Program-made: the position numbers and the translations under genes
In this document: one piece after another, positions 1-64,000 of the stretch
How the letters are laid out: every line of letters starts with the position of its first letter
Position numbering within the stretch: position 1 is the stretch's first letter
The notes under the pieces: generated by a model
What the model was told of the DNA's origin: nothing
The model's database searches: none
Seen by the model: the letters and a program-made list of their open reading frames with translations, nothing else
NCBI RefSeq assembly: GCF_000236685.1
Contig: NC_016633.1
Location: forward strand, 1,116,001-1,180,000
DNA length: 64,000 nucleotides
Direction: 5' to 3'
DNA from: Sphaerochaeta pleomorpha str. Grapes
Lineage (GTDB): Bacteria; Spirochaetota; Spirochaetia; Sphaerochaetales; Sphaerochaetaceae

Positions 1-565
1 ATCGCAAGAGTTGGGCCAAAGGGTCGAGAAAAGCTTCCACTTGGTGGCAGGGTTCCCATTCCAGGCCCAGTTTCCCGTCATCCAAGGCATTGAACATCAA
101 AGACCAGGCTTCATCGTTGATCGCTATATTCCAGTTTCCCCGTTTCCAAAGGTCTCCCATGCGGCAGTTCTCAAAAAGCAGACCCTTGCATTCTTTCTTA
201 TATGCTATCTCAAGAAGGGAAGAAAAGGTTTCTTTCCAAGCTGACAGGGAGTGTTCGACACTGTTACCGGGGACCCGCCCGGCGAACCCGGTTACATATG
301 GTGACCCAAACAGCGAGGCATGGCTTATGAGTTCTTTCCAGGCAGTGAGCGTCTCTTCATTTCCTAAAGGGTTTCCAAATATGGAAAGGGCTGAAACCTC
401 TAAAGAAGAGGCTCTAACCAAGTCGGCAAGGTTTTCCAGGTCCACAGGACCAAGGCTTCCCCAGAACGAAATGGCAAGGGTTTCGAAACCGCTACGAGAC
501 AAAGCAGAGAGGGAATCGGCAGTGATCTCCTCAATTTTCAACAGAGCTCCAATCTTTATTGGCAT
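1..565 (-). CDS. Sugar phosphate isomerase/epimerase, TIM-barrel (partial, C-terminus off the left edge)
   Basis: The reading frame is open from an ATG at 565 to the window edge (188 codons seen). The protein starts MPIKIGALLKIEEI and contains SLGPVDLENLADLV, FENCRMGDLWKRGNW and LGLEWEPCHQ. The last resembles the 'G..wDp.H' metal-binding strand of xylose-isomerase-like TIM barrels (AP endonuclease 2 superfamily), which isomerise or epimerise sugars and inositols. The ATG lies inside the last codons of the upstream oxidoreductase gene (10 bp overlap), so translation is probably coupled. With the LacI and Gfo/Idh genes it forms a typical sugar or polyol catabolic operon. The substrate cannot be named. 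The missing part lies beyond position 1. Confidence 0.8.
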   Translation of the reverse strand, partial: MPIKIGALLKIEEITADSLSALSRSGFETLAISFWGSLGPVDLENLADLVRASSLEVSALSIFGNPLGNEETLTAWKELISHASLFGSPYVTGFAGRVPGNSVEHSLSAWKETFSSLLEIAYKKECKGLLFENCRMGDLWKRGNWNIAINDEAWSLMFNALDDGKLGLEWEPCHQVEAFLDPLAQLLR

Positions 566-1608
566 TGCAGCATGTCCTCCAAGACGTTTTGGGCGAATAT
601 CCCGTCAGCAAGGTCAGGATGGGCCGAAATCCCTGTATCTACCCAACGGGTAAACAGCTCGTAGGTCGAGAGAACAGCAGGTCCTGCGAGCGTTTCTTCA
701 CGTCCGTCAGTATACACCACAGTGACCGTATTGCGGGATAAGGTTGAATCAAAACGAACAGTAGCCAACGAACCGTGGACAACCAAAGAGAGCGCATCGT
801 CAAACCCTGAAGCTACCTGGGAACAATGCAGCTTACAGGGAATGGCATCTCCTACAAGCAAGGTTCCCTCATAGTCGACCAGAGCGGGAGGAAGGTCGGG
901 GGAGGATTCCAAAAAGAAGGTGTCGAAGAGGCTTGGTTCAAGGGAGATGGTTTTTGTATCAACGAGGTCTTTGAGAGTCACCAAGCGTCGGCTTTCCTGA
1001 AAGCTAACTTGGTTGAAGACAAAATGGAGCAGATCGATCAAATGACTGCCAAGGTCTGCAAGGCAACCTCCCCGGCTTACGGAAGGCTGGAGGCGCCACA
1101 TCCAACGCGGAGTGGTTCTCCAATCCCCCCAAGCGGAGGTAAGCACCCAGCTTTGCAGGTAATGTATCTCAACAAGCAAGATATCACCCAAAGCCTTAGA
1201 TAAAACAACGTTTCTAAGAGCATGCATTGCCCCTATATTGCGTTTAGAGAAGTTTATCATAGCAGGAACCCTTGCTTTGCCTGCAGCGTCTCCTATGGCG
1301 TTTACGTGGTCTTTGTTATAGCCAAGTGGCTTCTCGCAAAAGAGTGCAAACCCATGATCAAGTCCTTCCAGGCAACAATCTTTGTGGCTGATATCGGAAG
1401 TGGCACAGGAAATGGCATCTGCCAGCCCGACAAAGGCAGAGAGATTCTCAAAAGAATCAGAGGAGTGTGTAATTCCATATCGTTCACAGAAGGCTTTCCT
1501 GTGTGCACTGTTATGGTCGACCGCCCCAACTATTTCTGTACCTGACTCGATAAACTTCTTGGCCTGGTAGGAGCCCATGCCGCCACATCCGACTATGACC
1601 AGTTTCAT
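556..1608 (-). CDS. Gfo/Idh/MocA family NAD(P)-dependent oxidoreductase
   Basis: A 350-residue protein beginning MKLVIVGCGGMGSYQAKKFI, a Rossmann GxGxxG fold at residues 7-12. CEKPLGYN near residue 90 is the conserved E-K-P motif of this family, whose Lys takes part in catalysis. An earlier in-frame start at 1665 exists, but the ATG at 1608 has GGAGG 6 bp upstream and puts the dinucleotide fold at the N-terminus. That ATG overlaps the LacI stop (ATGA), so the two are translationally coupled. Family members oxidise sugars, inositols or their derivatives. The neighbouring TIM-barrel epimerase supports a sugar or polyol route, but the substrate is unknown. Confidence 0.88.
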   Translation of the reverse strand: MKLVIVGCGGMGSYQAKKFIESGTEIVGAVDHNSAHRKAFCERYGITHSSDSFENLSAFVGLADAISCATSDISHKDCCLEGLDHGFALFCEKPLGYNKDHVNAIGDAAGKARVPAMINFSKRNIGAMHALRNVVLSKALGDILLVEIHYLQSWVLTSAWGDWRTTPRWMWRLQPSVSRGGCLADLGSHLIDLLHFVFNQVSFQESRRLVTLKDLVDTKTISLEPSLFDTFFLESSPDLPPALVDYEGTLLVGDAIPCKLHCSQVASGFDDALSLVVHGSLATVRFDSTLSRNTVTVVYTDGREETLAGPAVLSTYELFTRWVDTGISAHPDLADGIFAQNVLEDMLQCQ

Positions 1609-2612
1609 TGAAAACCTCCACATACAGCGGTAGATTTCCTTATCATAAAACCTGTATCTACCCAACGCTGCTCTGGAAGGGTACCTTTTTGGATCATATC
1701 TATGACCATATTTGCGGCAAGCTTCCCCATTTCGGTAATCGGATGGTCGACTGTGGTCAGCGGAGGGGAGCTGGTTCCTGCAAGTTGAAAATTATCGTAC
1801 CCGATAACCGAGATTTCCTGGGGGATCTTTATCCCGTGTTCAAGGCAGGCCTGCATGAAACCGAAAGCCTGGCGGTCACTGGCGGTCATGACCAAGGAAG
1901 GACGTCTACCAAAGGAGGAGAGGGCTTCGAATCCGGAACTCCGTGAAAAGTTACCTTCGACTATCTGAATATCAAGATGGTATTGCGCTGCGAGGGTTTC
2001 GAAAACTGCAAGTCTGTCCTTTCCGTTCTTGAATCGCAAATCCCCGGTTATATATCCGATAGAATGATGCCCGAGAGTTACTGCATGTTCAAAAGCCAGG
2101 GCCATTCCCTTGTCTGGCCGGGCATACACACTTGCTGCCCCGTCATGGTAGTTGTTTACCAGTACCAAGGGGATTTTGTGTTCGAGCATCGAATCCAATT
2201 CCGGGAAATCATCTTTGGTGATGGCGAATACCAATCCGTCATAACTATGGGAGTTTATCAGTTCATTGTAGGTCCTATATTTCCCTAGGTGTTTCTCAAA
2301 GACTATGCCGATGTTATAGCCCCGATCCATCGAGCCTAAAAGCAGACCATCGAGCAGAGAGGGGAAATAAGGACGGGTAAAGGGCATGATGTTTCGGTAA
2401 TAGGGGACAACGAACCCGAGGGTAAAGCTTTTGTTGCTCGCAAACAGCGTAGCGGTACGGGAGGGAAAATACCCGAGTATTTCTGCCTGTTCCCGTACTT
2501 TCTTCTTTATTTCCTCACTGATAAGGGGAGAATCGTTGAGTGCACGTGATACTGTCGATTCCGACACCCCTGCACTCTTTGCAACTTCAGCCCTTCCTAC
2601 TTGTTTTCCCAT
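1605..2612 (-). CDS. LacI-family transcriptional regulator
   Basis: A 335-residue protein. Residues 5-50 carry the LacI helix-turn-helix and hinge helix (EVAKSAGVSESTVSRALN, then ILGYFPSRTA). A periplasmic-binding-protein-like sensor domain follows (FTLGFVVPYYRN, ISVIGYDNFQ). The ATG is preceded by GAGG at 4 bp. It is the first gene of the unit and overlaps the oxidoreductase start by 4 bp, so it probably regulates this operon in response to a sugar-type ligand. No clear LacI-type operator was identified in 2613-2881. Confidence 0.92.
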   Translation of the reverse strand: MGKQVGRAEVAKSAGVSESTVSRALNDSPLISEEIKKKVREQAEILGYFPSRTATLFASNKSFTLGFVVPYYRNIMPFTRPYFPSLLDGLLLGSMDRGYNIGIVFEKHLGKYRTYNELINSHSYDGLVFAITKDDFPELDSMLEHKIPLVLVNNYHDGAASVYARPDKGMALAFEHAVTLGHHSIGYITGDLRFKNGKDRLAVFETLAAQYHLDIQIVEGNFSRSSGFEALSSFGRRPSLVMTASDRQAFGFMQACLEHGIKIPQEISVIGYDNFQLAGTSSPPLTTVDHPITEMGKLAANMVIDMIQKGTLPEQRWVDTGFMIRKSTAVCGGFQ

Positions 2613-2881
2613 ACTACCTCGTCAGACCCAGTTTCTAGGTCATTGTATAGGGGTAATGGGGAATTAGCAAGAAAAGCAAGAAACGGCCAATCAAATCGAG
2701 GTGACGGCATAGGACATTCTTCTCAAATGGACGCAAACGCCACAACCTTTGATACGGCTTTGCACTTTTTACATACGTTGGCTAGTCAATCCTGACAAAC
2801 CCAAAACGCAAAACATTCTAGCACCCCAGCCAGGGGTAAGAGTGGTATACTTTTAGCACAAGAGAAAGGGGTCTCAACCGT

Positions 2882-3382
2882 ATGGATATACAAGTTGAAA
2901 GAGTTCCATTAAAAGACAAACCAATTCTGGATAATTTGCTATCCATGTATTGCTATGAATGGTCCCAGTATGACAAGTCCGACGTTAATTCCCAGGGCTC
3001 CTATGGGTACAGGATTGGTGAATATTGGGAAAATGAAAAGTTCCATCCTTTTGTTATAAAAGTCGACGGTGTACTTGCAGGGTTCGTATTGGTAAATAAT
3101 GAATTCGATATCCATACAGACTACGACTATGCAATGGCAGAGTTCTTCATCATGTACAAATACCGCCATTTAGGAATAGGCCGATATGTAGCACATATGA
3201 TATTTGATAGATTCCCTGGTAAGTGGGAATTGAAAAGGCATCCCCATAATCTTGCCTCGGTACTGTTCTGGGATAAAATCGTTGCAGCATACACACAAGG
3301 TAATTTCGAGATCATCAGGTCCTGTCCCAACGTACTGTACCATGACGGGACGTGTGCCGACATCCTCTCCTTTGAGAATTGA
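2882..3382 (+). CDS. GNAT-family N-acetyltransferase
   Basis: A 166-residue protein. KYRHLGIGRYVAHMIFDRFPGKW (residues ~97-119) is the acetyl-CoA pyrophosphate loop and following helix (motif A, R-x-x-G-x-G), and LASVLFWDKIV is the helix-4 region of GNATs. AAAGGGG lies 11 bp upstream of the ATG and a TATACT hexamer sits near 2850, so it probably has its own promoter. It runs toward the DUF1801 gene (convergent, 27 bp apart). The acyl acceptor is unknown. Confidence 0.8.
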   Translation: MDIQVERVPLKDKPILDNLLSMYCYEWSQYDKSDVNSQGSYGYRIGEYWENEKFHPFVIKVDGVLAGFVLVNNEFDIHTDYDYAMAEFFIMYKYRHLGIGRYVAHMIFDRFPGKWELKRHPHNLASVLFWDKIVAAYTQGNFEIIRSCPNVLYHDGTCADILSFEN

Positions 3383-3409
3383 TCAAGCCAATTTGAAAAG
3401 AATATTCAC

Positions 3410-3856
3410 TCAGCGAAGAATATGGGCTTTCTTGGATGCTTCCAAAAATGAATCTACTGTATATGAAATGAGAATTGAAGCTATTACATCCAATGCCAGA
3501 TCTTCAACTGTCTTGAACCGTATACAGGATTTTCCCATGTTGAGTTTCTTTCCAGCCTTGGCAAAACCCTCGACAATCAATTTGGTATTTTCCTCACTGA
3601 GATAGGCAGCGGTAAGATACAGCGAACAATGATGCTTCTGGGCTGACAGGGCCGCATACATGAGTGGTTGCCTGTTATAGGTTGAAGGGTTGCGCTTGAT
3701 AGGGACTTCATAGGTTATCATCCCCCATCTTATGTTCTCTTCGATTCCAGAAGGTATGTGGGCGAGAATAAACTCCCTGACAGAGGATAGGACTTCCTTC
3801 TGGACAGGAAGCTGAGAAGCCAGGTACTCATCGACTGTAGTTGCATCTGAATGCAT
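3410..3856 (-). CDS. DUF1801 domain protein (YdhG-like)
   Basis: A 148-residue protein from the ATG at 3856, chosen over the in-frame start at 3874 because GGGGAGG lies 6 bp before it. The pattern VDEYLASQLP...IRWGMITYEV...HHCSLYLTAAY...KLNMGKSCIRFKTVEDLAL matches the DUF1801/YdhG fold, small single-domain cytosolic proteins related to frataxin-like iron chaperones. The biochemical role is uncertain. It appears to be monocistronic. Confidence 0.72.
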   Translation of the reverse strand: MHSDATTVDEYLASQLPVQKEVLSSVREFILAHIPSGIEENIRWGMITYEVPIKRNPSTYNRQPLMYAALSAQKHHCSLYLTAAYLSEENTKLIVEGFAKAGKKLNMGKSCIRFKTVEDLALDVIASILISYTVDSFLEASKKAHILR

Positions 3857-3940
3857 AGAGTCCCTCCCCTGCAAGCAGGATACGACACAGGGCGAGGATT
3901 ATCAAGCATAAGAAATTATATGGGTCATACCCCTATAATG

Positions 3941-3968
3941 TAAAAGTGACCCATCAACGATGGGCCAC
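3941..3968 (-). terminator. Intrinsic terminator of the porin gene
   Basis: Read on the minus strand, GTGGCCCATC-GTT-GATGGGTCAC forms a 10-bp stem (one G-U pair) with a short loop, followed by TTTTAC. It lies 57 bp past the porin stop codon. Confidence 0.75.
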
Positions 3969-4025
3969 TCATATTAACAGGATTTAGAAACCAGAAGACT
4001 GGTTACTGACTCTGTCTTTAGGAAA

Positions 4026-5018
4026 CTAGAATGTGATTTTTACAGAAGGAGTCAAGGTAAAATCGCCATCGATGACATAAGCGCCATCAAGAGCATACTT
4101 TACACCACCCATGGTGTAATTTGCACCTGCACCAATTTTGGTGGAGATGTTGGAAAGGTCAGTGAGAGTAACAGAAGCGGAAAGACCGACATTCTCGATA
4201 CCAGCATAGGAAGCAGAAACCTTAAGGTTGCTAGTTCCGTCGAAGAGCTGATATTCAGTCCAGCCACTTACGTCTCCATAAGAAGCACTCAAAGCAGCAA
4301 GCAGGTTGTTTTCTTTCTGTCCGAGGAAGTATGTGTCAATGGCTGAAGCCTTGAGACCGAAGTCAAGACCGGCAAGAGCTGCAACATCTACACAAACTGA
4401 ACCGCCAATAGCACCATCTGCATCAATTGTGGAAGTCCACTTGTTTTCTGCATAGTTGGTATAAGCAACAGCAGCAGATACACCATCAACTGGAGCAAAC
4501 TTTGCACTCAAACCGAAAGGTTTGTTGACCTTGTCGGTAGGATCTGCAGTTGCATTAACAGTAACCATAGAACCATAACCAACAGTTACAGAAGTGGAGT
4601 AAGCACCCTTCTGGCGAACCTTGTAACCTTCGTCACCAACGGTACCGTTAGGATCAGAATATACATTGAGGCCACTCATGGTGCCACTGTTTCCGATTGC
4701 CAAAGTAATGGTTACATCACCCATGTCAGTTCCCTGAGCAGCAAGAGCTTTGTCAAGGTAGATAGTACCAGTGCCTTTAACAGCATTGTCATCACCAAAA
4801 GTAAAAAGATCACTTGCAACAGCAACTTTCCAGAAATCACCAGTAATGGCAAGACCATCAGTATTAATTTCAGGGGTGTTTGCAACAGTGATTGCTGATG
4901 TCCCTGAAGTATACGTGTAGCCAGCCTTAAAGGATCCAGTCAATGTGACAGGAGCAGCAACCAAGGAAGCTGCAACTATGAGAGCCAGAGCCAGAGTCAA
5001 TACAAACTTTTTCTTCAT
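4026..5018 (-). CDS. Outer-membrane beta-barrel porin-like protein
   Basis: A 330-residue protein. The ATG at 5018 is preceded by GGAG at 9 bp and begins a clear signal peptide (MKKKFVLTLALALIVAASLVAA, cleavage near AAP). The frame extends upstream to 5162 but that part is not protein-like. The mature part has alternating polar/hydrophobic strands rich in Gly, Ala, Thr and Tyr (LTGSFKAGYTYTSG, VSASYAGIENVGLSASVTL) and ends in an amphipathic strand closing on F (FTLTPSVKITF), as outer-membrane barrels do. The family is not identified with certainty. Lineage-specific major outer-membrane proteins of spirochaetes have this style and size. It is monocistronic with its own terminator. Confidence 0.75.
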   Translation of the reverse strand: MKKKFVLTLALALIVAASLVAAPVTLTGSFKAGYTYTSGTSAITVANTPEINTDGLAITGDFWKVAVASDLFTFGDDNAVKGTGTIYLDKALAAQGTDMGDVTITLAIGNSGTMSGLNVYSDPNGTVGDEGYKVRQKGAYSTSVTVGYGSMVTVNATADPTDKVNKPFGLSAKFAPVDGVSAAVAYTNYAENKWTSTIDADGAIGGSVCVDVAALAGLDFGLKASAIDTYFLGQKENNLLAALSASYGDVSGWTEYQLFDGTSNLKVSASYAGIENVGLSASVTLTDLSNISTKIGAGANYTMGGVKYALDGAYVIDGDFTLTPSVKITF

Positions 5019-5291
5019 GACGTAAATCTCCATTTTTTTTGCGTGAGAGTTAATTTGTAACATCAGTATGTCGATGCAATTTGTAAGTAGAATGGAAGAA
5101 ACTTGACGGAATTGTGTATTAATGTGGGTGGAACTTGTATAATATAGAAGTAATGTGAACAAATAGGTAGTATATGTAGTTATTGTGTTCGGATACCCTA
5201 TTTATGAAGAAAATGAGAAGGTTACACCGACATTATCAGATACTCTGTCAAGATTCTTGAAGTCCTTAACTGGTTCTATTATCATATAATT

Positions 5292-5849
5292 ATGATATAC
5301 CTTATAGCCTCTGACATCCATGGAAGTGCATATTTTACGCATAAACTCATCGATGCCTACATGAAAAATGATGCTTCCCGTTTAATCCTCCTTGGTGATA
5401 TTCTTTACCACGGCCCAAGAAATGACCTACCCCTCGAGTATAACCCCAAAAAAACATATGCGCTACTAAATATGTACAGAGATTCTATTCTTTGTGTGAG
5501 AGGCAATTGCGATGCAGAAGTAGACCAGATGGTATTGGAGTTTCCCCTCATGGCAGACTACGCTACCCTTTTTCTGGAGGAATTGGGAGGAAGGATGATC
5601 TATCTTACCCATGGTCATCATTTCAATGCGGATAACCTCCCCCCTATGCAAAAAGGAGACATCCTCATAAATGGACACACACACCTACCTGTGGCAAAGG
5701 AAGAGAATGGATTTGTTTTTTTGAACCCAGGTTCAATATCGATCCCCAAGGGGGGATGGCCAAACAGTTATATATTATATAAGGATAGAACCTTTACGGT
5801 CCTTGACTTCGAAGACAATGTACTCATGAGCCTTACCATTTCAGGGTAA
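5292..5849 (+). CDS. YfcE-type metallophosphodiesterase
   Basis: A 185-residue protein with the full calcineurin-like metal motif set: SDIHG (D8, H10), LGDILYHG (D36), RGNCD (N72), THGHH (~105) and GHTHLP (~127). The HGPRNDLPLEYNPK segment after motif II is typical of YfcE (MJ0936-like) phosphodiesterases, which cleave bis-pNPP-like phosphodiesters in vitro. No good ribosome-binding site precedes the ATG. The 3' end overlaps the end of the convergent histidine kinase gene by 17 bp. Confidence 0.88.
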   Translation: MIYLIASDIHGSAYFTHKLIDAYMKNDASRLILLGDILYHGPRNDLPLEYNPKKTYALLNMYRDSILCVRGNCDAEVDQMVLEFPLMADYATLFLEELGGRMIYLTHGHHFNADNLPPMQKGDILINGHTHLPVAKEENGFVFLNPGSISIPKGGWPNSYILYKDRTFTVLDFEDNVLMSLTISG

Positions 5850-7344
5850 CAACAACTGTTTTTCCCTTCTGCTCAATGGTGGCTTTGCCACCGTGGAGCC
5901 TCATGATTTGATTGACAATAGGCAATCCAAGGCCGCTTCCACCAGTGCTGCGTCCTACATCGCCCCTCGTCCAGGGTTCAAAGAAATCGACCCCTTCACG
6001 GAGAACCCCGTCGTTGGAGATGATCATAGAGTTTTCCCTGATTTCCCACACAATAGCCTTCGCCCCTGACTGAATGGCATTGGACAGCAGGGCTTGCGTT
6101 GCCTTCTGCAAAAGCGCTTCATCACCCTGAAGAGCCGGATTGCCATACTTTACCGTGACAAGATTGTTCTGTTGTGGAGAAAATTGATCCAACACGCTCT
6201 CTACAAACTCCTGCGAGTCGAAACTCCTGACTATGGCCTTTGCATCGGGACTCTGCAGATTTGCATAGAGCACCACTGAGGCAATCCGTTCCGAAAGCTC
6301 ATCGTTTTCCTTCTTGATCATCGCAATAGTCTCTTCATTGAGGGGAAACACCCCGTCTACAATACCATCGAGGGCCAGCTTCATCGAAGTAACCGGCGTA
6401 TTGAGATCATGGCTGATCCCTCTCAGCCAAACCTGCCGGCTTTCCTTGTTTCTCAATAGCGTATCGTCCAGCTGCCTGATCGATTCGTTTATAACCAATT
6501 GCTCGTCAATCTTTGTATCAGGGAGAGAAACTCCGTTCTCCCCGCTACTGAGCCTACCCAAGGCAGACTGGATCCCCTTGGTGTACTGTTCACCTTTTCG
6601 GGAAAGCGAAGCTGCCATCATGAGCGAAATAAGCACAGCCAACGGTATCGACCATAAAAAAGGTCCCATCAGGCCAAAAAGCAACCTGCTCGTACTTTTA
6701 TAGGTGAAAGGAGTGAAGGTCAAAACATCAACATTGCAGATTGTCTCATTGTTGTAGATAACATTGAAGCTACCGGCAATATCACTGGCCCGTACCTCGG
6801 GAGGCAACAGGATAGTTTCCGACTTCTCACTCTTCTGCTTGGTTTTCATAGTCGAGACAACACCGTCGAGATTGATAATCTTCAACGAATAGACCTCGGA
6901 CTGCTGCTTCACCGAGGTGAAACCATCCTTGTCTACCATTTTGCTAGCAGGGGACAGGTTCCCGAAATAACTCGAACCATCATGGAACATGACCTCAGCA
7001 GGAACTTTGAAACCGATGGAATTCTGAGGCAGGTCATCCCCTCGCCGGGTCTTTCCGAAAGCAACGGCCACAGAACCATCGGGATTCCGCAAATATAGGC
7101 CGCTAACCCGGTCATCGGCAGAACTGACCAGGACCCTTATGATATTGGCGATAGACCATCCACTTTCAGGCATTTCCGCTTCCAACCGGCTGGAAAACGT
7201 TTCGAGATACTCCTGGAATACGGTGTCGGTCCATTCCTTGCGCTGCCTTTCCCCATTGAAAAAAAACACAGCAATCTGGATTGCCAGAAATACTGCGACT
7301 ACAGCAACAAAACCGAAAAACAGCCTGAAGAATTGTTTTCTCAT
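5833..7344 (-). CDS. Sensor histidine kinase, membrane-bound
   Basis: A 503-residue protein. The ATG at 7344 overlaps the stop of the upstream response regulator (ATGA) and gives an N-terminus starting directly with a membrane helix (FFRLFFGFVAVVAVFLAIQI). A ~190-residue extracytoplasmic domain of no recognised family follows, then a second membrane segment (~221-246). The phospho-acceptor box is RGISHDLNTPVTSMKLALDG (H312). The ATPase domain has the N-box LLSNAI, ISNDG, and GGSGLGLPIVNQIMRLHGG. It is the last gene of RR-RR-HK and presumably phosphorylates one or both regulators encoded just upstream. The signal is unknown. Confidence 0.92.
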   Translation of the reverse strand: MRKQFFRLFFGFVAVVAVFLAIQIAVFFFNGERQRKEWTDTVFQEYLETFSSRLEAEMPESGWSIANIIRVLVSSADDRVSGLYLRNPDGSVAVAFGKTRRGDDLPQNSIGFKVPAEVMFHDGSSYFGNLSPASKMVDKDGFTSVKQQSEVYSLKIINLDGVVSTMKTKQKSEKSETILLPPEVRASDIAGSFNVIYNNETICNVDVLTFTPFTYKSTSRLLFGLMGPFLWSIPLAVLISLMMAASLSRKGEQYTKGIQSALGRLSSGENGVSLPDTKIDEQLVINESIRQLDDTLLRNKESRQVWLRGISHDLNTPVTSMKLALDGIVDGVFPLNEETIAMIKKENDELSERIASVVLYANLQSPDAKAIVRSFDSQEFVESVLDQFSPQQNNLVTVKYGNPALQGDEALLQKATQALLSNAIQSGAKAIVWEIRENSMIISNDGVLREGVDFFEPWTRGDVGRSTGGSGLGLPIVNQIMRLHGGKATIEQKGKTVVVTLKW

Positions 7345-8066
7345 TCCACCACACTTTCTTTGCGATACCCGATGAACCGATACCCGTAGCCCCTGACTGT
7401 CTCGATCCATTGGGCCTCGCCCAGTTTGGAGCGGATATTCTTGATATGGGTATCGACGATGCGTTCATAGGAATCAAAATTGTAATCGAAACACTGCTCG
7501 AGAATCTGGGCACGGGTAACCAAATGATGGGAATTCTTCACCAGGTAGCCAAGGATACGCCATTCTGCGGCAGTAAAGATCACATCTACGCCATCTACGG
7601 TAAGCCGGTGCTCCTTGGTGTCGAACATCATGATATGGTCGCCACTGTAAAGCAGTCCATCGTCAGCACTCTTCGCCTTGGTATGATTGAATCTCCTAAT
7701 CACAGCTTGGACGCGCAAAACCAATTCCTTGGGCGAAAAAGGCTTTGAAATATAGTCATCAGCACCAAGCTCGAATCCCATGATCCTATCGCTTTCCTCG
7801 GTGCGTGCGGTCATAAAGATGACAGGGCAGTCATACTGGGCCTTGATCTGTTTGACAAAAGAAAAACCATCTCCGTCAGGAAGCATGACATCCTGGATCA
7901 GAAGCGCTGGCACAAAACGGGCAAAAGCTTCCTTTGCAGCAGCCAAGGTTGAAAAACCCTGGACTTTATAGCCGGAAAGCTCCAGATATTGCTTAACCCC
8001 TTCGCGGATCAAATCATGGTCTTCAACCACATAGATTACGTTCACGTTTTCAGAGGATGCATCCAT
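7341..8066 (-). CDS. OmpR/PhoB-family response regulator (copy 1, canonical receiver)
   Basis: A 241-residue protein. The receiver domain (~9-125) has the acidic pair E15-D16, phospho-acceptor D59 (QDVMLPDGDG), T in VIFMTAR, and K in SKPFS. The C-terminal winged helix ends IKNIRSKLG...WIETVRGYGYRF, typical of OmpR-type DNA-binding domains. It starts 10 bp after the sister regulator and overlaps the kinase start by 4 bp. All phosphorylation-site residues are present, so this copy is the likely direct partner of the kinase. Confidence 0.93.
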   Translation of the reverse strand: MDASSENVNVIYVVEDHDLIREGVKQYLELSGYKVQGFSTLAAAKEAFARFVPALLIQDVMLPDGDGFSFVKQIKAQYDCPVIFMTARTEESDRIMGFELGADDYISKPFSPKELVLRVQAVIRRFNHTKAKSADDGLLYSGDHIMMFDTKEHRLTVDGVDVIFTAAEWRILGYLVKNSHHLVTRAQILEQCFDYNFDSYERIVDTHIKNIRSKLGEAQWIETVRGYGYRFIGYRKESVVE

Positions 8067-8076
8067 TCCTTATTAC

Positions 8077-8808
8077 CTATTCCTTGTCTTCAGAGGCTAC
8101 TACAGCATGGGAAGCTGTGCTATGGCCGGCAAAACGATATCCGTATCCTCTGACCGTCTCAATCCACTGGGATCCAAGCGGCCCCATTTTTGCCCGCATA
8201 TTCTTCACGTGGGTGTCTACGATTCGGTCATACGATTCAAAGCTATAATCAAAACAATGCTCCAAAATCTGGGAGCGGGTGATGAGAATCCCGCTATTGC
8301 TCACCAGATAACTCATGATCCGCCATTCAGCAGCGGTGAGGGGAACCTGTTTGCCATCGATGGAGAATAGATGGGAAACCTCGTCGAGCTGCATTATGGA
8401 ATTCCCCATTACCCAGGTCGAACCGCTGCGGAAAGCAGAAACGCTCACATCGATACGCCTGAACAACGCATGGACCCTCAGCACCAGTTCCTTGGAGGAG
8501 AAAGGCTTACAGATATAGTCGTCGGCTCCAAGCTCAAAGCCCAGGATCCGGTCGCTCTCGGCAATCCTTCCTGAGACAAAAATGACCGGGAATACATAAT
8601 TCTGCTTCAACTTCTTGATATAGGAAAAACCATCGCCATCGGGAAGGTTTACATCCAACAACAACAAATCGGGCACTTGCCTGGCAATTGCCAACTGGAC
8701 CCCATGCAGCTCCTCAAAGGCCTGAACCTCGTACCCCGACAATTCCAAGTACTGTTTCATTCCCTCTCGGTCACTGGCATTAGCATCTACGATATATATC
8801 AGTTTCAT
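8077..8808 (-). CDS. OmpR/PhoB-family response regulator (copy 2, atypical receiver)
   Basis: A 243-residue protein from the ATG at 8808 (a TTG start at 8844 is in frame; the ATG has GGTGA 10 bp upstream and suits the start of a receiver fold). It is clearly a paralogue of the next gene: both have GxKQYLELSGY, LPDGDGFS, FELGADDYI.KPFS, TAAEWRI and WIETVRGYGYRF. The receiver keeps phospho-acceptor D52 and the KPFS lysine. It reads IYIVDANAS where a canonical receiver has two adjacent acids, so the second Mg2+-binding acid is Ala (A9), and the conserved Thr is Ser (VIFVSGR). It is the first gene of the operon. Phosphorylation may be weak or altered. Confidence 0.92.
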   Translation of the reverse strand: MKLIYIVDANASDREGMKQYLELSGYEVQAFEELHGVQLAIARQVPDLLLLDVNLPDGDGFSYIKKLKQNYVFPVIFVSGRIAESDRILGFELGADDYICKPFSSKELVLRVHALFRRIDVSVSAFRSGSTWVMGNSIMQLDEVSHLFSIDGKQVPLTAAEWRIMSYLVSNSGILITRSQILEHCFDYSFESYDRIVDTHVKNMRAKMGPLGSQWIETVRGYGYRFAGHSTASHAVVASEDKE

Positions 8809-8897
8809 ATTTGTAACGTCACCATACCTTTCATATTCTGGCAAGAGTCAGCCAGTACTCAACATATTACTACACAATTACCACTTATACTCTATAA

Positions 8898-8927
8898 ATA
8901 ATCATCACAGTGTGAGGATTGTGTCAA
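8898..8927 (-). promoter_or_regulatory. Probable promoter of the RR-RR-HK operon with a dyad in the spacer
   Basis: On the minus strand a perfect TTGACA (8927-8922) is followed after 18 bp by GATTAT (8903-8898), about 90 bp before the first regulator. The spacer holds a perfect 5-bp dyad TCACA-G-TGTGA (8905-8915, plus strand), a possible operator. Inferred from sequence only. Confidence 0.5.
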
Positions 8928-8995
8928 ATCATTCATAGATTCTTTGGGCACAGACTTATCCTTTCCAATCTATTCATTAAAAACTGATACTAACG

Positions 8996-9424
8996 GTGAG
9001 CCCCCTCCTTGTTGCAAACGAATTCCCTGCACGGTACACTGGCAACGTGAAAAAGAGACACCCCACCCTTATCGTGGATTTAAGCATATTCTTGCTCTGC
9101 ATTGCCATTCTCATTCTGCTTTTTGCAAACCAACAGAGCAAAGGAGGCGGGTACCTGCAGGTCGAAAGCCCAGGCGGAACCTACCGGTATAGCCTGGCCA
9201 CAGACACACATTTCCATGTATCAGGCCCGCTCGGGGAGACCGAAATCGAGATCGCAGGGGGGAAAGCCCGGATCGTAGACTCACCCTGTCCCACTAAAAG
9301 CTGCACCCGCCAACTTCCCATCTCAACGGGAAACGGTTGGGTCGCCTGCCTGCCCAACCAGATACTCTTGACCATCGTCTCTTCCCCAGACCAAAGTGCG
9401 GAGGTTGATGATGTCGCGAATTGA
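8996..9424 (+). CDS. NusG domain II family membrane-anchored protein
   Basis: A 142-residue protein from a GTG at 8996; a second GTG at 9047 (VKKRHPTLIVD) would give 125 residues, and neither has a strong ribosome-binding site. One membrane helix (LIVDLSIFLLCIAILILLF) is followed by a small beta domain. VDSPCPTKSCTRQLPIS...WVACLPNQILLTI matches the NusG-II (PF07009) pattern with its conserved Cys residues. In many bacteria this protein is encoded directly before a Gx transporter, as here (14 bp overlap). The function is not established. The domain faces outward by the positive-inside rule. Confidence 0.75.
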   Translation: MSPLLVANEFPARYTGNVKKRHPTLIVDLSIFLLCIAILILLFANQQSKGGGYLQVESPGGTYRYSLATDTHFHVSGPLGETEIEIAGGKARIVDSPCPTKSCTRQLPISTGNGWVACLPNQILLTIVSSPDQSAEVDDVAN

Positions 9425-10526
9425 ACGAAAAATTGCTTTTGTCGCAGCTACCACCCTCCTGTGTGCAACCTTGGAATACCTTATTCCAAAACCCCTGCCG
9501 TTTCTCAAGCTCGGGCTGGCGAACTTGCCGTTGCTCATCTGCCTGGAGTTTTTTACCTTCAAGCAATTCTTCATCCTATTGCTACTCAAATCTATCGGGC
9601 AGGGGTTTGTGAGCGGGACATTGTTTTCGTACCTCTTTCTCATATCACTTGCCGGCACGCTATCCAGCGGTATCATCATGAAGGCTTTGAAAAGCCTGTT
9701 CAAAGACCGAATCTCCCTTGTAGGCTGCAGCCTGGCAGGGGCAATGGCCAGCAATTTCGCCCAGTTGCAAGTCGCCTCCGTCGTTGCCTATGGGAAAGCT
9801 ATCTGGGTGGCTGCCCCCCTGATGCTCTCAATCGGTCTTGCAAGCAGTTTTGTCCTCGGCCTTCTGGCTCAAATCTATCAACAAAGGGGAACGATACCCG
9901 CTCTGTTGCAAACAGATACGCTCGAACTCTCGCTCCCGCTTATGCAGGAACGGGAACACAATGCATCGGTAGCGATTGCTTCCCTACTGTGCATATTGGC
10001 AATCTTGCTGGTTGACCAATTCCCGGCCCTTGCCCTCATTACCCTGCTTATGTATGTCCTGCAATTTATCGCCCACCGCAGGATACTGGTCATCCCCCCG
10101 TTGATGCTGCTGTTTTCCATGGTCCTGCTCAGCCTGTTTGAACCCAACGGCAAAGTCCTGCTGTCCATCGGATCGGTTGCCCTCACCGATGGTGCGCTCA
10201 ACCTTGCCCTGGTCAAGGCCCTGCGCTTGGTATGCCTGCTCAGTGCAAGCCAATGTATCAGCGCAAGCAACCCGAATCTCAAGGGCAGGCTGCTTGCCTA
10301 TATTCCTTTGACCTTAGGGTATTTCAACCTTCTCTCCTCCTCGTTTAAAAGCGGAGGAGGCTCGCTTATCGAACGAGTCGATAGAGCCCTTATAGCTACT
10401 GCAAGTGGGGAACATACCGTTACGGTACGCGGGAAAAAAGCAGCAAGGACCATTTCGAAGCCACTTTTCTCCCTTGTTTCTTTTTGCGTATGTTCTGTAG
10501 CAATTCTCAGTAAATTCTTGTTTTAA
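9411..10526 (+). CDS. Gx transporter family / heptaprenyl diphosphate synthase component I-like membrane protein
   Basis: A 371-residue protein. The ATG at 9411 is chosen because GGAGG lies 6 bp upstream; the GTG at 9396 and ATG at 9408 fit less well. The N-terminal half is strongly hydrophobic and has KPLPFLKLGLANLPLL and GQGFVSGTLFSYLF, typical of the Gx transporter family (PF07456, historically called heptaprenyl diphosphate synthase component I). The C-terminal half has further membrane segments and resembles an ECF-type T or energy-coupling subunit in hydropathy only. The pairing with the preceding NusG-II gene is the usual arrangement. The substrate is unknown. Confidence 0.72.
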   Translation: MSRIERKIAFVAATTLLCATLEYLIPKPLPFLKLGLANLPLLICLEFFTFKQFFILLLLKSIGQGFVSGTLFSYLFLISLAGTLSSGIIMKALKSLFKDRISLVGCSLAGAMASNFAQLQVASVVAYGKAIWVAAPLMLSIGLASSFVLGLLAQIYQQRGTIPALLQTDTLELSLPLMQEREHNASVAIASLLCILAILLVDQFPALALITLLMYVLQFIAHRRILVIPPLMLLFSMVLLSLFEPNGKVLLSIGSVALTDGALNLALVKALRLVCLLSASQCISASNPNLKGRLLAYIPLTLGYFNLLSSSFKSGGGSLIERVDRALIATASGEHTVTVRGKKAARTISKPLFSLVSFCVCSVAILSKFLF

Positions 10527-10662
10527 GTAATTTATTTCACATTATTTAAACATAATAGTATTTTATTTACAATTAATTCAAACTTTCTTATCATTGTTAT
10601 TTCTAATCATGCAATCTCCACATGCTATAGTTTAATATTTATATTTTTTTATCTATTTCATA

Positions 10663-10690
10663 TTGACCTTATTAGATAAAAATTTATATA
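10663..10690 (+). promoter_or_regulatory. Probable adhE promoter
   Basis: TTGACC (10663-10668), 16 bp, TATATA (10685-10690), in a very AT-rich stretch (10527-10721) ending 31 bp before the adhE ATG. I looked for a Rex-type redox operator here and saw only a weak match (TTGTTA-TTTC-TAATCA upstream near 10595), which I do not call. Confidence 0.55.
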
Positions 10691-10721
10691 TTCAAGCCAT
10701 CTAACAACCAGGAGCTTAACC

Positions 10722-13391
10722 ATGGCAGACAAAGAAAAAAAATCAGAGCCATTCGAAGGACAAGCAGACTTGCAAAACTTGATCGAACGCGTAAAACGCG
10801 CCCAGATCAAATTTGCTACCTATTCACAGGAACAGGTTGACGCTATTTTCAGGGCAGCGGCCATCGCTGCAAATGATGCTCGGATCTCCCTAGCCCAACA
10901 AGCCGTAGCAGAGACAGGCATGGGAATCATTGAAGACAAAGTAATCAAGAACCACTTTTCCGCTGAGTATATTTTCCATAAATACAAAGACGATAAAACC
11001 TGTGGCATCATCGAGAAGGACTCAGCGTTCGGAATCCAGAAGATTGCAGAGCCAAAAGGGGTCATCTGCGCTATCATCCCTACAACCAATCCTACCTCCA
11101 CAGCTATCTTCAAGAGCCTCATCAGCCTCAAGACCCGTAATGCAATCATCTTCAGTCCCCATCCCAGGGCGAAGAACTGTACGTGCAATGCGGCGCGCAT
11201 CATCCTGGAAGCCGCTGTGAAAGCCGGTGCTCCCGAGGACATTGTCGGCTGGATCGATGCACCCTCGATGGAAAAAACCGACTACCTCATGAAAAGCCCC
11301 TTGGTAAACCTCATCCTCGCTACCGGCGGCCCTGCCATGGTGAAAAGTGCCTATTCCTCCGGCAAACCGGCTATCGGCGTAGGACCTGGAAACACCCCTG
11401 CCCTTATTGAAAAGAGTGCGAATATCAAAATGGCTGTCAGCTCGATCCTTATGTCAAAGACCTTTGACAACGGCGTCGTATGCGCCAGCGAACAATCCAT
11501 AATCTGCCACAAAGATATCTATGAGGAAGTAAAGAAGGAACTTGCCGACCGCGGAGCTGCTTTCCTTGATAAAGAGCAGGCTGATAAACTCGGTTCGGTT
11601 ATCATTGACAAGAAAAGGGGAACGGTAAACCCGGCAATCGTTGGACAAAGCGCCTCCACTATCGCCAACCTTGCAGGTTTCGCTGTAGCCGCGAATGCTA
11701 AGGTCCTTATCGCTGAAGTCTCTGACATTAGCGAATCAGAACCCTTTGCCCATGAAAAACTCAGCCCGGTGCTTGCCATGTACAAGTGCGATAATTTTGG
11801 CGATGGGACCGACAAGGCTGCTAAACTGGTGGCTTTAGGTGGCTTTGGGCACACCAGCGTCCTGTATATCGATGAAACGGAACAGGATAAAATTGATACC
11901 TTTGGCAAAACGGTAAAAACCAGCAGGGTCTTGGTTAACATGCCGGCAAGCCAGGGAGCTATCGGGGACATCTACAATTTCATGCTCGAGCCTTCCCTTA
12001 CCCTCGGTTGTGGATCCTGGGGAAACAACTCCATCAGCGAAAACGTCGGTCCAAAACACCTTTTGAACATCAAGACCGAAGCCTGCAGGAGGGAAAACAT
12101 GCTCTGGTTCAAACTGCCTCCCAAAATCTATTTCAAATTTGGTTGTCTGCCCATTGCATTGCAGGAACTGAAAGGCAAGAAACGTGCCTTTATCATCACC
12201 GATGCCTTCCTGTTCAACAGCGGCATGGTAGAAAAAATTACCTCTGTCCTTGAACCGCTCGGAATCGAATGCGAATGCTTCCACCAAGTCAAACCCGACC
12301 CGACCCTTGCCACTATTACCGAGGGAATGAATATCATGAATGCCTTCAAGCCTGATGTGCTCATTGGCCTTGGCGGCGGATCCCCGATGGATGCCGCAAA
12401 GATCATGTGGTTGCTGTATGAACATCCCGAGGTAAAATTCGAAGGCCTTGCCCTGCGCTTCATGGACATCCAAAAGAGAATCTACGCCTTCCCCAACATG
12501 GGCAAGAAAGCGGAATTGGTATGCATCCCCACTACCAGCGGAACTGGTAGCGAAGTCACCCCGTTTGCCATCATCACCGATGAAAAAACCGGCATGAAAT
12601 GGGCAATCGCCGACTATGCACTCACCCCCACGATGGCAATCGTGGACAGCGAGCTGGCTATGGGACAACCTAAGGGCCTGACTGCAAGTTGCGGTGTTGA
12701 TGTCTTGACCCATGCCCTGGAAGCCTTGGCTTCAAGCATGTCCACCGATTTTACCAACGGACTCTCACTCGAGGCTGCCAGGATTATCTTCAAGTATCTT
12801 CCGACCGCCTACCGTGACGGCACTGACAAAAAAGCAAGGGAAAAAGTGCACGATGCCTCCACCATGGCCGGCATGGCCTTCTCCAACGCTTTCCTCGGGC
12901 TCTGTCATTCGATGGCACACAAGCTGGGGGCGGCCTTCCATGTACCCCATGGGATGGCAAACGCACTGCTCTTGACCAACATTATCCGCTATAACGCTAC
13001 GGACAACCCGATCAAGCAGGCAGCATTCCCCCAGTATGAGTTCCCTTCGGCAGTAAGCCGGTATGCCAGGGCAGCAGACTACATTGCCATGCAGGTCAAT
13101 GACCAGAGCAACACCCCTTACATTTCGGTAAGGCAGGATGCGAATCAGGATGAGAAAGTTGAGGCATTGATTGCGGGCATCGAAAAGCTGAAAGACGAGC
13201 TCAACATTCCCAAGTCTATCAAAGACTGGGGTGTGGACGAGGCATCCTTTTTGGCTATGGTCGATGAACTGTCGGTACGGGCATTCGACGACCAATGTAC
13301 TGGAAGCAATCCCCGTTACCCACTGATCAGCGAGATCAAGCAACTATACCTTGATAGCTTCTATGGGAAAAAGTGGACCGAAAACAGATAG
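10722..13391 (+). CDS. adhE: Bifunctional acetaldehyde-CoA/alcohol dehydrogenase
   Basis: An 889-residue fused enzyme that reduces acetyl-CoA to acetaldehyde and then ethanol with two NADH, regenerating NAD+ during sugar fermentation. The N-terminal aldehyde dehydrogenase domain (~15-440) has the catalytic Cys in DNGVVCASEQS (C254) and GVGPGNTPALI. The linker carries NMPASQGAIGD and GSWGNNS. The C-terminal iron alcohol dehydrogenase domain has GGGSPMDAAK, TTSGTGSEVTPFAII, HALEALAS and CHSMAHKLGAAFHVPHG with metal-binding His residues. Length matches the family. AGGAG precedes the ATG by 8 bp. It is monocistronic, with its own promoter and terminator. It is the strongest indicator here of a fermentative anaerobe. 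Confidence 0.97.
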   Translation: MADKEKKSEPFEGQADLQNLIERVKRAQIKFATYSQEQVDAIFRAAAIAANDARISLAQQAVAETGMGIIEDKVIKNHFSAEYIFHKYKDDKTCGIIEKDSAFGIQKIAEPKGVICAIIPTTNPTSTAIFKSLISLKTRNAIIFSPHPRAKNCTCNAARIILEAAVKAGAPEDIVGWIDAPSMEKTDYLMKSPLVNLILATGGPAMVKSAYSSGKPAIGVGPGNTPALIEKSANIKMAVSSILMSKTFDNGVVCASEQSIICHKDIYEEVKKELADRGAAFLDKEQADKLGSVIIDKKRGTVNPAIVGQSASTIANLAGFAVAANAKVLIAEVSDISESEPFAHEKLSPVLAMYKCDNFGDGTDKAAKLVALGGFGHTSVLYIDETEQDKIDTFGKTVKTSRVLVNMPASQGAIGDIYNFMLEPSLTLGCGSWGNNSISENVGPKHLLNIKTEACRRENMLWFKLPPKIYFKFGCLPIALQELKGKKRAFIITDAFLFNSGMVEKITSVLEPLGIECECFHQVKPDPTLATITEGMNIMNAFKPDVLIGLGGGSPMDAAKIMWLLYEHPEVKFEGLALRFMDIQKRIYAFPNMGKKAELVCIPTTSGTGSEVTPFAIITDEKTGMKWAIADYALTPTMAIVDSELAMGQPKGLTASCGVDVLTHALEALASSMSTDFTNGLSLEAARIIFKYLPTAYRDGTDKKAREKVHDASTMAGMAFSNAFLGLCHSMAHKLGAAFHVPHGMANALLLTNIIRYNATDNPIKQAAFPQYEFPSAVSRYARAADYIAMQVNDQSNTPYISVRQDANQDEKVEALIAGIEKLKDELNIPKSIKDWGVDEASFLAMVDELSVRAFDDQCTGSNPRYPLISEIKQLYLDSFYGKKWTENR

Positions 13392-13416
13392 AAAAAGAAC
13401 ATAATCACCTTACTTG

Positions 13417-13450
13417 GGCTATCGCAGGGACATCCTTGCGGTAGCCTTTT
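13417..13450 (+). terminator. Intrinsic terminator of adhE
   Basis: GGCTATCGCA (13417-13426) pairs with TGCGGTAGCC (13437-13446; one U-G pair) and is followed by TTTTCTCT. It begins 26 bp after the adhE stop. Confidence 0.85.
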
Positions 13451-13901
13451 CTCTGCAAGCCGTTACAGAATCCCAATCGAAAAAAACATACTGAAAAACT
13501 TAGTCAGGTAACATAAAACTGACTATCAACATTTTTTGCTACGGAAATACAATTTCTATGATTGCCTTGCACGTATATATAGAAAGCAGGTACCAGGTAA
13601 GAAATCCTCAAATTCCACGCCCTTTTGTACAGCCATGTTTGCCCAACATGGTACAGCTTTCTTTTTGTGCACGTAAATGATTCGAAATATGTTGAATAAC
13701 AGCCTCATTTCGAAAAATGTCTAGCACTTACACTTGGCTTCATCCTCAAGACCGTAATGAAAGACAGGCGGCGGCGCAAGTATTGAAGCTCAAATTTTCC
13801 CAAAGCAACCTAGAACCAGGATGTCCCTTTCCAATCAGCAATCCTTCCCTACTCAATTCCGCTTCTGTACAAACCCTCCCTTCTTCAGCTACTATAGTCC
13901 C
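13451..13901. other. 451-bp gap between adhE and the HAD gene, no ORF recognised
   Basis: No protein-like frame was seen. A terminator-like hairpin lies at 13633-13666, and TATATATAG at 13574-13582 could be a -10 box, though no good -35 is paired with it. The rest, including the 230 bp before the HAD start, shows nothing recognisable. Confidence 0.5.
13633..13666 (+). terminator. Orphan terminator-like hairpin
   Basis: CCATGTT-TGCCC-AACATGG is a perfect 7-bp stem-loop with outer GTA/TAC pairing possible, followed by TACAGC and TTTCTTTTT. It has a T-tract only on the plus strand. It is 240 bp before the next gene and well past the adhE terminator, so it may end a small RNA or a leader transcript. 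Confidence 0.5.
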
Positions 13902-14708
13902 ATGTTTGACTGTAAGCTCATTTGCACCGATATAGACGGAACCCTCCTGAATAGCGAACACCGCATCAGCGAAGAAAACAAGAAAGCCATCCAACTGGCA
14001 GTAAGCAAGAATATCCTTGTCTCTTTGGTGAGCGGAAGAATTGCGGGAAGCCTTGCTGTACTGCAGAGAGAACTTGGCATCACTGGCCCTTTGGGGTGTT
14101 ATAGTGGCAGCCTTGTGCTTGATGGAGAAGAAATCTTGGCCTCCCACCCCATTACCAACGACCAGGCAAGAAGGATTCTCGCTTCCCTTGCCTCTTCAGG
14201 TCTGCAAGCCATCATTTTTGGCAAAGACCAGTGGTTTATCGACACAAGAGGAAAATGGCATGACAAGGAGGCGAATGTATCCCAGTATCCGGGAAAGGTC
14301 TGTAATTTTGCCTCTTTGTTGGATACTTGGGACAAGGAAGGAAAAACCCCCTATAAAATCCTATGCATGAGCGAAGACACGACACTAGTGCAAGAAGCGG
14401 AATTGCGATTACATCCTCTTTTCTCTTGTGAACTGAACATCTTCCGATCCTCTCCGCACTATCTGGAAATCTCTGCAAAGGGAATCGACAAGGGACATGC
14501 AGTGCATGCAATCTGTAAAAAATATGGGTTTTCTCCCTCGCAGGTCATGGCAGTAGGTGACTTCTACAATGACCTGGGCATGTTCCGTGAGGCAGGCTAT
14601 TCTGTTGCCATGGGCAATGCCCCTTCAGATATCAAGAGCCAGGCAGATACGGTAACCCTCTCGAACAACGAGCATGGCCTCGCTGTCGCAATTCAGGCAA
14701 TCCTATGA
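13902..14708 (+). CDS. Cof-type HAD-IIB hydrolase (sugar phosphatase-like)
   Basis: A 268-residue protein from the ATG at 13902; upstream in-frame sequence to 13821 is not protein-like. HAD motifs: I CTDIDGTLLNS (D8, D10), II VSGR, III K in the region GIDKGHAVHAICKKYG, IV MAVGDFYNDLGMF. The large cap between motifs II and III makes it type IIB (Cof/YidA-like), enzymes that dephosphorylate sugar phosphates or flavin-type substrates. Its stop overlaps the start of the MFS gene (ATGA), so the two are co-translated. Confidence 0.88.
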   Translation: MFDCKLICTDIDGTLLNSEHRISEENKKAIQLAVSKNILVSLVSGRIAGSLAVLQRELGITGPLGCYSGSLVLDGEEILASHPITNDQARRILASLASSGLQAIIFGKDQWFIDTRGKWHDKEANVSQYPGKVCNFASLLDTWDKEGKTPYKILCMSEDTTLVQEAELRLHPLFSCELNIFRSSPHYLEISAKGIDKGHAVHAICKKYGFSPSQVMAVGDFYNDLGMFREAGYSVAMGNAPSDIKSQADTVTLSNNEHGLAVAIQAIL

Positions 14709-15949
14709 AAAAGAGCATCTCACTTTCACTCTACAAGGGACTGCCTCAGCCCATCTATGTGCTTTTCTTCGCCACAGTCATCAATGGCATAGGCATCTTT
14801 GTCTATCCGTTTCTGGCCCTCTATTTGACTCAACGCCTCCATTACTCTGCCTGGGAGGCGGGTCGGTTCATGACCTTTGCCTCGGTACTCTATATTCCGG
14901 GTTCCTTTATCGGAAGCAAACTTGCCGACAGTTTTGGGCGAAAACCCGTTATGGTGGTATTCCAGCTCTTGATGGATTTCTGCTTTATCCTTTGCGGCTT
15001 TTTAGAAGGCTCTGCGATCGTACCCTACCTTGTTCTTCTGGGCCTGTTCTTTGACGGGGCTGTCGACCCAGCCCGGGAAGCGCTTAAAACCGATGTGACA
15101 AACCAGGAAAACAGACAGGTTTCCTTCTCGCTCATCTACCTGGGCCACAACCTTGGGTATGCCTGCGGTCCGGTTATCGCCGGATATCTCTTCTACAAGG
15201 CTCCCCAATGGATATTCTGGGGTAATGCCCTGGCTGGAATCTTCTCGATCATCCTGGTACTAGCAAAGGTAAAGGAAAGCAACCCAACCCACGAACAGCT
15301 CGAGGAAAGCAAAAAATCCAATTCCACAGAAAAAGCAGAGGATGGCGGATTGCTCAAAGCCTTGCTCACGCGGCCTACCCTGTTGCTGTTTGCTTTTTTC
15401 GTGACCTTTTACAGCTTTGCCTACAGCCAGACGCTCTTTGCCCTTCCCCTCTGGACCACTGAGCTATTCCAAACAAACGGAGCAACAATCTATGGCCTGA
15501 TGATGACTGTCAATGCACTTGTGGTAGTTTTCTTCACGCCGCTTTTCGTCAGTGCCTTACGGTCGAACCATCCTTTGCTCAATACCGCTATCGCAGGTCT
15601 GCTCTACGCCCTTGGTTTCTCGCTTCTGGCATTGGCAAAGGTACCCACTGCATTTTATCTGCTGGCTGTGGTTTTCACGTTTGGTGAAATCATATCTGCA
15701 ACCAACGAACAGTTCCATGTGGCCAACAACACCCCGATGAGCCATCGAGCGCGTTTCAGTGCAATATTGCCAATTATCATGGGAACCGGGCATGCAATCG
15801 CACCCATGGTTGCAGGCACAATCATAGAAAAGTATTCGATGGGATGGGTATGGATAACCGCAGGAGCATCGGCGCTTTTCGGCGCGCTCGGGATCACCTC
15901 GCTCTATCTCTATGATTGTCGCAAGAAAAAGAAGAAAGCCCTGTGCTAA
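14705..15949 (+). CDS. Major facilitator superfamily transporter
   Basis: A 414-residue protein with about 12 membrane segments in two halves separated by a charged loop (HEQLEESKKSNSTEKAED). The MFS loop 2-3 signature is present as GSKLADSFGRKPVMV. The first helix has NGIGIFVYPFLALYLTQ, as in multidrug-type MFS members. It overlaps the HAD phosphatase gene by 4 bp. The substrate is unknown, and the HAD partner does not settle it. A terminator follows directly. Confidence 0.88.
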   Translation: MKKSISLSLYKGLPQPIYVLFFATVINGIGIFVYPFLALYLTQRLHYSAWEAGRFMTFASVLYIPGSFIGSKLADSFGRKPVMVVFQLLMDFCFILCGFLEGSAIVPYLVLLGLFFDGAVDPAREALKTDVTNQENRQVSFSLIYLGHNLGYACGPVIAGYLFYKAPQWIFWGNALAGIFSIILVLAKVKESNPTHEQLEESKKSNSTEKAEDGGLLKALLTRPTLLLFAFFVTFYSFAYSQTLFALPLWTTELFQTNGATIYGLMMTVNALVVVFFTPLFVSALRSNHPLLNTAIAGLLYALGFSLLALAKVPTAFYLLAVVFTFGEIISATNEQFHVANNTPMSHRARFSAILPIIMGTGHAIAPMVAGTIIEKYSMGWVWITAGASALFGALGITSLYLYDCRKKKKKALC

Positions 15950-15955
15950 AAAGAA

Positions 15956-15981
15956 GCCCCTGGAAGTATCCAGAGGCTTTT
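15956..15981. terminator. Bidirectional terminator between converging MFS and ferredoxin genes
   Basis: GCCCCTGGA (15956-15964) pairs with TCCAGAGGC (15969-15977) with one internal mismatch. T-runs follow on both strands (TTTT on plus, TTCTTTTT on minus). It lies 7 bp after one stop codon and 8 bp before the other. Confidence 0.82.
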
Positions 15982-15988
15982 CAATTCC

Positions 15989-16474
15989 TTAGCTGAGCAA
16001 AGCAAGTAATGTTTCAACTGCTTCTTTGGGAAAGAGCTCACCCTGGTCCTTTTCAAGCAACCCCTGCAAAAAGGCTCTGACCTCCTCACTCTGGGGCAAC
16101 ATGAACCCTGCCTCCCTCAGGCAATCCTCTGCCATAATCCTATTCGATTTCTCGAAAGCCTTTGCCAATTGACGTTCAAGCGGATTGGACGAAGTCTTTG
16201 CAATTACGGCGGCAAAGTGTTCCTGGGCAACCTTGTTTTCTGCCATCACACGCAAAAAAGCTTTCATTTCCCTGCTTTTCTCCTGCGGAGGCGCATAGTT
16301 GTCATACACAAAATAGAGGGCATGGGAAGGACAAGCATCCACACAAAGACGGCAACCATCCAGGCATTTTGTAAAATCGACCTGTCCATCCTCAGTGTCG
16401 GTAGCCCCGGTGGGACATACAAACAGACATAGACAGTCTTTGGTACAAAGGTTGATATTTCTCGCTGCATGCAT
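15989..16474 (-). CDS. Ferredoxin-like 4Fe-4S protein with unusual Cys spacing
   Basis: A 161-residue protein from the ATG at 16474, which overlaps the stop of the upstream rubredoxin-like gene (TAATG). The N-terminal ~60 residues hold two Cys clusters: CTKDCLCLFVCP and CLDGCRLCVDACP. Both end in CP like 2[4Fe-4S] ferredoxins, but the spacing is C-x3-C-x-C-x3-CP and C-x3-C-x2-C-x3-CP instead of C-x2-C-x2-C-x3-CP. The remaining ~100 residues are a helical extension with no recognised domain. The gene pairing suggests an electron carrier serving the rubredoxin-like protein. Confidence 0.78.
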   Translation of the reverse strand: MHAARNINLCTKDCLCLFVCPTGATDTEDGQVDFTKCLDGCRLCVDACPSHALYFVYDNYAPPQEKSREMKAFLRVMAENKVAQEHFAAVIAKTSSNPLERQLAKAFEKSNRIMAEDCLREAGFMLPQSEEVRAFLQGLLEKDQGELFPKEAVETLLALLS

Positions 16475-16941
16475 TATTGGGCCTCCCTTACTACTTGAGA
16501 GAATCGAGACCGGGGAGCTTTGCAGATTGGGCAAATCTCAGGCGGTGCATCGGAAACGGTAACAAACCCGCAAATCTCACACACAAAGACTTTCGTGTCC
16601 TGCAACAACTCGTCTTTCATTTTCTCCTGCCTATCCAAAAGCGATTTCAAGAGTTTTGAGACTTTCTCACCCCAAACCAAAGCCCTGAGCGCCCCTCGAT
16701 CACCTTCAAGGGTGGCCTGTTCCTTTCCCTTTGGGTATCCTGCCGACAAATCCTTCATGACCAAAGGCATCAAATCCTGCATTTGCTGGCTTTCCGGGGG
16801 AATGACCCCTACCAGATAGAACTCTGCCAATTGGGTAAAAAGGAGTTCCTCCTTCTTTCGCAACTGCTTTGCACACGCCTTGGCAAGATTAGAACAAAGG
16901 GCTCCTAATTCACTGCGAGACATCTCATGTAATGTTTCCAT
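16474..16941 (-). CDS. Rubredoxin-like domain protein with helical N-terminal region
   Basis: A 155-residue protein. The C-terminus has two zinc-ribbon/rubredoxin CxxC pairs, VCEICGFVTVSDAPPEICPICKAP, able to bind one Fe (or Zn). The first ~110 residues are helical and charged (AKACAKQLRKKEELLFTQLAEFYL), somewhat like a rubrerythrin helix bundle, but I do not see the E-x-x-H di-iron ligand pattern. It is the first gene of a two-gene unit with the ferredoxin-like protein. An oxidative-stress or electron-transfer role is plausible but not shown. Confidence 0.72.
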   Translation of the reverse strand: METLHEMSRSELGALCSNLAKACAKQLRKKEELLFTQLAEFYLVGVIPPESQQMQDLMPLVMKDLSAGYPKGKEQATLEGDRGALRALVWGEKVSKLLKSLLDRQEKMKDELLQDTKVFVCEICGFVTVSDAPPEICPICKAPRSRFSQVVREAQ

Positions 16942-17182
16942 ACGGCAGTCTCCTCTTACGTTCTCTTGCTACCAGTATATCACACATAAAGTTACCTGAT
17001 AAAATAGCATTTTTCTTAAAAGAAGCCCTTCCTCCAGGCACAACAAACCTAACAAAAAACCACAAACTGGATTATTTTGTCCATATGTTGCATTTCTAAC
17101 ATATTTTGTACTTTTTTACAAATAATTCACTATAAGTGACAATATTTCGACACGTGTCTAATTTGTATTGCTATGATTTCCT
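16942..17182. promoter_or_regulatory. Divergent AT-rich control region rich in dyads
   Basis: The region lies between the rubredoxin-like gene (minus) and the XRE gene (plus). Four inverted repeats occur within 76 bp: ATATGTT-N8-AACATAT (17083-17104), TTGTA-N6-TACAA (17106-17121), CACT-ATA-AGTG (17128-17138) and the perfect GACACGTGTC (17149-17158). TTTACA with GACAAT 17 bp downstream could be a plus-strand promoter. Confidence 0.45.
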
Positions 17183-17452
17183 ATGAACATCCCACAAATT
17201 GGACTGATAATCAAAAAACTCAGAATTGAACTGCATATGACCCAGCAGGAATTGATAGAAAAAGCGTATTTAACCAGAAGCCAGATTTACTATATTGAAA
17301 CCTGTAAAAAAATACCCCGAAAGCCAACCTTGGATAACATCTGCCTGGCTCTCGGGATAAGTTATTGCGAACTGATCAACTATCAATACTCGTTCGATTC
17401 TTCGACACCAAGCATATCTTCAATGGAAGCCCCCGGGGCTACCATAGGGTAA
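17183..17452 (+). CDS. Small XRE-family helix-turn-helix regulator
   Basis: An 89-residue protein. Residues 5-65 form a Cro/C1-type HTH: IGLIIKKLRIELHMTQQELIEKAYLTRSQIYYIE followed by PTLDNICLALGISYCELI. It is therefore a DNA-binding protein with almost no extra domain. Its last 70 bp lie antisense over the 3' end of ilvB. There is no clear ribosome-binding site. The dyad-rich upstream region suggests autoregulation. AT content is higher than in neighbours, which may point to acquisition by transfer. Confidence 0.72.
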   Translation: MNIPQIGLIIKKLRIELHMTQQELIEKAYLTRSQIYYIETCKKIPRKPTLDNICLALGISYCELINYQYSFDSSTPSISSMEAPGATIG

Positions 17453-19065
17453 ACCTTGTCGTCAAGAGGTATCTCACAATCGATAACAACAGGCTCATGC
17501 AAATCGAACGCAGCCTGGAGGATTGCCAAAGGGTCATCCTCCTTATGTATATGCATACCATGGACCCCAAAGGCCTTGGCAAGCATAACCCAGTCTACAG
17601 GTGTATCGAGAGTGGTTTCGCTATAGCGTTTATCAAAGAACAACGTCTGCCACTGGCGTACCATCCCAAGGGTCTGGTTGTTCATCAGCAAGATGATTAC
17701 CGGCAATTTATACCTGGCAATGGTTGCCAGCTCATTGCAGTTCATCCTGAAACAACCGTCCCCGGCAACGTTCACGACCCTGCTGCCAGGATTACCGCAT
17801 TGCGCCCCGATGGCAGCCCCTGTTCCATAGCCCATGGTCCCCAGTCCACCACTGGTCATAAAATGACCAGGCAATTCATGCTTGAGAAACTGAGCCGCCC
17901 ACATCTGGTTCTGCCCTACCTCGGTTGCAACAAACGACCCCGGGGGCATAACCTTCTGTAACGCGCCAAGGATTTCCTTGGGCCGTATGCTCTCGCCCTC
18001 TACCCTTATGGGATAGCGCTTCTTATAAGACTGGACCTGCTCCATCCATTTGCCATGTTCAAGCGTCTTTTCGATGCGCTTGTTGAGCTCAGTGAGAACA
18101 ACCTTAACATCGCCCACGACATGACAGAACGTCTTTATATTCTTGTCTATCTCTGCCGGGTCGACATCTATCTGTACAATCTTAGCATTACGGGCAAAGG
18201 CGCTGGCCTTGCTTACCACACGGTCGCTGAACCGTGCCCCGATAACAATAAGCAGGTCGCAGGCAGAAACACACATATTGGACACTTTCGTCCCATGCAT
18301 ACCAACCATACCGGTAAACCGTTCGCTGTAGGAGCTTACGGCGCCGCAACCCATCAAGGAAACACAGGCAGGGGCATCGATCAAAGAAAGGAACTTTTCA
18401 AGTTCATCCGAAGCCTTCCCCCTGATTACCCCGCCACCTACATAACACATAGGCCTTGCAGCATGCTGTATCAGATCGAGGGCCTGTTCGAGGCTTTTCT
18501 CGCTGAGCCGTTCCGTCCTAGGCAGGATCTCTTTGGGGACGGAAGGTTCATAGTCACACTGGTGCTGGGTAATATCCTTGGGAAGGTCGACAAGCACAGG
18601 ACCTGGCCTTCCTTCCTGGGCAATCCTGAAGGCAGAGCGGATTGTCTCGGCAAGCTCACAAACATCCTTCACAATGAAATTATGCTTGGTTACCGGCATG
18701 GTAATACCGGAGATATCGACTTCCTGGAAACTATCCCGTCCCAGCAAAGGTACCGGAACATTTCCGGTAAGAGCAACCAGGGGAACACTGTCCATATAGG
18801 CAGTGGCAATACCGGTTACCAGATTGGTCGCCCCCGGTCCGCTCGTGGCAATACAGACGCCGACTTTCCCCGTTGAACGGGCATACCCGTCGGCAGCGTG
18901 GCTGGCCCCTTGTTCATGGGCGGTCAGGATATGGGTTATCCTGTCTTTGTTCTTGTACAACGCATCATAGAGGGGCAATACCGAACCACCGGGATATCCG
19001 AATACGGTATCGACGCCCTGTTCCACCAAACATTCAATAATTATCTGGGCACCGGTTATCTGCAT
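17383..19065 (-). CDS. ilvB: Acetolactate synthase, large (catalytic) subunit
   Basis: A 560-residue thiamine-diphosphate enzyme that joins two pyruvates to 2-acetolactate (valine, leucine) or pyruvate and 2-oxobutyrate to acetohydroxybutyrate (isoleucine). Seen: GYPGGSVLPLYDAL, the catalytic-Glu helix ILTAHEQGASHAADGYAR, TSGPGATNLVTG, and the ThDP-binding GDGCFRMNCNELATIARYKLPVIILLMNN. The length fits biosynthetic enzymes. It is the last gene of the operon, 27 bp after ilvD. Its small subunit is the first gene, nine genes away. Confidence 0.95.
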   Translation of the reverse strand: MQITGAQIIIECLVEQGVDTVFGYPGGSVLPLYDALYKNKDRITHILTAHEQGASHAADGYARSTGKVGVCIATSGPGATNLVTGIATAYMDSVPLVALTGNVPVPLLGRDSFQEVDISGITMPVTKHNFIVKDVCELAETIRSAFRIAQEGRPGPVLVDLPKDITQHQCDYEPSVPKEILPRTERLSEKSLEQALDLIQHAARPMCYVGGGVIRGKASDELEKFLSLIDAPACVSLMGCGAVSSYSERFTGMVGMHGTKVSNMCVSACDLLIVIGARFSDRVVSKASAFARNAKIVQIDVDPAEIDKNIKTFCHVVGDVKVVLTELNKRIEKTLEHGKWMEQVQSYKKRYPIRVEGESIRPKEILGALQKVMPPGSFVATEVGQNQMWAAQFLKHELPGHFMTSGGLGTMGYGTGAAIGAQCGNPGSRVVNVAGDGCFRMNCNELATIARYKLPVIILLMNNQTLGMVRQWQTLFFDKRYSETTLDTPVDWVMLAKAFGVHGMHIHKEDDPLAILQAAFDLHEPVVIDCEIPLDDKVYPMVAPGASIEDMLGVEESNEY

Positions 19066-19092
19066 GGTATGTTCTCCTATTTTTTTAAACGA

Positions 19093-20778
19093 TCAATCCT
19101 TGAATACTGCACCGCTTGCGGCACTGGTAACCTGCTTGGCATAACGGGCCAAGTACCCCGTCGTAATCGGTGAAGGTTTGCACTTCCACCGCTCTTTTCG
19201 TTCAGCCAGAGTTGCCTCGTCGACCAACAATTCGAGTTTTCCCTTGGTGATGTCTATGCTGATACTATCTCCTTCCTCAATCAGTGCGATAGGCCCGCCT
19301 TCAGCAGCTTCAGGGCTTACATGCCCTATGGAAGCTCCCCGCGTAGCCCCACTGAACCGTCCATCGGTAATGAGCGCCACTTCCTTGTCCAGGCCCATAC
19401 CCGCAATGGCAGAAGTCGGGGAAAGCATCTCTCTCATCCCCGGGCCACCCTTTGGCCCTTCATAACGGATAACCACGACATCACCGCTTTTGATCTTTCC
19501 ACCGAAAATAGCCTTGATGACATCCTCTTCGCTTTCAAAGACCCTTGCAGGCCCCTGATGCACAAGCATCTTGGCATCGACGGCACTTCGTTTTACCACG
19601 GCCCCATCGGGGGCAAGGTTGCCACGGAGCACTGCAATGCCCCCGGTTACCGAATAGGGGTTGTCAATCGGCCTGACGACCTCTGGGTCATAGTTTTTGG
19701 CGCTGCCATACAGTTCCCCGATTGTCCTGCAACTAACGGTAGGGAGGTCAGGGTTTAGCAATCCCTTTTTCCCCAGCTCATGCATGACTGCCATAACGCC
19801 GCCTGCTCGGTACAAGTCCTCGATATGGTGTTTGCCTGCCGGGGCAAGGTGGCAGAGGTTGGGAACCTTTGCACTTATCTCGTTCGCCAGGAAAATATCG
19901 AGATCGACATGCGCCTCATGGGCGATTGCAGGGATGTGGAGCATGGTGTTGGTACTGCAGCCAAGGGCCATATCCACAGCCAGGGCATTCTTGAATGCCT
20001 CGAGTGTAAGGATATCCAACGGCCTGATGTTCTTTTTGAGCAATTCCATGATCATGTACCCGGCTTCCTTGGCCAGACGGTCGCGTGCACTGTACACAGC
20101 CGGGATCGTCCCGTTGCCAACCAAGCCCATCCCGATAGCCTCGGTAAGGCAGTTCATGCTGTTTGCCGTGTACATTCCGCTGCAAGACCCGCAGGTAGGA
20201 CAGGCGTTGTCCTCATAGCTGTGAAGCTGTTCATCACTCATGGTCCCGGCAGCATGGCTTCCTACAGCCTCGAAAACCGTAGAGAGGCTCATGCCACAGC
20301 TATCGCCCCCCGGTACATGGCCGGCGAGCATAGCCCCGCCGGAAACAAAAATGGAAGGGATGTTCATACGGCAGGCAGCCATCAGCATCCCCGGGACTAT
20401 CTTGTCACAGTTAGGTACGAATACCAGGGCGTCAAAAGGATGGGCGGTAGCCATTATCTCGATCGAATCGGCAATAAGCTCGCGGCTTGCCAAAGAATAT
20501 TTCATCCCGGTATGGCCCATCGCGATGCCATCGCATACCCCGATAACCGGGAAGGAAACAGGATTCCCCCCAGCTGCTCGCACACCACTCTTTACTGCAT
20601 CTACGATGCGGTTCAGATGGACATGCCCCGGGATAATCTCATTTGCCCCGTTGACGATGCCTATCATAGGCATATGTATCTCACGGTCAGTCCACCCAAG
20701 GGCCTTCATCAAAGACCTGTGTGGTGCTTTTTCGACTCCCTCGGTCATCACTGAAGATCGTTTCTTGCTATCGTCCAT
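19093..20778 (-). CDS. ilvD: Dihydroxy-acid dehydratase
   Basis: A 561-residue Fe-S enzyme that dehydrates 2,3-dihydroxy-isovalerate and 2,3-dihydroxy-3-methylvalerate to the 2-oxo acids of valine and isoleucine. Cluster-ligand regions [13 protein letters not shown] and [24 protein letters not shown] are present, as are [19 protein letters not shown] near the C-terminus and [16 protein letters not shown]. Full length. It follows leuB by 16 bp in the operon. Confidence 0.96.
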
Positions 20779-20794
20779 GCTTTTTCCTCCCCTG

Positions 20795-21853
20795 TTACAG
20801 GGCCTGGGCGATCAAGTCACCCATCTCTTTTGTACCGACCTTTTTCATCGATTCGGTATAGATGTCTGCGGTGCGGTACCCCGCATCGAGAACTTTCGAA
20901 ACAGAATCTTCGATTGCCGCTGCCTCTGATTCCATCGAAAAAGAGTAGCGGAGCATCATCGCCACCGAAAGGATGGTGGCAATGGGATTTGCGATATCCA
21001 TCCCTGCAATGTCGGGGGCACTGCCATGAATAGGCTCGTACATGCCGAAACTATCGCCACGCAGGGAAGCCGAAGGCAACATCCCGATCGAACCGGTAAT
21101 CTGCGAGGCTTCATCACTGAGGATATCGCCAAACATATTCTCGGTCACGATGACATCGAACTGCCGAGGGTTGCGCACCAGCTGCATGGCCGCATTGTCC
21201 ACGTAGAGGTGGTTGACCGCAACATCCGGGTATTCGCTTGCAAGGTGTTCCACAATCTCCCTCCACAGCTGGCTGGAATTGAGAATGTTCGCCTTGTCGA
21301 CGGAAGTCAGTCTCTTCTTGCGTTTCTGCGCGATTTCAAAGCCCTTGCGTACGATACGCTCGATTTCAGCTGTGGTATAACTCATCGTGTCATAGGCCTT
21401 GTCACCATCACGGCCGCGCTCGCCGAAGTAGATTCCGCCGGTGAGTTCACGCACTACCATAATGTCCAGGCCTTCGCCGACAATCTCATTCTTCAGGGGA
21501 CAGGCATCGGCAAGCTGTTTGTACAGGATTGCCGGACGGAGGTTGCAGAACAACCCCATCCCGCCGCGAAGGCCCAAAAGGGCTTTTTCCGGACGGAGGT
21601 CGCTCGCTACCTTGTCCCACTTCGGACCCCCGACGGCGCCAAGGAGAACACTGTCACTCTTGCTGCAGCCGGCCAGGGTTTCCTCGCTGAGGGGTTTCCC
21701 GGTCGCATCGATGGCACAGCCACCTGCAAGGTAGGTATCATAGGTAAAGGTATGGCCGAACTTTTTTCCAACCACATCGAGGACTTTGACTGCCTCAGCG
21801 ACAATGTCCGGTCCGATCCCGTCTCCGGGAACCAATGCTATATGTTTTTTCAT
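20795..21853 (-). CDS. leuB: 3-isopropylmalate dehydrogenase
   Basis: A 352-residue NAD-dependent beta-decarboxylating dehydrogenase. Seen: [91 protein letters not shown] and [13 protein letters not shown]. In this operon it probably also acts on (R)-2-methylmalate-derived erythro-3-methylmalate in the citramalate route, because no separate dehydrogenase is present. It overlaps leuD by 4 bp (ATGA). Confidence 0.96.
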
Positions 21854-22353
21854 TTTGCACCTTCCTTGGCTTGTTTGGAAATATAGCCTGCAAGGCCACC
21901 GGCAGCAATCAAATCCTGCATAAAGGGAGGAAAGGGCTCAGCCTGGAAGGTCTTGCCACTGGTCTCGTCGGTAATCTTACCGGTAGAGAAATCCACCGAC
22001 ACTACATCACCTGCCTTGATCGAATCACAGGCTTCGGGGCACTCAAGGATCGGGAGCCCGATGTTAATCGAGTTCCTGTAGAAAATGCGGGCGAACGTGC
22101 GGGCGATGACGCAGGAGATGCCGCTTTCCTTGATGGCTATCGGGGCATGCTCACGGCTGGACCCACAACCAAAGTTCTTGTCGGCTACGATGATATCCCC
22201 GCTTTTCACCTGTTTGATAAAATCGGCATCGATGTCTTCCATGCAATGGCTTGCAAGTTCCTTGTGGTTGGAGGTATTGAGATACCTCGCAGGGATGATG
22301 ACGTCGGTATCGACGTTATCCCCATATCTGAAAACGCTACCTTTAGCCTGCAT
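21850..22353 (-). CDS. leuD: 3-isopropylmalate dehydratase, small subunit
   Basis: A 167-residue protein with the short-form LeuD pattern: [33 protein letters not shown] and [18 protein letters not shown]. It forms the swivel domain that completes the LeuC active site. Its start overlaps the leuC stop (TAATG). Short LeuD/LeuC pairs of this type act on isopropylmalate and citramalate, which suits the cimA gene in the same operon. Confidence 0.95.
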
Positions 22354-23624
22354 TATCGTCCCTCCTGTACTTTTTTCGGGTCTGCAATGTACCCTTCGAT
22401 GGCACTTGCCGCGGCTACAGCCGGACTTGCAAGATATACTTCACTCTTCACATGGCCCATGCGGCCTACAAAATTCCTGTTTGTCGTGCTCACTGCCCGC
22501 TCCCCATCGGCGAGGATGCCCATATGCCCGCCGAGACAAGGTCCGCAGGTCGGGGTAGAAACAGCACAGCCACTATCAATGAAAATATCGAAAAGCCCGT
22601 CGTGCATGGCTTCTTTCCAGATTTTCTGGGTTGCCGGCAAAATGATGCACCTGACCCAAGGGGCGATTTTCTTTCCCTTGAGAATCGAGGCTGCCATCTG
22701 CAGGTCGCTGAGGTGCCCGTTGGTACAGGAACCGATGACAACCTGGTCGATTTTTACCTCACCCACATTATCGATAGTACGGGTATTGGAAGGGAGATGA
22801 GGAAAGGAGACCGTACTCTTGATGGTTGAAAGATCGATATCGATAACCCTGTCATACTCGGCATCGCTGTCTGCCTCATAGATTACCGGTTTGCGTTTGC
22901 AATGGGCCTCGAGATATGCAAGGGTGGTCGCGTCAACGGGAAAAATCCCGTTCTTGGCCCCGGCCTCAATGGCCATGTTGGCCACGGTGAAACGGTCATC
23001 CATGCTCATATTGGCAACGCCTTCGCCTACGAACTCCATGCTCTGGTACAAAGCCCCGTCGACCCCGATCATACCGATAATGTGCAAGATAAGGTCCTTG
23101 CCACAGATATACGGGGAAAACCTTCCGCTGAGGTTGAATTTAATGGCGGTGGGGACTTTGAACCAGGCCTTCCCGATTGCCATGCCACAGGCCATGTCAG
23201 TAGAACCGACACCAGTGGAGAAAGCCCCGAGGGCCCCGTACGTACAGGTATGGCTATCGGCCCCGATGACCAGATCCCCTGCACCTACCAGTCCTTTCTC
23301 GGGAAGCAAGGCATGCTCGATACCCATCTGCCCGACATCGAAATAATTGGTGATTCCCTGTTCTCCTGCAAAGGAGCGCAGACATTTGCACTGCTCGGCC
23401 GCCTTGATATCCTTGTTAGGGGCAAAGTGGTCGGGAACCAAGGCTACTTTCTCTTTGTCAAATACCTTGTCCTGCCCGAACTTTGAAAATTCGTTTATGG
23501 CTACGGGAGCAGTGATATCGTTTCCCAGCACCAAGTCAAGGTTTGCCATGATGAGCTGTCCCGGTCTGACCGAGTCCAGGTTTGCATGGTGTGCCAAGAT
23601 TTTCTGCGTCATTGTCATGCCCAT
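22353..23624 (-). CDS. leuC: 3-isopropylmalate / citramalate dehydratase, large subunit
   Basis: A 423-residue aconitase-family protein with the [4Fe-4S] ligands in [13 protein letters not shown] and [19 protein letters not shown]. Other family features are [34 protein letters not shown] and [11 protein letters not shown]. The length (about 420, not ~465) is that of the archaeal/anaerobe-type LeuC that pairs with a short LeuD. AGGAG precedes the ATG. It lies 14 bp after cimA. Confidence 0.95.
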
Positions 23625-23638
23625 ATTAGAAGGTCTCC

Positions 23639-25240
23639 TTAGTTGCTATCGTCCGAGGGTACGATTCCGTCGGCGATTAATTTGTATTCGATACTATCAC
23701 TCAAAGCCAGCCAGCTGGCCTCGATTATGTCCTTGCTTACCCCGATTGTCGACCATGTCGATTCCCCGTCTGTGGAATCAATCAGAACCCTAACCTTGGA
23801 GGCGGTCGCCCCTGCGGTATCGAGTACGCGAACCTTGTAATCAGTGAGGTGCACGCTTTTAAGTGTCGGGTAGAACTGTTCCAAAACCTTACGCAAAGCC
23901 TGGTCCAGCGCATTGACAGGACCTTCTCCCTCTGCCGCGGTTATGGCACTTTCCCCTTTGACCTTCACTTTTACCACCGCGGCGTGGGAAGCGTCGCTGA
24001 GCGGATCCAGATAGGGACTGCTCCCGATGGTCTGGTAGTGGACCAGGGTAAAGAACGGCCGGTACAGCTTCAGATGCCTGCGGATAACCAAGTCAAAGGA
24101 ACTCTCGGCTCCTTCGAACTGGTAGCCTTCGGCCTCAAGTTTCTTCAGCTCCTCCATCAAAGAAATGGTCAGGGGATTGTCTTTATCCAATTCAGGGGCC
24201 ACTTTGTGTATTCTCTTGAGCATGAGGGCCCGGCCTGCTACCTCGCTCATCAGAAGCCTTCGTTCATTACCAACAGAGGTAGGGTCGATATGCTCGAACG
24301 AAGAAGGACTCTTGCCAACCCCGTCGATGTGCATGCCGCCCTTGTGGGCAAAGGCACTTACTCCGATAAACGGCGCAGTGTGGGGAATCCTGACATTGCT
24401 TATCTCGGCAACTTTGCGTGAGATTCCTGTCAGTTGTTCCAGACTTTGCCCGTTGAGGCAATCATAGCCCATCTTGGCAGAGAGAATCCCGGCTACGGAA
24501 AACAGGCAGGCGTTGCCACAGCGCTCACCGAAACCCAGCAGGGTTCCCTGGACCTGGACGGCTCCTGCCTGGACTGCAGCTATGGAAGAGGCGACGGCAC
24601 AGCCAATGTCATCATGGGTATGGATTCCCAAGGGAATATTGGGTAACAGCTCCCCCACTTCACGAGTTATGCTGCCGACAGTCTCGCTAAGGGTGCCGCC
24701 TCGGGTATCACAAAGGACCAAGGTCGTTGCACCGCCTCGCAGTGCAGCTTTCAGCGTCTCCATGGCGTAGGAAGGATTGGCAAGGTAACCGTCGAAAAAA
24801 TGCTCGGCGTCGTAGAAAACCTCACTTCCAGAATCACAGACAAACCGGACACTGTCCTCGATCATCTGCAAATTCTCCCCCAATGAGGTCTTGATGATAT
24901 CAGTTACATGGAAATCCCAGCTCTTTCCGAAAATTGAGGTTATCTCTGTTTTGCTAGCAATCAGGGAGGCCAGGTTGGCATCCTCGCTTGCAGCTATGTT
25001 CTTCCGTCTCGTGGAACCGAACGATACCAGTTTTGCATGCTTCAGCTTCAGATCACGGGTCCGTTGGAAAAATTCAAGGTCTTTGGGGTTCGAACCTGGA
25101 TTTCCAGCCTCGATGTATTTCACCCCGAGCGTATCAAGGGCGAGTACAATCTTGACTTTATCCTCAACGGAAAAGCTGATCCCCTCCCCTTGGCTTCCGT
25201 CACGAAGCGTGGAGTCAAACAAGTCGATTATATTATTCAT
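23639..25240 (-). CDS. cimA: (R)-citramalate synthase
   Basis: A 533-residue HMGL-like/DRE-TIM enzyme that condenses pyruvate with acetyl-CoA to citramalate, the first step of the threonine-independent isoleucine route. [40 protein letters not shown] and [22 protein letters not shown] are characteristic of the CimA branch rather than LeuA. The C-terminal LeuA-type regulatory domain is present ([13 protein letters not shown]... [12 protein letters not shown]... [14 protein letters not shown]). The start at 25240 lies in the last codons of leuA (8 bp overlap); a GTG at 25264 is in frame but less likely. Confidence 0.9.
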
Positions 25241-26849
25241 GTTCGTCGCCCCTTTTCTTGTCACTATGCTCGCTGAGCATATCGTTCTCGAAAGAATGCA
25301 ATGCAGAAGCTGCTTTCACTCCGATACCGGAAGGGGGAAGGGAATCATCAAGCATCCTGTTCACGGCTGCAAGGCAGGAAAGGATGGAAGCCTCGATTAC
25401 ATCGGTACTGACTCCTCGCCCACGGTAACATCCCCGTTCGTCACTGATTTTCACCAACACTTCGCCAAGGGCGTCCCTGTGCTCGGTAACGGCCTGCAGG
25501 CTGTAGTCTTCCAAGCCGAACGGATGGCGGATGATTTTCTCGACAGCCCGCAGGGAGGCATACACAGGGCCGGTCCCGCAGGCAACTTCCTGATATTTCT
25601 TCCCCCCTTTGCGCAAGGTAACGCAAGCGGTGCTGGTCATCATGTTGCCACTGTTGACAACAAAGGAATCGAGTTCCCAGGTAATGGAAGAAGGAACATT
25701 GGTGCTTTCTACCAAGGCAATGAGATCTTTGTCAGTAATGGTCTTTTTCCGGTCGGCAAGGTTTTTGAATTCGCCGAAAAGCCGTGTGACTTCCTCGCTT
25801 GAGAGGGCGTATCCCAAATCCTCAAGCCGTTTCTCGAACGCATGCTGGCCGCTGTGTTTGCCCAGGACCAGGGAGGTGGTGAGGACCCCGACGCTCTCAG
25901 GGGTCATAATTTCATAGGTAAGGCTGTTTGCCATCATCCCATGCTGGTGGATACCGCTCTCATGGGCAAAAGCATTGGAGCCGACAATAGCCTTGGACGG
26001 CGAAATCTTAACCCCGGTTATGGAAGAAAGAAGCCTTGCAGAGCGATAGATTTCCTCTGTCTTTATGGCATTTACATAGGGGTACTCGTCATTACGGGTC
26101 CGCATTATCATGGCCAGTTCCTCAAGCGAGGCATTGCCAGAGCGTTCCCCGATGCCGCAAAGCGTGCATTCGGCCTGCCTTGCCCCGGCTTTGAGGCCGG
26201 CGAGCGTATTGGCTATGCCCAAGCCAAGGTCATTGTGGCAATGGACAGCAATGATTGCCTTGTCAATGTTGGGGACCTTGTGCATGACGGTGCTGACCAT
26301 CTTAAAGGTATCATCGGGAGTGGCGTAACCGACAGTATCGGGAAGGTTGATAACCGAAGCCCCGGCTGCAATGGCCCTTTCCACGACCCGGCACAGGTAG
26401 TCGAGATCGGTCCTAGAGGCATCCTCACAGGAGAATTCTACCTCCGGGCAAAGGTTGCGGGCATAGGCAACCATTTTCTCGGCTTTTTCCAGAGCCTGCT
26501 GACGGCTCATTTTCAATTTGTATTCCAAATGGATATCGCTGGTAGCCAGAAAGGTATGGACCCTTGGCCTCCTTGCTTCCTTTATCGATTCCCAGGCAGC
26601 ATCGATATCCTTGGGCAGCGCCCTGGCAAGGGCGGCTACCGTCACGTTTTTTACCGCGCGGCTGATAGCCTGCACACTTGCAAAGTCCCCAGGGGAAGCA
26701 ATGGAAAAGCCCGCTTCTAGGATGTCCACACCAAGGGATTCAAGTTGCATTGCCATACGAATTTTCTCGTCAAGGTTCATGCTATAGCCAGGGGCCTGCT
26801 CGCCGTCTCTCAATGTAGTGTCAAAGATGTAGATTCGTTCTTTTTCCAT
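25233..26849 (-). CDS. leuA: 2-isopropylmalate synthase
   Basis: A 538-residue protein that condenses 2-oxoisovalerate with acetyl-CoA, the first committed step to leucine. Catalytic FDTTLRDGEQAPGYSMN (metal-binding D, R), VHCHNDLGLGIANTLAGLKAGA and the flexible-domain motif FAHESGIHQHGM are present. A full C-terminal leucine-binding regulatory domain (~390-520, GTGPVYASLRAVEKII... GVSTDVIEASIL) suggests feedback inhibition. The tail ([11 protein letters not shown]) overlaps the cimA start. Confidence 0.95.
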   Translation of the reverse strand: MEKERIYIFDTTLRDGEQAPGYSMNLDEKIRMAMQLESLGVDILEAGFSIASPGDFASVQAISRAVKNVTVAALARALPKDIDAAWESIKEARRPRVHTFLATSDIHLEYKLKMSRQQALEKAEKMVAYARNLCPEVEFSCEDASRTDLDYLCRVVERAIAAGASVINLPDTVGYATPDDTFKMVSTVMHKVPNIDKAIIAVHCHNDLGLGIANTLAGLKAGARQAECTLCGIGERSGNASLEELAMIMRTRNDEYPYVNAIKTEEIYRSARLLSSITGVKISPSKAIVGSNAFAHESGIHQHGMMANSLTYEIMTPESVGVLTTSLVLGKHSGQHAFEKRLEDLGYALSSEEVTRLFGEFKNLADRKKTITDKDLIALVESTNVPSSITWELDSFVVNSGNMMTSTACVTLRKGGKKYQEVACGTGPVYASLRAVEKIIRHPFGLEDYSLQAVTEHRDALGEVLVKISDERGCYRGRGVSTDVIEASILSCLAAVNRMLDDSLPPSGIGVKAASALHSFENDMLSEHSDKKRGDEHE

Positions 26850-26885
26850 TCTGTCCTTCCCTGTGGGTATGTAGATTATGCTGCC

Positions 26886-27884
<999 letters not shown>

Positions 27885-27938
27885 CTATCCTTCGGCCTTC
27901 AGGCCTTGATATCTAAAGCGCCTTACTGGCGTTGCGTA

Positions 27939-28469
27939 CTAGTTGTCATCCTCACTGAAACTGATGGAACTCAAAGGACGGGCCCCGCGTTCAAGGGCAG
28001 TTATACCGGTGCGGGCCATCTCCACGATACCATAGGGTTGCATGAGATCGAGAAAGGATTTGATCTTGTCAAGGCTACCTGTCATCTCCAACGTAACCGT
28101 TGTTGCAGTCACATCGATAATCTTGGCCTTGAAAATCTCGGCAAGCTCGACTACCTGGGTCCTGCTGGAATCTTTGGTATTTACCTTCACCATGACCAAT
28201 TCACGTTGCAAGGACTTGGTCTGGGTCATTTCATAGACCCGTTTCACATCCACAAGCTTGCCGACCTGCTTCTTGATCTGGTCTACGACAGCGCGGTCTC
28301 CGCTGACCACGATAGTGATGCGGCTGAATTCCTCGTTTTCCGTTTCACCGACGGAGAGACAATCAATATTGTAACCCCTGCGGCTAAACAACGAAACAAC
28401 TCTCATCAAGACGCCCGGATGGTTGTTTACCAGTATGGCTAGGGTGTAACGTTCTTCACTATTATGCAT
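27939..28469 (-). CDS. ilvN: Acetolactate synthase, small (regulatory) subunit
   Basis: A 176-residue protein with an N-terminal ACT domain (TLAILVNNHPGVLMRVVSLFSRRGYNI) and the C-terminal extension of IlvN/IlvH proteins (RELVMVKVN... VVELAEIFKAKIIDV... PYGIVEMARTG). It activates IlvB and confers valine feedback inhibition. It is the first structural gene of the operon. GAAGGAG sits 6 bp before the ATG, and this ribosome-binding site may base-pair with the leader ORF. Confidence 0.95.
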   Translation of the reverse strand: MHNSEERYTLAILVNNHPGVLMRVVSLFSRRGYNIDCLSVGETENEEFSRITIVVSGDRAVVDQIKKQVGKLVDVKRVYEMTQTKSLQRELVMVKVNTKDSSRTQVVELAEIFKAKIIDVTATTVTLEMTGSLDKIKSFLDLMQPYGIVEMARTGITALERGARPLSSISFSEDDN

Positions 28470-28566
28470 TTTTGACTCCTTCGTAGTGATATCTGGGTAT
28501 AAGCTATTGCTCCCTCAGGCGGGGAGTTCTCCACGGACCATACGGAAAATATTTCCGCTGCCGTGG
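28470..28566 (-). promoter_or_regulatory. Structured leader between the branched-chain leader ORF and ilvN
   Basis: Read on the minus strand: a hairpin CGGAAA-TAT-TTTCCG enclosed by CCACGG/CCGTGG (starting right at the leader stop codon), then CTCCC-N7-GGGAG, which competes with an alternative GGAG-AA-CTCC. There is no U-run after either hairpin, so this is not a standard intrinsic terminator. AACTCC could also pair with the GGAGT of the ilvN ribosome-binding site. The position points to attenuation-type control; the mechanism is inference. Confidence 0.6.
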
Positions 28567-28734
28567 TTATAGAATAATAATGCTTACTAGAATTAGAATA
28601 ATTACGAGGGGGAAGACGAGAAGGAGGAGGTTGGAAAGAATGGTATCGCAGGCTAGAAGGGAGAGCAAAGAAGAAAAAGATGACGTACGGGACGCATATG
28701 TCATGGCACAGGTAGTAGAACTATCCTGCATCAT
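28567..28734 (-). CDS. Branched-chain leader peptide of the ilv-leu operon (55 residues)
   Basis: An ORF of 55 codons from the ATG at 28734, which has AAGGA 5 bp upstream. The last 20 residues are LLLLVFPLVIILILVSIIIL, followed directly by TAA: 17 of 20 are Leu, Ile or Val. Four Leu codons in the last third are CTA. It sits between a TTGACA promoter and ilvN with hairpins after it, as known leader peptides of ilv/leu operons do. It is longer than classical leader peptides (about 16-32 residues), and its first 30 residues are Ser/Thr-rich. Longer frames to 28815 (TTG, GTG starts) exist but lack comparable signals. The sequence is direct observation; its attenuator role is inferred from composition and position. 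Confidence 0.8.
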   Translation of the reverse strand: MMQDSSTTCAMTYASRTSSFSSLLSLLACDTILSNLLLLVFPLVIILILVSIIIL

Positions 28735-28831
28735 CCGATTCCTTTTTGATGTCCGGTGTTTTTGGAACACCTGCCTTGCAAACGCTTTCACGATACACTC
28801 CTCAAAAACCGACAACGAATGCCGTTCTCTG

Positions 28832-28861
28832 TTTTTATCCCTCTTTCGCTAGTCGTGTCAA
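28832..28861 (-). promoter_or_regulatory. Probable promoter of the ilv-leu operon
   Basis: On the minus strand a perfect TTGACA (28861-28856) is followed after 16-18 bp by GATAAAAA (28839-28832), about 100 bp before the leader ATG. A stem GGTGTT-N5-AACACC lies just upstream of the leader ribosome-binding site. Confidence 0.6.
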
Positions 28862-28868
28862 CCCTGAT

Positions 28869-28884
28869 ATTCCATAAATGGAAT
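28869..28884. promoter_or_regulatory. Palindromic operator candidate ATTCCAT-AA-ATGGAAT
   Basis: A perfect 7-bp inverted repeat with a 2-bp centre, 7 bp upstream of the ilv -35 box and about 70 bp upstream of the YesM-type kinase start. It is placed to serve either of the two divergent units. The binding protein is unknown. Confidence 0.45.
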
Positions 28885-28954
28885 GTTTATGCAAAAAAAA
28901 TTCTAAAACATCGACATATTGAACCCTTTCCGCTTTGTAAGTACAATTCGCCCT

Positions 28955-30709
28955 ATGGAAAAAATGCCCCGTAAGAACAAAAGGAAGTCGCTTTTCACCA
29001 AATTGTTTTCCAACTTCATGGTCGTCCTCATCATTCCACTAGGTCTCTTTGCCTCATACTATACTCTTAATGGGGATAGAAACCAAGCTCGCTATCTGAA
29101 AGGCCAAACCAGTACCATTGTCAAATCGGATGCCGATACACTTTCCTCTGTGATTGAAGCTTACCGGCACAAAGCATATCTGCTTTCCACCGACCCCTTG
29201 GTCATATCGATACTGCAGGAAGATTCCCTCGATGCAAATTCACCCTCTTCGCGCAAGCTTTACCAACTCCTGTTCGACGTAATGAAAGGTGACACGTACC
29301 TTGCCAGTACACACATTATCTCCAACTCGGGAAAAGTCAGGGTCTCGACCCATGAATTTCCAGAGGTCTATGACCTGCGCTACCAGGGAAACGACTGGGA
29401 CCTCGGAAACGTAATCACGCAAAACGAAAAAGCTTCACCCACCGCCTCGACAATAAGCATTACCAGCCCGCGAGTGGCAGAGACCGGCAGATTGGTCATT
29501 GCCTCGATTTTACGGCGTGTATACGACAGAGAGGGAACAGTCTATGGCTATCTGGTGGTAGATATCTATTCTGATGCTCTTACCGCAGACATAAACAAAA
29601 GCCTTCTGCTCGGCGAGGAACTGCTGTTTGACACCTCTCATTACTATGCAACCTCTTTGATCCACTCAGAGAAACACGGAACCTTCGAACAGTTCCCGCT
29701 CCTTGCCGAGCTCAAGGGTAATTTCTCGCGCAATGTCAGCCAGTTCAACGATACGATCCTCGCCATAGAACCCATAGAGGGAACAAGTTTGAGCCTTGCG
29801 GGCTCCATATCATCTGTCCCCTTCCAGCAAAACCTCAACCAATGGCTCTTTGCTTTCGGTATCATGATGGGAATCGGAATCGTCCTCGCAGCCTTTTTGT
29901 CCTACTTTTTCTCCAGGACCATTGCCAGGCCCATCGGGAATCTCGCCTTATCGATGAAAGCGGTGGAAGAAGGCAACTTGAACACAAAGGGTGAAGATAT
30001 GGCAATTTTGGAATTTGCCCAGCTCGACCACTCTTTCAATGCCATGGTGCTACAGATTATAAGCCTTTTGCAGATAACCCGCGAAGAACAGGCAAACCTC
30101 GCAGAAGCGGAGCGTCAAGCCCTGGAAAGCCAGATGAACCCGCATTTTCTCTTCAACACACTCAATACGATCAAGGCTCTTGCAAAGTTGCACGGGGAAG
30201 AGGAGATTTACACCATTACGATCAAACTGGGAAAACTCTTGCGTTCAACCATCGATAACCACAAGAGTGAATGCAGCCTCAAGGAAAGTATGAGCCTCGT
30301 TGATTCCTATCTTACTATCCAAAAAATCCGTTTTGGTGATAAACTGCATGTCGAAACACAAATAGAGGAAAGTTGCCTTGAGGTAATGACTCCAAAGCTC
30401 ATCATCCAGCCTTTGGTCGAGAACTCAATCGTACACGGGCTTGAACCGAAGGCGGGCGAGTGGAATATTTCAGTCAAGATCAGGAGAGAGGAAAGCATGG
30501 TTTTCCTCTGCATCGAGGATGACGGTATCGGATTTCCACCGGGAAGTCTTCCAACCAACCTCGATGACCTTGCCAACTCAACCCACGTTGGTGTATACAA
30601 TGTATATCGGCGTCTTGTCTTAAAATATGGAAAACAAATGACGTTTTCCTTAACCTCACAAGAAGGGCTGGGAACACTCGTTACCATGTCATTTCCAGCC
30701 GGGCAATAA
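28955..30709 (+). CDS. YesM-type sensor histidine kinase
   Basis: A 584-residue protein. An ATG at 28955 is chosen; another at 28964 is possible and a TTG lies at 28919. Two membrane helices (~14-36 FTKLFSNFMVVLIIPLGLFASYY and ~306-326 FAFGIMMGIGIVLAAFLSYF) flank a ~270-residue Cache-like outer sensor domain. A HAMP segment and the His-kinase box ESQMNPHFLFNTLNTIKAL (H397) follow. The ATPase domain has QPLVENSIVHGLEPK and DDGIGF. This layout is the YesM family, which commonly pairs with AraC-type YesN regulators to control sugar ABC importers. It does so here with the gene 15 bp downstream. Confidence 0.9.
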   Translation: MEKMPRKNKRKSLFTKLFSNFMVVLIIPLGLFASYYTLNGDRNQARYLKGQTSTIVKSDADTLSSVIEAYRHKAYLLSTDPLVISILQEDSLDANSPSSRKLYQLLFDVMKGDTYLASTHIISNSGKVRVSTHEFPEVYDLRYQGNDWDLGNVITQNEKASPTASTISITSPRVAETGRLVIASILRRVYDREGTVYGYLVVDIYSDALTADINKSLLLGEELLFDTSHYYATSLIHSEKHGTFEQFPLLAELKGNFSRNVSQFNDTILAIEPIEGTSLSLAGSISSVPFQQNLNQWLFAFGIMMGIGIVLAAFLSYFFSRTIARPIGNLALSMKAVEEGNLNTKGEDMAILEFAQLDHSFNAMVLQIISLLQITREEQANLAEAERQALESQMNPHFLFNTLNTIKALAKLHGEEEIYTITIKLGKLLRSTIDNHKSECSLKESMSLVDSYLTIQKIRFGDKLHVETQIEESCLEVMTPKLIIQPLVENSIVHGLEPKAGEWNISVKIRREESMVFLCIEDDGIGFPPGSLPTNLDDLANSTHVGVYNVYRRLVLKYGKQMTFSLTSQEGLGTLVTMSFPAGQ

Positions 30710-30724
30710 AGAAGGGAGTACATC

Positions 30725-31495
30725 ATGAGTTATAGTGTTATTTTCGTTGAAGACGAGCAGATAGTCCGTGAGGAAATCATCTCATCCATCCGTTGGAAAC
30801 TCCTTGGGTTGGATTTAGTCGCCACTGCCACCGATGGAATCGAGGGAGAGAGGCTGATCAAGCAACACGAACCCGATATTGTACTCACCGATATCCGGCT
30901 TCCTGGCATCGACGGACTTACCATGCTTTCCCGGTGCCCGATCAATCATGCAATCATCCTCAGCGGACATACAGATTTCAATTACATGAAACAGGCTATC
31001 CGACTCGGCGTGTTCGATTACCTGCTTAAGCCGGTAGACAACGAAGAGCTGGAAGAAACACTTGCAAACCTTGTAAAGAAAATGGAAGAGGAAGACCGCG
31101 ATTACGAGCAATTGAAAAAGTCTAAGGAAGCAACTTCCTCCGAACTCATTCCCTTGCCCCGCGGCGTGAACAACCATGTCATTGACAGTACTATCAGTTT
31201 TATCGCTGAAAACTACTCTTCCCCTGTTGGATTGCAGGAAGCAGCCACATTTTTGGAATTGTCAGAGAGCCACCTTTCACGCCTCTTCAAGGAAGTGACA
31301 GGCCTTAATTTCCTGCAATACCTCAATGCTTGGAGAATCAACAAGGCAGTCGAGTTAATGAAAGACCCCAAGCGGAATATCGGTGAGATTGCCACGAACT
31401 GCGGTTTCCCCACTCCCGGGTACTTTGCCAAGATTTTCAAACGCTTTTCAGGGGTAACCCCAACCCAGTACAGGGATGAGCATAGTTCGAAATAG
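30725..31495 (+). CDS. YesN-type response regulator with AraC DNA-binding domain
   Basis: A 256-residue protein. The N-terminal receiver has VEDEQ, phospho-acceptor Asp in VLTDIRLPGIDG (~D57), LSGHTDF and LKPVD. The C-terminal ~100 residues form an AraC double HTH (LQEAATFLELSESHLSRLFKEVTGLNFLQYLNAWRI... IGEIATNCGFPTPGYFAKIFKRFSGVTPTQYR). It has a GAAGGGAG ribosome-binding site 6 bp before the ATG. A likely target is the neighbouring sugar ABC operon on the opposite strand, by analogy with other YesMN loci. Confidence 0.92.
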   Translation: MSYSVIFVEDEQIVREEIISSIRWKLLGLDLVATATDGIEGERLIKQHEPDIVLTDIRLPGIDGLTMLSRCPINHAIILSGHTDFNYMKQAIRLGVFDYLLKPVDNEELEETLANLVKKMEEEDRDYEQLKKSKEATSSELIPLPRGVNNHVIDSTISFIAENYSSPVGLQEAATFLELSESHLSRLFKEVTGLNFLQYLNAWRINKAVELMKDPKRNIGEIATNCGFPTPGYFAKIFKRFSGVTPTQYRDEHSSK

Positions 31496-31578
31496 GCAAG
31501 GAAATATCCTAATTATACGATTGGTAACCTATACGATGCTTACTGCTCATTTTTACGGTAACACCCCATAAAGAGACA

Positions 31579-31609
31579 GGGTCCGGTTTTCACCGGACCC
31601 ATTCTTTTC
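31579..31609 (+). terminator. Terminator of the YesM/YesN unit (possibly bidirectional)
   Basis: GGGTCCGGT (31579-31587), TTTC loop, ACCGGACCC (31592-31600), followed by ATTCTTTTC. On the minus strand the same stem is followed by TGTCTCTTT, so it may also end the ABC/HAD operon converging from the right. Confidence 0.85.
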
Positions 31610-31632
31610 ATGCATTGCTTTATCAAGTTTCT

Positions 31633-32517
31633 TCAAGACCCAAAGACCTCGTTCAGTTTTTCACTGGCACTCTTTGCATAGCCATCCACATAGAGCAGGC
31701 ATTTTATGCCAAGCTTTGATGCACTCTCGATGTTTTCCTCGTAGTCGTCAATGAAATAAGCCTTGGAGGCCTTGCACCCCTCTTTTTCAAGTATGTATTC
31801 GAAGAACTGTCGTGCAGGTTTCGAAACACCCATCTCGTGGGAGGCATAGGCTTTGTCAAAAAGGGCAAGGGCACCCATTCTCTCGATTATCTCCCAATGG
31901 GGTGCAAAGGTATTGGAACCGCAAACTACGCGCTTTCCCTCCTTTGAAAGCCTTTTGAGCAAGGCAACCATCTCCTCATTGAATACAGGGGTAAACTCCT
32001 GGGCAAAGGGCTCTCCCTCGACCGTGATGCCGAACTTATGTTTGACATGGCCCCAGTAATCGCTTGTTGAGATAAAACCATCCATCATTGGGGAATTGTA
32101 ACTTTGATAATCCTCAATGAACTCTTTCTCATTAAGATGCCATTTCCTTGCGACTTTCTTGAGCATATGGATATTTTTTATTACCACATTTCCCATATCG
32201 AAGATAAACAGGGTGCAACCCTCGGTTTTGTCACTCCAAGAAGTAAACAAAGGACGGTAAACACTTTCGTCTTCCAAAGAATCTGCACAATAGTCAGCTT
32301 TCAAGGAAGTGCCTACACCAAAGGTCCCATACCCCATGCGTTTGGCCTCGTCAAGTATTTCCTGTTTATCGGAAAACAACAGGCATCGATTCATTGGAAG
32401 GTTCCCCGTTTGAAGGGGGAACTTTCCAAGGGGGATCTTCTCGCTTGCAAGTCTCTGCTCAAACGATGGCAGAAGCAGGCAGGAAGAAGAAAAAGCTTCA
32501 CAACAGATATCAAACAT
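31633..32517 (-). CDS. HAD-superfamily (HAD-IA) hydrolase with N-terminal extension
   Basis: A 294-residue protein from the ATG at 32517, which has AAAGGGG 5 bp upstream; a GTG at 32523 overlaps the permease stop. The HAD core starts late: motif I FIFDMGNVV (D107), motif II CGSNTF, then KPARQFFEYILEK (motif III Lys) and YFIDDYEENIESASKLGI (motif IV). DMGNVV with Gly-Asn is the usual form of the YihX/YqaB-like group. The first ~100 residues include CLLFSDKQEILDEAKRMGYGTFGVG, which resembles a HAD motif-IV strand and helix, so a partial duplication is possible. Last gene of the sugar ABC operon; it may dephosphorylate a derivative of the imported sugar. Confidence 0.8.
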   Translation of the reverse strand: MFDICCEAFSSSCLLLPSFEQRLASEKIPLGKFPLQTGNLPMNRCLLFSDKQEILDEAKRMGYGTFGVGTSLKADYCADSLEDESVYRPLFTSWSDKTEGCTLFIFDMGNVVIKNIHMLKKVARKWHLNEKEFIEDYQSYNSPMMDGFISTSDYWGHVKHKFGITVEGEPFAQEFTPVFNEEMVALLKRLSKEGKRVVCGSNTFAPHWEIIERMGALALFDKAYASHEMGVSKPARQFFEYILEKEGCKASKAYFIDDYEENIESASKLGIKCLLYVDGYAKSASEKLNEVFGS

Positions 32518-32519
32518 GG

Positions 32520-33368
32520 TCACCCCTTTCTGGATTCAAATACGGCAGAGCCACCGATAAAATATTTCGTCAAAGACATAAACAATATAAACATAGGAAT
32601 GGAGGCAAGGAGGGCCGCTGCCATCATGGCACCTTCATCAGTGCTCCGTTCCTGGGCAAAGGTAGAGATATACTGCGGAATCGTCTTCATCTTGTCGCTC
32701 TGGCTGACCAAAAGAGGCCAGAGCAGGTTGTCCCACTGGCTTCTGAAGGAAAGGATCGCCAGCGTTGCAATAACCGGTTTGCAGTTTGGGAAAACGATTT
32801 TCCAGAAAATTCCCAGTTCGCCCATCCCATCAACGCGGGAAGCATCGAGGAATTCGGTCGGGAAGGTGGTGAGATATTGCTTCATCTGGAAAACCCCGAA
32901 GGCACTTACCAAAAACGGCAGGATCAAACCGATATAGGAGTTCTGGATATGGAGTTTCATAACGACCATATACAAGGGAATCATAATGGCTTCGAACGGA
33001 ATCATCATGGTCGCCATGATCATCATGAACACCGTATTACGTCCCTTGAATCTGAATTTGGCAAGACCATAGCCGGTAAGGGAAGCGATGAGTACCGTGG
33101 TAATGGCAACTGCTATGCTGATGATCAGGGAGTTCGAAATATTGCGCACGAATATATATGTCCCGTCGTTCCCTTGGATTGCCTTGGCAAAATTCTCCCA
33201 GTGGAATTCTTTTGGAACCCACCGGTAGGGCATCTGCAATATTTCCTTGGAAGTCATCACTGAAGCGGTAAGCATGAAAAGAATCGGCATCAGGGTAAAA
33301 ATGAGCATTCCCAGGAGAACGACAAATATAAGCACTTTTGGCAGGGTAATTTTCTTTTGTATCTGCAT
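32520..33368 (-). CDS. Carbohydrate ABC transporter permease (MalG/UgpE type)
   Basis: A 282-residue protein with six membrane helices and the cytoplasmic EAA loop at ~185-205 (FLDASRVDGMGELGIFWKIVFPNCKPV), the docking site for the ATPase. TAGGAG precedes the ATG. It lies 9 bp after the partner permease. No ATPase gene is nearby, so the complex probably uses a shared MsmK/UgpC-like ATPase encoded elsewhere, which is common for this family. Confidence 0.92.
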   Translation of the reverse strand: MQIQKKITLPKVLIFVVLLGMLIFTLMPILFMLTASVMTSKEILQMPYRWVPKEFHWENFAKAIQGNDGTYIFVRNISNSLIISIAVAITTVLIASLTGYGLAKFRFKGRNTVFMMIMATMMIPFEAIMIPLYMVVMKLHIQNSYIGLILPFLVSAFGVFQMKQYLTTFPTEFLDASRVDGMGELGIFWKIVFPNCKPVIATLAILSFRSQWDNLLWPLLVSQSDKMKTIPQYISTFAQERSTDEGAMMAAALLASIPMFILFMSLTKYFIGGSAVFESRKG

Positions 33369-33377
33369 TCTGATCTC

Positions 33378-34310
33378 CTAGTATTCCACGCTGTCGCTGT
33401 TGGTCGTCTTGAATTGGAACAAGGTAAGGATCAACATCAGGATAAAGAGCACGACACTCATTGCACTTGCCCGCCCAAGGTATTGCTGCTGGATACCAGT
33501 TACATAGATGTTAAATGTAATGACATTGATAGGTGCACGGGGAGCTCCATTGGAATAGAGCATATACTGAGTGCTGAAGGTCTTCAGGCACTGCAACATT
33601 GCCATGACCGAAACAAGGACAACTGTCGGTTTGAGCAAAGGCAGGGTGATTCTCCAGAAACTGTTCCATTTATTGGCCCCGTCAATCGTGGCAGCCTCAT
33701 AAATTGTAGGAGGAATAGAGGCAAGGCCCGTGATGAAGAGAATAACAAAATAGCCTATATATTTCCAGAAATATATAACCATGGTAGATACCTGTTCCAT
33801 AATCGGGTCTACCAGCCACTTATGGTCGACTCCCGGGGTGTTCAGCAGGTTGTTCATCCATTGGTTTCCCAACCCGCGGGGATCGAAGATGATCATCCAG
33901 ATTGCAGCTGCGACAACCGAGGAGAGAATAGCCGGGCAATAATAGGCAATCTGTAAAAATCTCTTGGTTCCATTTTTGGAAAGGTTGCTGATAAAGACAG
34001 CCAGCAACAAGCTGATAATCAAAAGGGGAATAAAGGTACCGACAGTAAAGACCAGCGTCGACTTCAAGGAATTAAGGAATGATAATTCATTGCCTGCTGT
34101 TGCCGGATTGAAAAGCCGGGCATAGTTTCCCAGTCCCAAAAAATCGGGAGCCGCTTTGCTTAAAGCCTTCTTGTTAAAGAAACTGGTATAGAAAGCATTG
34201 ATTATCGGGTAAAAACTGAATACTGAAAAGAATAACAGGGAGGGAACGACAAAGGCAAAACCCCAGCGCGCCTGTTTCTTTTCGATGCCGTAGCTCTTCT
34301 TTGAACCCAT
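33378..34310 (-). CDS. Carbohydrate ABC transporter permease (MalF/UgpA type)
   Basis: A 310-residue protein with six membrane helices and the EAA loop IYEAATIDGANKWNSFWRITLPLLKPT near residue 200. AGGAG lies 9 bp before the ATG. It is the first membrane gene of the operon, 183 bp after the binding-protein gene. The gap contains a strong hairpin and a homopolymer tract that may set its expression below that of the binding protein. Confidence 0.92.
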   Translation of the reverse strand: MGSKKSYGIEKKQARWGFAFVVPSLLFFSVFSFYPIINAFYTSFFNKKALSKAAPDFLGLGNYARLFNPATAGNELSFLNSLKSTLVFTVGTFIPLLIISLLLAVFISNLSKNGTKRFLQIAYYCPAILSSVVAAAIWMIIFDPRGLGNQWMNNLLNTPGVDHKWLVDPIMEQVSTMVIYFWKYIGYFVILFITGLASIPPTIYEAATIDGANKWNSFWRITLPLLKPTVVLVSVMAMLQCLKTFSTQYMLYSNGAPRAPINVITFNIYVTGIQQQYLGRASAMSVVLFILMLILTLFQFKTTNSDSVEY

Positions 34311-34413
34311 GGTGGTCTACTCCTAGGAAAAGGACAAATCATGTCCTGATAATAATGTTGGATGTAAGGTTAAACTTGAATGCCCTTAAGACGAAGCAAT
34401 CAATAATAATAAT

Positions 34414-34430
34414 AAAAAAAAGGGGGGGGG
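34414..34430. repeat. Homopolymer tract A8G9 beside an AAT microsatellite
   Basis: Plus strand: five AAT/AATA units (~34402-34413) run into eight A (34414-34421) and nine G (34422-34430). On the transcribed strand it reads C9-T8-(ATT)n, between the binding-protein hairpin and the permease start. Such tracts are prone to slippage, in replication and in sequencing. Confidence 0.9.
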
Positions 34431-34454
34431 TGTTGAAGGAAAAAGAGAAAGCAT

Positions 34455-34476
34455 CTGCCGGGATTACTCCCGGCAG
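34455..34476 (-). terminator. Intercistronic hairpin after the sugar-binding-protein gene
   Basis: Minus strand: CTGCCGGGA-GTAA-TCCCGGCAG, a perfect 9-bp stem 18 bp after the binding-protein stop, followed by ATGCTTTCTCTTTTTCC. It can act as a partial terminator or protect the 3' end of the binding-protein message. Confidence 0.8.
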
Positions 34477-34493
34477 AATAGGAGAACACGATA

Positions 34494-35804
34494 CTACTGC
34501 TCGTCAATGATTTCCTGTGCGGAAGCCTTGAGGGTAGCCAGAGCCTTTTCAGGACTGACACCACTGAGCATCACTGATTCAACGGCATTGCGGATCAAAG
34601 TCTGGATTTCTGCAGAATTCTCGCCGAAATAGATCATGTGGGAACGGGCCATGTCATTGATAAATACGTCACTGTAAGGCATGTTCTTGAGCGTATCGGA
34701 AGCAAATAGAGCCTTGGTAGGCTGAATGATGTTTCCACCACGGGTCAAGTAGTCTTCACCATGGCTGAGCAAGAATCCTGCGAGTTTCCAGGAGGCCTTC
34801 TGCACTGCTGCCGATGAATCGACATTTACCATGAAATAGTGGCCATAGAAGCAAGAAGCAACATCTTTGACTGCATCCTTGAAGGTTGGGAAAGGAATAA
34901 CCATCCATTCGCCGCTCTTGAAGAATTCGGGATTGTCAGCTTCGATACGACCTTCCTGATACAGACCGGAATGGGCCATTGCCATGTCATTGTTGTCCAG
35001 ATCGAACAATTTACGTGCATTCTTGTAGGTAGGGGAGCCGAGGTTGCGACCACTTGGGCCCCATTCCTGCATAAAGGTAAGAGCTTTGATCCAGGCATCG
35101 TCGCCTACGATTGCAGTCTTGCCGTCGGCACTGAGAAGTTCGCCACCAAGCTGTTCTACCATAGGAACAAAGAAAGTCAGATAGTACGGATACCTGAAGT
35201 CATAACCACGACGAATGAGGATGTCACCATCACGGATAACGAGTTTCTCGGAAATGTCAGCCATTTCTTCCCAAGTCTTGGGATAATCCTTTTCGGGATC
35301 GAGACCGGCATCGCGGAAAATCTTCTTATTAAGATAGATGCTCCAGTTGGTCAGTTCGAGGGGCAAGCCATAGACTTCACCGTCTACAGTTACAGCATCG
35401 AGTACACCAGGCATATACTTGTTAAGCAAGTCCTGCATGTTGGCATATCCGGCAGCCTTGTAGTCAACAGGTGCAACGCGCTTGTTGGTTATGTAGGCAT
35501 ACTGGTTCTCGATGGGCAGGTTGAACATATCGGGTCCCTGGTTGGCTGCAAATGCAGTCTGAACCAATTCAATCTGCTTCACGGAAGCCTGGGTTGAACG
35601 GACAACGGTAATATTCGGGTTAGCTGCAGTGAACTGGTCGATCAACTCAGTCTCAAGTGCAGTTCTTGCTGGGTCCTCATGAGTCCAGTACTGGATGGTC
35701 ACGGGAGCATTTTCATCTACGACGGTTTCCTTGGCGCCCTGGGCGAACAAAGAAAGTGGCATGGCTATCATACAAGCAGCCAAGAGAACTAACGTTTTCT
35801 TCAT
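34494..35804 (-). CDS. Carbohydrate ABC transporter substrate-binding protein
   Basis: A 436-residue periplasmic binding protein (family 1, COG1653). The signal peptide MKKTLVLLAACMIAMPLSLFA is followed by QGAKE. The mature part has VTIQYWTHEDPARTALETELIDQF, FAANQGPDMFNLP, GEVYGLPLELTNWSIYLNKKIFRDAGLDPEKDYPKTWEEM and GPSGRNLGSPTYKN. There is no Cys at the cleavage site, so it is not a typical lipoprotein. It is the first gene of the sugar import operon. The exact sugar is unknown. The nearby YesMN pair is the probable regulator. Confidence 0.92.
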   Translation of the reverse strand: MKKTLVLLAACMIAMPLSLFAQGAKETVVDENAPVTIQYWTHEDPARTALETELIDQFTAANPNITVVRSTQASVKQIELVQTAFAANQGPDMFNLPIENQYAYITNKRVAPVDYKAAGYANMQDLLNKYMPGVLDAVTVDGEVYGLPLELTNWSIYLNKKIFRDAGLDPEKDYPKTWEEMADISEKLVIRDGDILIRRGYDFRYPYYLTFFVPMVEQLGGELLSADGKTAIVGDDAWIKALTFMQEWGPSGRNLGSPTYKNARKLFDLDNNDMAMAHSGLYQEGRIEADNPEFFKSGEWMVIPFPTFKDAVKDVASCFYGHYFMVNVDSSAAVQKASWKLAGFLLSHGEDYLTRGGNIIQPTKALFASDTLKNMPYSDVFINDMARSHMIYFGENSAEIQTLIRNAVESVMLSGVSPEKALATLKASAQEIIDEQ

Positions 35805-35832
35805 AAAGACCTCCTAAAGTCTTGCTACTTGT

Positions 35833-35860
35833 ATTTTACAGGTAGAATCCCATTACTCAA
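35833..35860 (-). promoter_or_regulatory. Probable promoter of the sugar ABC operon
   Basis: Minus strand TTGAGT (35860-35855), 16 bp, TAAAAT (35838-35833), ending 28 bp before the binding-protein ATG and preceding its AGGAGG ribosome-binding site. Confidence 0.5.
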
Positions 35861-36045
35861 GACAAAGGTTTTGTTGTTATTAACCCGTTTTTGTGACAAG
35901 AATAATACTACCATGAAACACTTTTACCATTCCAACGGAAAGCTTTTGTGAACATTTATTGCACATCGTCAAGAGAACCGGCAAATTGCAAAGAAAAAAG
36001 CTAAAAAATGTTCCTTTGTGAAGCAAAATCATTCCAAAAGAACAA

Positions 36046-36423
36046 TCAAGACTGGAGTTTATGCCCTGTACGCATAAAAGAAGCAAGTTTTTCCATTGTC
36101 TCGCTCGATATATCATGTTCGATTAAACAGGCATCCTGTTCTGCAACTATGGGGTCCACCCCCAATATATCGTGGAGAAAACTGGTCAGGGTCTTGTGTC
36201 GGAAATAGACCTGTGAAGCCTTCAGCCTACCCTTTTCGGTCAGCTCGATATCACCGTAGGCCTGTTGGGTCACATACCCATCGGCGCCGAGAACTTTCAT
36301 CGCCCGATTTACACTTGGCTTGGACACACCTAGGCGAAGAGCGACATCTGTCGTTCTGACTTTTGTTTTTTCCTGGCCAATTGCCAATATCGCCTCTAGG
36401 TAATCTTCCCCGGATTTCTGCAT
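36046..36423 (-). CDS. DtxR/MntR-family metal-dependent regulator
   Basis: A 125-residue protein from the ATG at 36423 (the frame extends to 36468, but MQKSGEDYLEAILAI is the usual start). The winged HTH TTDVALRLGVSKPSVNRAMKVLGADGYVTQQAYGDIELTEKG is followed by the dimerisation/metal domain (FLHDILGVDPIVAEQDACLIEHDISSETMEKL). E, H and C residues in that domain match metal ligands of this family. It lacks the C-terminal SH3-like domain of long DtxR members. It is divergent from feoA, so it probably represses iron (or manganese) uptake there. Confidence 0.85.
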   Translation of the reverse strand: MQKSGEDYLEAILAIGQEKTKVRTTDVALRLGVSKPSVNRAMKVLGADGYVTQQAYGDIELTEKGRLKASQVYFRHKTLTSFLHDILGVDPIVAEQDACLIEHDISSETMEKLASFMRTGHKLQS

Positions 36424-36495
36424 TCTGTGATGGTAGCATGCATCGGGGAATTTGTCATCATTTCCCAACGGGAATATAAAAGGAGGAAATGGCCA

Positions 36496-36524
36496 TTGAC
36501 AATAATGTTTGTTTCAGCTAACTT
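36496..36524 (+). promoter_or_regulatory. Probable feoAB promoter
   Basis: TTGACA (36496-36501), 17 bp, TAACTT (36519-36524), 30 bp before feoA and inside the region shared with the divergent DtxR-type gene. A degenerate dyad around AGCT (GTTTC-AGCT-AACTT) overlaps the -10 and could be a regulator site. That reading is weak. Confidence 0.5.
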
Positions 36525-36554
36525 ATTTACAGAAAGAAGAGGTACCTAAAAACT

Positions 36555-36779
36555 ATGGGAAAGACAATGGACCAATTGGCAATAGGCCAAAGTGCTGCGA
36601 TAGGCTCGATAAACGCCCCTAAACAGCTAAAAAGAAGGCTTATGGATATGGGGTTCACAAAGGGTGTCAACGTTTCCGTGGTCAAGCTGGCTCCAATGGG
36701 CGATCCCATGGAAGTCGAACTTCGAGGCTACAACCTCTGTTTGCGAAAAGCAGAAGCCAGTGTAATAGAACTGAGGTAA
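36555..36779 (+). CDS. feoA: Ferrous iron transport protein A
   Basis: A 74-residue SH3-like protein: LAIGQSAAIGSIN... LKRRLMDMGFTKGVNVSVVKLAPMGDPMEVELRGYNLCLRKAEASVIEL matches FeoA throughout. It is a small cytosolic partner needed for FeoB activity. It is the first gene of the feo unit, 3 bp before feoB. Confidence 0.93.
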   Translation: MGKTMDQLAIGQSAAIGSINAPKQLKRRLMDMGFTKGVNVSVVKLAPMGDPMEVELRGYNLCLRKAEASVIELR

Positions 36780-36782
36780 TCC

Positions 36783-38744
36783 ATGAAAACTCTTGCTCTC
36801 GTGGGCAATCCCAACTGTGGGAAGACTACCTTGTTCAATCAACTGACCGGTACAACCGCATATGTAGGCAACTGGCCTGGGGTTACCGTAGAGAAAAAGG
36901 AAGGTATCTGGAATGGCAACCGGGTACTGGACCTCCCCGGGATCTATTCGCTTTCCCCCTACTCTCCCGAGGAAAAGCTTACCCGTAGGTATATCCTCGA
37001 CGAGGGTCCCGATTTAATCATAGACTTGATCGATGCTACCAATCTGGAAAGAAGCCTCTACCTGACAACCCAGCTTGCTGAGCTCGGGCACCCTGTGCTT
37101 CTGGTATTGAATATGGGGGACCTTCTGGAAAAAGAAGGCATTACCATCAACACCAAGACGCTTTCTATGATGACCGGATGCCATGTGGTGCAGATTTCCG
37201 CAAGTAAAGGGGAAGGTCTTGAGGCCTTTTCCCGGGAAGTGGAAAAAGTCCTTGATGAAAACAAACTCCCGGCCTTACCGCTTTTCTCCAATTCTGTCGA
37301 AAAATACATATCCCAGATTGTGAGCGACGATTTTATCCATAATATTCCTATTGGGCGTCCCCAGCGCTGGGCCTCCATAAAGCTTCTCGAAGATGATGAA
37401 TTATTCCTTTCGACCATGCCCCCTATCCCTGAAGAAACAGCAAAGACCCTTCAGGAGGCAAGAATCGCCCTGCAGAACCATTATGGCGATGACATCGAGG
37501 CGATTATCATCGACCAACGCTACAAGGTTGCCGAAAAGATTTCCGCTGACTGCCAGACAAGGATAGCACAGAAAAAGAAATTCTCCTTTGACACCATTGC
37601 CACGAGCAAATGGGGTGCAATCCCGCTTTTCATTGCCATAATGGCAGGTGTTTTCTACCTCTCGATCGGATTGGTCGGGGGAATCACCACCTCTTGGCTG
37701 GAATCAGGATTTGACTGGCTCGGCCAGTCGCTGCATACCTTTTTGCACATGATGGGCGTCCTCCCCTTGCTCTCCGGTTTGCTCATCGATGGCATTATCG
37801 CAGGAGTGGGGAGCGTGCTGACATTCGTTCCCCAGCTCTTCGTCCTGTTCCTGCTTTTAAGCATCCTTGAAGACTGCGGGTACATGGCCAGGATTGCCTT
37901 TATCATGGACAGGCTCATGCGATCCATCGGGCTTTCGGGGAAATCCATCATCCCGATGGTCATCGGTACCGGTTGTTCAGTCCCTGCAATCATGTGTACC
38001 AGGACGATAGAACACCAGAAACAGAGGGAACTGACGGTGGTGGTAACCCCTTTCATCCCCTGTGGGGCAAAGATGCCCGTATTCGCTTTGATGATAACCT
38101 ACTTCTTCCCGGGAAGATGGTATATCGCCCCGCTTGTATATTTCGTGGGAATCCTGGCAGTTATCATCACCGGTTTGCTTAGCCAAGCCCTGGACAAACA
38201 CAAGGAAAAAAATGCTTTTATACTCGAACTGCCCCGCTATCAGATACCGACGGCAAAAAACGTATGGTTGCAGACAAAGGAAAGAATCCGTGGATTCATC
38301 CTTAAGGCAGGCACGGTCATTCTCCTTTCCTCTGCGATTATCTACTTGTTGCAATCCTATTCCTTTACGTTTCAAAGCGTCGAGGCTGACAGCAGCATGC
38401 TAGCACTGATCGGTAAACTGATAGCCCCTTTGTTCATCCCCCTAGGCTTTGGATTCTGGCAGGCCAGTGTGGCCTTGCTAACAGGGATTGCAGCCAAAGA
38501 ATCAATTGTAAGTACCTTGTCGGTGACCATCGGAAGTGCAGGACTCTCTTCGTTCTTTACCCCTGCCTCGGCTCTCTCCTTTATGGTATTCATCCTTCTT
38601 TCCTCCCCTTGCATAGCGGCTCTCAGTGCCATGGCAAAGGAGCTGGGAAGCAGAAAGAAGTTCTTTTTTGCCATCCTTTGGCAGACTGGATTCGCCTATC
38701 TCGCAGCCCTGCTGTCCTATGGCTTGGGCTCTCTGATACTGTGA
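36783..38744 (+). CDS. feoB: Ferrous iron transporter B
   Basis: A 653-residue membrane GTPase for Fe(II) import. The G domain has G1 GNPNCGKTTLFN, G2-region VGNWPGVTVEKKEG, G3 LDLPG and G4 NMGD. A helical spacer follows, then the membrane core with two Gate motifs (GTGCSVPAIMCTRTIEHQKQRELTVVVTPFIPCGAKMPV and FFAILWQTGFAYLAA). The length is slightly below typical (~700), as in many anaerobes. It is co-transcribed with feoA and the Cys-rich partner. Confidence 0.95.
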   Translation: MKTLALVGNPNCGKTTLFNQLTGTTAYVGNWPGVTVEKKEGIWNGNRVLDLPGIYSLSPYSPEEKLTRRYILDEGPDLIIDLIDATNLERSLYLTTQLAELGHPVLLVLNMGDLLEKEGITINTKTLSMMTGCHVVQISASKGEGLEAFSREVEKVLDENKLPALPLFSNSVEKYISQIVSDDFIHNIPIGRPQRWASIKLLEDDELFLSTMPPIPEETAKTLQEARIALQNHYGDDIEAIIIDQRYKVAEKISADCQTRIAQKKKFSFDTIATSKWGAIPLFIAIMAGVFYLSIGLVGGITTSWLESGFDWLGQSLHTFLHMMGVLPLLSGLLIDGIIAGVGSVLTFVPQLFVLFLLLSILEDCGYMARIAFIMDRLMRSIGLSGKSIIPMVIGTGCSVPAIMCTRTIEHQKQRELTVVVTPFIPCGAKMPVFALMITYFFPGRWYIAPLVYFVGILAVIITGLLSQALDKHKEKNAFILELPRYQIPTAKNVWLQTKERIRGFILKAGTVILLSSAIIYLLQSYSFTFQSVEADSSMLALIGKLIAPLFIPLGFGFWQASVALLTGIAAKESIVSTLSVTIGSAGLSSFFTPASALSFMVFILLSSPCIAALSAMAKELGSRKKFFFAILWQTGFAYLAALLSYGLGSLIL

Positions 38745-38751
38745 GGTGTCT

Positions 38752-38949
38752 ATGGTAGTGTTCGCTAATATAGTGGTAGCCCTTCTGATTGCATTTTTAC
38801 TCTATCTTGCGATCCGTACTGTCTACCGGCAAAGAAAAGAAGGTGGTTGCGGTTCCTGCAGAAAATGCATCGCCTCCTGTGATGGAACCCACACCTGTCC
38901 TTCCTCAGGGTGCAAAGGCTGTGAATTTTCGGGTTCTTGCCATAAATGA
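38752..38949 (+). CDS. FeoB-associated Cys-rich membrane protein
   Basis: A 65-residue protein. One membrane helix (FANIVVALLIAFLLYLAIRTVY) is followed by a Cys-rich tail: GGCGSCRKCIASCDGTHTCPSSGCKGCEFSGSCHK, with eight Cys. The ATG at 38752 has GAGG 5 bp upstream; a GTG at 38746 is in frame. This short protein directly after feoB is a known companion in feo operons (FeoB-associated Cys-rich, DUF6587-like) and may bind iron. The role is not established. Confidence 0.85.
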   Translation: MVVFANIVVALLIAFLLYLAIRTVYRQRKEGGCGSCRKCIASCDGTHTCPSSGCKGCEFSGSCHK

Positions 38950-38974
38950 TATTCACTGAGTGAATATTTATGCA
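38949..38974 (+). promoter_or_regulatory. Palindrome and ARG-box-like sequence upstream of the amino-acid importer
   Basis: ATATTCACT-G-AGTGAATAT (38949-38967) is a perfect 9-bp inverted repeat. Overlapping its right arm, TGAATATTTATGCA (38961-38974) fits the ArgR box pattern TGMATWWWWATKCA at every position. It lies about 90 bp before the binding-protein start. If real, it implies arginine-responsive control; the window contains no argR gene. Confidence 0.45.
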
Positions 38975-39064
38975 TCAAGTCTGGATATTTTCCTCTATCC
39001 AAGATACACTTTTCAAAACTGCCCATCACACTTTTGGGATACTTGGATTTAGGAGAAATACGCA

Positions 39065-39874
39065 ATGAAAAAAACAACGATCATTCTTGCAGCAATGCTT
39101 CTGGTGGCTTCTTCCCTCTTTGCCGCCGGTGCAAAGGAACAGGCTGGGGATAATTCCCTTCAGAAAGCTCTCGATAAAGGTAAACTGGTCGTCGGGCTTG
39201 ACGATTCCTTCCCTCCCATGGGTTTCCGCAACGAAGCCAATGAAATCGTAGGATTTGACGTAGACCTTGCAAAAGAAGTCTGCAGCCGCCTGGGAATCGA
39301 AGCAGTTTTCCAACCTATCGATTGGAATGCCAAGGAACAGGAACTGAATACCGGAAACATTGACTGTATCTGGAACGGTTTCACCATCACCGAGGACCGT
39401 CTTGCCAATATGACGTTCACAAGTCCCTATGTCAGCAATGCCCAGGTTGTTGTTGTCAAAGGCGATTCCCCTTACACCACACTAGCCTCCCTTGCAGGCA
39501 AAAAACTTGGCTACCAGGCAGGTTCCTCAGCTGCCGAGGCTGTTGACGGAAGCCCAGAATTCAAGAAATCCCTGAAGCAGATTGTCGAGTTCAAAGAGAA
39601 CCTTACCGGTCTCATGGATTTGGAAATCGGCGGGATCGACGCTTTGGTCATCGACTTGCTTGTTGCAAATGATAACATCAACCGCAGCGGAAAGGATTTC
39701 AAGATCCTGAGCGAAACCCTTAGCTCCGAGGACTATGGAATTGGGTTCCGCAAGGGCGAGCAGAAACTTGCCGATGGCGTCTGGGCTGAGCTCGTTGCCA
39801 TGGACAAAGACGGTACCCTTGCAAAGATCGCAACCCAATGGTTCGGTGCCGATATCACTGTTGTCGGAAAATAA
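39065..39874 (+). CDS. Polar amino-acid ABC transporter substrate-binding protein
   Basis: A 269-residue family-3 binding protein (COG0834). The signal peptide MKKTTIILAAMLLVASSLFAA is followed by GAKE. Mature motifs: GKLVVGLDDSFPPMGFRNEANEIVGFDVDLAKEV (start of domain 1), DCIWNGFTITEDR, FTSPYVSNAQVVVV, GYQAGSSAAEAVD and SEDYGIGFRKG. It has the GFDVDLA consensus of amino-acid-binding members. GGAG lies 10 bp upstream of the ATG. First gene of a three-gene importer. The substrate is not certain; an ARG-box-like site upstream hints at arginine or another basic amino acid. Confidence 0.92.
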   Translation: MKKTTIILAAMLLVASSLFAAGAKEQAGDNSLQKALDKGKLVVGLDDSFPPMGFRNEANEIVGFDVDLAKEVCSRLGIEAVFQPIDWNAKEQELNTGNIDCIWNGFTITEDRLANMTFTSPYVSNAQVVVVKGDSPYTTLASLAGKKLGYQAGSSAAEAVDGSPEFKKSLKQIVEFKENLTGLMDLEIGGIDALVIDLLVANDNINRSGKDFKILSETLSSEDYGIGFRKGEQKLADGVWAELVAMDKDGTLAKIATQWFGADITVVGK

Positions 39875-39892
39875 AGAATAATGCTATGATGG

Positions 39893-39922
39893 CGGGGAGC
39901 TTGGCTCCCCGTTTTCTTTTTT
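39893..39922 (+). terminator. Intercistronic terminator after the amino-acid binding-protein gene
   Basis: CGGGGAGC-TTG-GCTCCCCG (39893-39911) followed by TTTTCTTTTTT: a strong intrinsic terminator between the binding-protein gene and its permease gene. Read-through or partial termination would make the binding protein more abundant than the membrane parts. Confidence 0.9.
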
Positions 39923-39967
39923 ACCGGGAGAATATCTTTTTTACTCATGAACCTCTAGGAGAACACC

Positions 39968-40603
39968 ATGGGACAACTGCTGTTGCAGATGCTGGGGGCA
40001 ACCCTTACCAGCCTAAAAATATTCGTATTGACGTTGGCTTTTGCCCTCCCATTGGGCATTCTCATCGCCAAGGGACGGATGTCCAAGAACCGATTGGTAT
40101 CAAATCTTGTCAACATCTACATCATGATTATGCGGGGAACCCCCCTGATTCTCCAGTTGATATTTGTATATTTCGCACCGTATTATGTGTTTGGAACCTC
40201 CTATGACCGGTTTACCGCGGTTATCGTAGGGTTTGTAATCAACTATGCGGCCTACTTTGCCGAAATCTACCGGGGAGGGATCCAAGCCATTCCCCGTGGT
40301 CAGTACGAGGCAAGCCATGTCCTTGGGTTTTCCAAGGCCCATACCTTTACCCATATCGTAGCACCCCAGGTAGTAAAAAGAATTATTCCCGCAATGGGCA
40401 ACGAGGTAATCACCTTGGTAAAAGATACAGCCCTTGCACAGACCATTGGGGTCGCGGAGCTTTTCAGGGTTGCCCAGAACGCCTCGGCCAGGCAATTTTC
40501 GACCATGCCCATTTTCATAGCCGGGGTTTTCTATTTCCTCATGAACGGAATCGTTTCAAGACTCTTCGATCGACTCGAGAGAAAACTCAATTACTACAAC
40601 TAG
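39968..40603 (+). CDS. Polar amino-acid ABC transporter permease
   Basis: A 211-residue HisM/GlnP-type permease with five membrane segments. Typical motifs: [84 protein letters not shown] (EAA loop and following). AGGAG lies 5-10 bp before the ATG. It is followed by the ATPase after 10 bp. Confidence 0.93.
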
Positions 40604-40613
40604 GAGGCCTGGG

Positions 40614-41372
40614 ATGGATATTATTTCGGTTGAAAACCTGGAAAAGAGTTTTGACGGACTTGGAGTACTCAAAGGCATTTCCTTCACATTGCAGAAAGGA
40701 GAGGTTCTTTCTATAATCGGTCCTTCGGGGAGCGGAAAAAGCACCATGCTACGGTGCATAAACCAACTCGAACCCATAGACGGTGGTTCGATTTCTGTCT
40801 GCGGGGACACGATGGTAACTACCGACGCACAGGGTAAGGTAGTATATGCAAACAAAGAGATTCTCAAAGCAGTGAGACTCCATTGCGGGATGGTTTTCCA
40901 GAATTTCAACCTGTTTCCCCATATGAATGTCCTGCATAACATTACCGAAGCACAGATTTTTGTTTTGAAAAAGACAAAGGAAGAAGCAGAGGCAAATGCC
41001 AGGCTCCTTTTGAAAAAAATGGGTCTTGAAGATAAGGAAAACGCCTATCCCTGCCAACTTTCAGGGGGCCAGCAACAGAGAGTGTCCATTGCCAGGGCCC
41101 TCGCCCTCAAGCCGGAAGTGCTCTGTTTCGATGAACCCACCAGTGCACTAGACCCGGAACTGACAGGGGAAATCCTCAATGTCATCAAAGCCCTTGCCCA
41201 GGAAAAAATGACCATGATCGTAGTAACCCACGAAATGACCTTTGCCCGGGATATCTCAGACAGGGTCATTTTCATGGATGACGGACAGATAGTCGAGGAA
41301 GGAAATCCCAATGAGTTGTTCAACAACCCCCAGAACCCAAGGACCAAGAAATTCCTGAATCGTTTCGAGTAG
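40614..41372 (+). CDS. Polar amino-acid ABC transporter ATP-binding protein
   Basis: A 252-residue ATPase with Walker [11 protein letters not shown]-loop [16 protein letters not shown], signature LSGGQQQR, Walker [19 protein letters not shown] and H-switch VTHEM. The GlnQ/HisP type is indicated by [13 protein letters not shown]. The start has AGGAGG 6 bp upstream. The end lies 10 bp from the end of the converging D-aminoacylase gene; no terminator was recognised between them. Confidence 0.94.
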
Positions 41373-41382
41373 GGAAACAGCA

Positions 41383-42960
41383 CTAAGCCTTGAGCAAAGA
41401 CCCTGCGCAAATACCTGTGGGATTACCCTCATACAGCGCAATTTTTCCATTCACCATTACCAGATGCAAGCCATCTGGTTTTGCTTTTGGTGTCGTTGCC
41501 GTGGAATTATCCCGTATGGTATTCGGATCGAACAAAACCAGGTCAGCCTTGAGCCCAAATGCTATCCGTCCCCTATCATAAAAGCCCAGCCGCGAGGCAG
41601 TCTCCCCGGTCATTTTGTGGATCATCTGTTCCAACGCCATCACGTGTTTCTGCCTCCAATAGCGATCGAGGAAATGTACGGCAGCCTGGAAGGACCTGGG
41701 ATGGCACTTTGTTCCCCCGTAGAGTGCATCGGTACCGAAACACATCAAGGGATGGGTCATGATTCGCTTCAGTGATTCCTGGCTTTGGGTGATATCAGTC
41801 ATGACAGCCGAGCCTTTTTCTTCTTTGAGCAAATCGAAAAACGCATCAAAAGGTCCTTGTTGCCGCTCGCTTGCAATATCAGCGAGGGTCATGCCTTCAT
41901 ATTGCGGATTGCTGTCAATGGTAATGGCTGTGATATTGTCCCAGCCACAGAGCTCATAGAGGCTATCCCAACCGACCGGGTCTCTCATCATGGCTTTTAT
42001 GGCTTCCCGTTCCCGGGGACTGTCCAGAAGTTTCTGCAAATCGTGCCTGTCCAACCGCAAATACTGTGGTGGCAACAAACTAAACAGACTGGTTGAACCA
42101 TATTCATACGGATATTGGTCAAATAATACGTCAAGGCCACTGAGTCTGGCATCTTCGATGAGCGTGAGCATCTGATCGACAAGGTGCTGGTTCTCTCTCC
42201 CAATTGCCTTGAGATGACTTACTTCGAGTCGGACTTTCGTGTATTTGGCAAGGTCGATCACTTCCTCCAGGGCTGAGAGTACATCGTCGCCCTCACATCG
42301 CATATGGACGGCAAACAACCGGTCGTATTTCTGCGTCACCTCAAGCAAGGCTAAAAGCTCGCCCCTGCTGGCAAACAGGCACGGAGCATAATAGAGCCCG
42401 CTGGAAAAACCGAGACATCCCTGTTCATAACTCTCTTCTAGCAGTCGGCACATGGTCTGCACTTCCACTGAATTTGCACTCCGATTGGGGTTTCCCTCAA
42501 TAGAACGGCACCTCAATGCGCTATGGGATTGCAAAAACGCCATGTTCGTCCCGCTGCCCTTTTTACCAAGCTCTGCACAATAGCTGTCGAAATCTTTCCA
42601 TCCAAAGGGAGCGTAATGACCAAGGACATCACGGGTATAGGCGTAGAGCACCTCATCGTTAGGCTTTGCAGGGAACACCCCGATCCCACAGTTTCCTGAA
42701 ACCTCAGTGGTAATACCCTGCCCGATCTTTGCTTCCATCGAAGGGTTTCTCAACACTTCCAGTTCACTATGGGCATGAATATCGATAAACCCAGGGCAGA
42801 GCACGAGGCCTGTTGCATCGATTACCTTACCAGAGGGTTCCCCTCCGTTATTGAATATTCTTTCTATTTTATCATTCTTGACTGCCACGTCACCCTGATA
42901 GGGTTCGCTTCCTGTTCCATCGATAATCGTGGCATTCTGAAAATACACATCAAAGGCCAT
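41383..42960 (-). CDS. N-acyl-D-amino-acid deacylase family amidohydrolase (D-aminoacylase)
   Basis: A 525-residue protein from the ATG at 42960 (AAGGAG 7 bp upstream). Family features: N-terminal ATIIDGTGSEPYQGDVAVKNDKIERI, metal-binding GFIDIHAHSE, GITTEVSGNCGIGVFP (bridging Cys region), the SSGLYYAPCLFA segment, VRLEVSHLKAIG (metal His), FGTDAL, and the C-terminal LGFYDRGRIAFGLKADLVLFDPNTI. It probably hydrolyses N-acyl-D-amino acids or related amides, e.g. from cell-wall material. Its start overlaps the end of the HTH/Fic-like gene by 11 bp, so the two are coupled and the latter may regulate it. Confidence 0.88.
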   Translation of the reverse strand: MAFDVYFQNATIIDGTGSEPYQGDVAVKNDKIERIFNNGGEPSGKVIDATGLVLCPGFIDIHAHSELEVLRNPSMEAKIGQGITTEVSGNCGIGVFPAKPNDEVLYAYTRDVLGHYAPFGWKDFDSYCAELGKKGSGTNMAFLQSHSALRCRSIEGNPNRSANSVEVQTMCRLLEESYEQGCLGFSSGLYYAPCLFASRGELLALLEVTQKYDRLFAVHMRCEGDDVLSALEEVIDLAKYTKVRLEVSHLKAIGRENQHLVDQMLTLIEDARLSGLDVLFDQYPYEYGSTSLFSLLPPQYLRLDRHDLQKLLDSPREREAIKAMMRDPVGWDSLYELCGWDNITAITIDSNPQYEGMTLADIASERQQGPFDAFFDLLKEEKGSAVMTDITQSQESLKRIMTHPLMCFGTDALYGGTKCHPRSFQAAVHFLDRYWRQKHVMALEQMIHKMTGETASRLGFYDRGRIAFGLKADLVLFDPNTIRDNSTATTPKAKPDGLHLVMVNGKIALYEGNPTGICAGSLLKA

Positions 42961-43912
42961 GTAACGTCTCCTTAGGTAACAATTTTGTAAGCTCATATAA
43001 TAAAGACTGTTCAAGCATTCTTACGACATTCTGGTAATTGCCCCGTTTGCGGGTAAGCATAAGGGAGGCCTTGAATTCATCCAGATGACTGGGATCGACC
43101 AATACCGGGGGATACCCGCCAAATAACAATTCCCCTCCGAGAACCAAGGTTGCAAATACACTGCAATAGTGCTCGAACGGACAGATACGAAGCAGCTCCC
43201 CGTACAAAAAAAGAGCACGGACCAAGGGATGGAGATGAATCCATTCGTTTTCGTATTGATTCATGAGGATTTCCATCTGGACTGAGACAGGAAACAACCG
43301 CAGATCATTGCCTTGGGGGTTGGCAGGGGGAATGGAAACTTTCCGGTACAGGGCAAGGTCTTCATCGTCGATCCCCTGCATCATGGTCCTGTAAAGAGTG
43401 GAAAGCCGTTGTTCATTGAACGTTGAGCTCTCTTTTTTCAGACCCTTGCAAGGCCCAAGACCTGTTTCCTGTACAAACCGCAGCAAGATTGAGCGGCAAT
43501 TCAAAGCCAAGAGCTGAGTTTCCATAGCGAGATCAGGAACGAACTCCCCTCCAAACAGCAGGGAAAGCTGATCACTCGTTACAGCTATGCCTTCACAGGC
43601 AAAACTACTCTCGATAAAACGTAAAATAAGTTTTTTATAATCGCCGAGGAAAGTTGTCTCGTTGCCTTTCATGCAAGAGAGCTGTTTCTGCAGAGTATCA
43701 AGTCGAGAAAGATCGAGAGACCCAAACCGAAGTTCGAAGTTTTTCAAGTGCCTCAGCTGACGACCATCCCCAGGCTTTAAGGAAGTCAGAGGTATGTTCC
43801 AGGCCCATCCGGAACGGACGACACCTTCGATACGTCCTTCTGAGCAAAGGATACGTACCCTTCGCTCGGAAATATCCCATTTTTGAGCTGCCTGCCTAAC
43901 ACTCATGAACAT
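42950..43912 (-). CDS. HTH protein with degenerate (catalytically dead) Fic domain
   Basis: A 320-residue protein. Residues 4-42 look like a MerR/excisionase-type winged HTH (VRQAAQKWDISERRVRILCSEGRI). The rest follows the Fic fold: ESSFACEGIAVTSDQLSLLFGG (102-122) matches the inhibitory S/T-x3-E-G motif; LHPLVRALFLYGELLRI leads into the catalytic loop. C244-PFEH-YCSV stands where active Fic proteins have HPFxxGNGR, so His is Cys and G-N-G-R is Y-C-S-V. GGYPPVLVDPSHLDEFKASL and GNYQNVVRMLEQSL match the Fic C-terminal helices. AMP transfer should be impossible. It is likely a transcription factor. First gene of the unit, overlapping the D-aminoacylase start. Confidence 0.78.
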   Translation of the reverse strand: MFMSVRQAAQKWDISERRVRILCSEGRIEGVVRSGWAWNIPLTSLKPGDGRQLRHLKNFELRFGSLDLSRLDTLQKQLSCMKGNETTFLGDYKKLILRFIESSFACEGIAVTSDQLSLLFGGEFVPDLAMETQLLALNCRSILLRFVQETGLGPCKGLKKESSTFNEQRLSTLYRTMMQGIDDEDLALYRKVSIPPANPQGNDLRLFPVSVQMEILMNQYENEWIHLHPLVRALFLYGELLRICPFEHYCSVFATLVLGGELLFGGYPPVLVDPSHLDEFKASLMLTRKRGNYQNVVRMLEQSLLYELTKLLPKETLHGL

Positions 43913-44077
43913 CTTACGTTACTACCTTAAATATACTATTCCTATGTAGGAGTAATACCATGGATTCAGCCCAATAGCAATATATTCCATTTTTATCAGG
44001 GCTTTACCTTGGGAGGAAATATCGGAATAATGGATGGGGAAGGGAACTGCCTTCCAATTTCTTTGGGAGGGAACTAT

Positions 44078-45361
44078 ATGGATCAGTACGATGTCATTAT
44101 CGTGGGGAGCGGACCTGCAGGGATGGGAGCAGCCTTCACGATTGCTGCACAGAAACCAAACATAAAAATATTGATATTGGATCGGGAAAAATTCTCTACC
44201 GGTGGAATGCGTAATGACTGCAAGATGAATTTCACCTTTCCTATTGGCTTTCCTGTCGAGTATTGGACAGAAGGGGTTGCAAACAGATATCTCGAACAGG
44301 TAGTGGATTTTCTGAAGCCTGACTTTCTCAACCAGACAAATATCGAAACCTATCAGAAACGAGCAGAGCGCCTCGGGTGCAGCCTGCTTCAGATTCGCCA
44401 GACCCATCTAGGCACCGACGGTGGTTTGGCCTTGATCAAGAAATTGCTTGCCCAGCTGGCCGACCTTGGTGTTGACCTTGCCCTCGGAGAAGCAATGGAG
44501 CAAGTCAACCCTGCAGAAAAATCCATCACTACCGAAAAACGGGAAATCGGGTACAAAGCCCTTCTCGTAGCCCCAGGTAGAAAAGGATTCCACTTCCTGC
44601 AGGATGTAATGTCGACCCTTTCGGTCCCCTTTGTAGACAATATCGTCGATATCGGGATTCGTTTGGAAACAAGAATCGAACACTATCCCATTGTCAAAGA
44701 CTATTATGACCCAAAATTCTATTTTCCTGAAAAAGTCAGGACTTTCTGCACCAATAGCGGTAATGCCCACGTGGTGAAAGAACGCTATGCAACAAGCAGG
44801 GGGGACCAGTGGCTCTCTGTCAACGGACATGCCTTTGCCCCAGATTTCAGGCATGACAATGGCCTGGTAAATTTCGCTATTCTCAAAACGGTACGGTTTA
44901 CGGCCCCACTTGCCAGCGGGCAGGCGTTTGCAGAGAATCTCGGACTGCAAGCCTCTTTGATGGGTGGGGGGAAACCGCTTATGCAACGGGTCGGCGATTT
45001 CCGCCTTGGCTCACGAAGCAGAGAAGAAAGCTTCAGCAAGGATCTCTATGATTTCGAACCTTCCCTGCGTGACTGCTGCCCTGGCGACATATCTTTGGCA
45101 ATGCCGGCAAAAATTCTCAGGGCAATCTGGAAAGCCATGAAGAACCTCGATACCATCGTGCCGGGAGTCCTGCATCCTTCCACTATCATGTACTACCCTG
45201 AGATCAAGCTATATGCCAACAAACCGACCTATCTTGACGAACACTTCAAGGTTCACGAAGCGGTATGGTTCGCAGGCGACGGGGCGGGGACCAGCCGCGG
45301 CATAACCGGGGCCTGGGCCAGCGGGATCCGTGCGGCCGAAGGGATACTCGAAACCTTATAA
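44078..45361 (+). CDS. FAD-dependent dehydrogenase (COG2509-like)
   Basis: A 427-residue protein from the ATG at 44078 (GGGAGGG 6 bp upstream). It begins MDQYDVIIVGSGPAGMGAAFTIA, an FAD-binding GxGxxG fold. An in-frame ATG at 44030, also with GGGAGG, would add 16 residues. FSTGGMRNDCKMNF is characteristic of the uncharacterised FAD-dependent dehydrogenase group, and the C-terminal FAD contact is VWFAGDGAGTSRGITGAWASGIRAAEGI. Substrate and electron acceptor are unknown. It is divergent from the HTH/Fic-like gene; its 3' end overlaps the hydrolase gene by 6 bp. Confidence 0.85.
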   Translation: MDQYDVIIVGSGPAGMGAAFTIAAQKPNIKILILDREKFSTGGMRNDCKMNFTFPIGFPVEYWTEGVANRYLEQVVDFLKPDFLNQTNIETYQKRAERLGCSLLQIRQTHLGTDGGLALIKKLLAQLADLGVDLALGEAMEQVNPAEKSITTEKREIGYKALLVAPGRKGFHFLQDVMSTLSVPFVDNIVDIGIRLETRIEHYPIVKDYYDPKFYFPEKVRTFCTNSGNAHVVKERYATSRGDQWLSVNGHAFAPDFRHDNGLVNFAILKTVRFTAPLASGQAFAENLGLQASLMGGGKPLMQRVGDFRLGSRSREESFSKDLYDFEPSLRDCCPGDISLAMPAKILRAIWKAMKNLDTIVPGVLHPSTIMYYPEIKLYANKPTYLDEHFKVHEAVWFAGDGAGTSRGITGAWASGIRAAEGILETL

Positions 45362-46156
45362 GGTAAAATCAAACCGGTTGTTCAACCAAGTGGTACAAAG
45401 CCCCACCCATTGCTGACAGGCTGTGTTGGGTGTCCCTACCTCTTGGTTGCACATTGAAAGGCCATGGACTCCTTCACTGAACAAGTGTAGCTCAAAAGGG
45501 ACATTTTGGCGCTGCAAGGCCGAGGCAAGCTGAAGACTGTTTTCTACCGGCACAGAGGCATCGGTGACCGTATGCCAGATAAAAGAAGGAACAGTGGTTG
45601 ACGACACCTGGTTCTCCAGGCAAAACAACGCTCGGTCGGCTTCAAGTTTTCCACTCACCCAGTCCGCACTTTCCTGATGACAAAACTCACCGGTAGAAAT
45701 TACCGGGTAGCAAAGCACAGCGGCATCGGGTCGGTTCAATCCGTCCTTTGTATCAAAAACCGCTTTCAAACGAGGGTGGTCATGCAAAATAGCCAAAGAG
45801 GCTGCAACATGACCCCCTGCACTGAATCCCATGATGGCAATATGATAGGGATCACACATCCAAGGAACCGAATGCTCCCGTATCTTGATGATTGCATCGC
45901 TTGCCTCAATCAAAGGATTGAGGTTGGAAGCCTCGTCTCGCACAGAATAATCGAGAATGAACACATTATATCCCAGAGATAGAAAATATAAGGCAACGGG
46001 ATCACGTTCCCGTTCGCTTCTGAACCGATAGGCTCCGCCTGGGCAAATGACTATCGAAGGACGAATATTGCGAATTCCTCCGTCCTGGGTGAACGATTGA
46101 AGATATCCTGTCAAGGGAACCTGATTTTTTCCTACTGCCGTCTGTATGATTTTCAT
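45356..46156 (-). CDS. Alpha/beta hydrolase (esterase, acetylxylan-esterase-like)
   Basis: A 266-residue protein. The oxyanion segment VICPGGAYRFRSERERDPVALYF, nucleophile elbow GFSAGGHVAAS (Ser), acid region TVTDASVPVENS (Asp) and FSEGVHGLSM (His) form a complete catalytic triad. BD-FAE/Axe-type bacterial esterases share this layout. There is no signal peptide, so it is cytosolic. Its substrate may be an acylated sugar or small ester; context does not decide. Confidence 0.88.
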   Translation of the reverse strand: MKIIQTAVGKNQVPLTGYLQSFTQDGGIRNIRPSIVICPGGAYRFRSERERDPVALYFLSLGYNVFILDYSVRDEASNLNPLIEASDAIIKIREHSVPWMCDPYHIAIMGFSAGGHVAASLAILHDHPRLKAVFDTKDGLNRPDAAVLCYPVISTGEFCHQESADWVSGKLEADRALFCLENQVSSTTVPSFIWHTVTDASVPVENSLQLASALQRQNVPFELHLFSEGVHGLSMCNQEVGTPNTACQQWVGLCTTWLNNRFDFTL

Positions 46157-46192
46157 GGAGAAAATAATAACACAAAAATCAAGAGTAGTATC

Positions 46193-47860
46193 TCAGGAAA
46201 TTGTTTTTTGGTTATCCCTGATCCAAGAAACCAATTGCTCATAGGGAAGCGCTTTTGCATAATAAAAACCCTGGAGATAATTGCAACCTATTGCATGCAG
46301 GTATTCGATTTTTTCCATAGTATCGACACCTTCTGCTACAACCTTGAGACCAAGGTCCTGGCAAAGCTCTACAAGCCCCTTGATCATGCAGCGGGTATGT
46401 TCTGAGAACGGTATTTTGTCGATAAACATTTTGTCAATCTTGATACTATCGGCCGGAATATTTTCCAGATAGGCAAAGGAAGACAACCCGGTCCCGAAAT
46501 CATCGATTGACAGTTTGCATCCGAGTTCTTTCAGCTTGAAGAGATTTCCCAAAGCTTGCTCAGGAGAGTTCATAATAGCGGTTTCGGTAACCTCAAAAAT
46601 CAAATTACCCGGTGTTATTTCCTTTTCCTGAAGCAATGACTGAACAAAAGAAACCAACTTTGGATTCTCAAGGGTATTTGCAGACAGATTGATAGAGCAA
46701 TGCAGATTCGGAAAAATCAGATTGAGGGTTTGTAGATGTTTAAGAGCCTCTTCCAAAACCCAGTTCTGCACGATTTCTATATACGGGGTGTTTTCCACCA
46801 AGGGAATAAAAAAGGCAGGGGAGAGAGAACCAAAAACAGGGCTATTCCATCTGAGCAAAGCTTCCACCCCGACGATTGAATCTGAAGCAGTGGTTACTAT
46901 CGGCTGGAAAGCCAACGTACATTGATTCTCCTGTATCGCCAGGGGAACGCTTCCGATGATAGCCAAGTTACGTTTCGAAATCTTTTCAAACCCATCTTGG
47001 AAATGCATGTAGAACGTTTTCTCCTGGTAGGCTGCTATAGAGGCAATCTGTGCCTGGTTGAGCAATTCAATAGGATCCAACCCTTCAATCGTATGGGTTG
47101 CTGACCCCATATGGATATCCAGATAATAGGGGATGGAATCTATGACTATTGGAAATGCGTTAAATTGCAGGCTTTTCCGTTCTATTTCTTCATTACTCGG
47201 GAATTCCCCTACATAAAAATAGGAGAGGGTTTCCCTGAAAATCTGGAACCCAACAAGATTCTTATTACTCTTCTGTTGTAAAATCGCCTTTGAGGTTGCA
47301 TAGATGCATTTATCTGCCACTTCTTTCCCGAAGGTAGATAAAATACTGTCGTAATTGCTTACCTGAAAAACCCCGAGACAGCAAAGCTCTTCTCCCTTAT
47401 GGGTTGCAGACAAGGAGTCGAGCGCTGCAATCAGGGCAATCTGGTTATCCATTCCTGTGTCTGCATTATGGGTGTCTGACCACCTTTTTAAAGCAAAATG
47501 CTTTTTGAGATACAAGGAAATACACCCTTGCAACAATCCTATGGCGATAAAAATGCAACATCGACAAATCCAGTTCGCCGATGTCTGCATACTACCGTTG
47601 GCAACATCCAAAGGCATGAGGGGACCAAGAAGAAACCCTCCTCCCAAAGCTGCAAAAAAACCACCCCATACATCAAAGGCAAAGGCAGCAAGGAGAATGG
47701 GAATATACATGGTATGGGAAAAAACGTAGGTCAATCCACCGGTAACAAAAACCAGCCAGGTAGAAAAAACAATAAGGAGGCAAATGAGCAAAAGCTGCCA
47801 GAAAACCATGGATGCAGTCCGGTGTAATACGAGGCTTTCCAAAAAATCTTTATGCTTCAC
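46193..47860 (-). CDS. Membrane EAL-domain cyclic-di-GMP phosphodiesterase with degenerate GGDEF
   Basis: A 555-residue protein. Several N-terminal membrane helices (~17-120, WQLLLICLLIVFSTWLVFVTGGLTYVF and following) resemble a small-ligand sensing membrane domain. A middle region (~140-300) resembles a GGDEF fold but reads FRETLSYFYVGEF where RxGGDEF would be. The C-terminal EAL domain keeps catalytic residues: VGVEALLRW, SINLSA, FEVTETA, SIDDFGTGLSSFAYL, IKIDKMFID and KVVAEGV. It should hydrolyse cyclic-di-GMP but not make it. It is monocistronic. Confidence 0.87.
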   Translation of the reverse strand: MKHKDFLESLVLHRTASMVFWQLLLICLLIVFSTWLVFVTGGLTYVFSHTMYIPILLAAFAFDVWGGFFAALGGGFLLGPLMPLDVANGSMQTSANWICRCCIFIAIGLLQGCISLYLKKHFALKRWSDTHNADTGMDNQIALIAALDSLSATHKGEELCCLGVFQVSNYDSILSTFGKEVADKCIYATSKAILQQKSNKNLVGFQIFRETLSYFYVGEFPSNEEIERKSLQFNAFPIVIDSIPYYLDIHMGSATHTIEGLDPIELLNQAQIASIAAYQEKTFYMHFQDGFEKISKRNLAIIGSVPLAIQENQCTLAFQPIVTTASDSIVGVEALLRWNSPVFGSLSPAFFIPLVENTPYIEIVQNWVLEEALKHLQTLNLIFPNLHCSINLSANTLENPKLVSFVQSLLQEKEITPGNLIFEVTETAIMNSPEQALGNLFKLKELGCKLSIDDFGTGLSSFAYLENIPADSIKIDKMFIDKIPFSEHTRCMIKGLVELCQDLGLKVVAEGVDTMEKIEYLHAIGCNYLQGFYYAKALPYEQLVSWIRDNQKTIS

Positions 47861-48219
47861 GCTTCATCCTTTTATTTGCCATACAAAAATCAGAGTATCA
47901 ATTGCAAACAGGGGGTCACTTCAAGGTTACCCCTTGTTTTAAGCCAATGTATTCGACATCACACAACCCATAGTACAGAAAATACAGATAGGATAAAAGA
48001 TTCCTCAAATCGAAAAAAGAAATAATTTGCCAGTCTTCCAATAACAGAGGGCAACATCTCTTCAAACCGGCAATCCTTGCCAGGGAAAGTTAAAAACCGT
48101 TACTATGTTTGCAATGGAAGAATATTCGTTTTCCCGTTTATCTGTATGGATATCGTGTTTTCTTTCTACTGTTTTCCCGTCTACCTATTTATTTTGTTTT
48201 TATTGAGGAGTGCTACAAT
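47861..48219. other. 359-bp divergent intergenic region, EAL gene to nucleoside hydrolase
   Basis: No protein-like frame. I looked for a purine riboswitch before the nucleoside hydrolase and did not see the conserved core. An imperfect GGGGT/ACCCC stem lies near 47911-47934. No strong promoter pair could be assigned. GAGGAG at 48205-48210 is the ribosome-binding site of the hydrolase. Confidence 0.4.
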
Positions 48220-49134
48220 ATGGAAAGAGTTATCATGGATGTCGACACCGGTCTTGATGATGCGGTAGCAATAGTATTGGCCGCAGGGTCAGAACAAATA
48301 CAGATTGAAGGAATCGTTGCGGTTTGTGGAAACATGGGTTTGGAATATACCTTGGAGAATACACTCAACGTATGTGATCTGCTTGATATCACGGCCCCTG
48401 TCTACAAGGGTGCAGACCGTCCCCTTCTGCGTGACAAGGTTGACGCAGGGGAATTCCATGGCAAGACGGGACTTGACGGCCCTGTTTTTCCTCCCAGGAA
48501 AAAACAAGTCACCAAGGGTCTTGGTGTCCAATATATTATTGATACAGTCCTTGCCAACCCCAATCAAATCAACCTGGTTGCAGTAGGACCGCTTACCGAC
48601 ATTGCCCTTGCCATTCGGGTCGAACCAAAAGTAGCCTTGCTTGCCAAGCGAATCGTAATCATGGGCGGTTCTTTCTCAAGGGGGAACGTTACCGAATTTG
48701 CTGAATTCAATACCTATGCAGACCCTGAGGCAGCACAGATTGTGTTTACCAGCGGGGCAAACCTCTTCCTTTTCCCCCTCGACTGCACGATGCAGGTCAG
48801 GCTGAGCAAAGAAAGGCTTGCAAGCTACCATGCAATGCATAAAAAGGCCTCAACGATGGTTAGCGCCTGCATGGATACCTATATGTACAATTATGAGCGT
48901 TTCAACCAAGGATTGCCGGTATTGCACGACCCCCTGTGCATCGCGTTTCTAATCGACCCTACCCTTTTCGGTCTGCACAGAAAAGAAGTAACGGTTGAAC
49001 TGGCAGAAAAAAAGGAATATGGGAGAACCCTAGCAGGTAAAGACTGTACAAACGGAGGTGTTTCAGTGGCTTTGCAGGCAAAGACTGAGGGATTCTGGGC
49101 ACTGATGGATAGTGCCCTTGCAACACTTCAGTGA
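48220..49134 (+). CDS. Nucleoside hydrolase (IunH/RihA-type)
   Basis: A 304-residue protein from the ATG at 48220 (GAGGAG 9 bp upstream; upstream in-frame codons to 48109 are hydrophobic but lack signals). The calcium-binding N-terminal signature DVDTGLDDAVAI is intact. NLVAVGPLTDIALAIR, IVIMGGSF..GNVTEFAEFNTYADPEAAQIVF and HDPLCIAFLIDP are family motifs. It cleaves the N-glycosidic bond of ribonucleosides to base and ribose. Adjacent to, but converging on, the nucleoside importer/deoD operon. 7-bp overlap with the nitroreductase gene at the 3' end. Confidence 0.92.
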   Translation: MERVIMDVDTGLDDAVAIVLAAGSEQIQIEGIVAVCGNMGLEYTLENTLNVCDLLDITAPVYKGADRPLLRDKVDAGEFHGKTGLDGPVFPPRKKQVTKGLGVQYIIDTVLANPNQINLVAVGPLTDIALAIRVEPKVALLAKRIVIMGGSFSRGNVTEFAEFNTYADPEAAQIVFTSGANLFLFPLDCTMQVRLSKERLASYHAMHKKASTMVSACMDTYMYNYERFNQGLPVLHDPLCIAFLIDPTLFGLHRKEVTVELAEKKEYGRTLAGKDCTNGGVSVALQAKTEGFWALMDSALATLQ

Positions 49135-49736
49135 TACACCACAAGGTTTTGTACGCTTTCACGGATCTTTGGCCTTGTCTCTTCTGCTGGGTACCCGAAG
49201 GTAGTCACCAGCGAAACCAGCCAATCGGAAGGGAAAAGGCCAAGCAAGGCAAGGACCTTGCTTTCATCGAACCCTTCTATGGCACAAGACTGAATCCCCT
49301 GCAATGCTGCACAGGTCATCATGTTTGCTACTGCCAGGTAGCCTTGGCTTCTCGACCAGCAGTCAAGTCTGTTGTGCTCTGACAAAAAAGCATGGTAGGG
49401 TCGAAAATCCTCAATGAAGTCAGAGAGGTTTCCGGGAAACCGGGAACCTTTTTCCTTGACTGGTCTTCCGTCTGGGTCGTACCAGGGTGCCGGTCTGGCA
49501 AGCGTTACGATGCTCACTGCGGCAGTCCTTACCGATTCCTGGTCAAAACAGGCATGATACAGCTTTTCTTTCACTTCTTGGGACTGGACAACATGGAAAG
49601 CCCACATTTCAAGGCCGAAGGAAGTCGGTGTCAGGCGTGCCGATTCAAGGATTTCCTGGAGAGCCGGGTTCTCGATTGCTCGGTTTTCATAGAGTTTGCA
49701 GGCAAACCTTGTTTGCATGGCTTCAAGAAAGGTCAT
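49128..49736 (-). CDS. Nitroreductase family protein (NfsB-like)
   Basis: A 202-residue FMN-binding protein. The N-terminal TRFACKLYENRAIENPALQEILESARLTPTSFGLEMWAFHVVQ is the R-x-x-x-[KR]-x-[FY] start and the FMN-binding S/F loop. LAVANMMTCAALQGIQSCAIEGFD and FGYPAEETRPKIR complete the family pattern. The ATG at 49736 overlaps the deoD stop (ATGA), so it is the last, coupled gene of the nucleoside operon. Its link to nucleoside use is not obvious; NAD(P)H-dependent reduction of a quinone, nitro compound or flavin is the general activity. Confidence 0.87.
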   Translation of the reverse strand: MTFLEAMQTRFACKLYENRAIENPALQEILESARLTPTSFGLEMWAFHVVQSQEVKEKLYHACFDQESVRTAAVSIVTLARPAPWYDPDGRPVKEKGSRFPGNLSDFIEDFRPYHAFLSEHNRLDCWSRSQGYLAVANMMTCAALQGIQSCAIEGFDESKVLALLGLFPSDWLVSLVTTFGYPAEETRPKIRESVQNLVVYH

Positions 49737-50452
49737 AGCATGCCCCAAGCCGTTTCCAAGGCTGTTTCGATCATAGGATACAAGGCTGGGATACGTTGGG
49801 TATCGGCCAAGCCTTCTTTGGAGACACAGCTATCGGTCATGGTAAGAATCGAAAAGGCTTTCTTTTTCGACCAGGCTGCAGTGGAATACAAGGCATAGGT
49901 CTCCATATCCTGCGCTAGGGCTCCAAGACGTGCCCACTGTCTCCAACTATCTTCTCCCAAGGCGTTGTACGAGGAGAAAAGGTCGCTCGAGAAGACCATT
50001 CCGGCATGAAATGTAAAACCTCTGTCCTGTGCAGTTTGTATGGATGAAAGCAACAAGGAACTGTCGCAACAGGGACTGAGTGTGCCCTTGAGGTTGTATT
50101 GGTGAGCCCAGGCTGAGTCAGTACTGGCTGTCATTGCAAAGACCAAGTCACCTACCCCTACTTCACTTTGGAGTCCACCGCAGGTACCGATACGAATTAT
50201 CGCCTCGACCTCATATTCGTTATACAGTTCATAGCTGTAGATACCGATCGAAGGTCCTCCCATGCCAGTGGAAAGGACACTTACTTCTTTCCCCTTGTAC
50301 AGTCCGGTATAGCCGAGCACATTGCGGACATCGGTAACCAGCCTGCTTTGATCGAGGAACTTCTCGGCAACCAGTTTTGCCCGGAGGGGGTCTCCTGGGG
50401 CAAGCACAATCTTTGCAATATCGCCTTTCTTTGCCCTGTTATGGGGTGTCAT
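49733..50452 (-). CDS. deoD: Purine-nucleoside phosphorylase
   Basis: A 239-residue hexameric-type phosphorylase. Features: NRAKKGDIAKIVLAPGDPLRAKLVAEKFL (phosphate-binding GDP-R), GMGGPSIGIYSYEL, IIRIGTCGGLQ, MASTDSAW-like TASTDSAWAH, and AQDMETYALYSTA (Met-Glu ribose binding). It splits purine nucleosides with phosphate. The start shares the final A of the upstream permease stop. Its place in the importer operon shows that imported nucleosides are phosphorolysed directly. Confidence 0.94.
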   Translation of the reverse strand: MTPHNRAKKGDIAKIVLAPGDPLRAKLVAEKFLDQSRLVTDVRNVLGYTGLYKGKEVSVLSTGMGGPSIGIYSYELYNEYEVEAIIRIGTCGGLQSEVGVGDLVFAMTASTDSAWAHQYNLKGTLSPCCDSSLLLSSIQTAQDRGFTFHAGMVFSSDLFSSYNALGEDSWRQWARLGALAQDMETYALYSTAAWSKKKAFSILTMTDSCVSKEGLADTQRIPALYPMIETALETAWGML

Positions 50453-51363
50453 CAGGAAGCTCCTTTCTCATAGGCCTTGCCGGCTGCACTCGGTGCATAG
50501 TTCTTTCCACTGAAAAGAACCAGTGCAACAAGGGTGACCACATACGGCAAGATATTGAAGACTTCGGTAGGGAGGACCCTCAAGGCCGGGATATTGTTGG
50601 CAATGATTGCAAAGGCCTGGGCTGTCCCGAAGAGGAACGCAGCCCCCATTACCCCTAGAGGTCTCCATCTCCCGAAGGAAACAGCGGCCAAAGCGATGAA
50701 CCCTCGTCCGTTAATGGTATTCGAGGTATACTGGATGGTCTGGGTCAAGACACAGCAACCACCGGCAAGGCCTGCAAGGCAACCTGAGGTAAAGACAGCA
50801 AGGTAGCGTATCTTCTTCACGTTGATACCGACGCTTTCGGCAGCACTCGGGTGCTCTCCGCAAGCGCGTAGGTGCATCCCGAACGGAAGTTTATAGAGGA
50901 CAAACCAGGAAATAGCCACAATTGCGATCGCCAGGTAAGCCGTGGGATAGATTCCCAGCGCATCGGTCTGCATGCCCATTCTGAACTCCCTGGTCCTATC
51001 GGCAGAGAAAAGAATCTGGGAGGCAAATATGGTGACCCCTGCAGAGAGCAGGTTGATACCAGTCCCGCTGATAGTCTGGTCTGCATTGAGATTGATAGCC
51101 GCCACGGCATGGATAAGGGAGAACAAGCCCCCTGCCAGGGCTCCTGAGAACAAGGCAACGAATATGGACAGGGAATGGGGAACCCCTGCAGATTCCATAA
51201 TGACATGGGAAGCGGCGGCAGTACAGGCCCCAATCGCCATAAGTCCTTCGAGGGCAATGTTTACGACTCCCGACTTCTCACAGATCATACCGCCGATGGC
51301 AGTGATGAGAATGGGGGAAACAATCATCAGAATAGAAGGAAGCATACCTATGATTGTACTCAT
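50452..51363 (-). CDS. Nucleoside ABC transporter permease (BmpD/NupQ type)
   Basis: A 303-residue membrane protein of the BPD_transp_2 family (~8-10 helices). GGMICEKSGVVNIALEGLMAIGACTAA is the hallmark first segment, and GINVKKIRYLAVFTSGCLAGLAGG and NTINGRGFIALAAVSFGRWRPLGVM the conserved later loop. It overlaps both neighbours (4 bp upstream with the other permease, 1 base downstream with deoD), indicating tight co-translation. Confidence 0.92.
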   Translation of the reverse strand: MSTIIGMLPSILMIVSPILITAIGGMICEKSGVVNIALEGLMAIGACTAAASHVIMESAGVPHSLSIFVALFSGALAGGLFSLIHAVAAINLNADQTISGTGINLLSAGVTIFASQILFSADRTREFRMGMQTDALGIYPTAYLAIAIVAISWFVLYKLPFGMHLRACGEHPSAAESVGINVKKIRYLAVFTSGCLAGLAGGCCVLTQTIQYTSNTINGRGFIALAAVSFGRWRPLGVMGAAFLFGTAQAFAIIANNIPALRVLPTEVFNILPYVVTLVALVLFSGKNYAPSAAGKAYEKGAS

Positions 51364-52478
51364 TTCGTTATAACCTCCTTCTGCAATTGTCTCTTGTCGA
51401 GGTATTCCTGATATATCTTCAAGGCAGAACGGAGAGCTATGAATATTACGATCAGGCCCTGAATGATAAAGGTGATTTCCTTGGGAATCTGCTTACCCTG
51501 CATCAAAGCCTGTGCATTTTTAAGCATTCCGAAGAGAAAACCTGCCAACATTGTGCCACCTGCTGTACTATTGCCGACCAAGGCAACGGCAATACCGTCG
51601 AATCCATAGTTATCCATCCCGGAAAGAACCCTTCCGTATTTGAATGAGCCAAGGGCGACAATCCCGCCGGCAAGCCCGGCGAACGCCCCGCTTATTGCCA
51701 TCGAGATGGCAATGCTTTTCACTACAGGGATTCCACTGGCCCTTGCAGCTTCCTTGTTGAATCCGGTGGCACGCATCCCAAAGCCTAGATTGGTCTTTTC
51801 CATGATAAACCAGAAGAGAATGACGGCAATGAACATAAGAAAGATACCATTGTTGAGCAGGGAATTATGAGTCAATCTCTGGAAGGTTGTGTTTCCGATC
51901 AAAGCGGTTTCCGGAAAGTTTGCGGTTTTATAGGTGGAAGCCCCTGGCAACTGCAAACAGATTATCCTGGATAGATACAGGGCTATATAGTTGAGCATAA
52001 TGGTCGATACAACTTCGGAGACCTCGTATTTTGCCTTGAGGATACCGACAACCCCACCCCACAGGGCTCCAATGAGAATGGCACAGAAAATTGCCAAAAC
52101 CCAGTGGAGAAAAGGAATCTGGGGCCCTAGCAGGGCAACGACCTGTGCGATGGTCATGCCCATGATATATTGCCCTTCACCTCCGATATTGAACAATCCT
52201 ACCCGGTTGGCAAATCCCATTGAGAGTCCACAAAGAATAAAGGGTACGGAATAGTTGAGCGTTTCACCGATGTAACGGACATTCATTTTCCCATTGTCGA
52301 TATTGTACCCGGTCAAAGACTGGAAGATTGCCTTGTACATATTCAAGGGATTCTTCCCTACCAGGGCAACGAGGATGGTTCCACATAAAAAGCCAAGCAG
52401 AACAACCAGGACAGATACTGCCCCATCAGACTGGAACAGTCTTTTCTTTTGCAGGGAAGCTTGCTTTGTTGCTTTCAT
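51360..52478 (-). CDS. Nucleoside ABC transporter permease (BmpC/NupP type)
   Basis: A 372-residue membrane protein. It has the N-terminal lone helix (DGAVSVLVVLLGFLCGTILVALVGKNPL), SVPFILCGLSMGFANRVGLFNIGGEGQYIMG, EVVSTIMLNYIALYLS, GFGMRATGFNKEAARASGIP and SGMDNYGFDGIAVALVGNSTAGG, all typical of the larger permease of PnrA-linked importers. It overlaps the ATPase gene and the next permease by 4 bp each. Confidence 0.92.
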   Translation of the reverse strand: MKATKQASLQKKRLFQSDGAVSVLVVLLGFLCGTILVALVGKNPLNMYKAIFQSLTGYNIDNGKMNVRYIGETLNYSVPFILCGLSMGFANRVGLFNIGGEGQYIMGMTIAQVVALLGPQIPFLHWVLAIFCAILIGALWGGVVGILKAKYEVSEVVSTIMLNYIALYLSRIICLQLPGASTYKTANFPETALIGNTTFQRLTHNSLLNNGIFLMFIAVILFWFIMEKTNLGFGMRATGFNKEAARASGIPVVKSIAISMAISGAFAGLAGGIVALGSFKYGRVLSGMDNYGFDGIAVALVGNSTAGGTMLAGFLFGMLKNAQALMQGKQIPKEITFIIQGLIVIFIALRSALKIYQEYLDKRQLQKEVITK

Positions 52479-54010
52479 TGTTTGCCTCCATCTTTTCTGG
52501 AACCGGCCATCATCATACCGATTTCCCGTTCGGTAACCTCATTCTGGTTGTTTACCGCCACGATACTCCCCTTGCTTATGGTAGCTATCCGGTCACAGAG
52601 GTTCATGATTTCATCTAATTCAAAGGAGACAAGCAACACAGCCCGGCCTTTCCCCCGTTCATCGATGATCCTCTTGCGGATGTATTCAATGGCCCCTACG
52701 TCAAGGCCACGTGTTGGCTGGGCGATGACAAGGATTTTCGGCGAAAGCGAGATTTCGCGCGCAATGATTACTTTCTGCTGGTTCCCTCCCGAGAGGCTTC
52801 CCGCCGGGGTCTGTGAACCCTCACCGCAACGAACATCAAATTCCTTGACCAGCCGATCTGCGGTTTCGCTCATCTTATGATAATTGAGCAGGCCATACTG
52901 ATTGCTATAGGGGGTTTTGTAATAGTTTTTCAGGGCAAGGTTCTCGCTGATGGAGAATTCACCAATGAGCCCGTATTTATGCCGGTCCTCGGGAATATAC
53001 CCCATTCCCTTTTCTATACGGGAGCGAATGGACAAATCGGTGATATCCTCACCGTCAAGGAAGATTTTTCCCGAGCTGACAGGGGAAAGCCCTGTCAAGG
53101 CAGACAAAAGTTCTCCTTGACCATTGCCGTCTACCCCTGCAATTCCGACAATCTGCCCTTCTTTCACCTCAAGGCTCAGGTCTTTGACCTTCTGAAAACC
53201 CGAAGGGTCTTTGACAGTGACATGCTCAATGGAAAGCACGACTTTCCCGGCTTTCTTCTCTGGCTTGTCGATTTCGAATTTAACTGAGCGGCCTACCATC
53301 ATTTCTGCAAGGTCCTGCTCCGATACATCGCCAACCTCAACAGTACCGATGTATTTTCCACGGCGAAGCACAGTACATCGGTCTGCGACGTCTTTGATTT
53401 CCTTGAGTTTGTGGGTGATTAGAATGATGGTTTTGCCTTCCTGTTGCAGACGGCGGAGAATCTCCATCAATTCATCGATCTCCTGGGGGGTCAATACAGC
53501 CGTAGGTTCATCGAATATGATGATCTTGGCATTTCTGTACAGGGTTTTGAGAATCTCTACCCGTTGTTGCTGCCCTACTGTGATGTTTTCGATGAGTTCC
53601 TTGGGGTCAACGGAGAGGCCGTATTTCTCGGACAATTGCTGTACCCTTTTTTCGGCACTCCCGAGGTCGAGGACCCCACCCCTTTTTCTCGGTTCCATAC
53701 CAAGTACGATATTTTCTGTGACGGTATAATTCTGCACCAGTTTGAAATGCTGATGCACCATCCCAATACCCAATTCGGTTGCAACATTGGGGTTCTTTAT
53801 CTCTACCTGCTTGCCGTGAAGCGATATTGTTCCATAGTCGGCGCTATAGGCTCCGAACAGAATAGACATCAAGGTTGATTTCCCTGCCCCGTTCTCACCG
53901 AGCAAAGCATGTATTTCCCTATCACGAACCTGAAGGGTAACTTTGTCGTTGGCTATTACCCCAGGGAATGTTTTTGTGATGCCAACCATTTCGATCGCGT
54001 AGTCTTGCAT
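52475..54010 (-). CDS. Nucleoside ABC transporter, double ATP-binding protein
   Basis: A 511-residue protein with two fused ABC domains. Domain 1: Walker A LLGENGAGKSTLMS, GMVHQHFKLV, VGQQQRVEILKTLYRNAKIIIFDEPTAVLTPQE. Domain 2: degenerate Walker A (GVDGNGQGELLSALTGL, K absent), LSGGNQQKVIIAREISLSPKILVIAQPTRGLD. Such asymmetry is normal for RbsA/NupO-type ATPases. The ATG at 54010 has AAGGAG 6 bp upstream; the frame reaches 54091 without start signals. It follows the binding-protein gene after a hairpin. Confidence 0.93.
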   Translation of the reverse strand: MQDYAIEMVGITKTFPGVIANDKVTLQVRDREIHALLGENGAGKSTLMSILFGAYSADYGTISLHGKQVEIKNPNVATELGIGMVHQHFKLVQNYTVTENIVLGMEPRKRGGVLDLGSAEKRVQQLSEKYGLSVDPKELIENITVGQQQRVEILKTLYRNAKIIIFDEPTAVLTPQEIDELMEILRRLQQEGKTIILITHKLKEIKDVADRCTVLRRGKYIGTVEVGDVSEQDLAEMMVGRSVKFEIDKPEKKAGKVVLSIEHVTVKDPSGFQKVKDLSLEVKEGQIVGIAGVDGNGQGELLSALTGLSPVSSGKIFLDGEDITDLSIRSRIEKGMGYIPEDRHKYGLIGEFSISENLALKNYYKTPYSNQYGLLNYHKMSETADRLVKEFDVRCGEGSQTPAGSLSGGNQQKVIIAREISLSPKILVIAQPTRGLDVGAIEYIRKRIIDERGKGRAVLLVSFELDEIMNLCDRIATISKGSIVAVNNQNEVTEREIGMMMAGSRKDGGKQ

Positions 54011-54069
54011 CCTTGGCTCCTTACAAAAGCTCCCTCTTTGGACACTGTTGCCAATATCCAAGAAGAGAG

Positions 54070-54090
54070 CCGGCAGAATCTCTGCCGGCA
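54070..54090 (-). terminator. Intercistronic hairpin after the nucleoside-binding-protein gene
   Basis: Minus strand: GCCGGCAGA-GAT-TCTGCCGGC, a perfect 9-bp stem about 30 bp after the stop codon, followed by TCTCTTCTTGG. It is similar in position and in its core (CTGCCGG/CCGGCAG) to the hairpin after the sugar-binding-protein gene. Confidence 0.8.
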
Positions 54091-54120
54091 AAAACCTAAC
54101 AGTTCGCCATAAAGTATTTG

Positions 54121-55227
54121 TTAGTCATCAAGAGCGGAAAGACCGGCTGGGACGGCCCCGTTTGCAAGGGCTTCCTTATAGGTCTTGTACAACTTGATTT
54201 TCCCACTGATCACGTCAGCTTTTGCTGCTTCAACCTGCTTGACCACAGAAGCGGCAAGTTTGGGGTTCGACTGGGAATATCCGACGCCGTCGTCTGCCAT
54301 GCCCATCTGGACTACACCACCACGGAAGGTACCGTCTTCGACTTCCTTGAGCACTTTCAAGGAGGAGCTTTCGACTCTCTTGATCATGGAAGTTAAGACT
54401 GCGCTGTCCTTGCCAGCATAGATTCCGTCTTCATACTGGTCACTATCGACTCCGATTGCCCAGATGTCCTTGCCCTGCATCCTGTATTCCTTGGCTTGGG
54501 CGATGGTTCCGTTGCCGGTTCCGCCAGCTGCGCTGAAGATGCAGTACACCCCCATGTCATACCAGTTTTTGGCTTGGGCTTTTGCCAATTCAGGTTTGCC
54601 CCAGTCGTTAGCATAGTAGTCATAGATTTTTGCATTCGGGAAAACAGAGAGAATTCCCTGTACATAGCCGACTTCAAACTTGGTAATGGTTGCCCCTGGC
54701 ACGCCACCAATGAAACCAAACTTCGGATCTGCAATCCCATCTGCCTTGGCTTGCAAGGCGGCAGCGAGTCCAACCAGATAGGAACCCTGCTCTTCTGAAT
54801 AGATGAATTCCTGCACATTTGGCTGTCCAACCCAATCGACATCGACAATGACGAATTTCTGGTCAGGATACTGTGGGGCTACTTCCCCGAGGGCATCTGC
54901 CCAAGTAAAACCGGTAACCATGATTACGTCATAGCCTTCATCGGCAGCCTGGCGAAGATTCGGAATATACATATCCTGGGTCTGGGCTGTCACTACGTCA
55001 TACAACTTACCGCGATTGGTAGGATTGGCTACAGTATCACCATAGTAGGCAACGATACCTCTCCAGGCAGCGGCATTGAAAGACTTGTCGTCGATACCGG
55101 TAGCATCGGTGAGTAATCGAATGGTGGGCTTACCGCCGGCAGCGGGGGCAGCCGCTTCTTTGGATCCTTGTGCGAATACGCACATACCCACAAGCAAAAT
55201 CAAGAAAACCGTACACATTTTCTTCAT
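54121..55227 (-). CDS. BMP/PnrA-family nucleoside-binding protein
   Basis: A 368-residue binding protein. The signal peptide MKKMCTVFLILLVGMCVFA is followed by QGSKE; there is no lipobox Cys at the cleavage site. The family pattern includes LLTDATGIDDKSFNAAAWRGIVAY, QAADEGYDVIMVTGFTWADALGEVA, FVIVDVDWVGQPNVQEFIYSEEQGSYLVGLAAAL, FGFIGGVPGATITKFEVGYVQG, IFSAAGGTGNGTIAQAKE and WAIGVDSDQYEDG. PnrA of Treponema binds purine nucleosides. With deoD downstream, purine nucleosides are the likely cargo. First gene of the operon. Confidence 0.93.
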   Translation of the reverse strand: MKKMCTVFLILLVGMCVFAQGSKEAAAPAAGGKPTIRLLTDATGIDDKSFNAAAWRGIVAYYGDTVANPTNRGKLYDVVTAQTQDMYIPNLRQAADEGYDVIMVTGFTWADALGEVAPQYPDQKFVIVDVDWVGQPNVQEFIYSEEQGSYLVGLAAALQAKADGIADPKFGFIGGVPGATITKFEVGYVQGILSVFPNAKIYDYYANDWGKPELAKAQAKNWYDMGVYCIFSAAGGTGNGTIAQAKEYRMQGKDIWAIGVDSDQYEDGIYAGKDSAVLTSMIKRVESSSLKVLKEVEDGTFRGGVVQMGMADDGVGYSQSNPKLAASVVKQVEAAKADVISGKIKLYKTYKEALANGAVPAGLSALDD

Positions 55228-55269
55228 GGAAACTCTCCTTAGAAATAGAATACATGAGATGTAACAAGC

Positions 55270-55278
55270 ATTGTACCA
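55270..55278 (-). promoter_or_regulatory. Extended -10 promoter element of the nucleoside operon
   Basis: Minus strand TGGTACAAT, an extended -10 box (TGn followed by TACAAT), 43 bp before the binding-protein ATG. No good -35 box accompanies it, which extended -10 promoters can tolerate. Confidence 0.4.
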
Positions 55279-55341
55279 CAGGTGGGGAGAAAAAGTAGCT
55301 CTGTTTACGGTGAATATTCCTAAGCCAAGTCTGAAAAAGGT

Positions 55342-56148
55342 TTACAAAATATAAGTTTTTATTGCCAGCGCAACCCCGTCTTGGTCATTCGAGGCAGTAT
55401 GCACGTGGGCATGCAGTTTGGTCTCTGGCAGGGAATTTTCCATGGCAACGGCCAGGCCTGCAAGGTCGAACATGGGAATGTCATTCAGGCCATCGCCGAT
55501 AACCATAAGATCGGAGCGAGTCTTCCCAAGCAGGGAGAGAAGGACTTCAAGGGATCCTGCCTTGTGCACATTGGGGGCTGTTATCTCCATGAAACAGGGT
55601 TCGGAGAAGGAGGCAAGGGCCTTATCTTTCAAAAGAATCTGCAAGGCAGCCTGTGCCGGGGCAAGCAATTCGGGTTTTCCTACGATCATAACCTTGCTCT
55701 GGGGTGTAAGCACTGCTTCTTTCATATTTTTGATGTACTTGATGGGAATGGAATTGTTGAAGGCTTCTTTTTTTACATAGGGGTCGTCGGGACAGTCGGT
55801 AATGACTCCTTCGCTGTCATAGCAGAGAAAGGCAAGATGGTGCTCTCTGGCAAAGTCAATAGCCTGGTATATCTGCTCCAGCTCCACGTCTTTTTCCCAT
55901 ACGGTCTCCCCGGTCTTGCAGGAAACAATCTTTGCACCGTTATAGGCCAGCATATATCCGCCGAGCCGAAACAAATCCAATTGGCGGGCAATGGGTTCAA
56001 CCCCAAGCAACGGCCTGCCCGAGGCAAGCACGATGGTCACCCCTTTGTCTATCGCTGCATGTATAGCCTGCTTTGAGGCTGTTGTTATGTTCTTCTGGGA
56101 ATCGGTGAGTGTGCCATCAAGATCGAGGGCGAGTACTGTATAAGGCAT
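55342..56148 (-). CDS. Cof-type HAD-IIB hydrolase
   Basis: A 268-residue phosphatase: motif I LALDLDGTLTDSQKNI, motif II VLASGRP, motif III region NVHKAGSLEVLLSLLG (K), motif IV MVIGDGLNDIPMFDLAG. The IIB cap lies between. It is similar in type to the HAD at 13902 but not a close copy. The substrate is probably a sugar phosphate or similar metabolite. It lies upstream of the nucleoside operon on the same strand, separated by a promoter element. Confidence 0.9.
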   Translation of the reverse strand: MPYTVLALDLDGTLTDSQKNITTASKQAIHAAIDKGVTIVLASGRPLLGVEPIARQLDLFRLGGYMLAYNGAKIVSCKTGETVWEKDVELEQIYQAIDFAREHHLAFLCYDSEGVITDCPDDPYVKKEAFNNSIPIKYIKNMKEAVLTPQSKVMIVGKPELLAPAQAALQILLKDKALASFSEPCFMEITAPNVHKAGSLEVLLSLLGKTRSDLMVIGDGLNDIPMFDLAGLAVAMENSLPETKLHAHVHTASNDQDGVALAIKTYIL

Positions 56149-56254
56149 GCGTACCTTCCTTGCAAAGATAAAATCGGGGATAAAACGCCCCTTTCCAACA
56201 ATGCAAGGTATATCATGAAGGGGTTTGGTTATGCTACAAGGTAGTTGGACGATC

Positions 56255-56515
56255 TCAGGAACAACTGCAACAGCAACAAGACTCTTCTTTTTTAACCTTG
56301 GACGAATATATCCGTATCAACTCCAGGATATCAGGGGAACAACAGCTATGGGAAGGATTCAGAACCTTGCAGTTACCCCCTGTACAGGCCTTTGTTGCTT
56401 CCTGGATTTTTGCAAGCGAATCGTTTCCCCTCTCGATGGCAGATACGATGGTACCTTTGTCGACTTGCTTGCAGTAACAAACCATTTCAGTTCCGGGCGC
56501 CGTTTTCCAATCCAT
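56255..56515 (-). CDS. BFD-like [2Fe-2S] protein with poly-Cys tail
   Basis: An 86-residue protein from the ATG at 56515 (GGGAG 10 bp upstream; a GTG at 56524 is too close to it). MVCYCKQVDKGTIVSAIERGNDSLAKIQEATKACTGGNC matches the bacterioferritin-associated-ferredoxin fold (C-x-C near the start, C-x4-C later) that holds a 2Fe-2S cluster. The protein then has SHSCCS and ends in SCCCCSCS, which is unusual and adds possible metal ligands. It is monocistronic and not beside a bacterioferritin gene here. Confidence 0.78.
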   Translation of the reverse strand: MDWKTAPGTEMVCYCKQVDKGTIVSAIERGNDSLAKIQEATKACTGGNCKVLNPSHSCCSPDILELIRIYSSKVKKEESCCCCSCS

Positions 56516-56814
56516 ACTAATCACACTCCCTGGTTTTCCAGAATTCTACCCTATTTGCAGGGGAAAAATTAGAAACCGAAAACTGAATTCATTGGCAGTC
56601 CTTCAAAATATTACCCAAAGGTTATCACCCATAGGAAAACCTCTTTTTCGACAAGTTCAAGGCAAACAGTATAATAATAGTCTCTCTTTTTTCGTTGGGG
56701 CATTTACACGTGCCGTTTATCTTACCGTACCAACAAGCAAAAAATACTAAAAGATTCCTTGGTTTCTTAATCCCAGGAAAAACACCTACGCCTTTCCTTT
56801 CAAAACCTGCTGAT
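56516..56814. other. 299-bp gap between the 2Fe-2S gene and the tRNA terminator
   Basis: No protein-like frame or RNA gene was recognised. TATAATAATAG near 56670 could be a -10 box, but no matching -35 or downstream gene explains it. Confidence 0.4.
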
Positions 56815-56858
56815 AAAAAAAACTCCTTGAATCTAATAACTTAAGATATAAGGAGTTT
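56815..56858 (-). terminator. Terminator of the tRNA-Pro gene
   Basis: Minus strand: AAACTCCTT, 21-nt loop, AAGGAGTTT followed by a run of T. It begins 17 bp downstream of the tRNA 3' end. Confidence 0.85.
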
Positions 56859-56875
56859 CTTTATTGAATTGTCTA

Positions 56876-56948
56876 TCGGGCAGAGAGGATTTGAACCTCC
56901 GACCCCCTGGTCCCGAACCAGGTGCGCTAGCCCCTGCGCTACTACCCG
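56876..56948 (-). tRNA. tRNA-Pro (anticodon CGG)
   Basis: The minus strand folds as a 73-nt tRNA: acceptor CGGGTAG/CTGCCCG (one U-G pair), D-arm with AGCGCAGGGGCTAGCGCA, anticodon stem CCTGG/CCAGG around loop TTCGGGA (anticodon CGG), T-arm GGAGGTTCAAATCCTC, discriminator A. The CCA end is not encoded (TAG follows), so it must be added by a nucleotidyltransferase. It has its own strong promoter and terminator. Confidence 0.95.
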
Positions 56949-56969
56949 TCAGCTTGATAGCCGACGTCC

Positions 56970-56998
56970 AATATAGCTTTTGCCTACTTTATTGTCAA
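56970..56998 (-). promoter_or_regulatory. Promoter of tRNA-Pro
   Basis: Minus strand: perfect TTGACA (56998-56993), 17 bp, TATATT (56975-56970), 21 bp before the tRNA 5' end. Confidence 0.82.
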
Positions 56999-57119
56999 TA
57001 TGAATCCGAGGGGGGCTTCTGTTTTCCTGCGGTATTCATTGACAGGGCGTATTCGAAATGGTATTTTTCATAAGAATGTCCGCGAAGGCGGAAAATGCAT
57101 GGGAACAAAGAGGTTTATG

Positions 57120-58700
57120 ATGTCTTCTAATGACGATACGACTGAAAAGAAAACCGACGGGGTTTCAAAAGAAAACAAGAGCGTAACCATCAAAAAGAAT
57201 GGGGACGGAGCAAAAGACCAGAAGGCAATGGCAATCAAACCTAAGAAAAAGGTTACTATTGGATGGGTCATGGGGATGATAATCCTGATTCTCATCGCAA
57301 TTTCCTTTGTGCTTGCCCCGGCTATCGAAGCCCTTGTAGGAAGAAACCAATCCAATGAAATTGTCTTCGGCCAATACGGTAAGGACAATATCAAATATAC
57401 AAGCAACAACTATTTCTATGACCAGGTCCAGAGCTATGCCAGCCAATATAAGACCACAGATGGCAATAGCACCCAGACACTCTATCAGATTTGGAAAAGT
57501 GCCTATGACAGTACCGTCATTTTCACTGCCGTCAACCAGATGGCAAAAAAACTGAACATCATTGCAGCCGATGAAGTAGTCAACCGGGCAATCATCAACA
57601 GCGGAAGCTACAATAAAGACGGAAAATTTGATGTCGATACGTTCCAGAAAGCCTCTGCAGAAACCAAGGCTTCCATAGACAGGTCGATCAGAAGAGCCGT
57701 TCCCTACCAGATTGTCGTAGATGATATCGGAAGCGTTCTTTCCTCCGAAGCCGAGGCTGATTATGTTTCTGCTATGTCAGCAGACAACAGGACGTTCAGA
57801 TATGTCTCCCTCGATGCTTCCCTCTACCCTGACCAGAAAGCCAGCGAATATGCCTTGATGAACAAACAACTGTTCTACAGCATGGATCTGAGTGTCATTT
57901 CCGTGGAGACCGAGGAAGAAGCCACCACCCTTGCAAGCGCAATTGCAAGCGGAGAAAAGACCTTTGAAGCTGCAGCAACAGAGTCCAGCAAAGATTCCTA
58001 TGCCGAAGCCGAAGGAAAGGTTGGCAATATTTTCTACTATGGACTGCTTCCAAACATAAAAGACGCTGAGAAAGCCACCCAGTTTCTCACTGCCAAGTCT
58101 GGCGATGTCATCGGCCCTGTGGAAAGCAACAGCGGCTGGGCCCTGTATCGTCTCAACTCGGATCCCGAGGAAGCCGATTATACCAATCCAGCAACCCTTT
58201 CAAGCGTAAAGGCCTATCTTGCCTACAACGACGAAGCTATTATCAGCGATTACCTCTCTTCCCTTGCCGACCAGTTTGCAGCCGATGCTGCCAATGGTTT
58301 TGACGAAGCCGCAGAAAAAGCAAACCTTACGGTCAACGAAGTTGGGGCAACTCCCTTGAATATCAGTTCCAGCCAGTACCTGAACTCCTTCACCAACACG
58401 GATGCCAAGGGTCTCCTTGCCTCTGTAGCTACCGATGAAGCAACGGGAAAACTGCTCTTCTCAGAACCTGTCGGATCGATTGTCAAACCGATCAAAAACG
58501 GTTCAGCCTATCTTGTGGTCAAGGTTGAGACCGAAACCCAGGACGAGGGAATGAGCAACTATGTAAAGATGTTCTACAACTACCTGAGCAGTTCACAGAA
58601 CCAACAGGACCTTGCACAGGCTGTCTTTGCTTCGGACAATTTCAAGGATAACTTCCTTACTACGTTCCTCAATGTAATTATCGGAAACTCATCGAACTAA
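57120..58700 (+). CDS. Membrane-anchored SurA/PpiD-like peptidyl-prolyl isomerase family protein
   Basis: A 526-residue protein from the ATG at 57120 (AAAGAGG 6 bp upstream; ATGs at 57117 and 57099 are in frame). A Lys-rich cytoplasmic tail (~45 residues) precedes one membrane helix (WVMGMIILILIAISFVLAPAI); the rest is outside. N-terminal SurA-like helices (ADEVVNRAIINSG... FDVDTFQKAS) and a parvulin-like region (SVETEEEATTLASAIASGEKTFEAAATESSKDS... GPVESNSGWALYRL) are seen. It probably assists folding of exported or outer-membrane proteins, as PpiD does. Some parvulin catalytic residues cannot be confirmed by eye. It is monocistronic, with a terminator. Confidence 0.82.
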   Translation: MSSNDDTTEKKTDGVSKENKSVTIKKNGDGAKDQKAMAIKPKKKVTIGWVMGMIILILIAISFVLAPAIEALVGRNQSNEIVFGQYGKDNIKYTSNNYFYDQVQSYASQYKTTDGNSTQTLYQIWKSAYDSTVIFTAVNQMAKKLNIIAADEVVNRAIINSGSYNKDGKFDVDTFQKASAETKASIDRSIRRAVPYQIVVDDIGSVLSSEAEADYVSAMSADNRTFRYVSLDASLYPDQKASEYALMNKQLFYSMDLSVISVETEEEATTLASAIASGEKTFEAAATESSKDSYAEAEGKVGNIFYYGLLPNIKDAEKATQFLTAKSGDVIGPVESNSGWALYRLNSDPEEADYTNPATLSSVKAYLAYNDEAIISDYLSSLADQFAADAANGFDEAAEKANLTVNEVGATPLNISSSQYLNSFTNTDAKGLLASVATDEATGKLLFSEPVGSIVKPIKNGSAYLVVKVETETQDEGMSNYVKMFYNYLSSSQNQQDLAQAVFASDNFKDNFLTTFLNVIIGNSSN

Positions 58701-58718
58701 AAAGTTCTCCCATGAAAG

Positions 58719-58746
58719 AAGCTGGCATACGTGCCAGCTTTTTTTA
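58719..58746 (+). terminator. Terminator of the PpiD-like gene
   Basis: AAGCTGGCA-TACG-TGCCAGCTT followed by TTTTTTT, 18 bp after the stop codon. Confidence 0.9.
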
Positions 58747-58808
58747 TCCTTTTTCCCAATGAGCATGGAATTTGGCATTTCATTATGATACCTTATTTTT
58801 ATTAAGCC

Positions 58809-59870
58809 ATGAAAAATCAACACCGCACATCTATCATAGTTTTCGCTTGCCTTCTTCTTGTCCTGGGGTTTCTCTCCTATTCGGTCATCGATCGGTTGCT
58901 GAACACAAAAACCTTCGAATCGGTTGACAGGGAAACCGAAGTGTTTCAGATACCCCAACACCCATACTCTGAAAAAGAGGCGGAGACAGCCGGGAATGCT
59001 TTTCCCCTCGAATATCCTGAGGATGGCAAATTCACGATTCTCTGGGGAACGGATTTTCATCTCAGAAGGGGTCCCTTTGCAAACAGGGACAAGATATATT
59101 CGCTTCTTGAAAAAGCCTTCGCTGAAACAGATCCTGACCTTACCGTCATAACAGGCGATTTATTATTCAGTTTCAATGGGAAAGCCATGCTTTCAGAATT
59201 CGCCGCCTTTATGGAAAAAAACAAACAGTATTGGGCATATTGCCTTGGAAACCATGACGGGGAATATACGTATACCAGAAAACAACTCGCTTCCCAACTT
59301 GCAGAATATCCCCATGCTTTGTTCAGCAGTGGCGAAGACTGGGTTCTAGGTGAAAGTAACTATGTCATTACCCTCACCGAACAGGGAAAACCTGTACAGG
59401 CTTTGGTATTTCTCGATTCCCACGATGCAAGGGCATATGCAAAGCGCATAGGACCCGATTACATCTATCCTTCACAGGTCGCTTGGTACCGGTGGGTATC
59501 AGAGGGACTGGGAAAAGTTCCTCTCTATACGTTCTTCCATATCCCCTTGCCCGAATATAAAGAACTTTGGGAAAGCGGGAAGGCCGAGGGCCTCCAGCAC
59601 GATTCGAAAATCAACGCACCCCTTGAAAATAGTGGTTTCTTCGAAGCTATGGTTGAGGATGGAGACACCGTAGCGACATTCTGCGGACATGACCATCTCA
59701 ATGATTTCTCCGGGAACCTGGAGGGAATAGAGCTGGTAACCGGGCGTAGTGCCAGCTATGGTTCCTATGGCGCCTCTGATTTCCCCAAGGGGGTAAAGAC
59801 CCTTACGCTTTACCGTAATAAAACCCCTTTTGCCATGCATACCTACACTATTGATGACTGGCAGCTGTAA
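58809..59870 (+). CDS. Membrane-anchored metallophosphoesterase
   Basis: A 353-residue protein. N-terminal membrane anchor (IIVFACLLLVLGFLSYSVI) with the rest outside. Calcineurin-like motifs: WGTDFHLRRG (D, H), VITGDLLFS (G-D), CLGNHDGEYT (G-N-H-D), TFFHIPLPEY (H) and CGHDHLNDF (G-H-x-H). This resembles the purple-acid-type phosphoesterases found in many bacteria. No ribosome-binding site is evident. The substrate is unknown. It is followed 52 bp later by a DUF2804 gene. Confidence 0.87.
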   Translation: MKNQHRTSIIVFACLLLVLGFLSYSVIDRLLNTKTFESVDRETEVFQIPQHPYSEKEAETAGNAFPLEYPEDGKFTILWGTDFHLRRGPFANRDKIYSLLEKAFAETDPDLTVITGDLLFSFNGKAMLSEFAAFMEKNKQYWAYCLGNHDGEYTYTRKQLASQLAEYPHALFSSGEDWVLGESNYVITLTEQGKPVQALVFLDSHDARAYAKRIGPDYIYPSQVAWYRWVSEGLGKVPLYTFFHIPLPEYKELWESGKAEGLQHDSKINAPLENSGFFEAMVEDGDTVATFCGHDHLNDFSGNLEGIELVTGRSASYGSYGASDFPKGVKTLTLYRNKTPFAMHTYTIDDWQL

Positions 59871-59922
59871 ACGTTGGTTGCAATTCTTGGTTTCAGCGCT
59901 ACAATAGTCTGAGGAGCGACCA

Positions 59923-60963
59923 ATGCAACATGAAGTGAAAAGACCAATTCCCTTACTTGACCGAAAAGGACATCTTGTTGAAGCAGGCTGGGCACGCCAT
60001 CCTGTGTTTGCCTATGACCGCAAGGCTATCAAGGCAACGGCCTGGAAGATCAAGGAATGGGACTATTATGCAATTGTCAATCATGCCAAAGGGTACGCTG
60101 TTACCGCTACAATGAGCGACCTTGGTTATGCTTCTCTTTTCGCCCTCTCCTACATCGACTTCAACCGAGGAGCCTGTGCCCAGAAGGATGCAATTTCTTT
60201 TCTGACCTTTGGAAAGCTCGGCCTAAGCAAAACATCAACGGAAGACTCCCAGATTTCCTGGGCAAACAAAACCCTACGTTTCGCGTTCATTAAGAAAGGT
60301 GCCCAGCGCCATCTGCTGTTTGCCTGCCCTTCACTTGAGCTTCCCGATGGTTCCGTGGGACTGGATGTATCTGTAACCTTGACGCAGGACCCTCATATGG
60401 AAACCATGAATATCGCTACGAGCTGGGAAGAAAAACGCAAGGCCTTTTACCTGAATGAGAAGGTGAACTGCATGCCTGCCAAGGGTACCATACGAAGAGG
60501 AATGGAACAGGAACACCTCCAGGACGGGGATGCCTGGGGGGTGTTGGATTGGGGAAGAGGAAGATGGACCTACCAGAATCGTTGGTATTGGGGATCTGCA
60601 TCAGGGCTTTTGGAAAATGTCCCCTTCGGTTTCAATATCGGATACGGGTTCAGCGACAGAACATGTGCAAGCGAGAATGTTTTGTTCTATAATGGAAAGA
60701 TACATAAACTCGATGATGTTGTTTTTCATATACCCGAGACAGGATATAGGGAACCATGGACATTCAGCAGCAACGACAACAGGTTCAACCTTTCTTTCAA
60801 GCCTGCGGTGGACAGGGCTTCTACCACAGACTTCATTGTGATAAAATCAAACCAGCACCAAGTATTCGGGTGGTTCTCGGGAACGGTTGTTCTCGATGAC
60901 AAAACTGAACTTTTCCTCGATGCCTTTCCAGGGTTTGCAGAAGATGTGGCCAACCGGTGGTAA
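59923..60963 (+). CDS. DUF2804 family protein
   Basis: A 346-residue protein with GAGGAG 6 bp upstream of the ATG. The pattern RPIPLLDRKGHLVEAGWARHPVFAYDR, WKIKEWDYYAIVN, LSYIDFNRG, WGVLDWGRGRWTYQNRWYWGSASG and FNIGYGFSDRTCASENVLFYNG matches DUF2804 over its length. Proteins of this family have a lipocalin-like or hydroxysteroid-like beta fold and no proven reaction. No signal peptide. It is likely co-transcribed with the phosphoesterase. Confidence 0.85.
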   Translation: MQHEVKRPIPLLDRKGHLVEAGWARHPVFAYDRKAIKATAWKIKEWDYYAIVNHAKGYAVTATMSDLGYASLFALSYIDFNRGACAQKDAISFLTFGKLGLSKTSTEDSQISWANKTLRFAFIKKGAQRHLLFACPSLELPDGSVGLDVSVTLTQDPHMETMNIATSWEEKRKAFYLNEKVNCMPAKGTIRRGMEQEHLQDGDAWGVLDWGRGRWTYQNRWYWGSASGLLENVPFGFNIGYGFSDRTCASENVLFYNGKIHKLDDVVFHIPETGYREPWTFSSNDNRFNLSFKPAVDRASTTDFIVIKSNQHQVFGWFSGTVVLDDKTELFLDAFPGFAEDVANRW

Positions 60964-61089
60964 ATAATTGGGGAAAATATACGATGCCTTTGTCTTGAAA
61001 CAACTTGCTCATTTGTATAGACTAGATAGGTATCACTTATTTTCGAGGCTATTACTAGGTAATTCAGCCACATATATCACAGGAGATCC

Positions 61090-63003
61090 ATGCCAGATTT
61101 AACCCACTTTGCGGAACTAGGATTGTCCGCACAAACAATCGCAGCACTTGAGGCGAAAGGGTTCGAGGAACCTACAAAAATACAGGCCGCCTGTATTCCC
61201 CTTCTTCTCAAAGACCAAGTAGATGTTATCGGCCAAGCACAAACAGGAACAGGCAAAACTGCCGCCTTTGGCCTTCCCATTCTAGAAATCGTTGACCCCA
61301 ATGCATACCAGGTACAAGCTTTGATTCTCGCTCCGACAAGGGAACTTGCCGTTCAGAACGCCGAAGAAATCAATTCCCTAAAAGGAAATAGACGCCTTGA
61401 AATTGCCGCAGTATATGGCGGTGCTTCCATGGATTTGCAGCTTCGCAAATTACGCAGGGGTGTACATGTTGTCGTAGGAACCCCCGGTCGTATCCTTGAC
61501 CATTTGAGAAGGGGTTCTCTCAATCTCGAGCACTTGAAGTTTGTAGTTCTCGATGAAGCCGATGAAATGTTAGACATGGGCTTTGTCGATGATATCGAGG
61601 AAGTGCTCAAGCAGACCCCGGTAGAAAAGCGAATGCTTTGTTTCTCTGCCACAATGCCTGCCCCTATCAAGCGCCTTGCAGAAAAGTTCATGAGAAATCC
61701 TGAATTTGTGCAGATCCAGCAGGATATAAACACGAGCAACCTTACCGACCAGATTTATTTCGAAGTCCGTGAAGGTGACAAGTTTGAGGCTTTGACCAGA
61801 ATCATAGACATGGAAGAGGATTTCTATGGCCTTATCTTCTGCCGGACAAAAGTCCAGTGTGATGAAATTGGACAGAAGCTCAATGCCCGTGGTTATGATG
61901 CAGAACCTTTACATGGAGACCTTTCACAGAAACAACGTGAATTGATTCTCCAAAAGATGAAGAATCGTACGATTAGCATCGTAGTAGCTACCGATGTAGC
62001 CGCACGAGGAATCGACATCTCCGATTTGACCCATGTAATCAACTACTCATTGCCTGAAGATCCGGAATCATACATCCACCGTGTTGGACGTACCGGTCGT
62101 GCAGGTAAAAAGGGTGTAGCCATTACCTTTGTCGGCCCACGTGAGTTCAATCGTTTCGCCTTTATCAAAAAAGTATCCAAGAACGATATCCGTAGGGAAT
62201 CGGTTCCCGAGGCTTCCGAGATTATCGGAATCAAACGTGCCAGGATTTTAAGCAAATTGACTGAAATCCTTGCTGAGGAACACGATCCGAACGATACCTT
62301 CCTTCCCCTTGCCCAACAGCTTCTGGAAGACAATACCCCCGAACAGGTTGTTTTGACTTTGCTCAACCACTTCTACAAAGATGAACTTGACGAAGCCAAG
62401 TACAAGAACATCGGACAAGGTGGCGGAGATCGCGAACAGAGACGAGATTCCCGTTATTCCGAAGAAGCCGGTTTTACCCGCTTGTTCATTGCACGGGGAC
62501 GCAAAGATGGCTTGGACAAACGCAGACTTATTGATTACCTCATCGAGCAGGTAGGTGCACGCGACCAGGACCTCCAGGATGTATCGGTTCGTGATGACTT
62601 CTCTTTTGTCTCTGCTCCCTTGCAGGTGGCTGAGAGAATCCTCCAGACTTTCTCTGACCGGAGTTCTGAGGGAAGGCCCCTTATTACCAGGGCTAAACCT
62701 GATAATCCAAACGGGAAAAACCTTTCTGGAAGAACCAGGTATGATGATCGTCCGGCCAGAAGTGGACGCGGTGGTTATGAAGACCGTCCCCGTGGTGGTG
62801 GAGGCAGACGTTCCCGTGACGACTACCAGCCCTACGGCCGGGACACCCATGGCGGAGAAGACGAACGAAGCCGAAGCGATGAAGGCTCTGAACGCCCGTA
62901 TCGCAGTGAAGGCTCCAGCCGTCCCCATGGAATGTACTCAGGATCAGGAAAGGGGAAAGCATTCCCCAAGTCACGGTCCAACAGTAATGGCAAGAAATGG
63001 TAA
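61090..63003 (+). CDS. deaD: DEAD-box RNA helicase with DbpA-type RNA-binding domain
   Basis: A 637-residue helicase with CAGGAG 5 bp before the ATG. Motifs: Q GFEEPTKIQ, I AQTGTGKT, Ia PTRELA, Ib TPGR, II DEAD (155-158), III SAT, IV GLIFCRTK, V ATDVAARGID, VI HRVGRTGRAG. A DbpA/CsdA RNA-binding domain (FTRLFIARGRKDGLDKRRLIDYLIEQVG, ~460-535) follows, then an Arg/Gly-rich disordered tail (SGRGGYEDRPRGGGGRRSRDD). It probably unwinds structured RNA in ribosome assembly, mRNA decay or cold adaptation. It is monocistronic, with a strong terminator. Confidence 0.95.
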   Translation: MPDLTHFAELGLSAQTIAALEAKGFEEPTKIQAACIPLLLKDQVDVIGQAQTGTGKTAAFGLPILEIVDPNAYQVQALILAPTRELAVQNAEEINSLKGNRRLEIAAVYGGASMDLQLRKLRRGVHVVVGTPGRILDHLRRGSLNLEHLKFVVLDEADEMLDMGFVDDIEEVLKQTPVEKRMLCFSATMPAPIKRLAEKFMRNPEFVQIQQDINTSNLTDQIYFEVREGDKFEALTRIIDMEEDFYGLIFCRTKVQCDEIGQKLNARGYDAEPLHGDLSQKQRELILQKMKNRTISIVVATDVAARGIDISDLTHVINYSLPEDPESYIHRVGRTGRAGKKGVAITFVGPREFNRFAFIKKVSKNDIRRESVPEASEIIGIKRARILSKLTEILAEEHDPNDTFLPLAQQLLEDNTPEQVVLTLLNHFYKDELDEAKYKNIGQGGGDREQRRDSRYSEEAGFTRLFIARGRKDGLDKRRLIDYLIEQVGARDQDLQDVSVRDDFSFVSAPLQVAERILQTFSDRSSEGRPLITRAKPDNPNGKNLSGRTRYDDRPARSGRGGYEDRPRGGGGRRSRDDYQPYGRDTHGGEDERSRSDEGSERPYRSEGSSRPHGMYSGSGKGKAFPKSRSNSNGKKW

Positions 63004-63020
63004 ATTGCAATTGATGCAAG

Positions 63021-63046
63021 AAAGGCACCCCGCGGGGTGCCTTTTT
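63021..63046. terminator. Bidirectional terminator between deaD and the flippase gene
   Basis: AAAGGCACCCC (63021-63031) and its exact reverse complement GGGGTGCCTTT (63034-63044) with a GC-rich centre, followed by TT on the plus strand and TTT on the minus strand. It lies between converging stop codons at 63003 and 63061. Confidence 0.88.
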
Positions 63047-63060
63047 ATACTAGCTATCAT

Positions 63061-64000
63061 CTAGATTCTGGTTTTCAGTGACTGGCCGATTATTTGCAGG
63101 CTATACAGATATTGTTTGCGTCGAACCAAGAAAGCCAGCAGGAAAAACCCCAGATAGATACACCAGCCCAAAAGCCCTTTGACAATCCAACTCGCATAGA
63201 TAAAAACAACCGAAGAAACTACCAACAGTATAATCTCACCGTAATCGTTGAGAGCCATCAGGTGCTGGACATACAGGTCTGCAATGATGCACCTGAGGGA
63301 AAGCAAGATGACAATCGAGAAAAGACTCAACGTAATGTCTTTGCATATCCCAATGGTTATCAGCGTCGAAACCACAGAAAGCACCACCATTGCCAGGTTG
63401 ATCCACAACATGGATTGTTCCTTTCGGAAGGCCTTCAAGAACGAACTGAGCAACAGCGAAGTACGTGATTCAAACAGGCAGATGGGAAAAAGGATGGCAA
63501 GATAGGAAATTCCTTCCTTATACTGGGGAAGAAGATAATTCAAGCCGAGTTGCAAAGGATAGAAAACCAACAGAAGCAATATAACGGGAAATGATATGGA
63601 AGACCCCATGGTGTGAAATACGACAGGAAGCTTCGATCGGTCGCTTTGCTTAAGCAACGGAAAGAGAACCATGCTGATCTGGTTGATAAACAACACGATT
63701 GACTGAGCGGTAACCAAAGCGAAGGAGACCATGCCAAAGGTAGCAATATCCCATTCCTTGGAAACTGCAAACTGGACAATGCCAATGATCAACATACTGG
63801 CAACCGTGGCGAACATAAGCTTGAACCCTACCCCCAGATTCTCCTTGGCCTCTTTAAGACTTACAGAGAGGGGAACACCCTTGGTAAACAGGATATCCCT
63901 ACAGTGATACCCCAGCCAAAACAGGGTAACACCCTTTGCCAGGAAGTCGGCAAGTATCAGATAATGGAACTCCCTTCTTCCGGTGAACAGAAATACAAGG
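63061..64000 (-). CDS. Polysaccharide flippase / oligosaccharide transporter (partial, N-terminus off the right edge)
   Basis: The frame is open from position 64000 to the stop at 63061 (313 codons seen). It has alternating membrane helices: KLMFATVASMLIIGIVQFAV, FALVTAQSIVLFINQISMVLFPLL, PVILLLLVFYPLQLGLNYLLPQYKEGISYLAILFPICLF and CIYLGFFLLAFLVRR. LFPLLKQ, YLLPQY..G and the FR-rich loops fit the Wzx/MATE-like polysaccharide exporter superfamily, which flips lipid-linked sugars. The N-terminal half lies outside the window, so the subfamily cannot be set. Confidence 0.75.
   Translation of the reverse strand, partial: LVFLFTGRREFHYLILADFLAKGVTLFWLGYHCRDILFTKGVPLSVSLKEAKENLGVGFKLMFATVASMLIIGIVQFAVSKEWDIATFGMVSFALVTAQSIVLFINQISMVLFPLLKQSDRSKLPVVFHTMGSSISFPVILLLLVFYPLQLGLNYLLPQYKEGISYLAILFPICLFESRTSLLLSSFLKAFRKEQSMLWINLAMVVLSVVSTLITIGICKDITLSLFSIVILLSLRCIIADLYVQHLMALNDYGEIILLVVSSVVFIYASWIVKGLLGWCIYLGFFLLAFLVRRKQYLYSLQIIGQSLKTRI

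Follow-up and report, generated by a model that had tools for sequence, protein, structure and literature searches.

A short open reading frame (ORF) rich in Leu, Ile and Val codons lies directly upstream of ilvN on the chromosome of Sphaerochaeta pleomorpha, which raises the question of whether it acts as a regulatory leader for branched-chain amino acid synthesis and, if so, by what readout. We analyzed this locus within a 64-kb stretch of DNA (64,000 nucleotides, referred to as the window) and in related genomes. Positions 28734-28567 of the minus strand hold 55 codons ending in LLLLVFPLVIILILVSIIIL, and Leu, Ile and Val account for 17 of the final 20 (28570-28629). Both the frame and its composition had been reported in an earlier note on this DNA, and translation together with a window-wide count bore them out. 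The window holds 1755 stop-ended 20-codon stretches in its six reading frames, the next best of which contained 11/20 such codons, and of 71,202 open runs of 20 codons in the 64 kb only one, the end of the leader ORF itself, reached 17/20. Such a Leu/Ile/Val-rich end is far beyond chance.

The ORF is followed on the same strand by ilvN-ilvC-leuA-cimA-leuC-leuD-leuB-ilvD-ilvB, running from 28469 down to 17383. The genes were named by NCBIfam models scoring above their cut-offs, in agreement with the nine-gene operon proposed before. The first gene, ilvN (27939-28469; NF008864/TIGR00119), codes for the small subunit of acetolactate synthase and is preceded by the Shine-Dalgarno sequence AAGGAG (28476-28481). 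It is followed by ilvC (ketol-acid reductoisomerase, 26886-27878), leuA (2-isopropylmalate synthase, 25233-26849), cimA (citramalate synthase, 23639-25264, TIGR00977), leuC (22353-23624, TIGR02083), leuD (21850-22353, TIGR02084), leuB (20795-21853, TIGR00169), ilvD (19093-20778, TIGR00110) and, as the last gene, ilvB (acetolactate synthase large subunit, 17383-19065, TIGR00118). Judging by this gene content, the operon can make all of Leu, Ile and Val, with cimA predicted to replace threonine deaminase, and these predicted products match a leader rich in codons for all three amino acids.

The start of the leader had been placed at the ATG of the 55-codon frame (28567-28734). The AAGGA in front of this ATG is indeed present, but the ATG itself is not conserved: the codon at this place is ATG, ACG, ATA or ATT among the relatives, and we set this start aside. 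The reading frame is still open upstream of 28734, where the genus alignment revealed a GAGGAG Shine-Dalgarno sequence (28803-28798) and a GTG/TTG start codon (28791-28789), both fixed in the core Sphaerochaeta set, with the GAGGAG invariant in all 13 core leaders. Since these two elements are kept in the relatives and the ATG is not, the true start is probably the GTG at 28791-28789, 57 nt upstream of the ATG. The leader ORF would then extend over 28567-28791 and end with a TAA stop, giving a product of 74 aa instead of 55 (VKAFARQVFQKHRTSKRNRMMQDSSTTCAMTYASRTSSFSSLLSLLACDTILSNLLLLVFPLVIILILVSIIIL), of which the Ser/Thr-rich part forms the middle. Approximately 70 nt upstream of the leader start codon there is a putative promoter. 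Its -35 box TTGACA (28856-28861) is fixed at this place in the genus alignment, and a putative -10 box TAAAAA (28832-28837; TACAAA/TACAAC at the aligned position in relatives) follows with a spacer of 18. A generic promoter scan did not report this promoter owing to its poor second hexamer.

Taken as a whole, the 5′ half of this ORF did not fold clearly better than shuffled sequences (z ~0 to -2.1). Core Sphaerochaeta nevertheless share small helices near the leader start (28803-28755 and 28740-28720, minus strand), with modest support. In the same set of species we observed a start-codon hairpin GUGAA..UUCAC, in which the changes are mostly G-U, and a pairing of GUAUC upstream of the leader start with GAUGC inside the ORF; a GGUG(C)..(G)CACC pairing in the 5′ half of the leader shows double changes at two pairs.

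Searches of related genomes showed how widely the leader is distributed. The ilvN gene is present in 94 of 139 Sphaerochaetaceae genomes, and in 93 of these 94 a Leu/Ile/Val-rich leader adjoining a CCACGG...CCGUGG hairpin was found upstream of it. Ninety-one of the leaders were recovered with a covariance model that spans the hairpin and the eight codons ahead of the stop and was built from 45 family sequences, whose own matches are obtained by construction; two variants missed by the model (L034 in G116 and L130 in G118) were recognized by eye. The sole ilvN-carrying family genome without a recognizable leader or hairpin upstream is G099 (L116). The model gave one match per genome in 91 of the 94 ilvN carriers, hence no second leader copy before other operons, and none in family genomes lacking ilvN. 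Strong matches were confined to Sphaerochaetaceae in a search of 297 genomes of the class. The sole match outside Sphaerochaetaceae, in another family, is a weak one (G327:C192:3421-3468, E 0.004). Leader length ranges from 17 to 76 codons across the family; long forms occur in Sphaerochaeta and several other genera, and leaders of the sister genera keep only 17-30 residues without a conserved N-terminus.

An alignment of relatives, which had been suggested as a check, showed that the ORF has retained its Leu/Ile/Val-rich end, that indels leave the frame intact and that synonymous changes are in excess. Among the 13 core Sphaerochaeta leaders all indels preserve the frame, and whole-ORF dN/dS amounts to 0.19-0.62 in ten pairs; short segments of close pairs are noisier, with values of up to 1.9 at about five differences. 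The terminal codons GTA GTA AGC CTA ATT ATT CTC are nearly fixed at the nucleotide level. We also compared codon usage in the last 25 codons of the genus leaders with that of 40 window genes. CTA made up 19% of Leu codons in the leaders vs. 3% in the genes, GTA usage was 88% vs. 26%, ATT 74% vs. 32% and CTG 1% vs. 22%; in the codon run of the window's leader CTA and GTA are enriched and CTG is absent. By analogy with known leaders, a sensor of supply would be expected to favor a rare Leu codon in this way. The codon run is predicted to be free of structure in the window and in most core leaders, and strong structure is predicted for the 75 nt that follow the leader stop (z -2.0 to -5.2). The leader ORF is conserved and has the appearance of a translated frame, and its frame, codon content and RNA structures can be read directly from the sequences.

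As judged from sequence, a short ORF with its own ribosome binding site thus precedes the operon, and its regulatory codons are those for the operon's end products. We consider it highly likely that the leader controls the complete Leu/Ile/Val operon by ribosome-mediated attenuation, and it very probably senses the supply of these amino acids via ribosome stalling. The earlier proposal of a multivalent Leu+Ile+Val leader for nine genes is supported. We infer the stalling, the direction of control and the readout as follows. A ribosome translating the 74-codon ORF would slow in the final Leu/Ile/Val run if any of these charged tRNAs were short. Its position would determine the RNA structure formed around the stop codon, and the structure chosen would decide the expression of ilvN and the genes downstream.

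In two sister genera, g18 and g27, this readout appears to be classical. There the last codons and the stop can pair with the sequence following CCAC (1:2), CCACGG with CCCGUGG (2:3, antiterminator), and CCCGUGG with an arm further downstream, behind which a U-tract stands (3:4, terminator), so that antiterminator and terminator hairpins are mutually exclusive. In 51 g18/g27 genomes the mean pairing score was 8.9 for 1:2 and 9.6 for 3:4 vs. 5.5 for shuffled arms, and in 49/53 a U-tract (6 or more U in 8) stands behind the hairpin. Swapping arms between relatives of one genus lowered the scores only slightly; the support in g18 and g27 therefore comes from conservation, not from compensatory change. 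The strands CCACGG, CCGUGG and (C/T)CACGG of g22, g32, g33, g35 and g36 permit two exclusive pairings as well, and no U-tract follows these three strands.

The window's clade is organized differently. Hairpin A (CCACGG...CCGTGG, 28566-28531, minus strand) begins with the first base past the stop codon, so the earlier observation that the ORF stops directly before a hairpin ahead of ilvN holds. Its inner stem is longer in Sphaerochaeta and shows double changes at 5/5 pairs, and its outer stem is unchanged in 17/17 Sphaerochaeta. Family-wide, a set of 45 sequences shows hardly any change in the outer stem CCACGG:CCGUGG, although the inner stem covaries. Hairpin B (CTCCC...GGGAG, 28510-28526, minus strand) occupies the place of the terminator and lacks a U-tract: only 2-5 U in 8 follow it in the core clade, the window included, vs. 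6-7 U in 8 after the hairpin in four early-branching Sphaerochaeta species (L018-L021). Because the ilvN tree, which represents one gene and has long outgroup branches, nests the U-less core within a grade with U-tracts (12-row clade, support 90/83), the U-tract was probably lost in the core Sphaerochaeta clade. Hairpins A and B do not overlap and hence are not mutually exclusive in this clade, and a 6-mer search of the leader transcript found, under the criteria used, no competing strand for CCACGG or CCGUGG. With neither a U-tract nor a competing strand, no classical switch can be constructed for the leader of the window, and a classical terminator, as implied before, was not recovered in this species. 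Region 4, the downstream arm of 3:4, was probably lost here together with the U-tract.

A candidate for a different readout was found in a long-range pairing between the codon run and the region ahead of ilvN. In folding of most core species, the leader AUC GUA GUA AGC pairs with GCUUAU...UACGA just upstream of the ilvN Shine-Dalgarno sequence. The window's variant of the leader strand is UUCUA GUAAGC, located in Leu-Val-Ser codons (TTCTA + GTAAGC, 28582-28592, minus strand; moderate support), and its candidate 3′ strand is GCTTAT (28499-28504), which is overlapped by a conserved TATACCC. Across 17 sequences 84-90% of cells in this helix were paired and two pairs showed double changes, with few informative changes in total. 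Sliding the structure by 1-3 columns reduced pairing to 35-47%, in a control that includes hairpin A. Most core leaders paired more strongly with the region before ilvN than their codon-shuffled versions did; the leader of the window did not clearly do so, as 21% of the shuffles reached its value. GUAAGC is also kept in g35 and g36, where the pairing partner is missing, and the pairing is therefore not the sole reason for its conservation.

The ilvN Shine-Dalgarno letters themselves paired no better with the leaders than with codon-shuffled versions, as expected whenever a CU-rich leader meets a GA-rich site, and we rejected a plain claim of Shine-Dalgarno sequestration as unproven. Approximately 11-13 nt past hairpin B, the motif TATAYCC (28501-28495, minus strand) is conserved in Sphaerochaeta and part of g29; for this motif we found neither a partner nor a function.

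In the readout that we favor for the window's clade, the last Ile-Val-Val-Ser codons (Leu-Val-Ser in the window) would pair upstream of, and partly including, the ilvN Shine-Dalgarno sequence, and a ribosome stalled on those codons would keep the site open. By the expected geometry, the 5′ pairing strand would lie under a ribosome stalled within the last dozen codons and would be largely free of one at the stop codon. Tentatively, the family may thus have kept its sensor (the codon run and the CCACGG hairpin) and swapped the output, from U-tract termination to control of ilvN translation by leader pairing.

A somewhat more doubtful reading is that the readout in the window's clade depends on Rho, the C/U-rich, G-poor leader being a loading site which a stalled ribosome would shield and which would be exposed once translation runs to the stop and ends. 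Such a mechanism would suit the presence of the rho gene, a codon run predicted to be unstructured and the lack of an intrinsic terminator after the leader in this clade; leader peptides of cys operons without terminators, for which Rho was suggested, are also on record (PMC1262725). G is depleted in the leader by synonymous choice (P <=0.0045, seven leaders), but C was clearly above the codon-usage expectation in only 3/7 of them. Moreover, the g27 leaders, which possess a good intrinsic terminator, also avoid CTG and other G-ending codons, and we therefore rejected G depletion as proof of Rho. Unlikely, too, is that hairpin B acts as a weak intrinsic terminator, perhaps dependent on NusA/NusG, so that a classical attenuator would still work in the window's clade. 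Hairpin B is retained in the core clade at the place of the U-tract hairpin of L018-L021, yet its few U residues argue against termination, A could not prevent the formation of a hairpin that it does not overlap, and a competing strand was not found.

We regard it as improbable that hairpin A is a binding site for a protein or a ligand, with leader translation secondary. Its fixed outer stem next to a covarying inner stem and the lack of a competing partner in Sphaerochaeta would agree with such a role. However, elsewhere in the family the same letters serve two pairings, which would by itself restrain them, one g29 genome (L130) has both strands of the outer stem altered (GCCACA:UGUGGC), and the hairpin has no match in Rfam. 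Finally, a small membrane or secreted protein with a function of its own, placed before ilvN incidentally, could account for a hydrophobic C-terminus able to span a membrane and for a whole-ORF dN/dS below 1, but is very hard to reconcile with the short sister-genus leaders and their variable N-terminus, the last seven codons nearly fixed at the nucleotide level, the co-occurrence of leader and ilvN, and the classical attenuator arms downstream in 51 genomes.

Ribosome-mediated attenuation, the reading that we prefer, has precedents of several kinds. No Rfam family (release 15, including T-box, leader and riboswitch models) matched the leader region at the gathering score; at a permissive threshold the best match was at chance level (E 3.3) and on the other strand, and leaders of the sister lineages had no match either. 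The E. coli ilvGMEDA attenuator (ilvL) and other enterobacterial leaders combine a multivalent Leu/Val/Ile-rich peptide with alternative hairpins. The Sphaerochaeta leader is likewise multivalent and lies ahead of a branched-chain operon. It differs from ilvL in its greater length (74 aa), in a stop codon that abuts the antiterminator hairpin, in the addition of leuABCD and cimA to the operon, and in the lack of a recognizable terminator in the species of the window.

Among spirochaetes, a uORF rich in codons for branched-chain amino acids (BCAA) has been proposed upstream of ilvB in Leptospira (ilvB motif, WRC-14-1), where it would act by attenuation (PMC8632094, PMC10272879). As in Sphaerochaeta, it precedes an acetolactate synthase gene. 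It differs, in a comparison by description only, in having seven representatives and a peptide with many BCAA and Thr residues, encoded with at least 3 consecutive Val codons. The statement of the earlier note that no such leader was described in spirochaetes was too strong, and a first-in-spirochaetes claim fails, because the Leptospira uORF had already been proposed (PMC10272879). In the open-access literature searched, with subscription papers mostly outside its scope, no Sphaerochaetaceae leader of this kind was described. The ilvB-II motif and ilvBNC leader of Corynebacterium, with a BCAA-rich uORF, an antiterminator and a terminator before acetolactate synthase genes (PMC10272879, PMC11857589), resemble the architecture of g18 and g27; however, no common sequence family was found in Rfam, and the U-tract is missing from the window's clade. 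For the candidate long-range pairing the best precedent, from a different phylum and a different gene, is the LEU element that precedes leuA in actinobacteria, whose Leu codons pair with the Shine-Dalgarno box of leuA. Regulation there did not respond to mutation of the Leu codons in the way expected of attenuation, and a role in binding a protein was suggested (PMC1262725). BCAA attenuators outside enterobacteria, like the Sphaerochaeta leader, include the leucine-rich attenuator peptide of Staphylococcus aureus (PMC5794164) and the mutation-tested Rli60 of Listeria (PMC5864092); Rli60 differs in its 13-aa peptide, the ilvD gene downstream and a clear terminator.

The leader adds a previously unlisted, family-wide RNA regulator of branched-chain synthesis, very likely an attenuator, to a phylum with hardly any such leaders described. 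Culturable and non-pathogenic Sphaerochaeta species exist, which would make it testable. Its approximately 93 natural variants, with and without a textbook terminator, would form a series in which a change of output under a kept sensor may be followed.

What the first reader, a model, noticed from the sequence alone, without database searches (positions are those of the whole stretch)
42950..43912. DNA-binding protein built on a catalytically dead Fic fold, coupled to a D-aminoacylase
Seen: an N-terminal HTH, an intact inhibitory motif (S103-x3-E107-G), Fic-like helices, but CPFEHYCSV in place of HPFxxGNGR: all key residues of the AMP-transfer loop are replaced. The gene overlaps the D-aminoacylase start by 11 bp and is divergent from an FAD dehydrogenase. 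Inference: the fold was reused as a ligand sensor, perhaps for a nucleotide or for a D-amino-acid compound.
Basis: partly seen in the sequence, partly recalled or inferred. Interest (0 to 1): 0.68.

Follow-up and report, generated by a model that had tools for sequence, protein, structure and literature searches.

The report
Dead-Fic transcription regulator beside a D-aminoacylase
A gene in a Sphaerochaeta-like spirochaete encodes a DNA-binding protein whose second half is a Fic enzyme fold stripped of its catalytic residues, apparently reused as a regulator that switches itself and a neighbouring amidohydrolase gene, and it belongs to a whole clade of such proteins.

Summary
Window 42950-43912 (-) encodes a 320-aa protein: an N-terminal HTH and a Fic fold (AlphaFold pLDDT 91; nearest solved structures all Fic, Z 24) with CPFEHYCSV in place of HPFxxGNGR. 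This is no recent mutation: 90 HTH-pseudoFic rows from one spirochaete family form one clade (100/100) apart from 39 catalytic HTH-Fic rows; none has HPFxxGNGR, and dN/dS is about 0.08. An amidohydrolase of the D-aminoacylase family lies directly downstream in 89 of the 101 family genomes that have one, and in 40 of 46 named loci. New here: a promoter operator, YCC-N6-GGR (TCCTACATAGGA at 43940-43951), upstream of 57 of 81 pseudoFic genes (shuffles 2.7), usually exactly inside the 17-bp spacer between -35 and -10. It stays when the adjacent amidohydrolase is lost (8 of 11) and is absent where pseudoFic is lost (0 of 5). Catalytic HTH-Fics carry the half-site (TTCCGA in 35 of 36). Best reading: an autoregulatory one-component repressor exapted from a self-regulating HTH-Fic enzyme. 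Ligand sensing is inferred; the ligand and the amidohydrolase's substrate are unknown. The 'intact inhibitory motif' is true of this protein, not of the clade.

The parts
42950..43912 (-). HTH-pseudoFic protein, 320 aa (HTH about residues 1-45, conserved linker 46-64, dead Fic domain about 64-318)
43157..43183 (-). Degenerate catalytic loop CPFEHYCSV (residues 244-252) in place of HPFxxGNGR
43589..43606 (-). Inhibitory-helix motif SFACEG (residues 103-108); matches [S/T]xxxE[G/N] here, drifts in the clade
43939..43951 (-). Putative operator TCCTACATAGGAA (YCC-N6-GGR inverted repeat), directly after the -10 element
43952..43980 (-). Putative sigma70-type promoter TTGCTA-17 bp-TATTAC (conserved in the genus as TTGcac-17-TATTAC)
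   Evidence: TTG 30 bases before CC in 15 of 57 site-bearing upstreams
41383..42960 (-). Amidohydrolase of the D-aminoacylase family (525 aa), overlaps the pseudoFic gene by 11 bp
44078..45361 (+). Divergent FAD-dependent oxidoreductase (427 aa); 72-85% identical in relatives, divergent neighbour in 24 of 46 named loci
40614..41372 (+). Convergent polar-amino-acid ABC transporter ATPase (context only)
39968..40603 (+). Convergent polar-amino-acid ABC transporter permease (context only)

Best explanation
The protein is an autoregulatory one-component transcription regulator, most likely a repressor. A dimer binds the inverted repeat YCC-N6-GGR in its own promoter through the N-terminal HTH (inferred from conservation), blocking RNA polymerase, because the repeat sits in the -35/-10 spacer in most relatives and just downstream of -10 in this genus. 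It thereby controls itself and the overlapping amidohydrolase gene, and perhaps the divergent FAD oxidoreductase. The C-terminal domain is a true Fic fold that lost its catalytic loop once, in the common ancestor of the clade, and now works without catalysis as a dimerisation and/or ligand-sensing domain (inferred); release by a compound linked to the amidohydrolase or oxidoreductase pathway is the likeliest trigger. It arose from a self-regulated, catalytic HTH-Fic protein, whose relatives still carry the same DNA half-site. Shown by computation: fold, loss of motif, single clade, purifying selection, gene coupling, conserved promoter site. Inferred: DNA binding, repression, ligand, target genes.
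For: Fic fold: AlphaFold pLDDT 91.3, pTM 0.87; Foldseek rows all Fic, best E 9e-9; VIA Z 24.0, rmsd 3.5, 234 aligned, to C. elegans Fic-1; clade profile to FICD E 4.8e-14. Dead loop: of 90 pseudoFic rows, catalytic His in 2, R1 in 4, R2 in 0. One clade: 90 pseudo against 39 intact rows, one split, 100/100. Purifying selection: dN/dS 0.03-0.20, median 0.08 over 41 pair rows, duplicates included. Coupling: 89 of 101 family genomes with the amidohydrolase; 40 of 46 named loci, stop-to-start -13 to +98 nt as projected. Operator: CCNANNWNGG in 57 of 81 distinct pseudoFic upstreams against 2.7 in shuffles (max 6) and 3.0 at random places in the same loci (max 8); TTG exactly 11 bases upstream in 33 of 57 and TAnnn[TA] exactly 2 bases after GG in 44 of 57. 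Hold-out: 6 of 9 new upstreams. Dependence: absent in 5 of 5 genomes that keep FAD-amidohydrolase but lack pseudoFic; kept in 8 of 11 with pseudoFic but no adjacent amidohydrolase. Ancestry of the site: TTCCGA in 35 of 36 catalytic HTH-Fic upstreams, shuffles 2.5. Precedent: CccR, a Fic-HTH protein that represses its own promoter (PMC9755527).
Against: No experiment on any member. 24 of 81 upstreams lack the pattern, among them L034, L035 and L037 within the genus, which have near-matches. The pattern was chosen after looking at the sequences; the hold-out is small. Eleven genomes keep pseudoFic with no adjacent amidohydrolase, and in some (L147-L150, L156) neither neighbour remains, so amidohydrolase control cannot be the whole function. 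Five genomes run the FAD-amidohydrolase pair without it. No sign of a wider regulon: CCWANNTAGGAA gives 25 hits in the genome against 52 for the reversed control. Nothing here shows that the Fic pocket binds anything.
Confidence: 0.7

Rival explanations
1. Autorepressor in which the dead Fic domain is only a dimerisation scaffold, with no ligand; the system is a constant feedback loop that fixes the level of the amidohydrolase.
For: Operator and autoregulatory geometry are explained without a ligand. The Fic domain drifts faster than the HTH in most pairs. In 10 of 11 genomes of two genera the 14-mer operator occurs once, at its own promoter.
Against: The Fic part is still under purifying selection and has acquired clade-specific conserved residues (R54, K57, N58, R62, G64, Q219, W224, R242, E279, R290-G-N292), more than a bare scaffold needs.
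Confidence: 0.3
2. The Fic domain has a different, undiscovered catalytic activity, as the motif-less Fido protein AvrB turned out to have (rhamnosyltransferase).
For: AvrB has the Fic fold without the motif (PMC2686095, passages) and is named as a glycosyltransferase in PMC12974487 (passages). Pro245 (89 of 90) and Phe246 (76 of 90) of the loop stay conserved.
Against: The catalytic loop is not conserved in any new form within the clade: the former His position is R/Q/K/E/C, the D/E position K/R/E/S, unlike an active site.
Confidence: 0.08
3. The protein is a non-catalytic partner or decoy of true Fic proteins (antitoxin-like), acting through hetero-dimers or the shared half-site.
For: The half-site is shared with catalytic HTH-Fics; G010, G012, G320, G334 and G340 hold both kinds.
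Against: The window's genome has no other full-length HTH-Fic relative, only two Fic proteins found by the Fic family model; most family genomes listed have a pseudoFic and no second full-length relative.
Confidence: 0.07
4. A decaying pseudogene or an annotation artefact.
For: Not detected by Pfam Fic or NCBIfam when searched alone.
Against: Open frame in the genus, dN/dS about 0.08, single old clade, confident model.
Confidence: 0.01

Closest known systems
CccR (Yersinia pseudotuberculosis; Fic-HTH toxin and transcription factor; PMC9755527, abstract and passages seen)
   Same: Fic domain and HTH in one chain; represses its own promoter through an inverted repeat near -35/-10.
   Different: CccR keeps its catalytic His (H192) and AMPylates FtsZ; its HTH is C-terminal; it is a secreted effector. 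The present protein has no catalytic motif, an N-terminal HTH and metabolic neighbours.
Catalytic HTH-Fic proteins of Bacillota and Spirochaetota (e.g. L076, L079-L093, L157-L163)
   Same: Same N-terminal HTH, same order of domains, same TTCCGA half-site upstream.
   Different: They keep SNAIEGN and HPFIDGNGR; none of the 8 in the family lies beside the amidohydrolase.
Human FICD / C. elegans Fic-1
   Same: Nearest solved structures to the C-terminal domain.
   Different: Active AMPylase and deAMPylase, no HTH (recalled, and PMC12974487 passages for FICD).
AvrB (Fido superfamily; PMC2686095, PMC12974487, passages seen)
   Same: Fic fold without the Fic motif.
   Different: An effector with a transferase activity; no HTH.
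DUF1612 (remote Fic-like N-terminus plus winged helix, described in PMC2686095 section 7)
   Same: Remote Fic-like domain joined to a DNA-binding domain.
   Different: C-terminal winged helix; not found by Pfam in these proteins.

Membership tests
Fic / Fido superfamily | Fic fold | tested here: met
Fic / Fido superfamily | Catalytic motif HPFx[D/E]GN[G/K]R | tested here: not met
   CPFEHYCSV; absent from all 90 pseudoFic rows
Fic / Fido superfamily | Inhibitory motif [S/T]xxxE[G/N] | tested here: inconclusive
   Present in this protein (SFACEG), not conserved in the clade (E 30, D 42 of 90); its partner R2 is gone
Fic / Fido superfamily | Transfer of AMP or a related group | not testable with these tools
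   needs enzymology
HTH-Fic autoregulators (CccR-like) | DNA-binding HTH and Fic domain in one chain | tested here: met
   HTH_17 in 22 of 42 members, Fic in 26 of 42; model elements H5-12, H16-24 and two strands. For the window protein alone HTH_17 is below cut-off
HTH-Fic autoregulators (CccR-like) | Inverted repeat in its own promoter | tested here: met
   57 of 81 upstreams, shuffles 2.7; window 43940-43951
HTH-Fic autoregulators (CccR-like) | Binding to that promoter and repression | not testable with these tools
   needs EMSA and a reporter
HTH-Fic autoregulators (CccR-like) | Catalytic Fic domain | tested here: not met
D-aminoacylase family (partner gene) | Homology over both halves of the enzyme to 1m7j | tested here: met
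   E 4.8e-65; residues 3-292 and 351-523 aligned
D-aminoacylase family (partner gene) | Acts on N-acyl-D-amino acids | not testable with these tools
   N-acyl-D-glutamate deacylase 3gip and PpOngB score about as well

The most novel reading that the evidence does not exclude
A toxin-like, self-regulating HTH-Fic enzyme was converted once, in the ancestor of one spirochaete family, into a metabolite-sensing transcription factor: the nucleotide pocket of the Fic fold now binds a compound of N-acyl-amino-acid or amino-sugar metabolism and switches the promoter of its amidohydrolase. It would be a natural case of a post-translational modifier turned one-component sensor, with the original operator still readable.
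Probability: 0.42. Interest if true: 0.75.

Novelty: new variant of a known kind. Interest (0 to 1): 0.6.

Why it matters
Fic proteins are studied as enzymes and toxins. A single-origin, family-wide clade in which the fold has lost catalysis but kept its HTH and its promoter site makes the step from modifying enzyme to gene regulator directly testable, with living catalytic relatives for comparison. It also names a concrete operator for HTH-Fic proteins in general (TTCCGA half-sites), which predicts autoregulation in many Bacillota.

Tried and rejected
Fusion of pseudoFic to amidohydrolase: L072 looked like an 806-aa fusion, but the joint is a run of N: assembly gap, rejected.

Wider regulon in the window's genome: CCWANNTAGGAA, 25 hits against 52 control hits, so no enrichment. 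Two perfect palindromes elsewhere were looked at: one upstream of a patatin-like gene (L244), one inside the 3' end of an rpiR gene before a D-aminopeptidase (L248). The latter was tempting, but of 10 genus loci only 3 show a similar site and it lies in coding sequence: rejected.

pseudoFic outside the family: nine of the other hits from other families of the class, fetched and read, all have intact HPFxxGNGR. Other partial hits of that call were not read.

Defence-system link: PADLOC gives only E 0.022: not followed.

Literature: (open-access PMC only) found no paper on a non-catalytic HTH-Fic regulator; subscription journals are not covered. PMC12409994 was opened for one passage (a reference) only; other listed papers were seen in the listing alone.

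Rows dropped before counts: L094 (84 aa) and L111 (180 aa, cut) left out of the tree and column counts; identical upstreams removed before operator counts (81 and 36 kept). The dN/dS list still holds duplicate rows of the same species from two collections. Hold-out: 20 fetched; the start was found in 17, of which 8 repeat species already seen (7 flagged, L212 by its contig length equal to that of L072); 9 remained, 6 with a site (one of these at -90 rather than near -24). Start not found: L208, L211 (a repeat of L087), L220. The organism's name was not established; genus Sphaerochaeta is inferred from named relatives.

Full report
Observation. The protein has 320 aa on the minus strand of 42950-43912. 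The amidohydrolase start overlaps its stop by 11 bp; the FAD oxidoreductase is divergent, with its likely ATG at 44078 rather than the mechanical TTG at 44009.

Is it a Fic fold? By sequence alone the protein is nearly invisible: no Pfam Fic hit, no NCBIfam hit, phmmer to FICD only E 0.55, though that alignment places CPFEHYCSV on the Fic motif. With relatives it is clear: the A1 profile finds FICD at 4.8e-14, 26 of 42 members match Pfam Fic, and the AlphaFold model (42 pseudoFic rows, none catalytic) has pLDDT 91.3 and pTM 0.87. Every Foldseek row shown is a Fic protein (best E 9e-9). VIA gives Z 24.0, rmsd 3.5 over 234 residues to Fic-1, well above the level at which helical bundles match by chance according to that tool's note. 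The structural matches cover model residues of roughly 58-318; the HTH was not tested by fold search, but it is strongly conserved (R17, R18, R20, C23 in 99-100% of pseudoFic rows) and matches HTH_17 in 22 of 42 members.

Recent mutation or clade? Of 80 named loci fetched with the profile, 46 are pseudoFic and 32 are intact HTH-Fics; two short rows were set aside. With further family genomes, 90 pseudoFic and 39 intact rows, including some species twice from two collections, split on one branch with 100/100 support and one change. No pseudoFic row has the Fic motif: His in 2 of 90, R1 in 4, R2 in 0; Pro245 in 89. The other conserved positions changed too: residues fixed in catalytic HTH-Fics (T100, N109, H139, H237, N259, Y280, Y281) are replaced, and new ones are fixed (R54, R62, G64, Q219, W224, R242, E279, G291, N292). 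dN/dS lies at 0.03-0.20, median 0.08, over 41 pair rows. The nine hits from outside the family that I read are all intact Fic. So catalysis was lost once, and the product is kept by selection.

Coupling. In 46 named loci the amidohydrolase follows directly in 40; the six without it are L047, L054, L055, L061, L065 and L078. The FAD gene is the divergent neighbour in 24 of 46. In 119 family genomes I took the 112 strongest listed matches: 89 adjacent to the amidohydrolase, 3 at contig ends (G014, G191, G362), 11 pseudoFic without it nearby, 8 intact HTH-Fics (G012, G010, G027, G238, G336, G320, G334, G340) and 1 fragment not classified. Not all of the 89 were read letter by letter: those read were all pseudoFic. 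Of 101 genomes with the amidohydrolase (E<=1e-60), 12 have it apart from any listed pseudoFic: three by contig ends (G349, G191, G362), five with FAD and amidohydrolase divergent and no gene between (L166-L170), G030 with the two on different contigs, and three with a more distant enzyme in another setting (L171-L173). No other gene offers a common partner: with the amidohydrolase lost, some loci keep the FAD gene (L146, L151, L153, L154, L155), others keep neither (L147-L150, L156).

Operator. Reading the upstream sequences showed a near-palindrome. CCNANNWNGG occurs within 100 bp upstream in 57 of 81 distinct pseudoFic genes, against 2.7 (max 6) in dinucleotide shuffles and 3.0 (max 8) at random places in the same loci. 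Its place is fixed: CC at -24 or -25 in 32 of the 57; TTG exactly 11 bases before CC in 33 of 57; TAnnn[TA] exactly 2 bases after GG in 44 of 57. This is a -35/-10 pair with a 17-bp spacer and the repeat inside it. The -10 then lies so near the ATG that the message would have little or no leader. In the window's genus the repeat lies just after -10 (TTG 30 bases before CC in 15 of 57). The pattern was made after seeing the data; in new upstreams it is in 6 of 9. Where pseudoFic is lost but the FAD and amidohydrolase pair stays, the repeat is missing in 5 of 5; where the adjacent amidohydrolase is lost but pseudoFic stays, it is present in 8 of 11 (L146-L150, L152, L153, L155; not L151, L154, L156). 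So the site goes with pseudoFic, not with its neighbours. In 11 genomes of two genera CCGARYTCGGAATA occurs once in 10 and twice in one, each genome having it at its pseudoFic promoter; the second copy in G332 lies in a coding frame. Catalytic HTH-Fic genes have TTCCGA upstream in 35 of 36 (shuffles 2.5) and TTCCGATA in 27 of 36. The binding site therefore seems older than the loss of catalysis.

Mechanism. Taken together these results point to a local autoregulator, most simply a repressor, given the position of the site. The reading is supported by CccR, a Fic-HTH protein that represses itself through inverted repeats near -35/-10 (PMC9755527, abstract and passages), and by the suggestion in PMC2686095 (section 7) that HTH domains joined to Fic may regulate expression. 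What the Fic domain does is open: sensor, scaffold, or an unknown activity. I favour a sensor or combined sensor and dimer domain because new residues became fixed, but the evidence is indirect. The compound could come from the amidohydrolase pathway. Its substrate is not fixed by homology: D-aminoacylase 1m7j (4.8e-65), N-acyl-D-glutamate deacylase 3gip (2.4e-62), PpOngB (1.6e-62).

Limits. Everything is computational. The regulon beyond the promoter itself is not shown. Coordinates of the AlphaFold model could not be inspected residue by residue here, so no pocket was mapped.

Noticed in passing
L157, L163 (G012, G010): Catalytic HTH-Fic genes in Sphaerochaeta are followed on the same strand by a protein that reads like an ADP-ribosylglycohydrolase (name from reading, no family search); could be a Fic and reversal-enzyme pair.
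   Followed up: no
L161 (G340): An intact HTH-Fic gene is followed by a gene reading like a metallophosphoesterase (name from reading), another possible reversal enzyme.
   Followed up: no
L160, L161, L162 upstream regions: Two or three TATTCCGATA-like half-sites stand in a row upstream of catalytic HTH-Fic genes, suggesting cooperative autoregulation.
   Followed up: partly
Upstreams with CC at -24/-25 (e.g. L058, L187): The -10 element ends so close to the start codon that leaderless messages are expected in much of the family.
   Followed up: partly
L072, about 8800: Apparent pseudoFic-amidohydrolase fusion is caused by a run of N in the assembly.
   Followed up: yes
L244 about 1500 (own genome, C1:3024862): Perfect palindrome TTCCTACTTAGGAA upstream of a patatin-like gene resembles the window operator; may be chance.
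   Followed up: partly
L166-L170: Two genera keep the divergent FAD-amidohydrolase pair without pseudoFic; a GTATACACAATC-like stretch recurs in this intergenic region and may be another promoter or regulator site.
   Followed up: no
window 45356-46156 and 46193-47860: BD-FAE-like esterase and a weak-GGDEF/EAL protein next to the locus; the esterase is conserved beside it in much of the genus.
   Followed up: no
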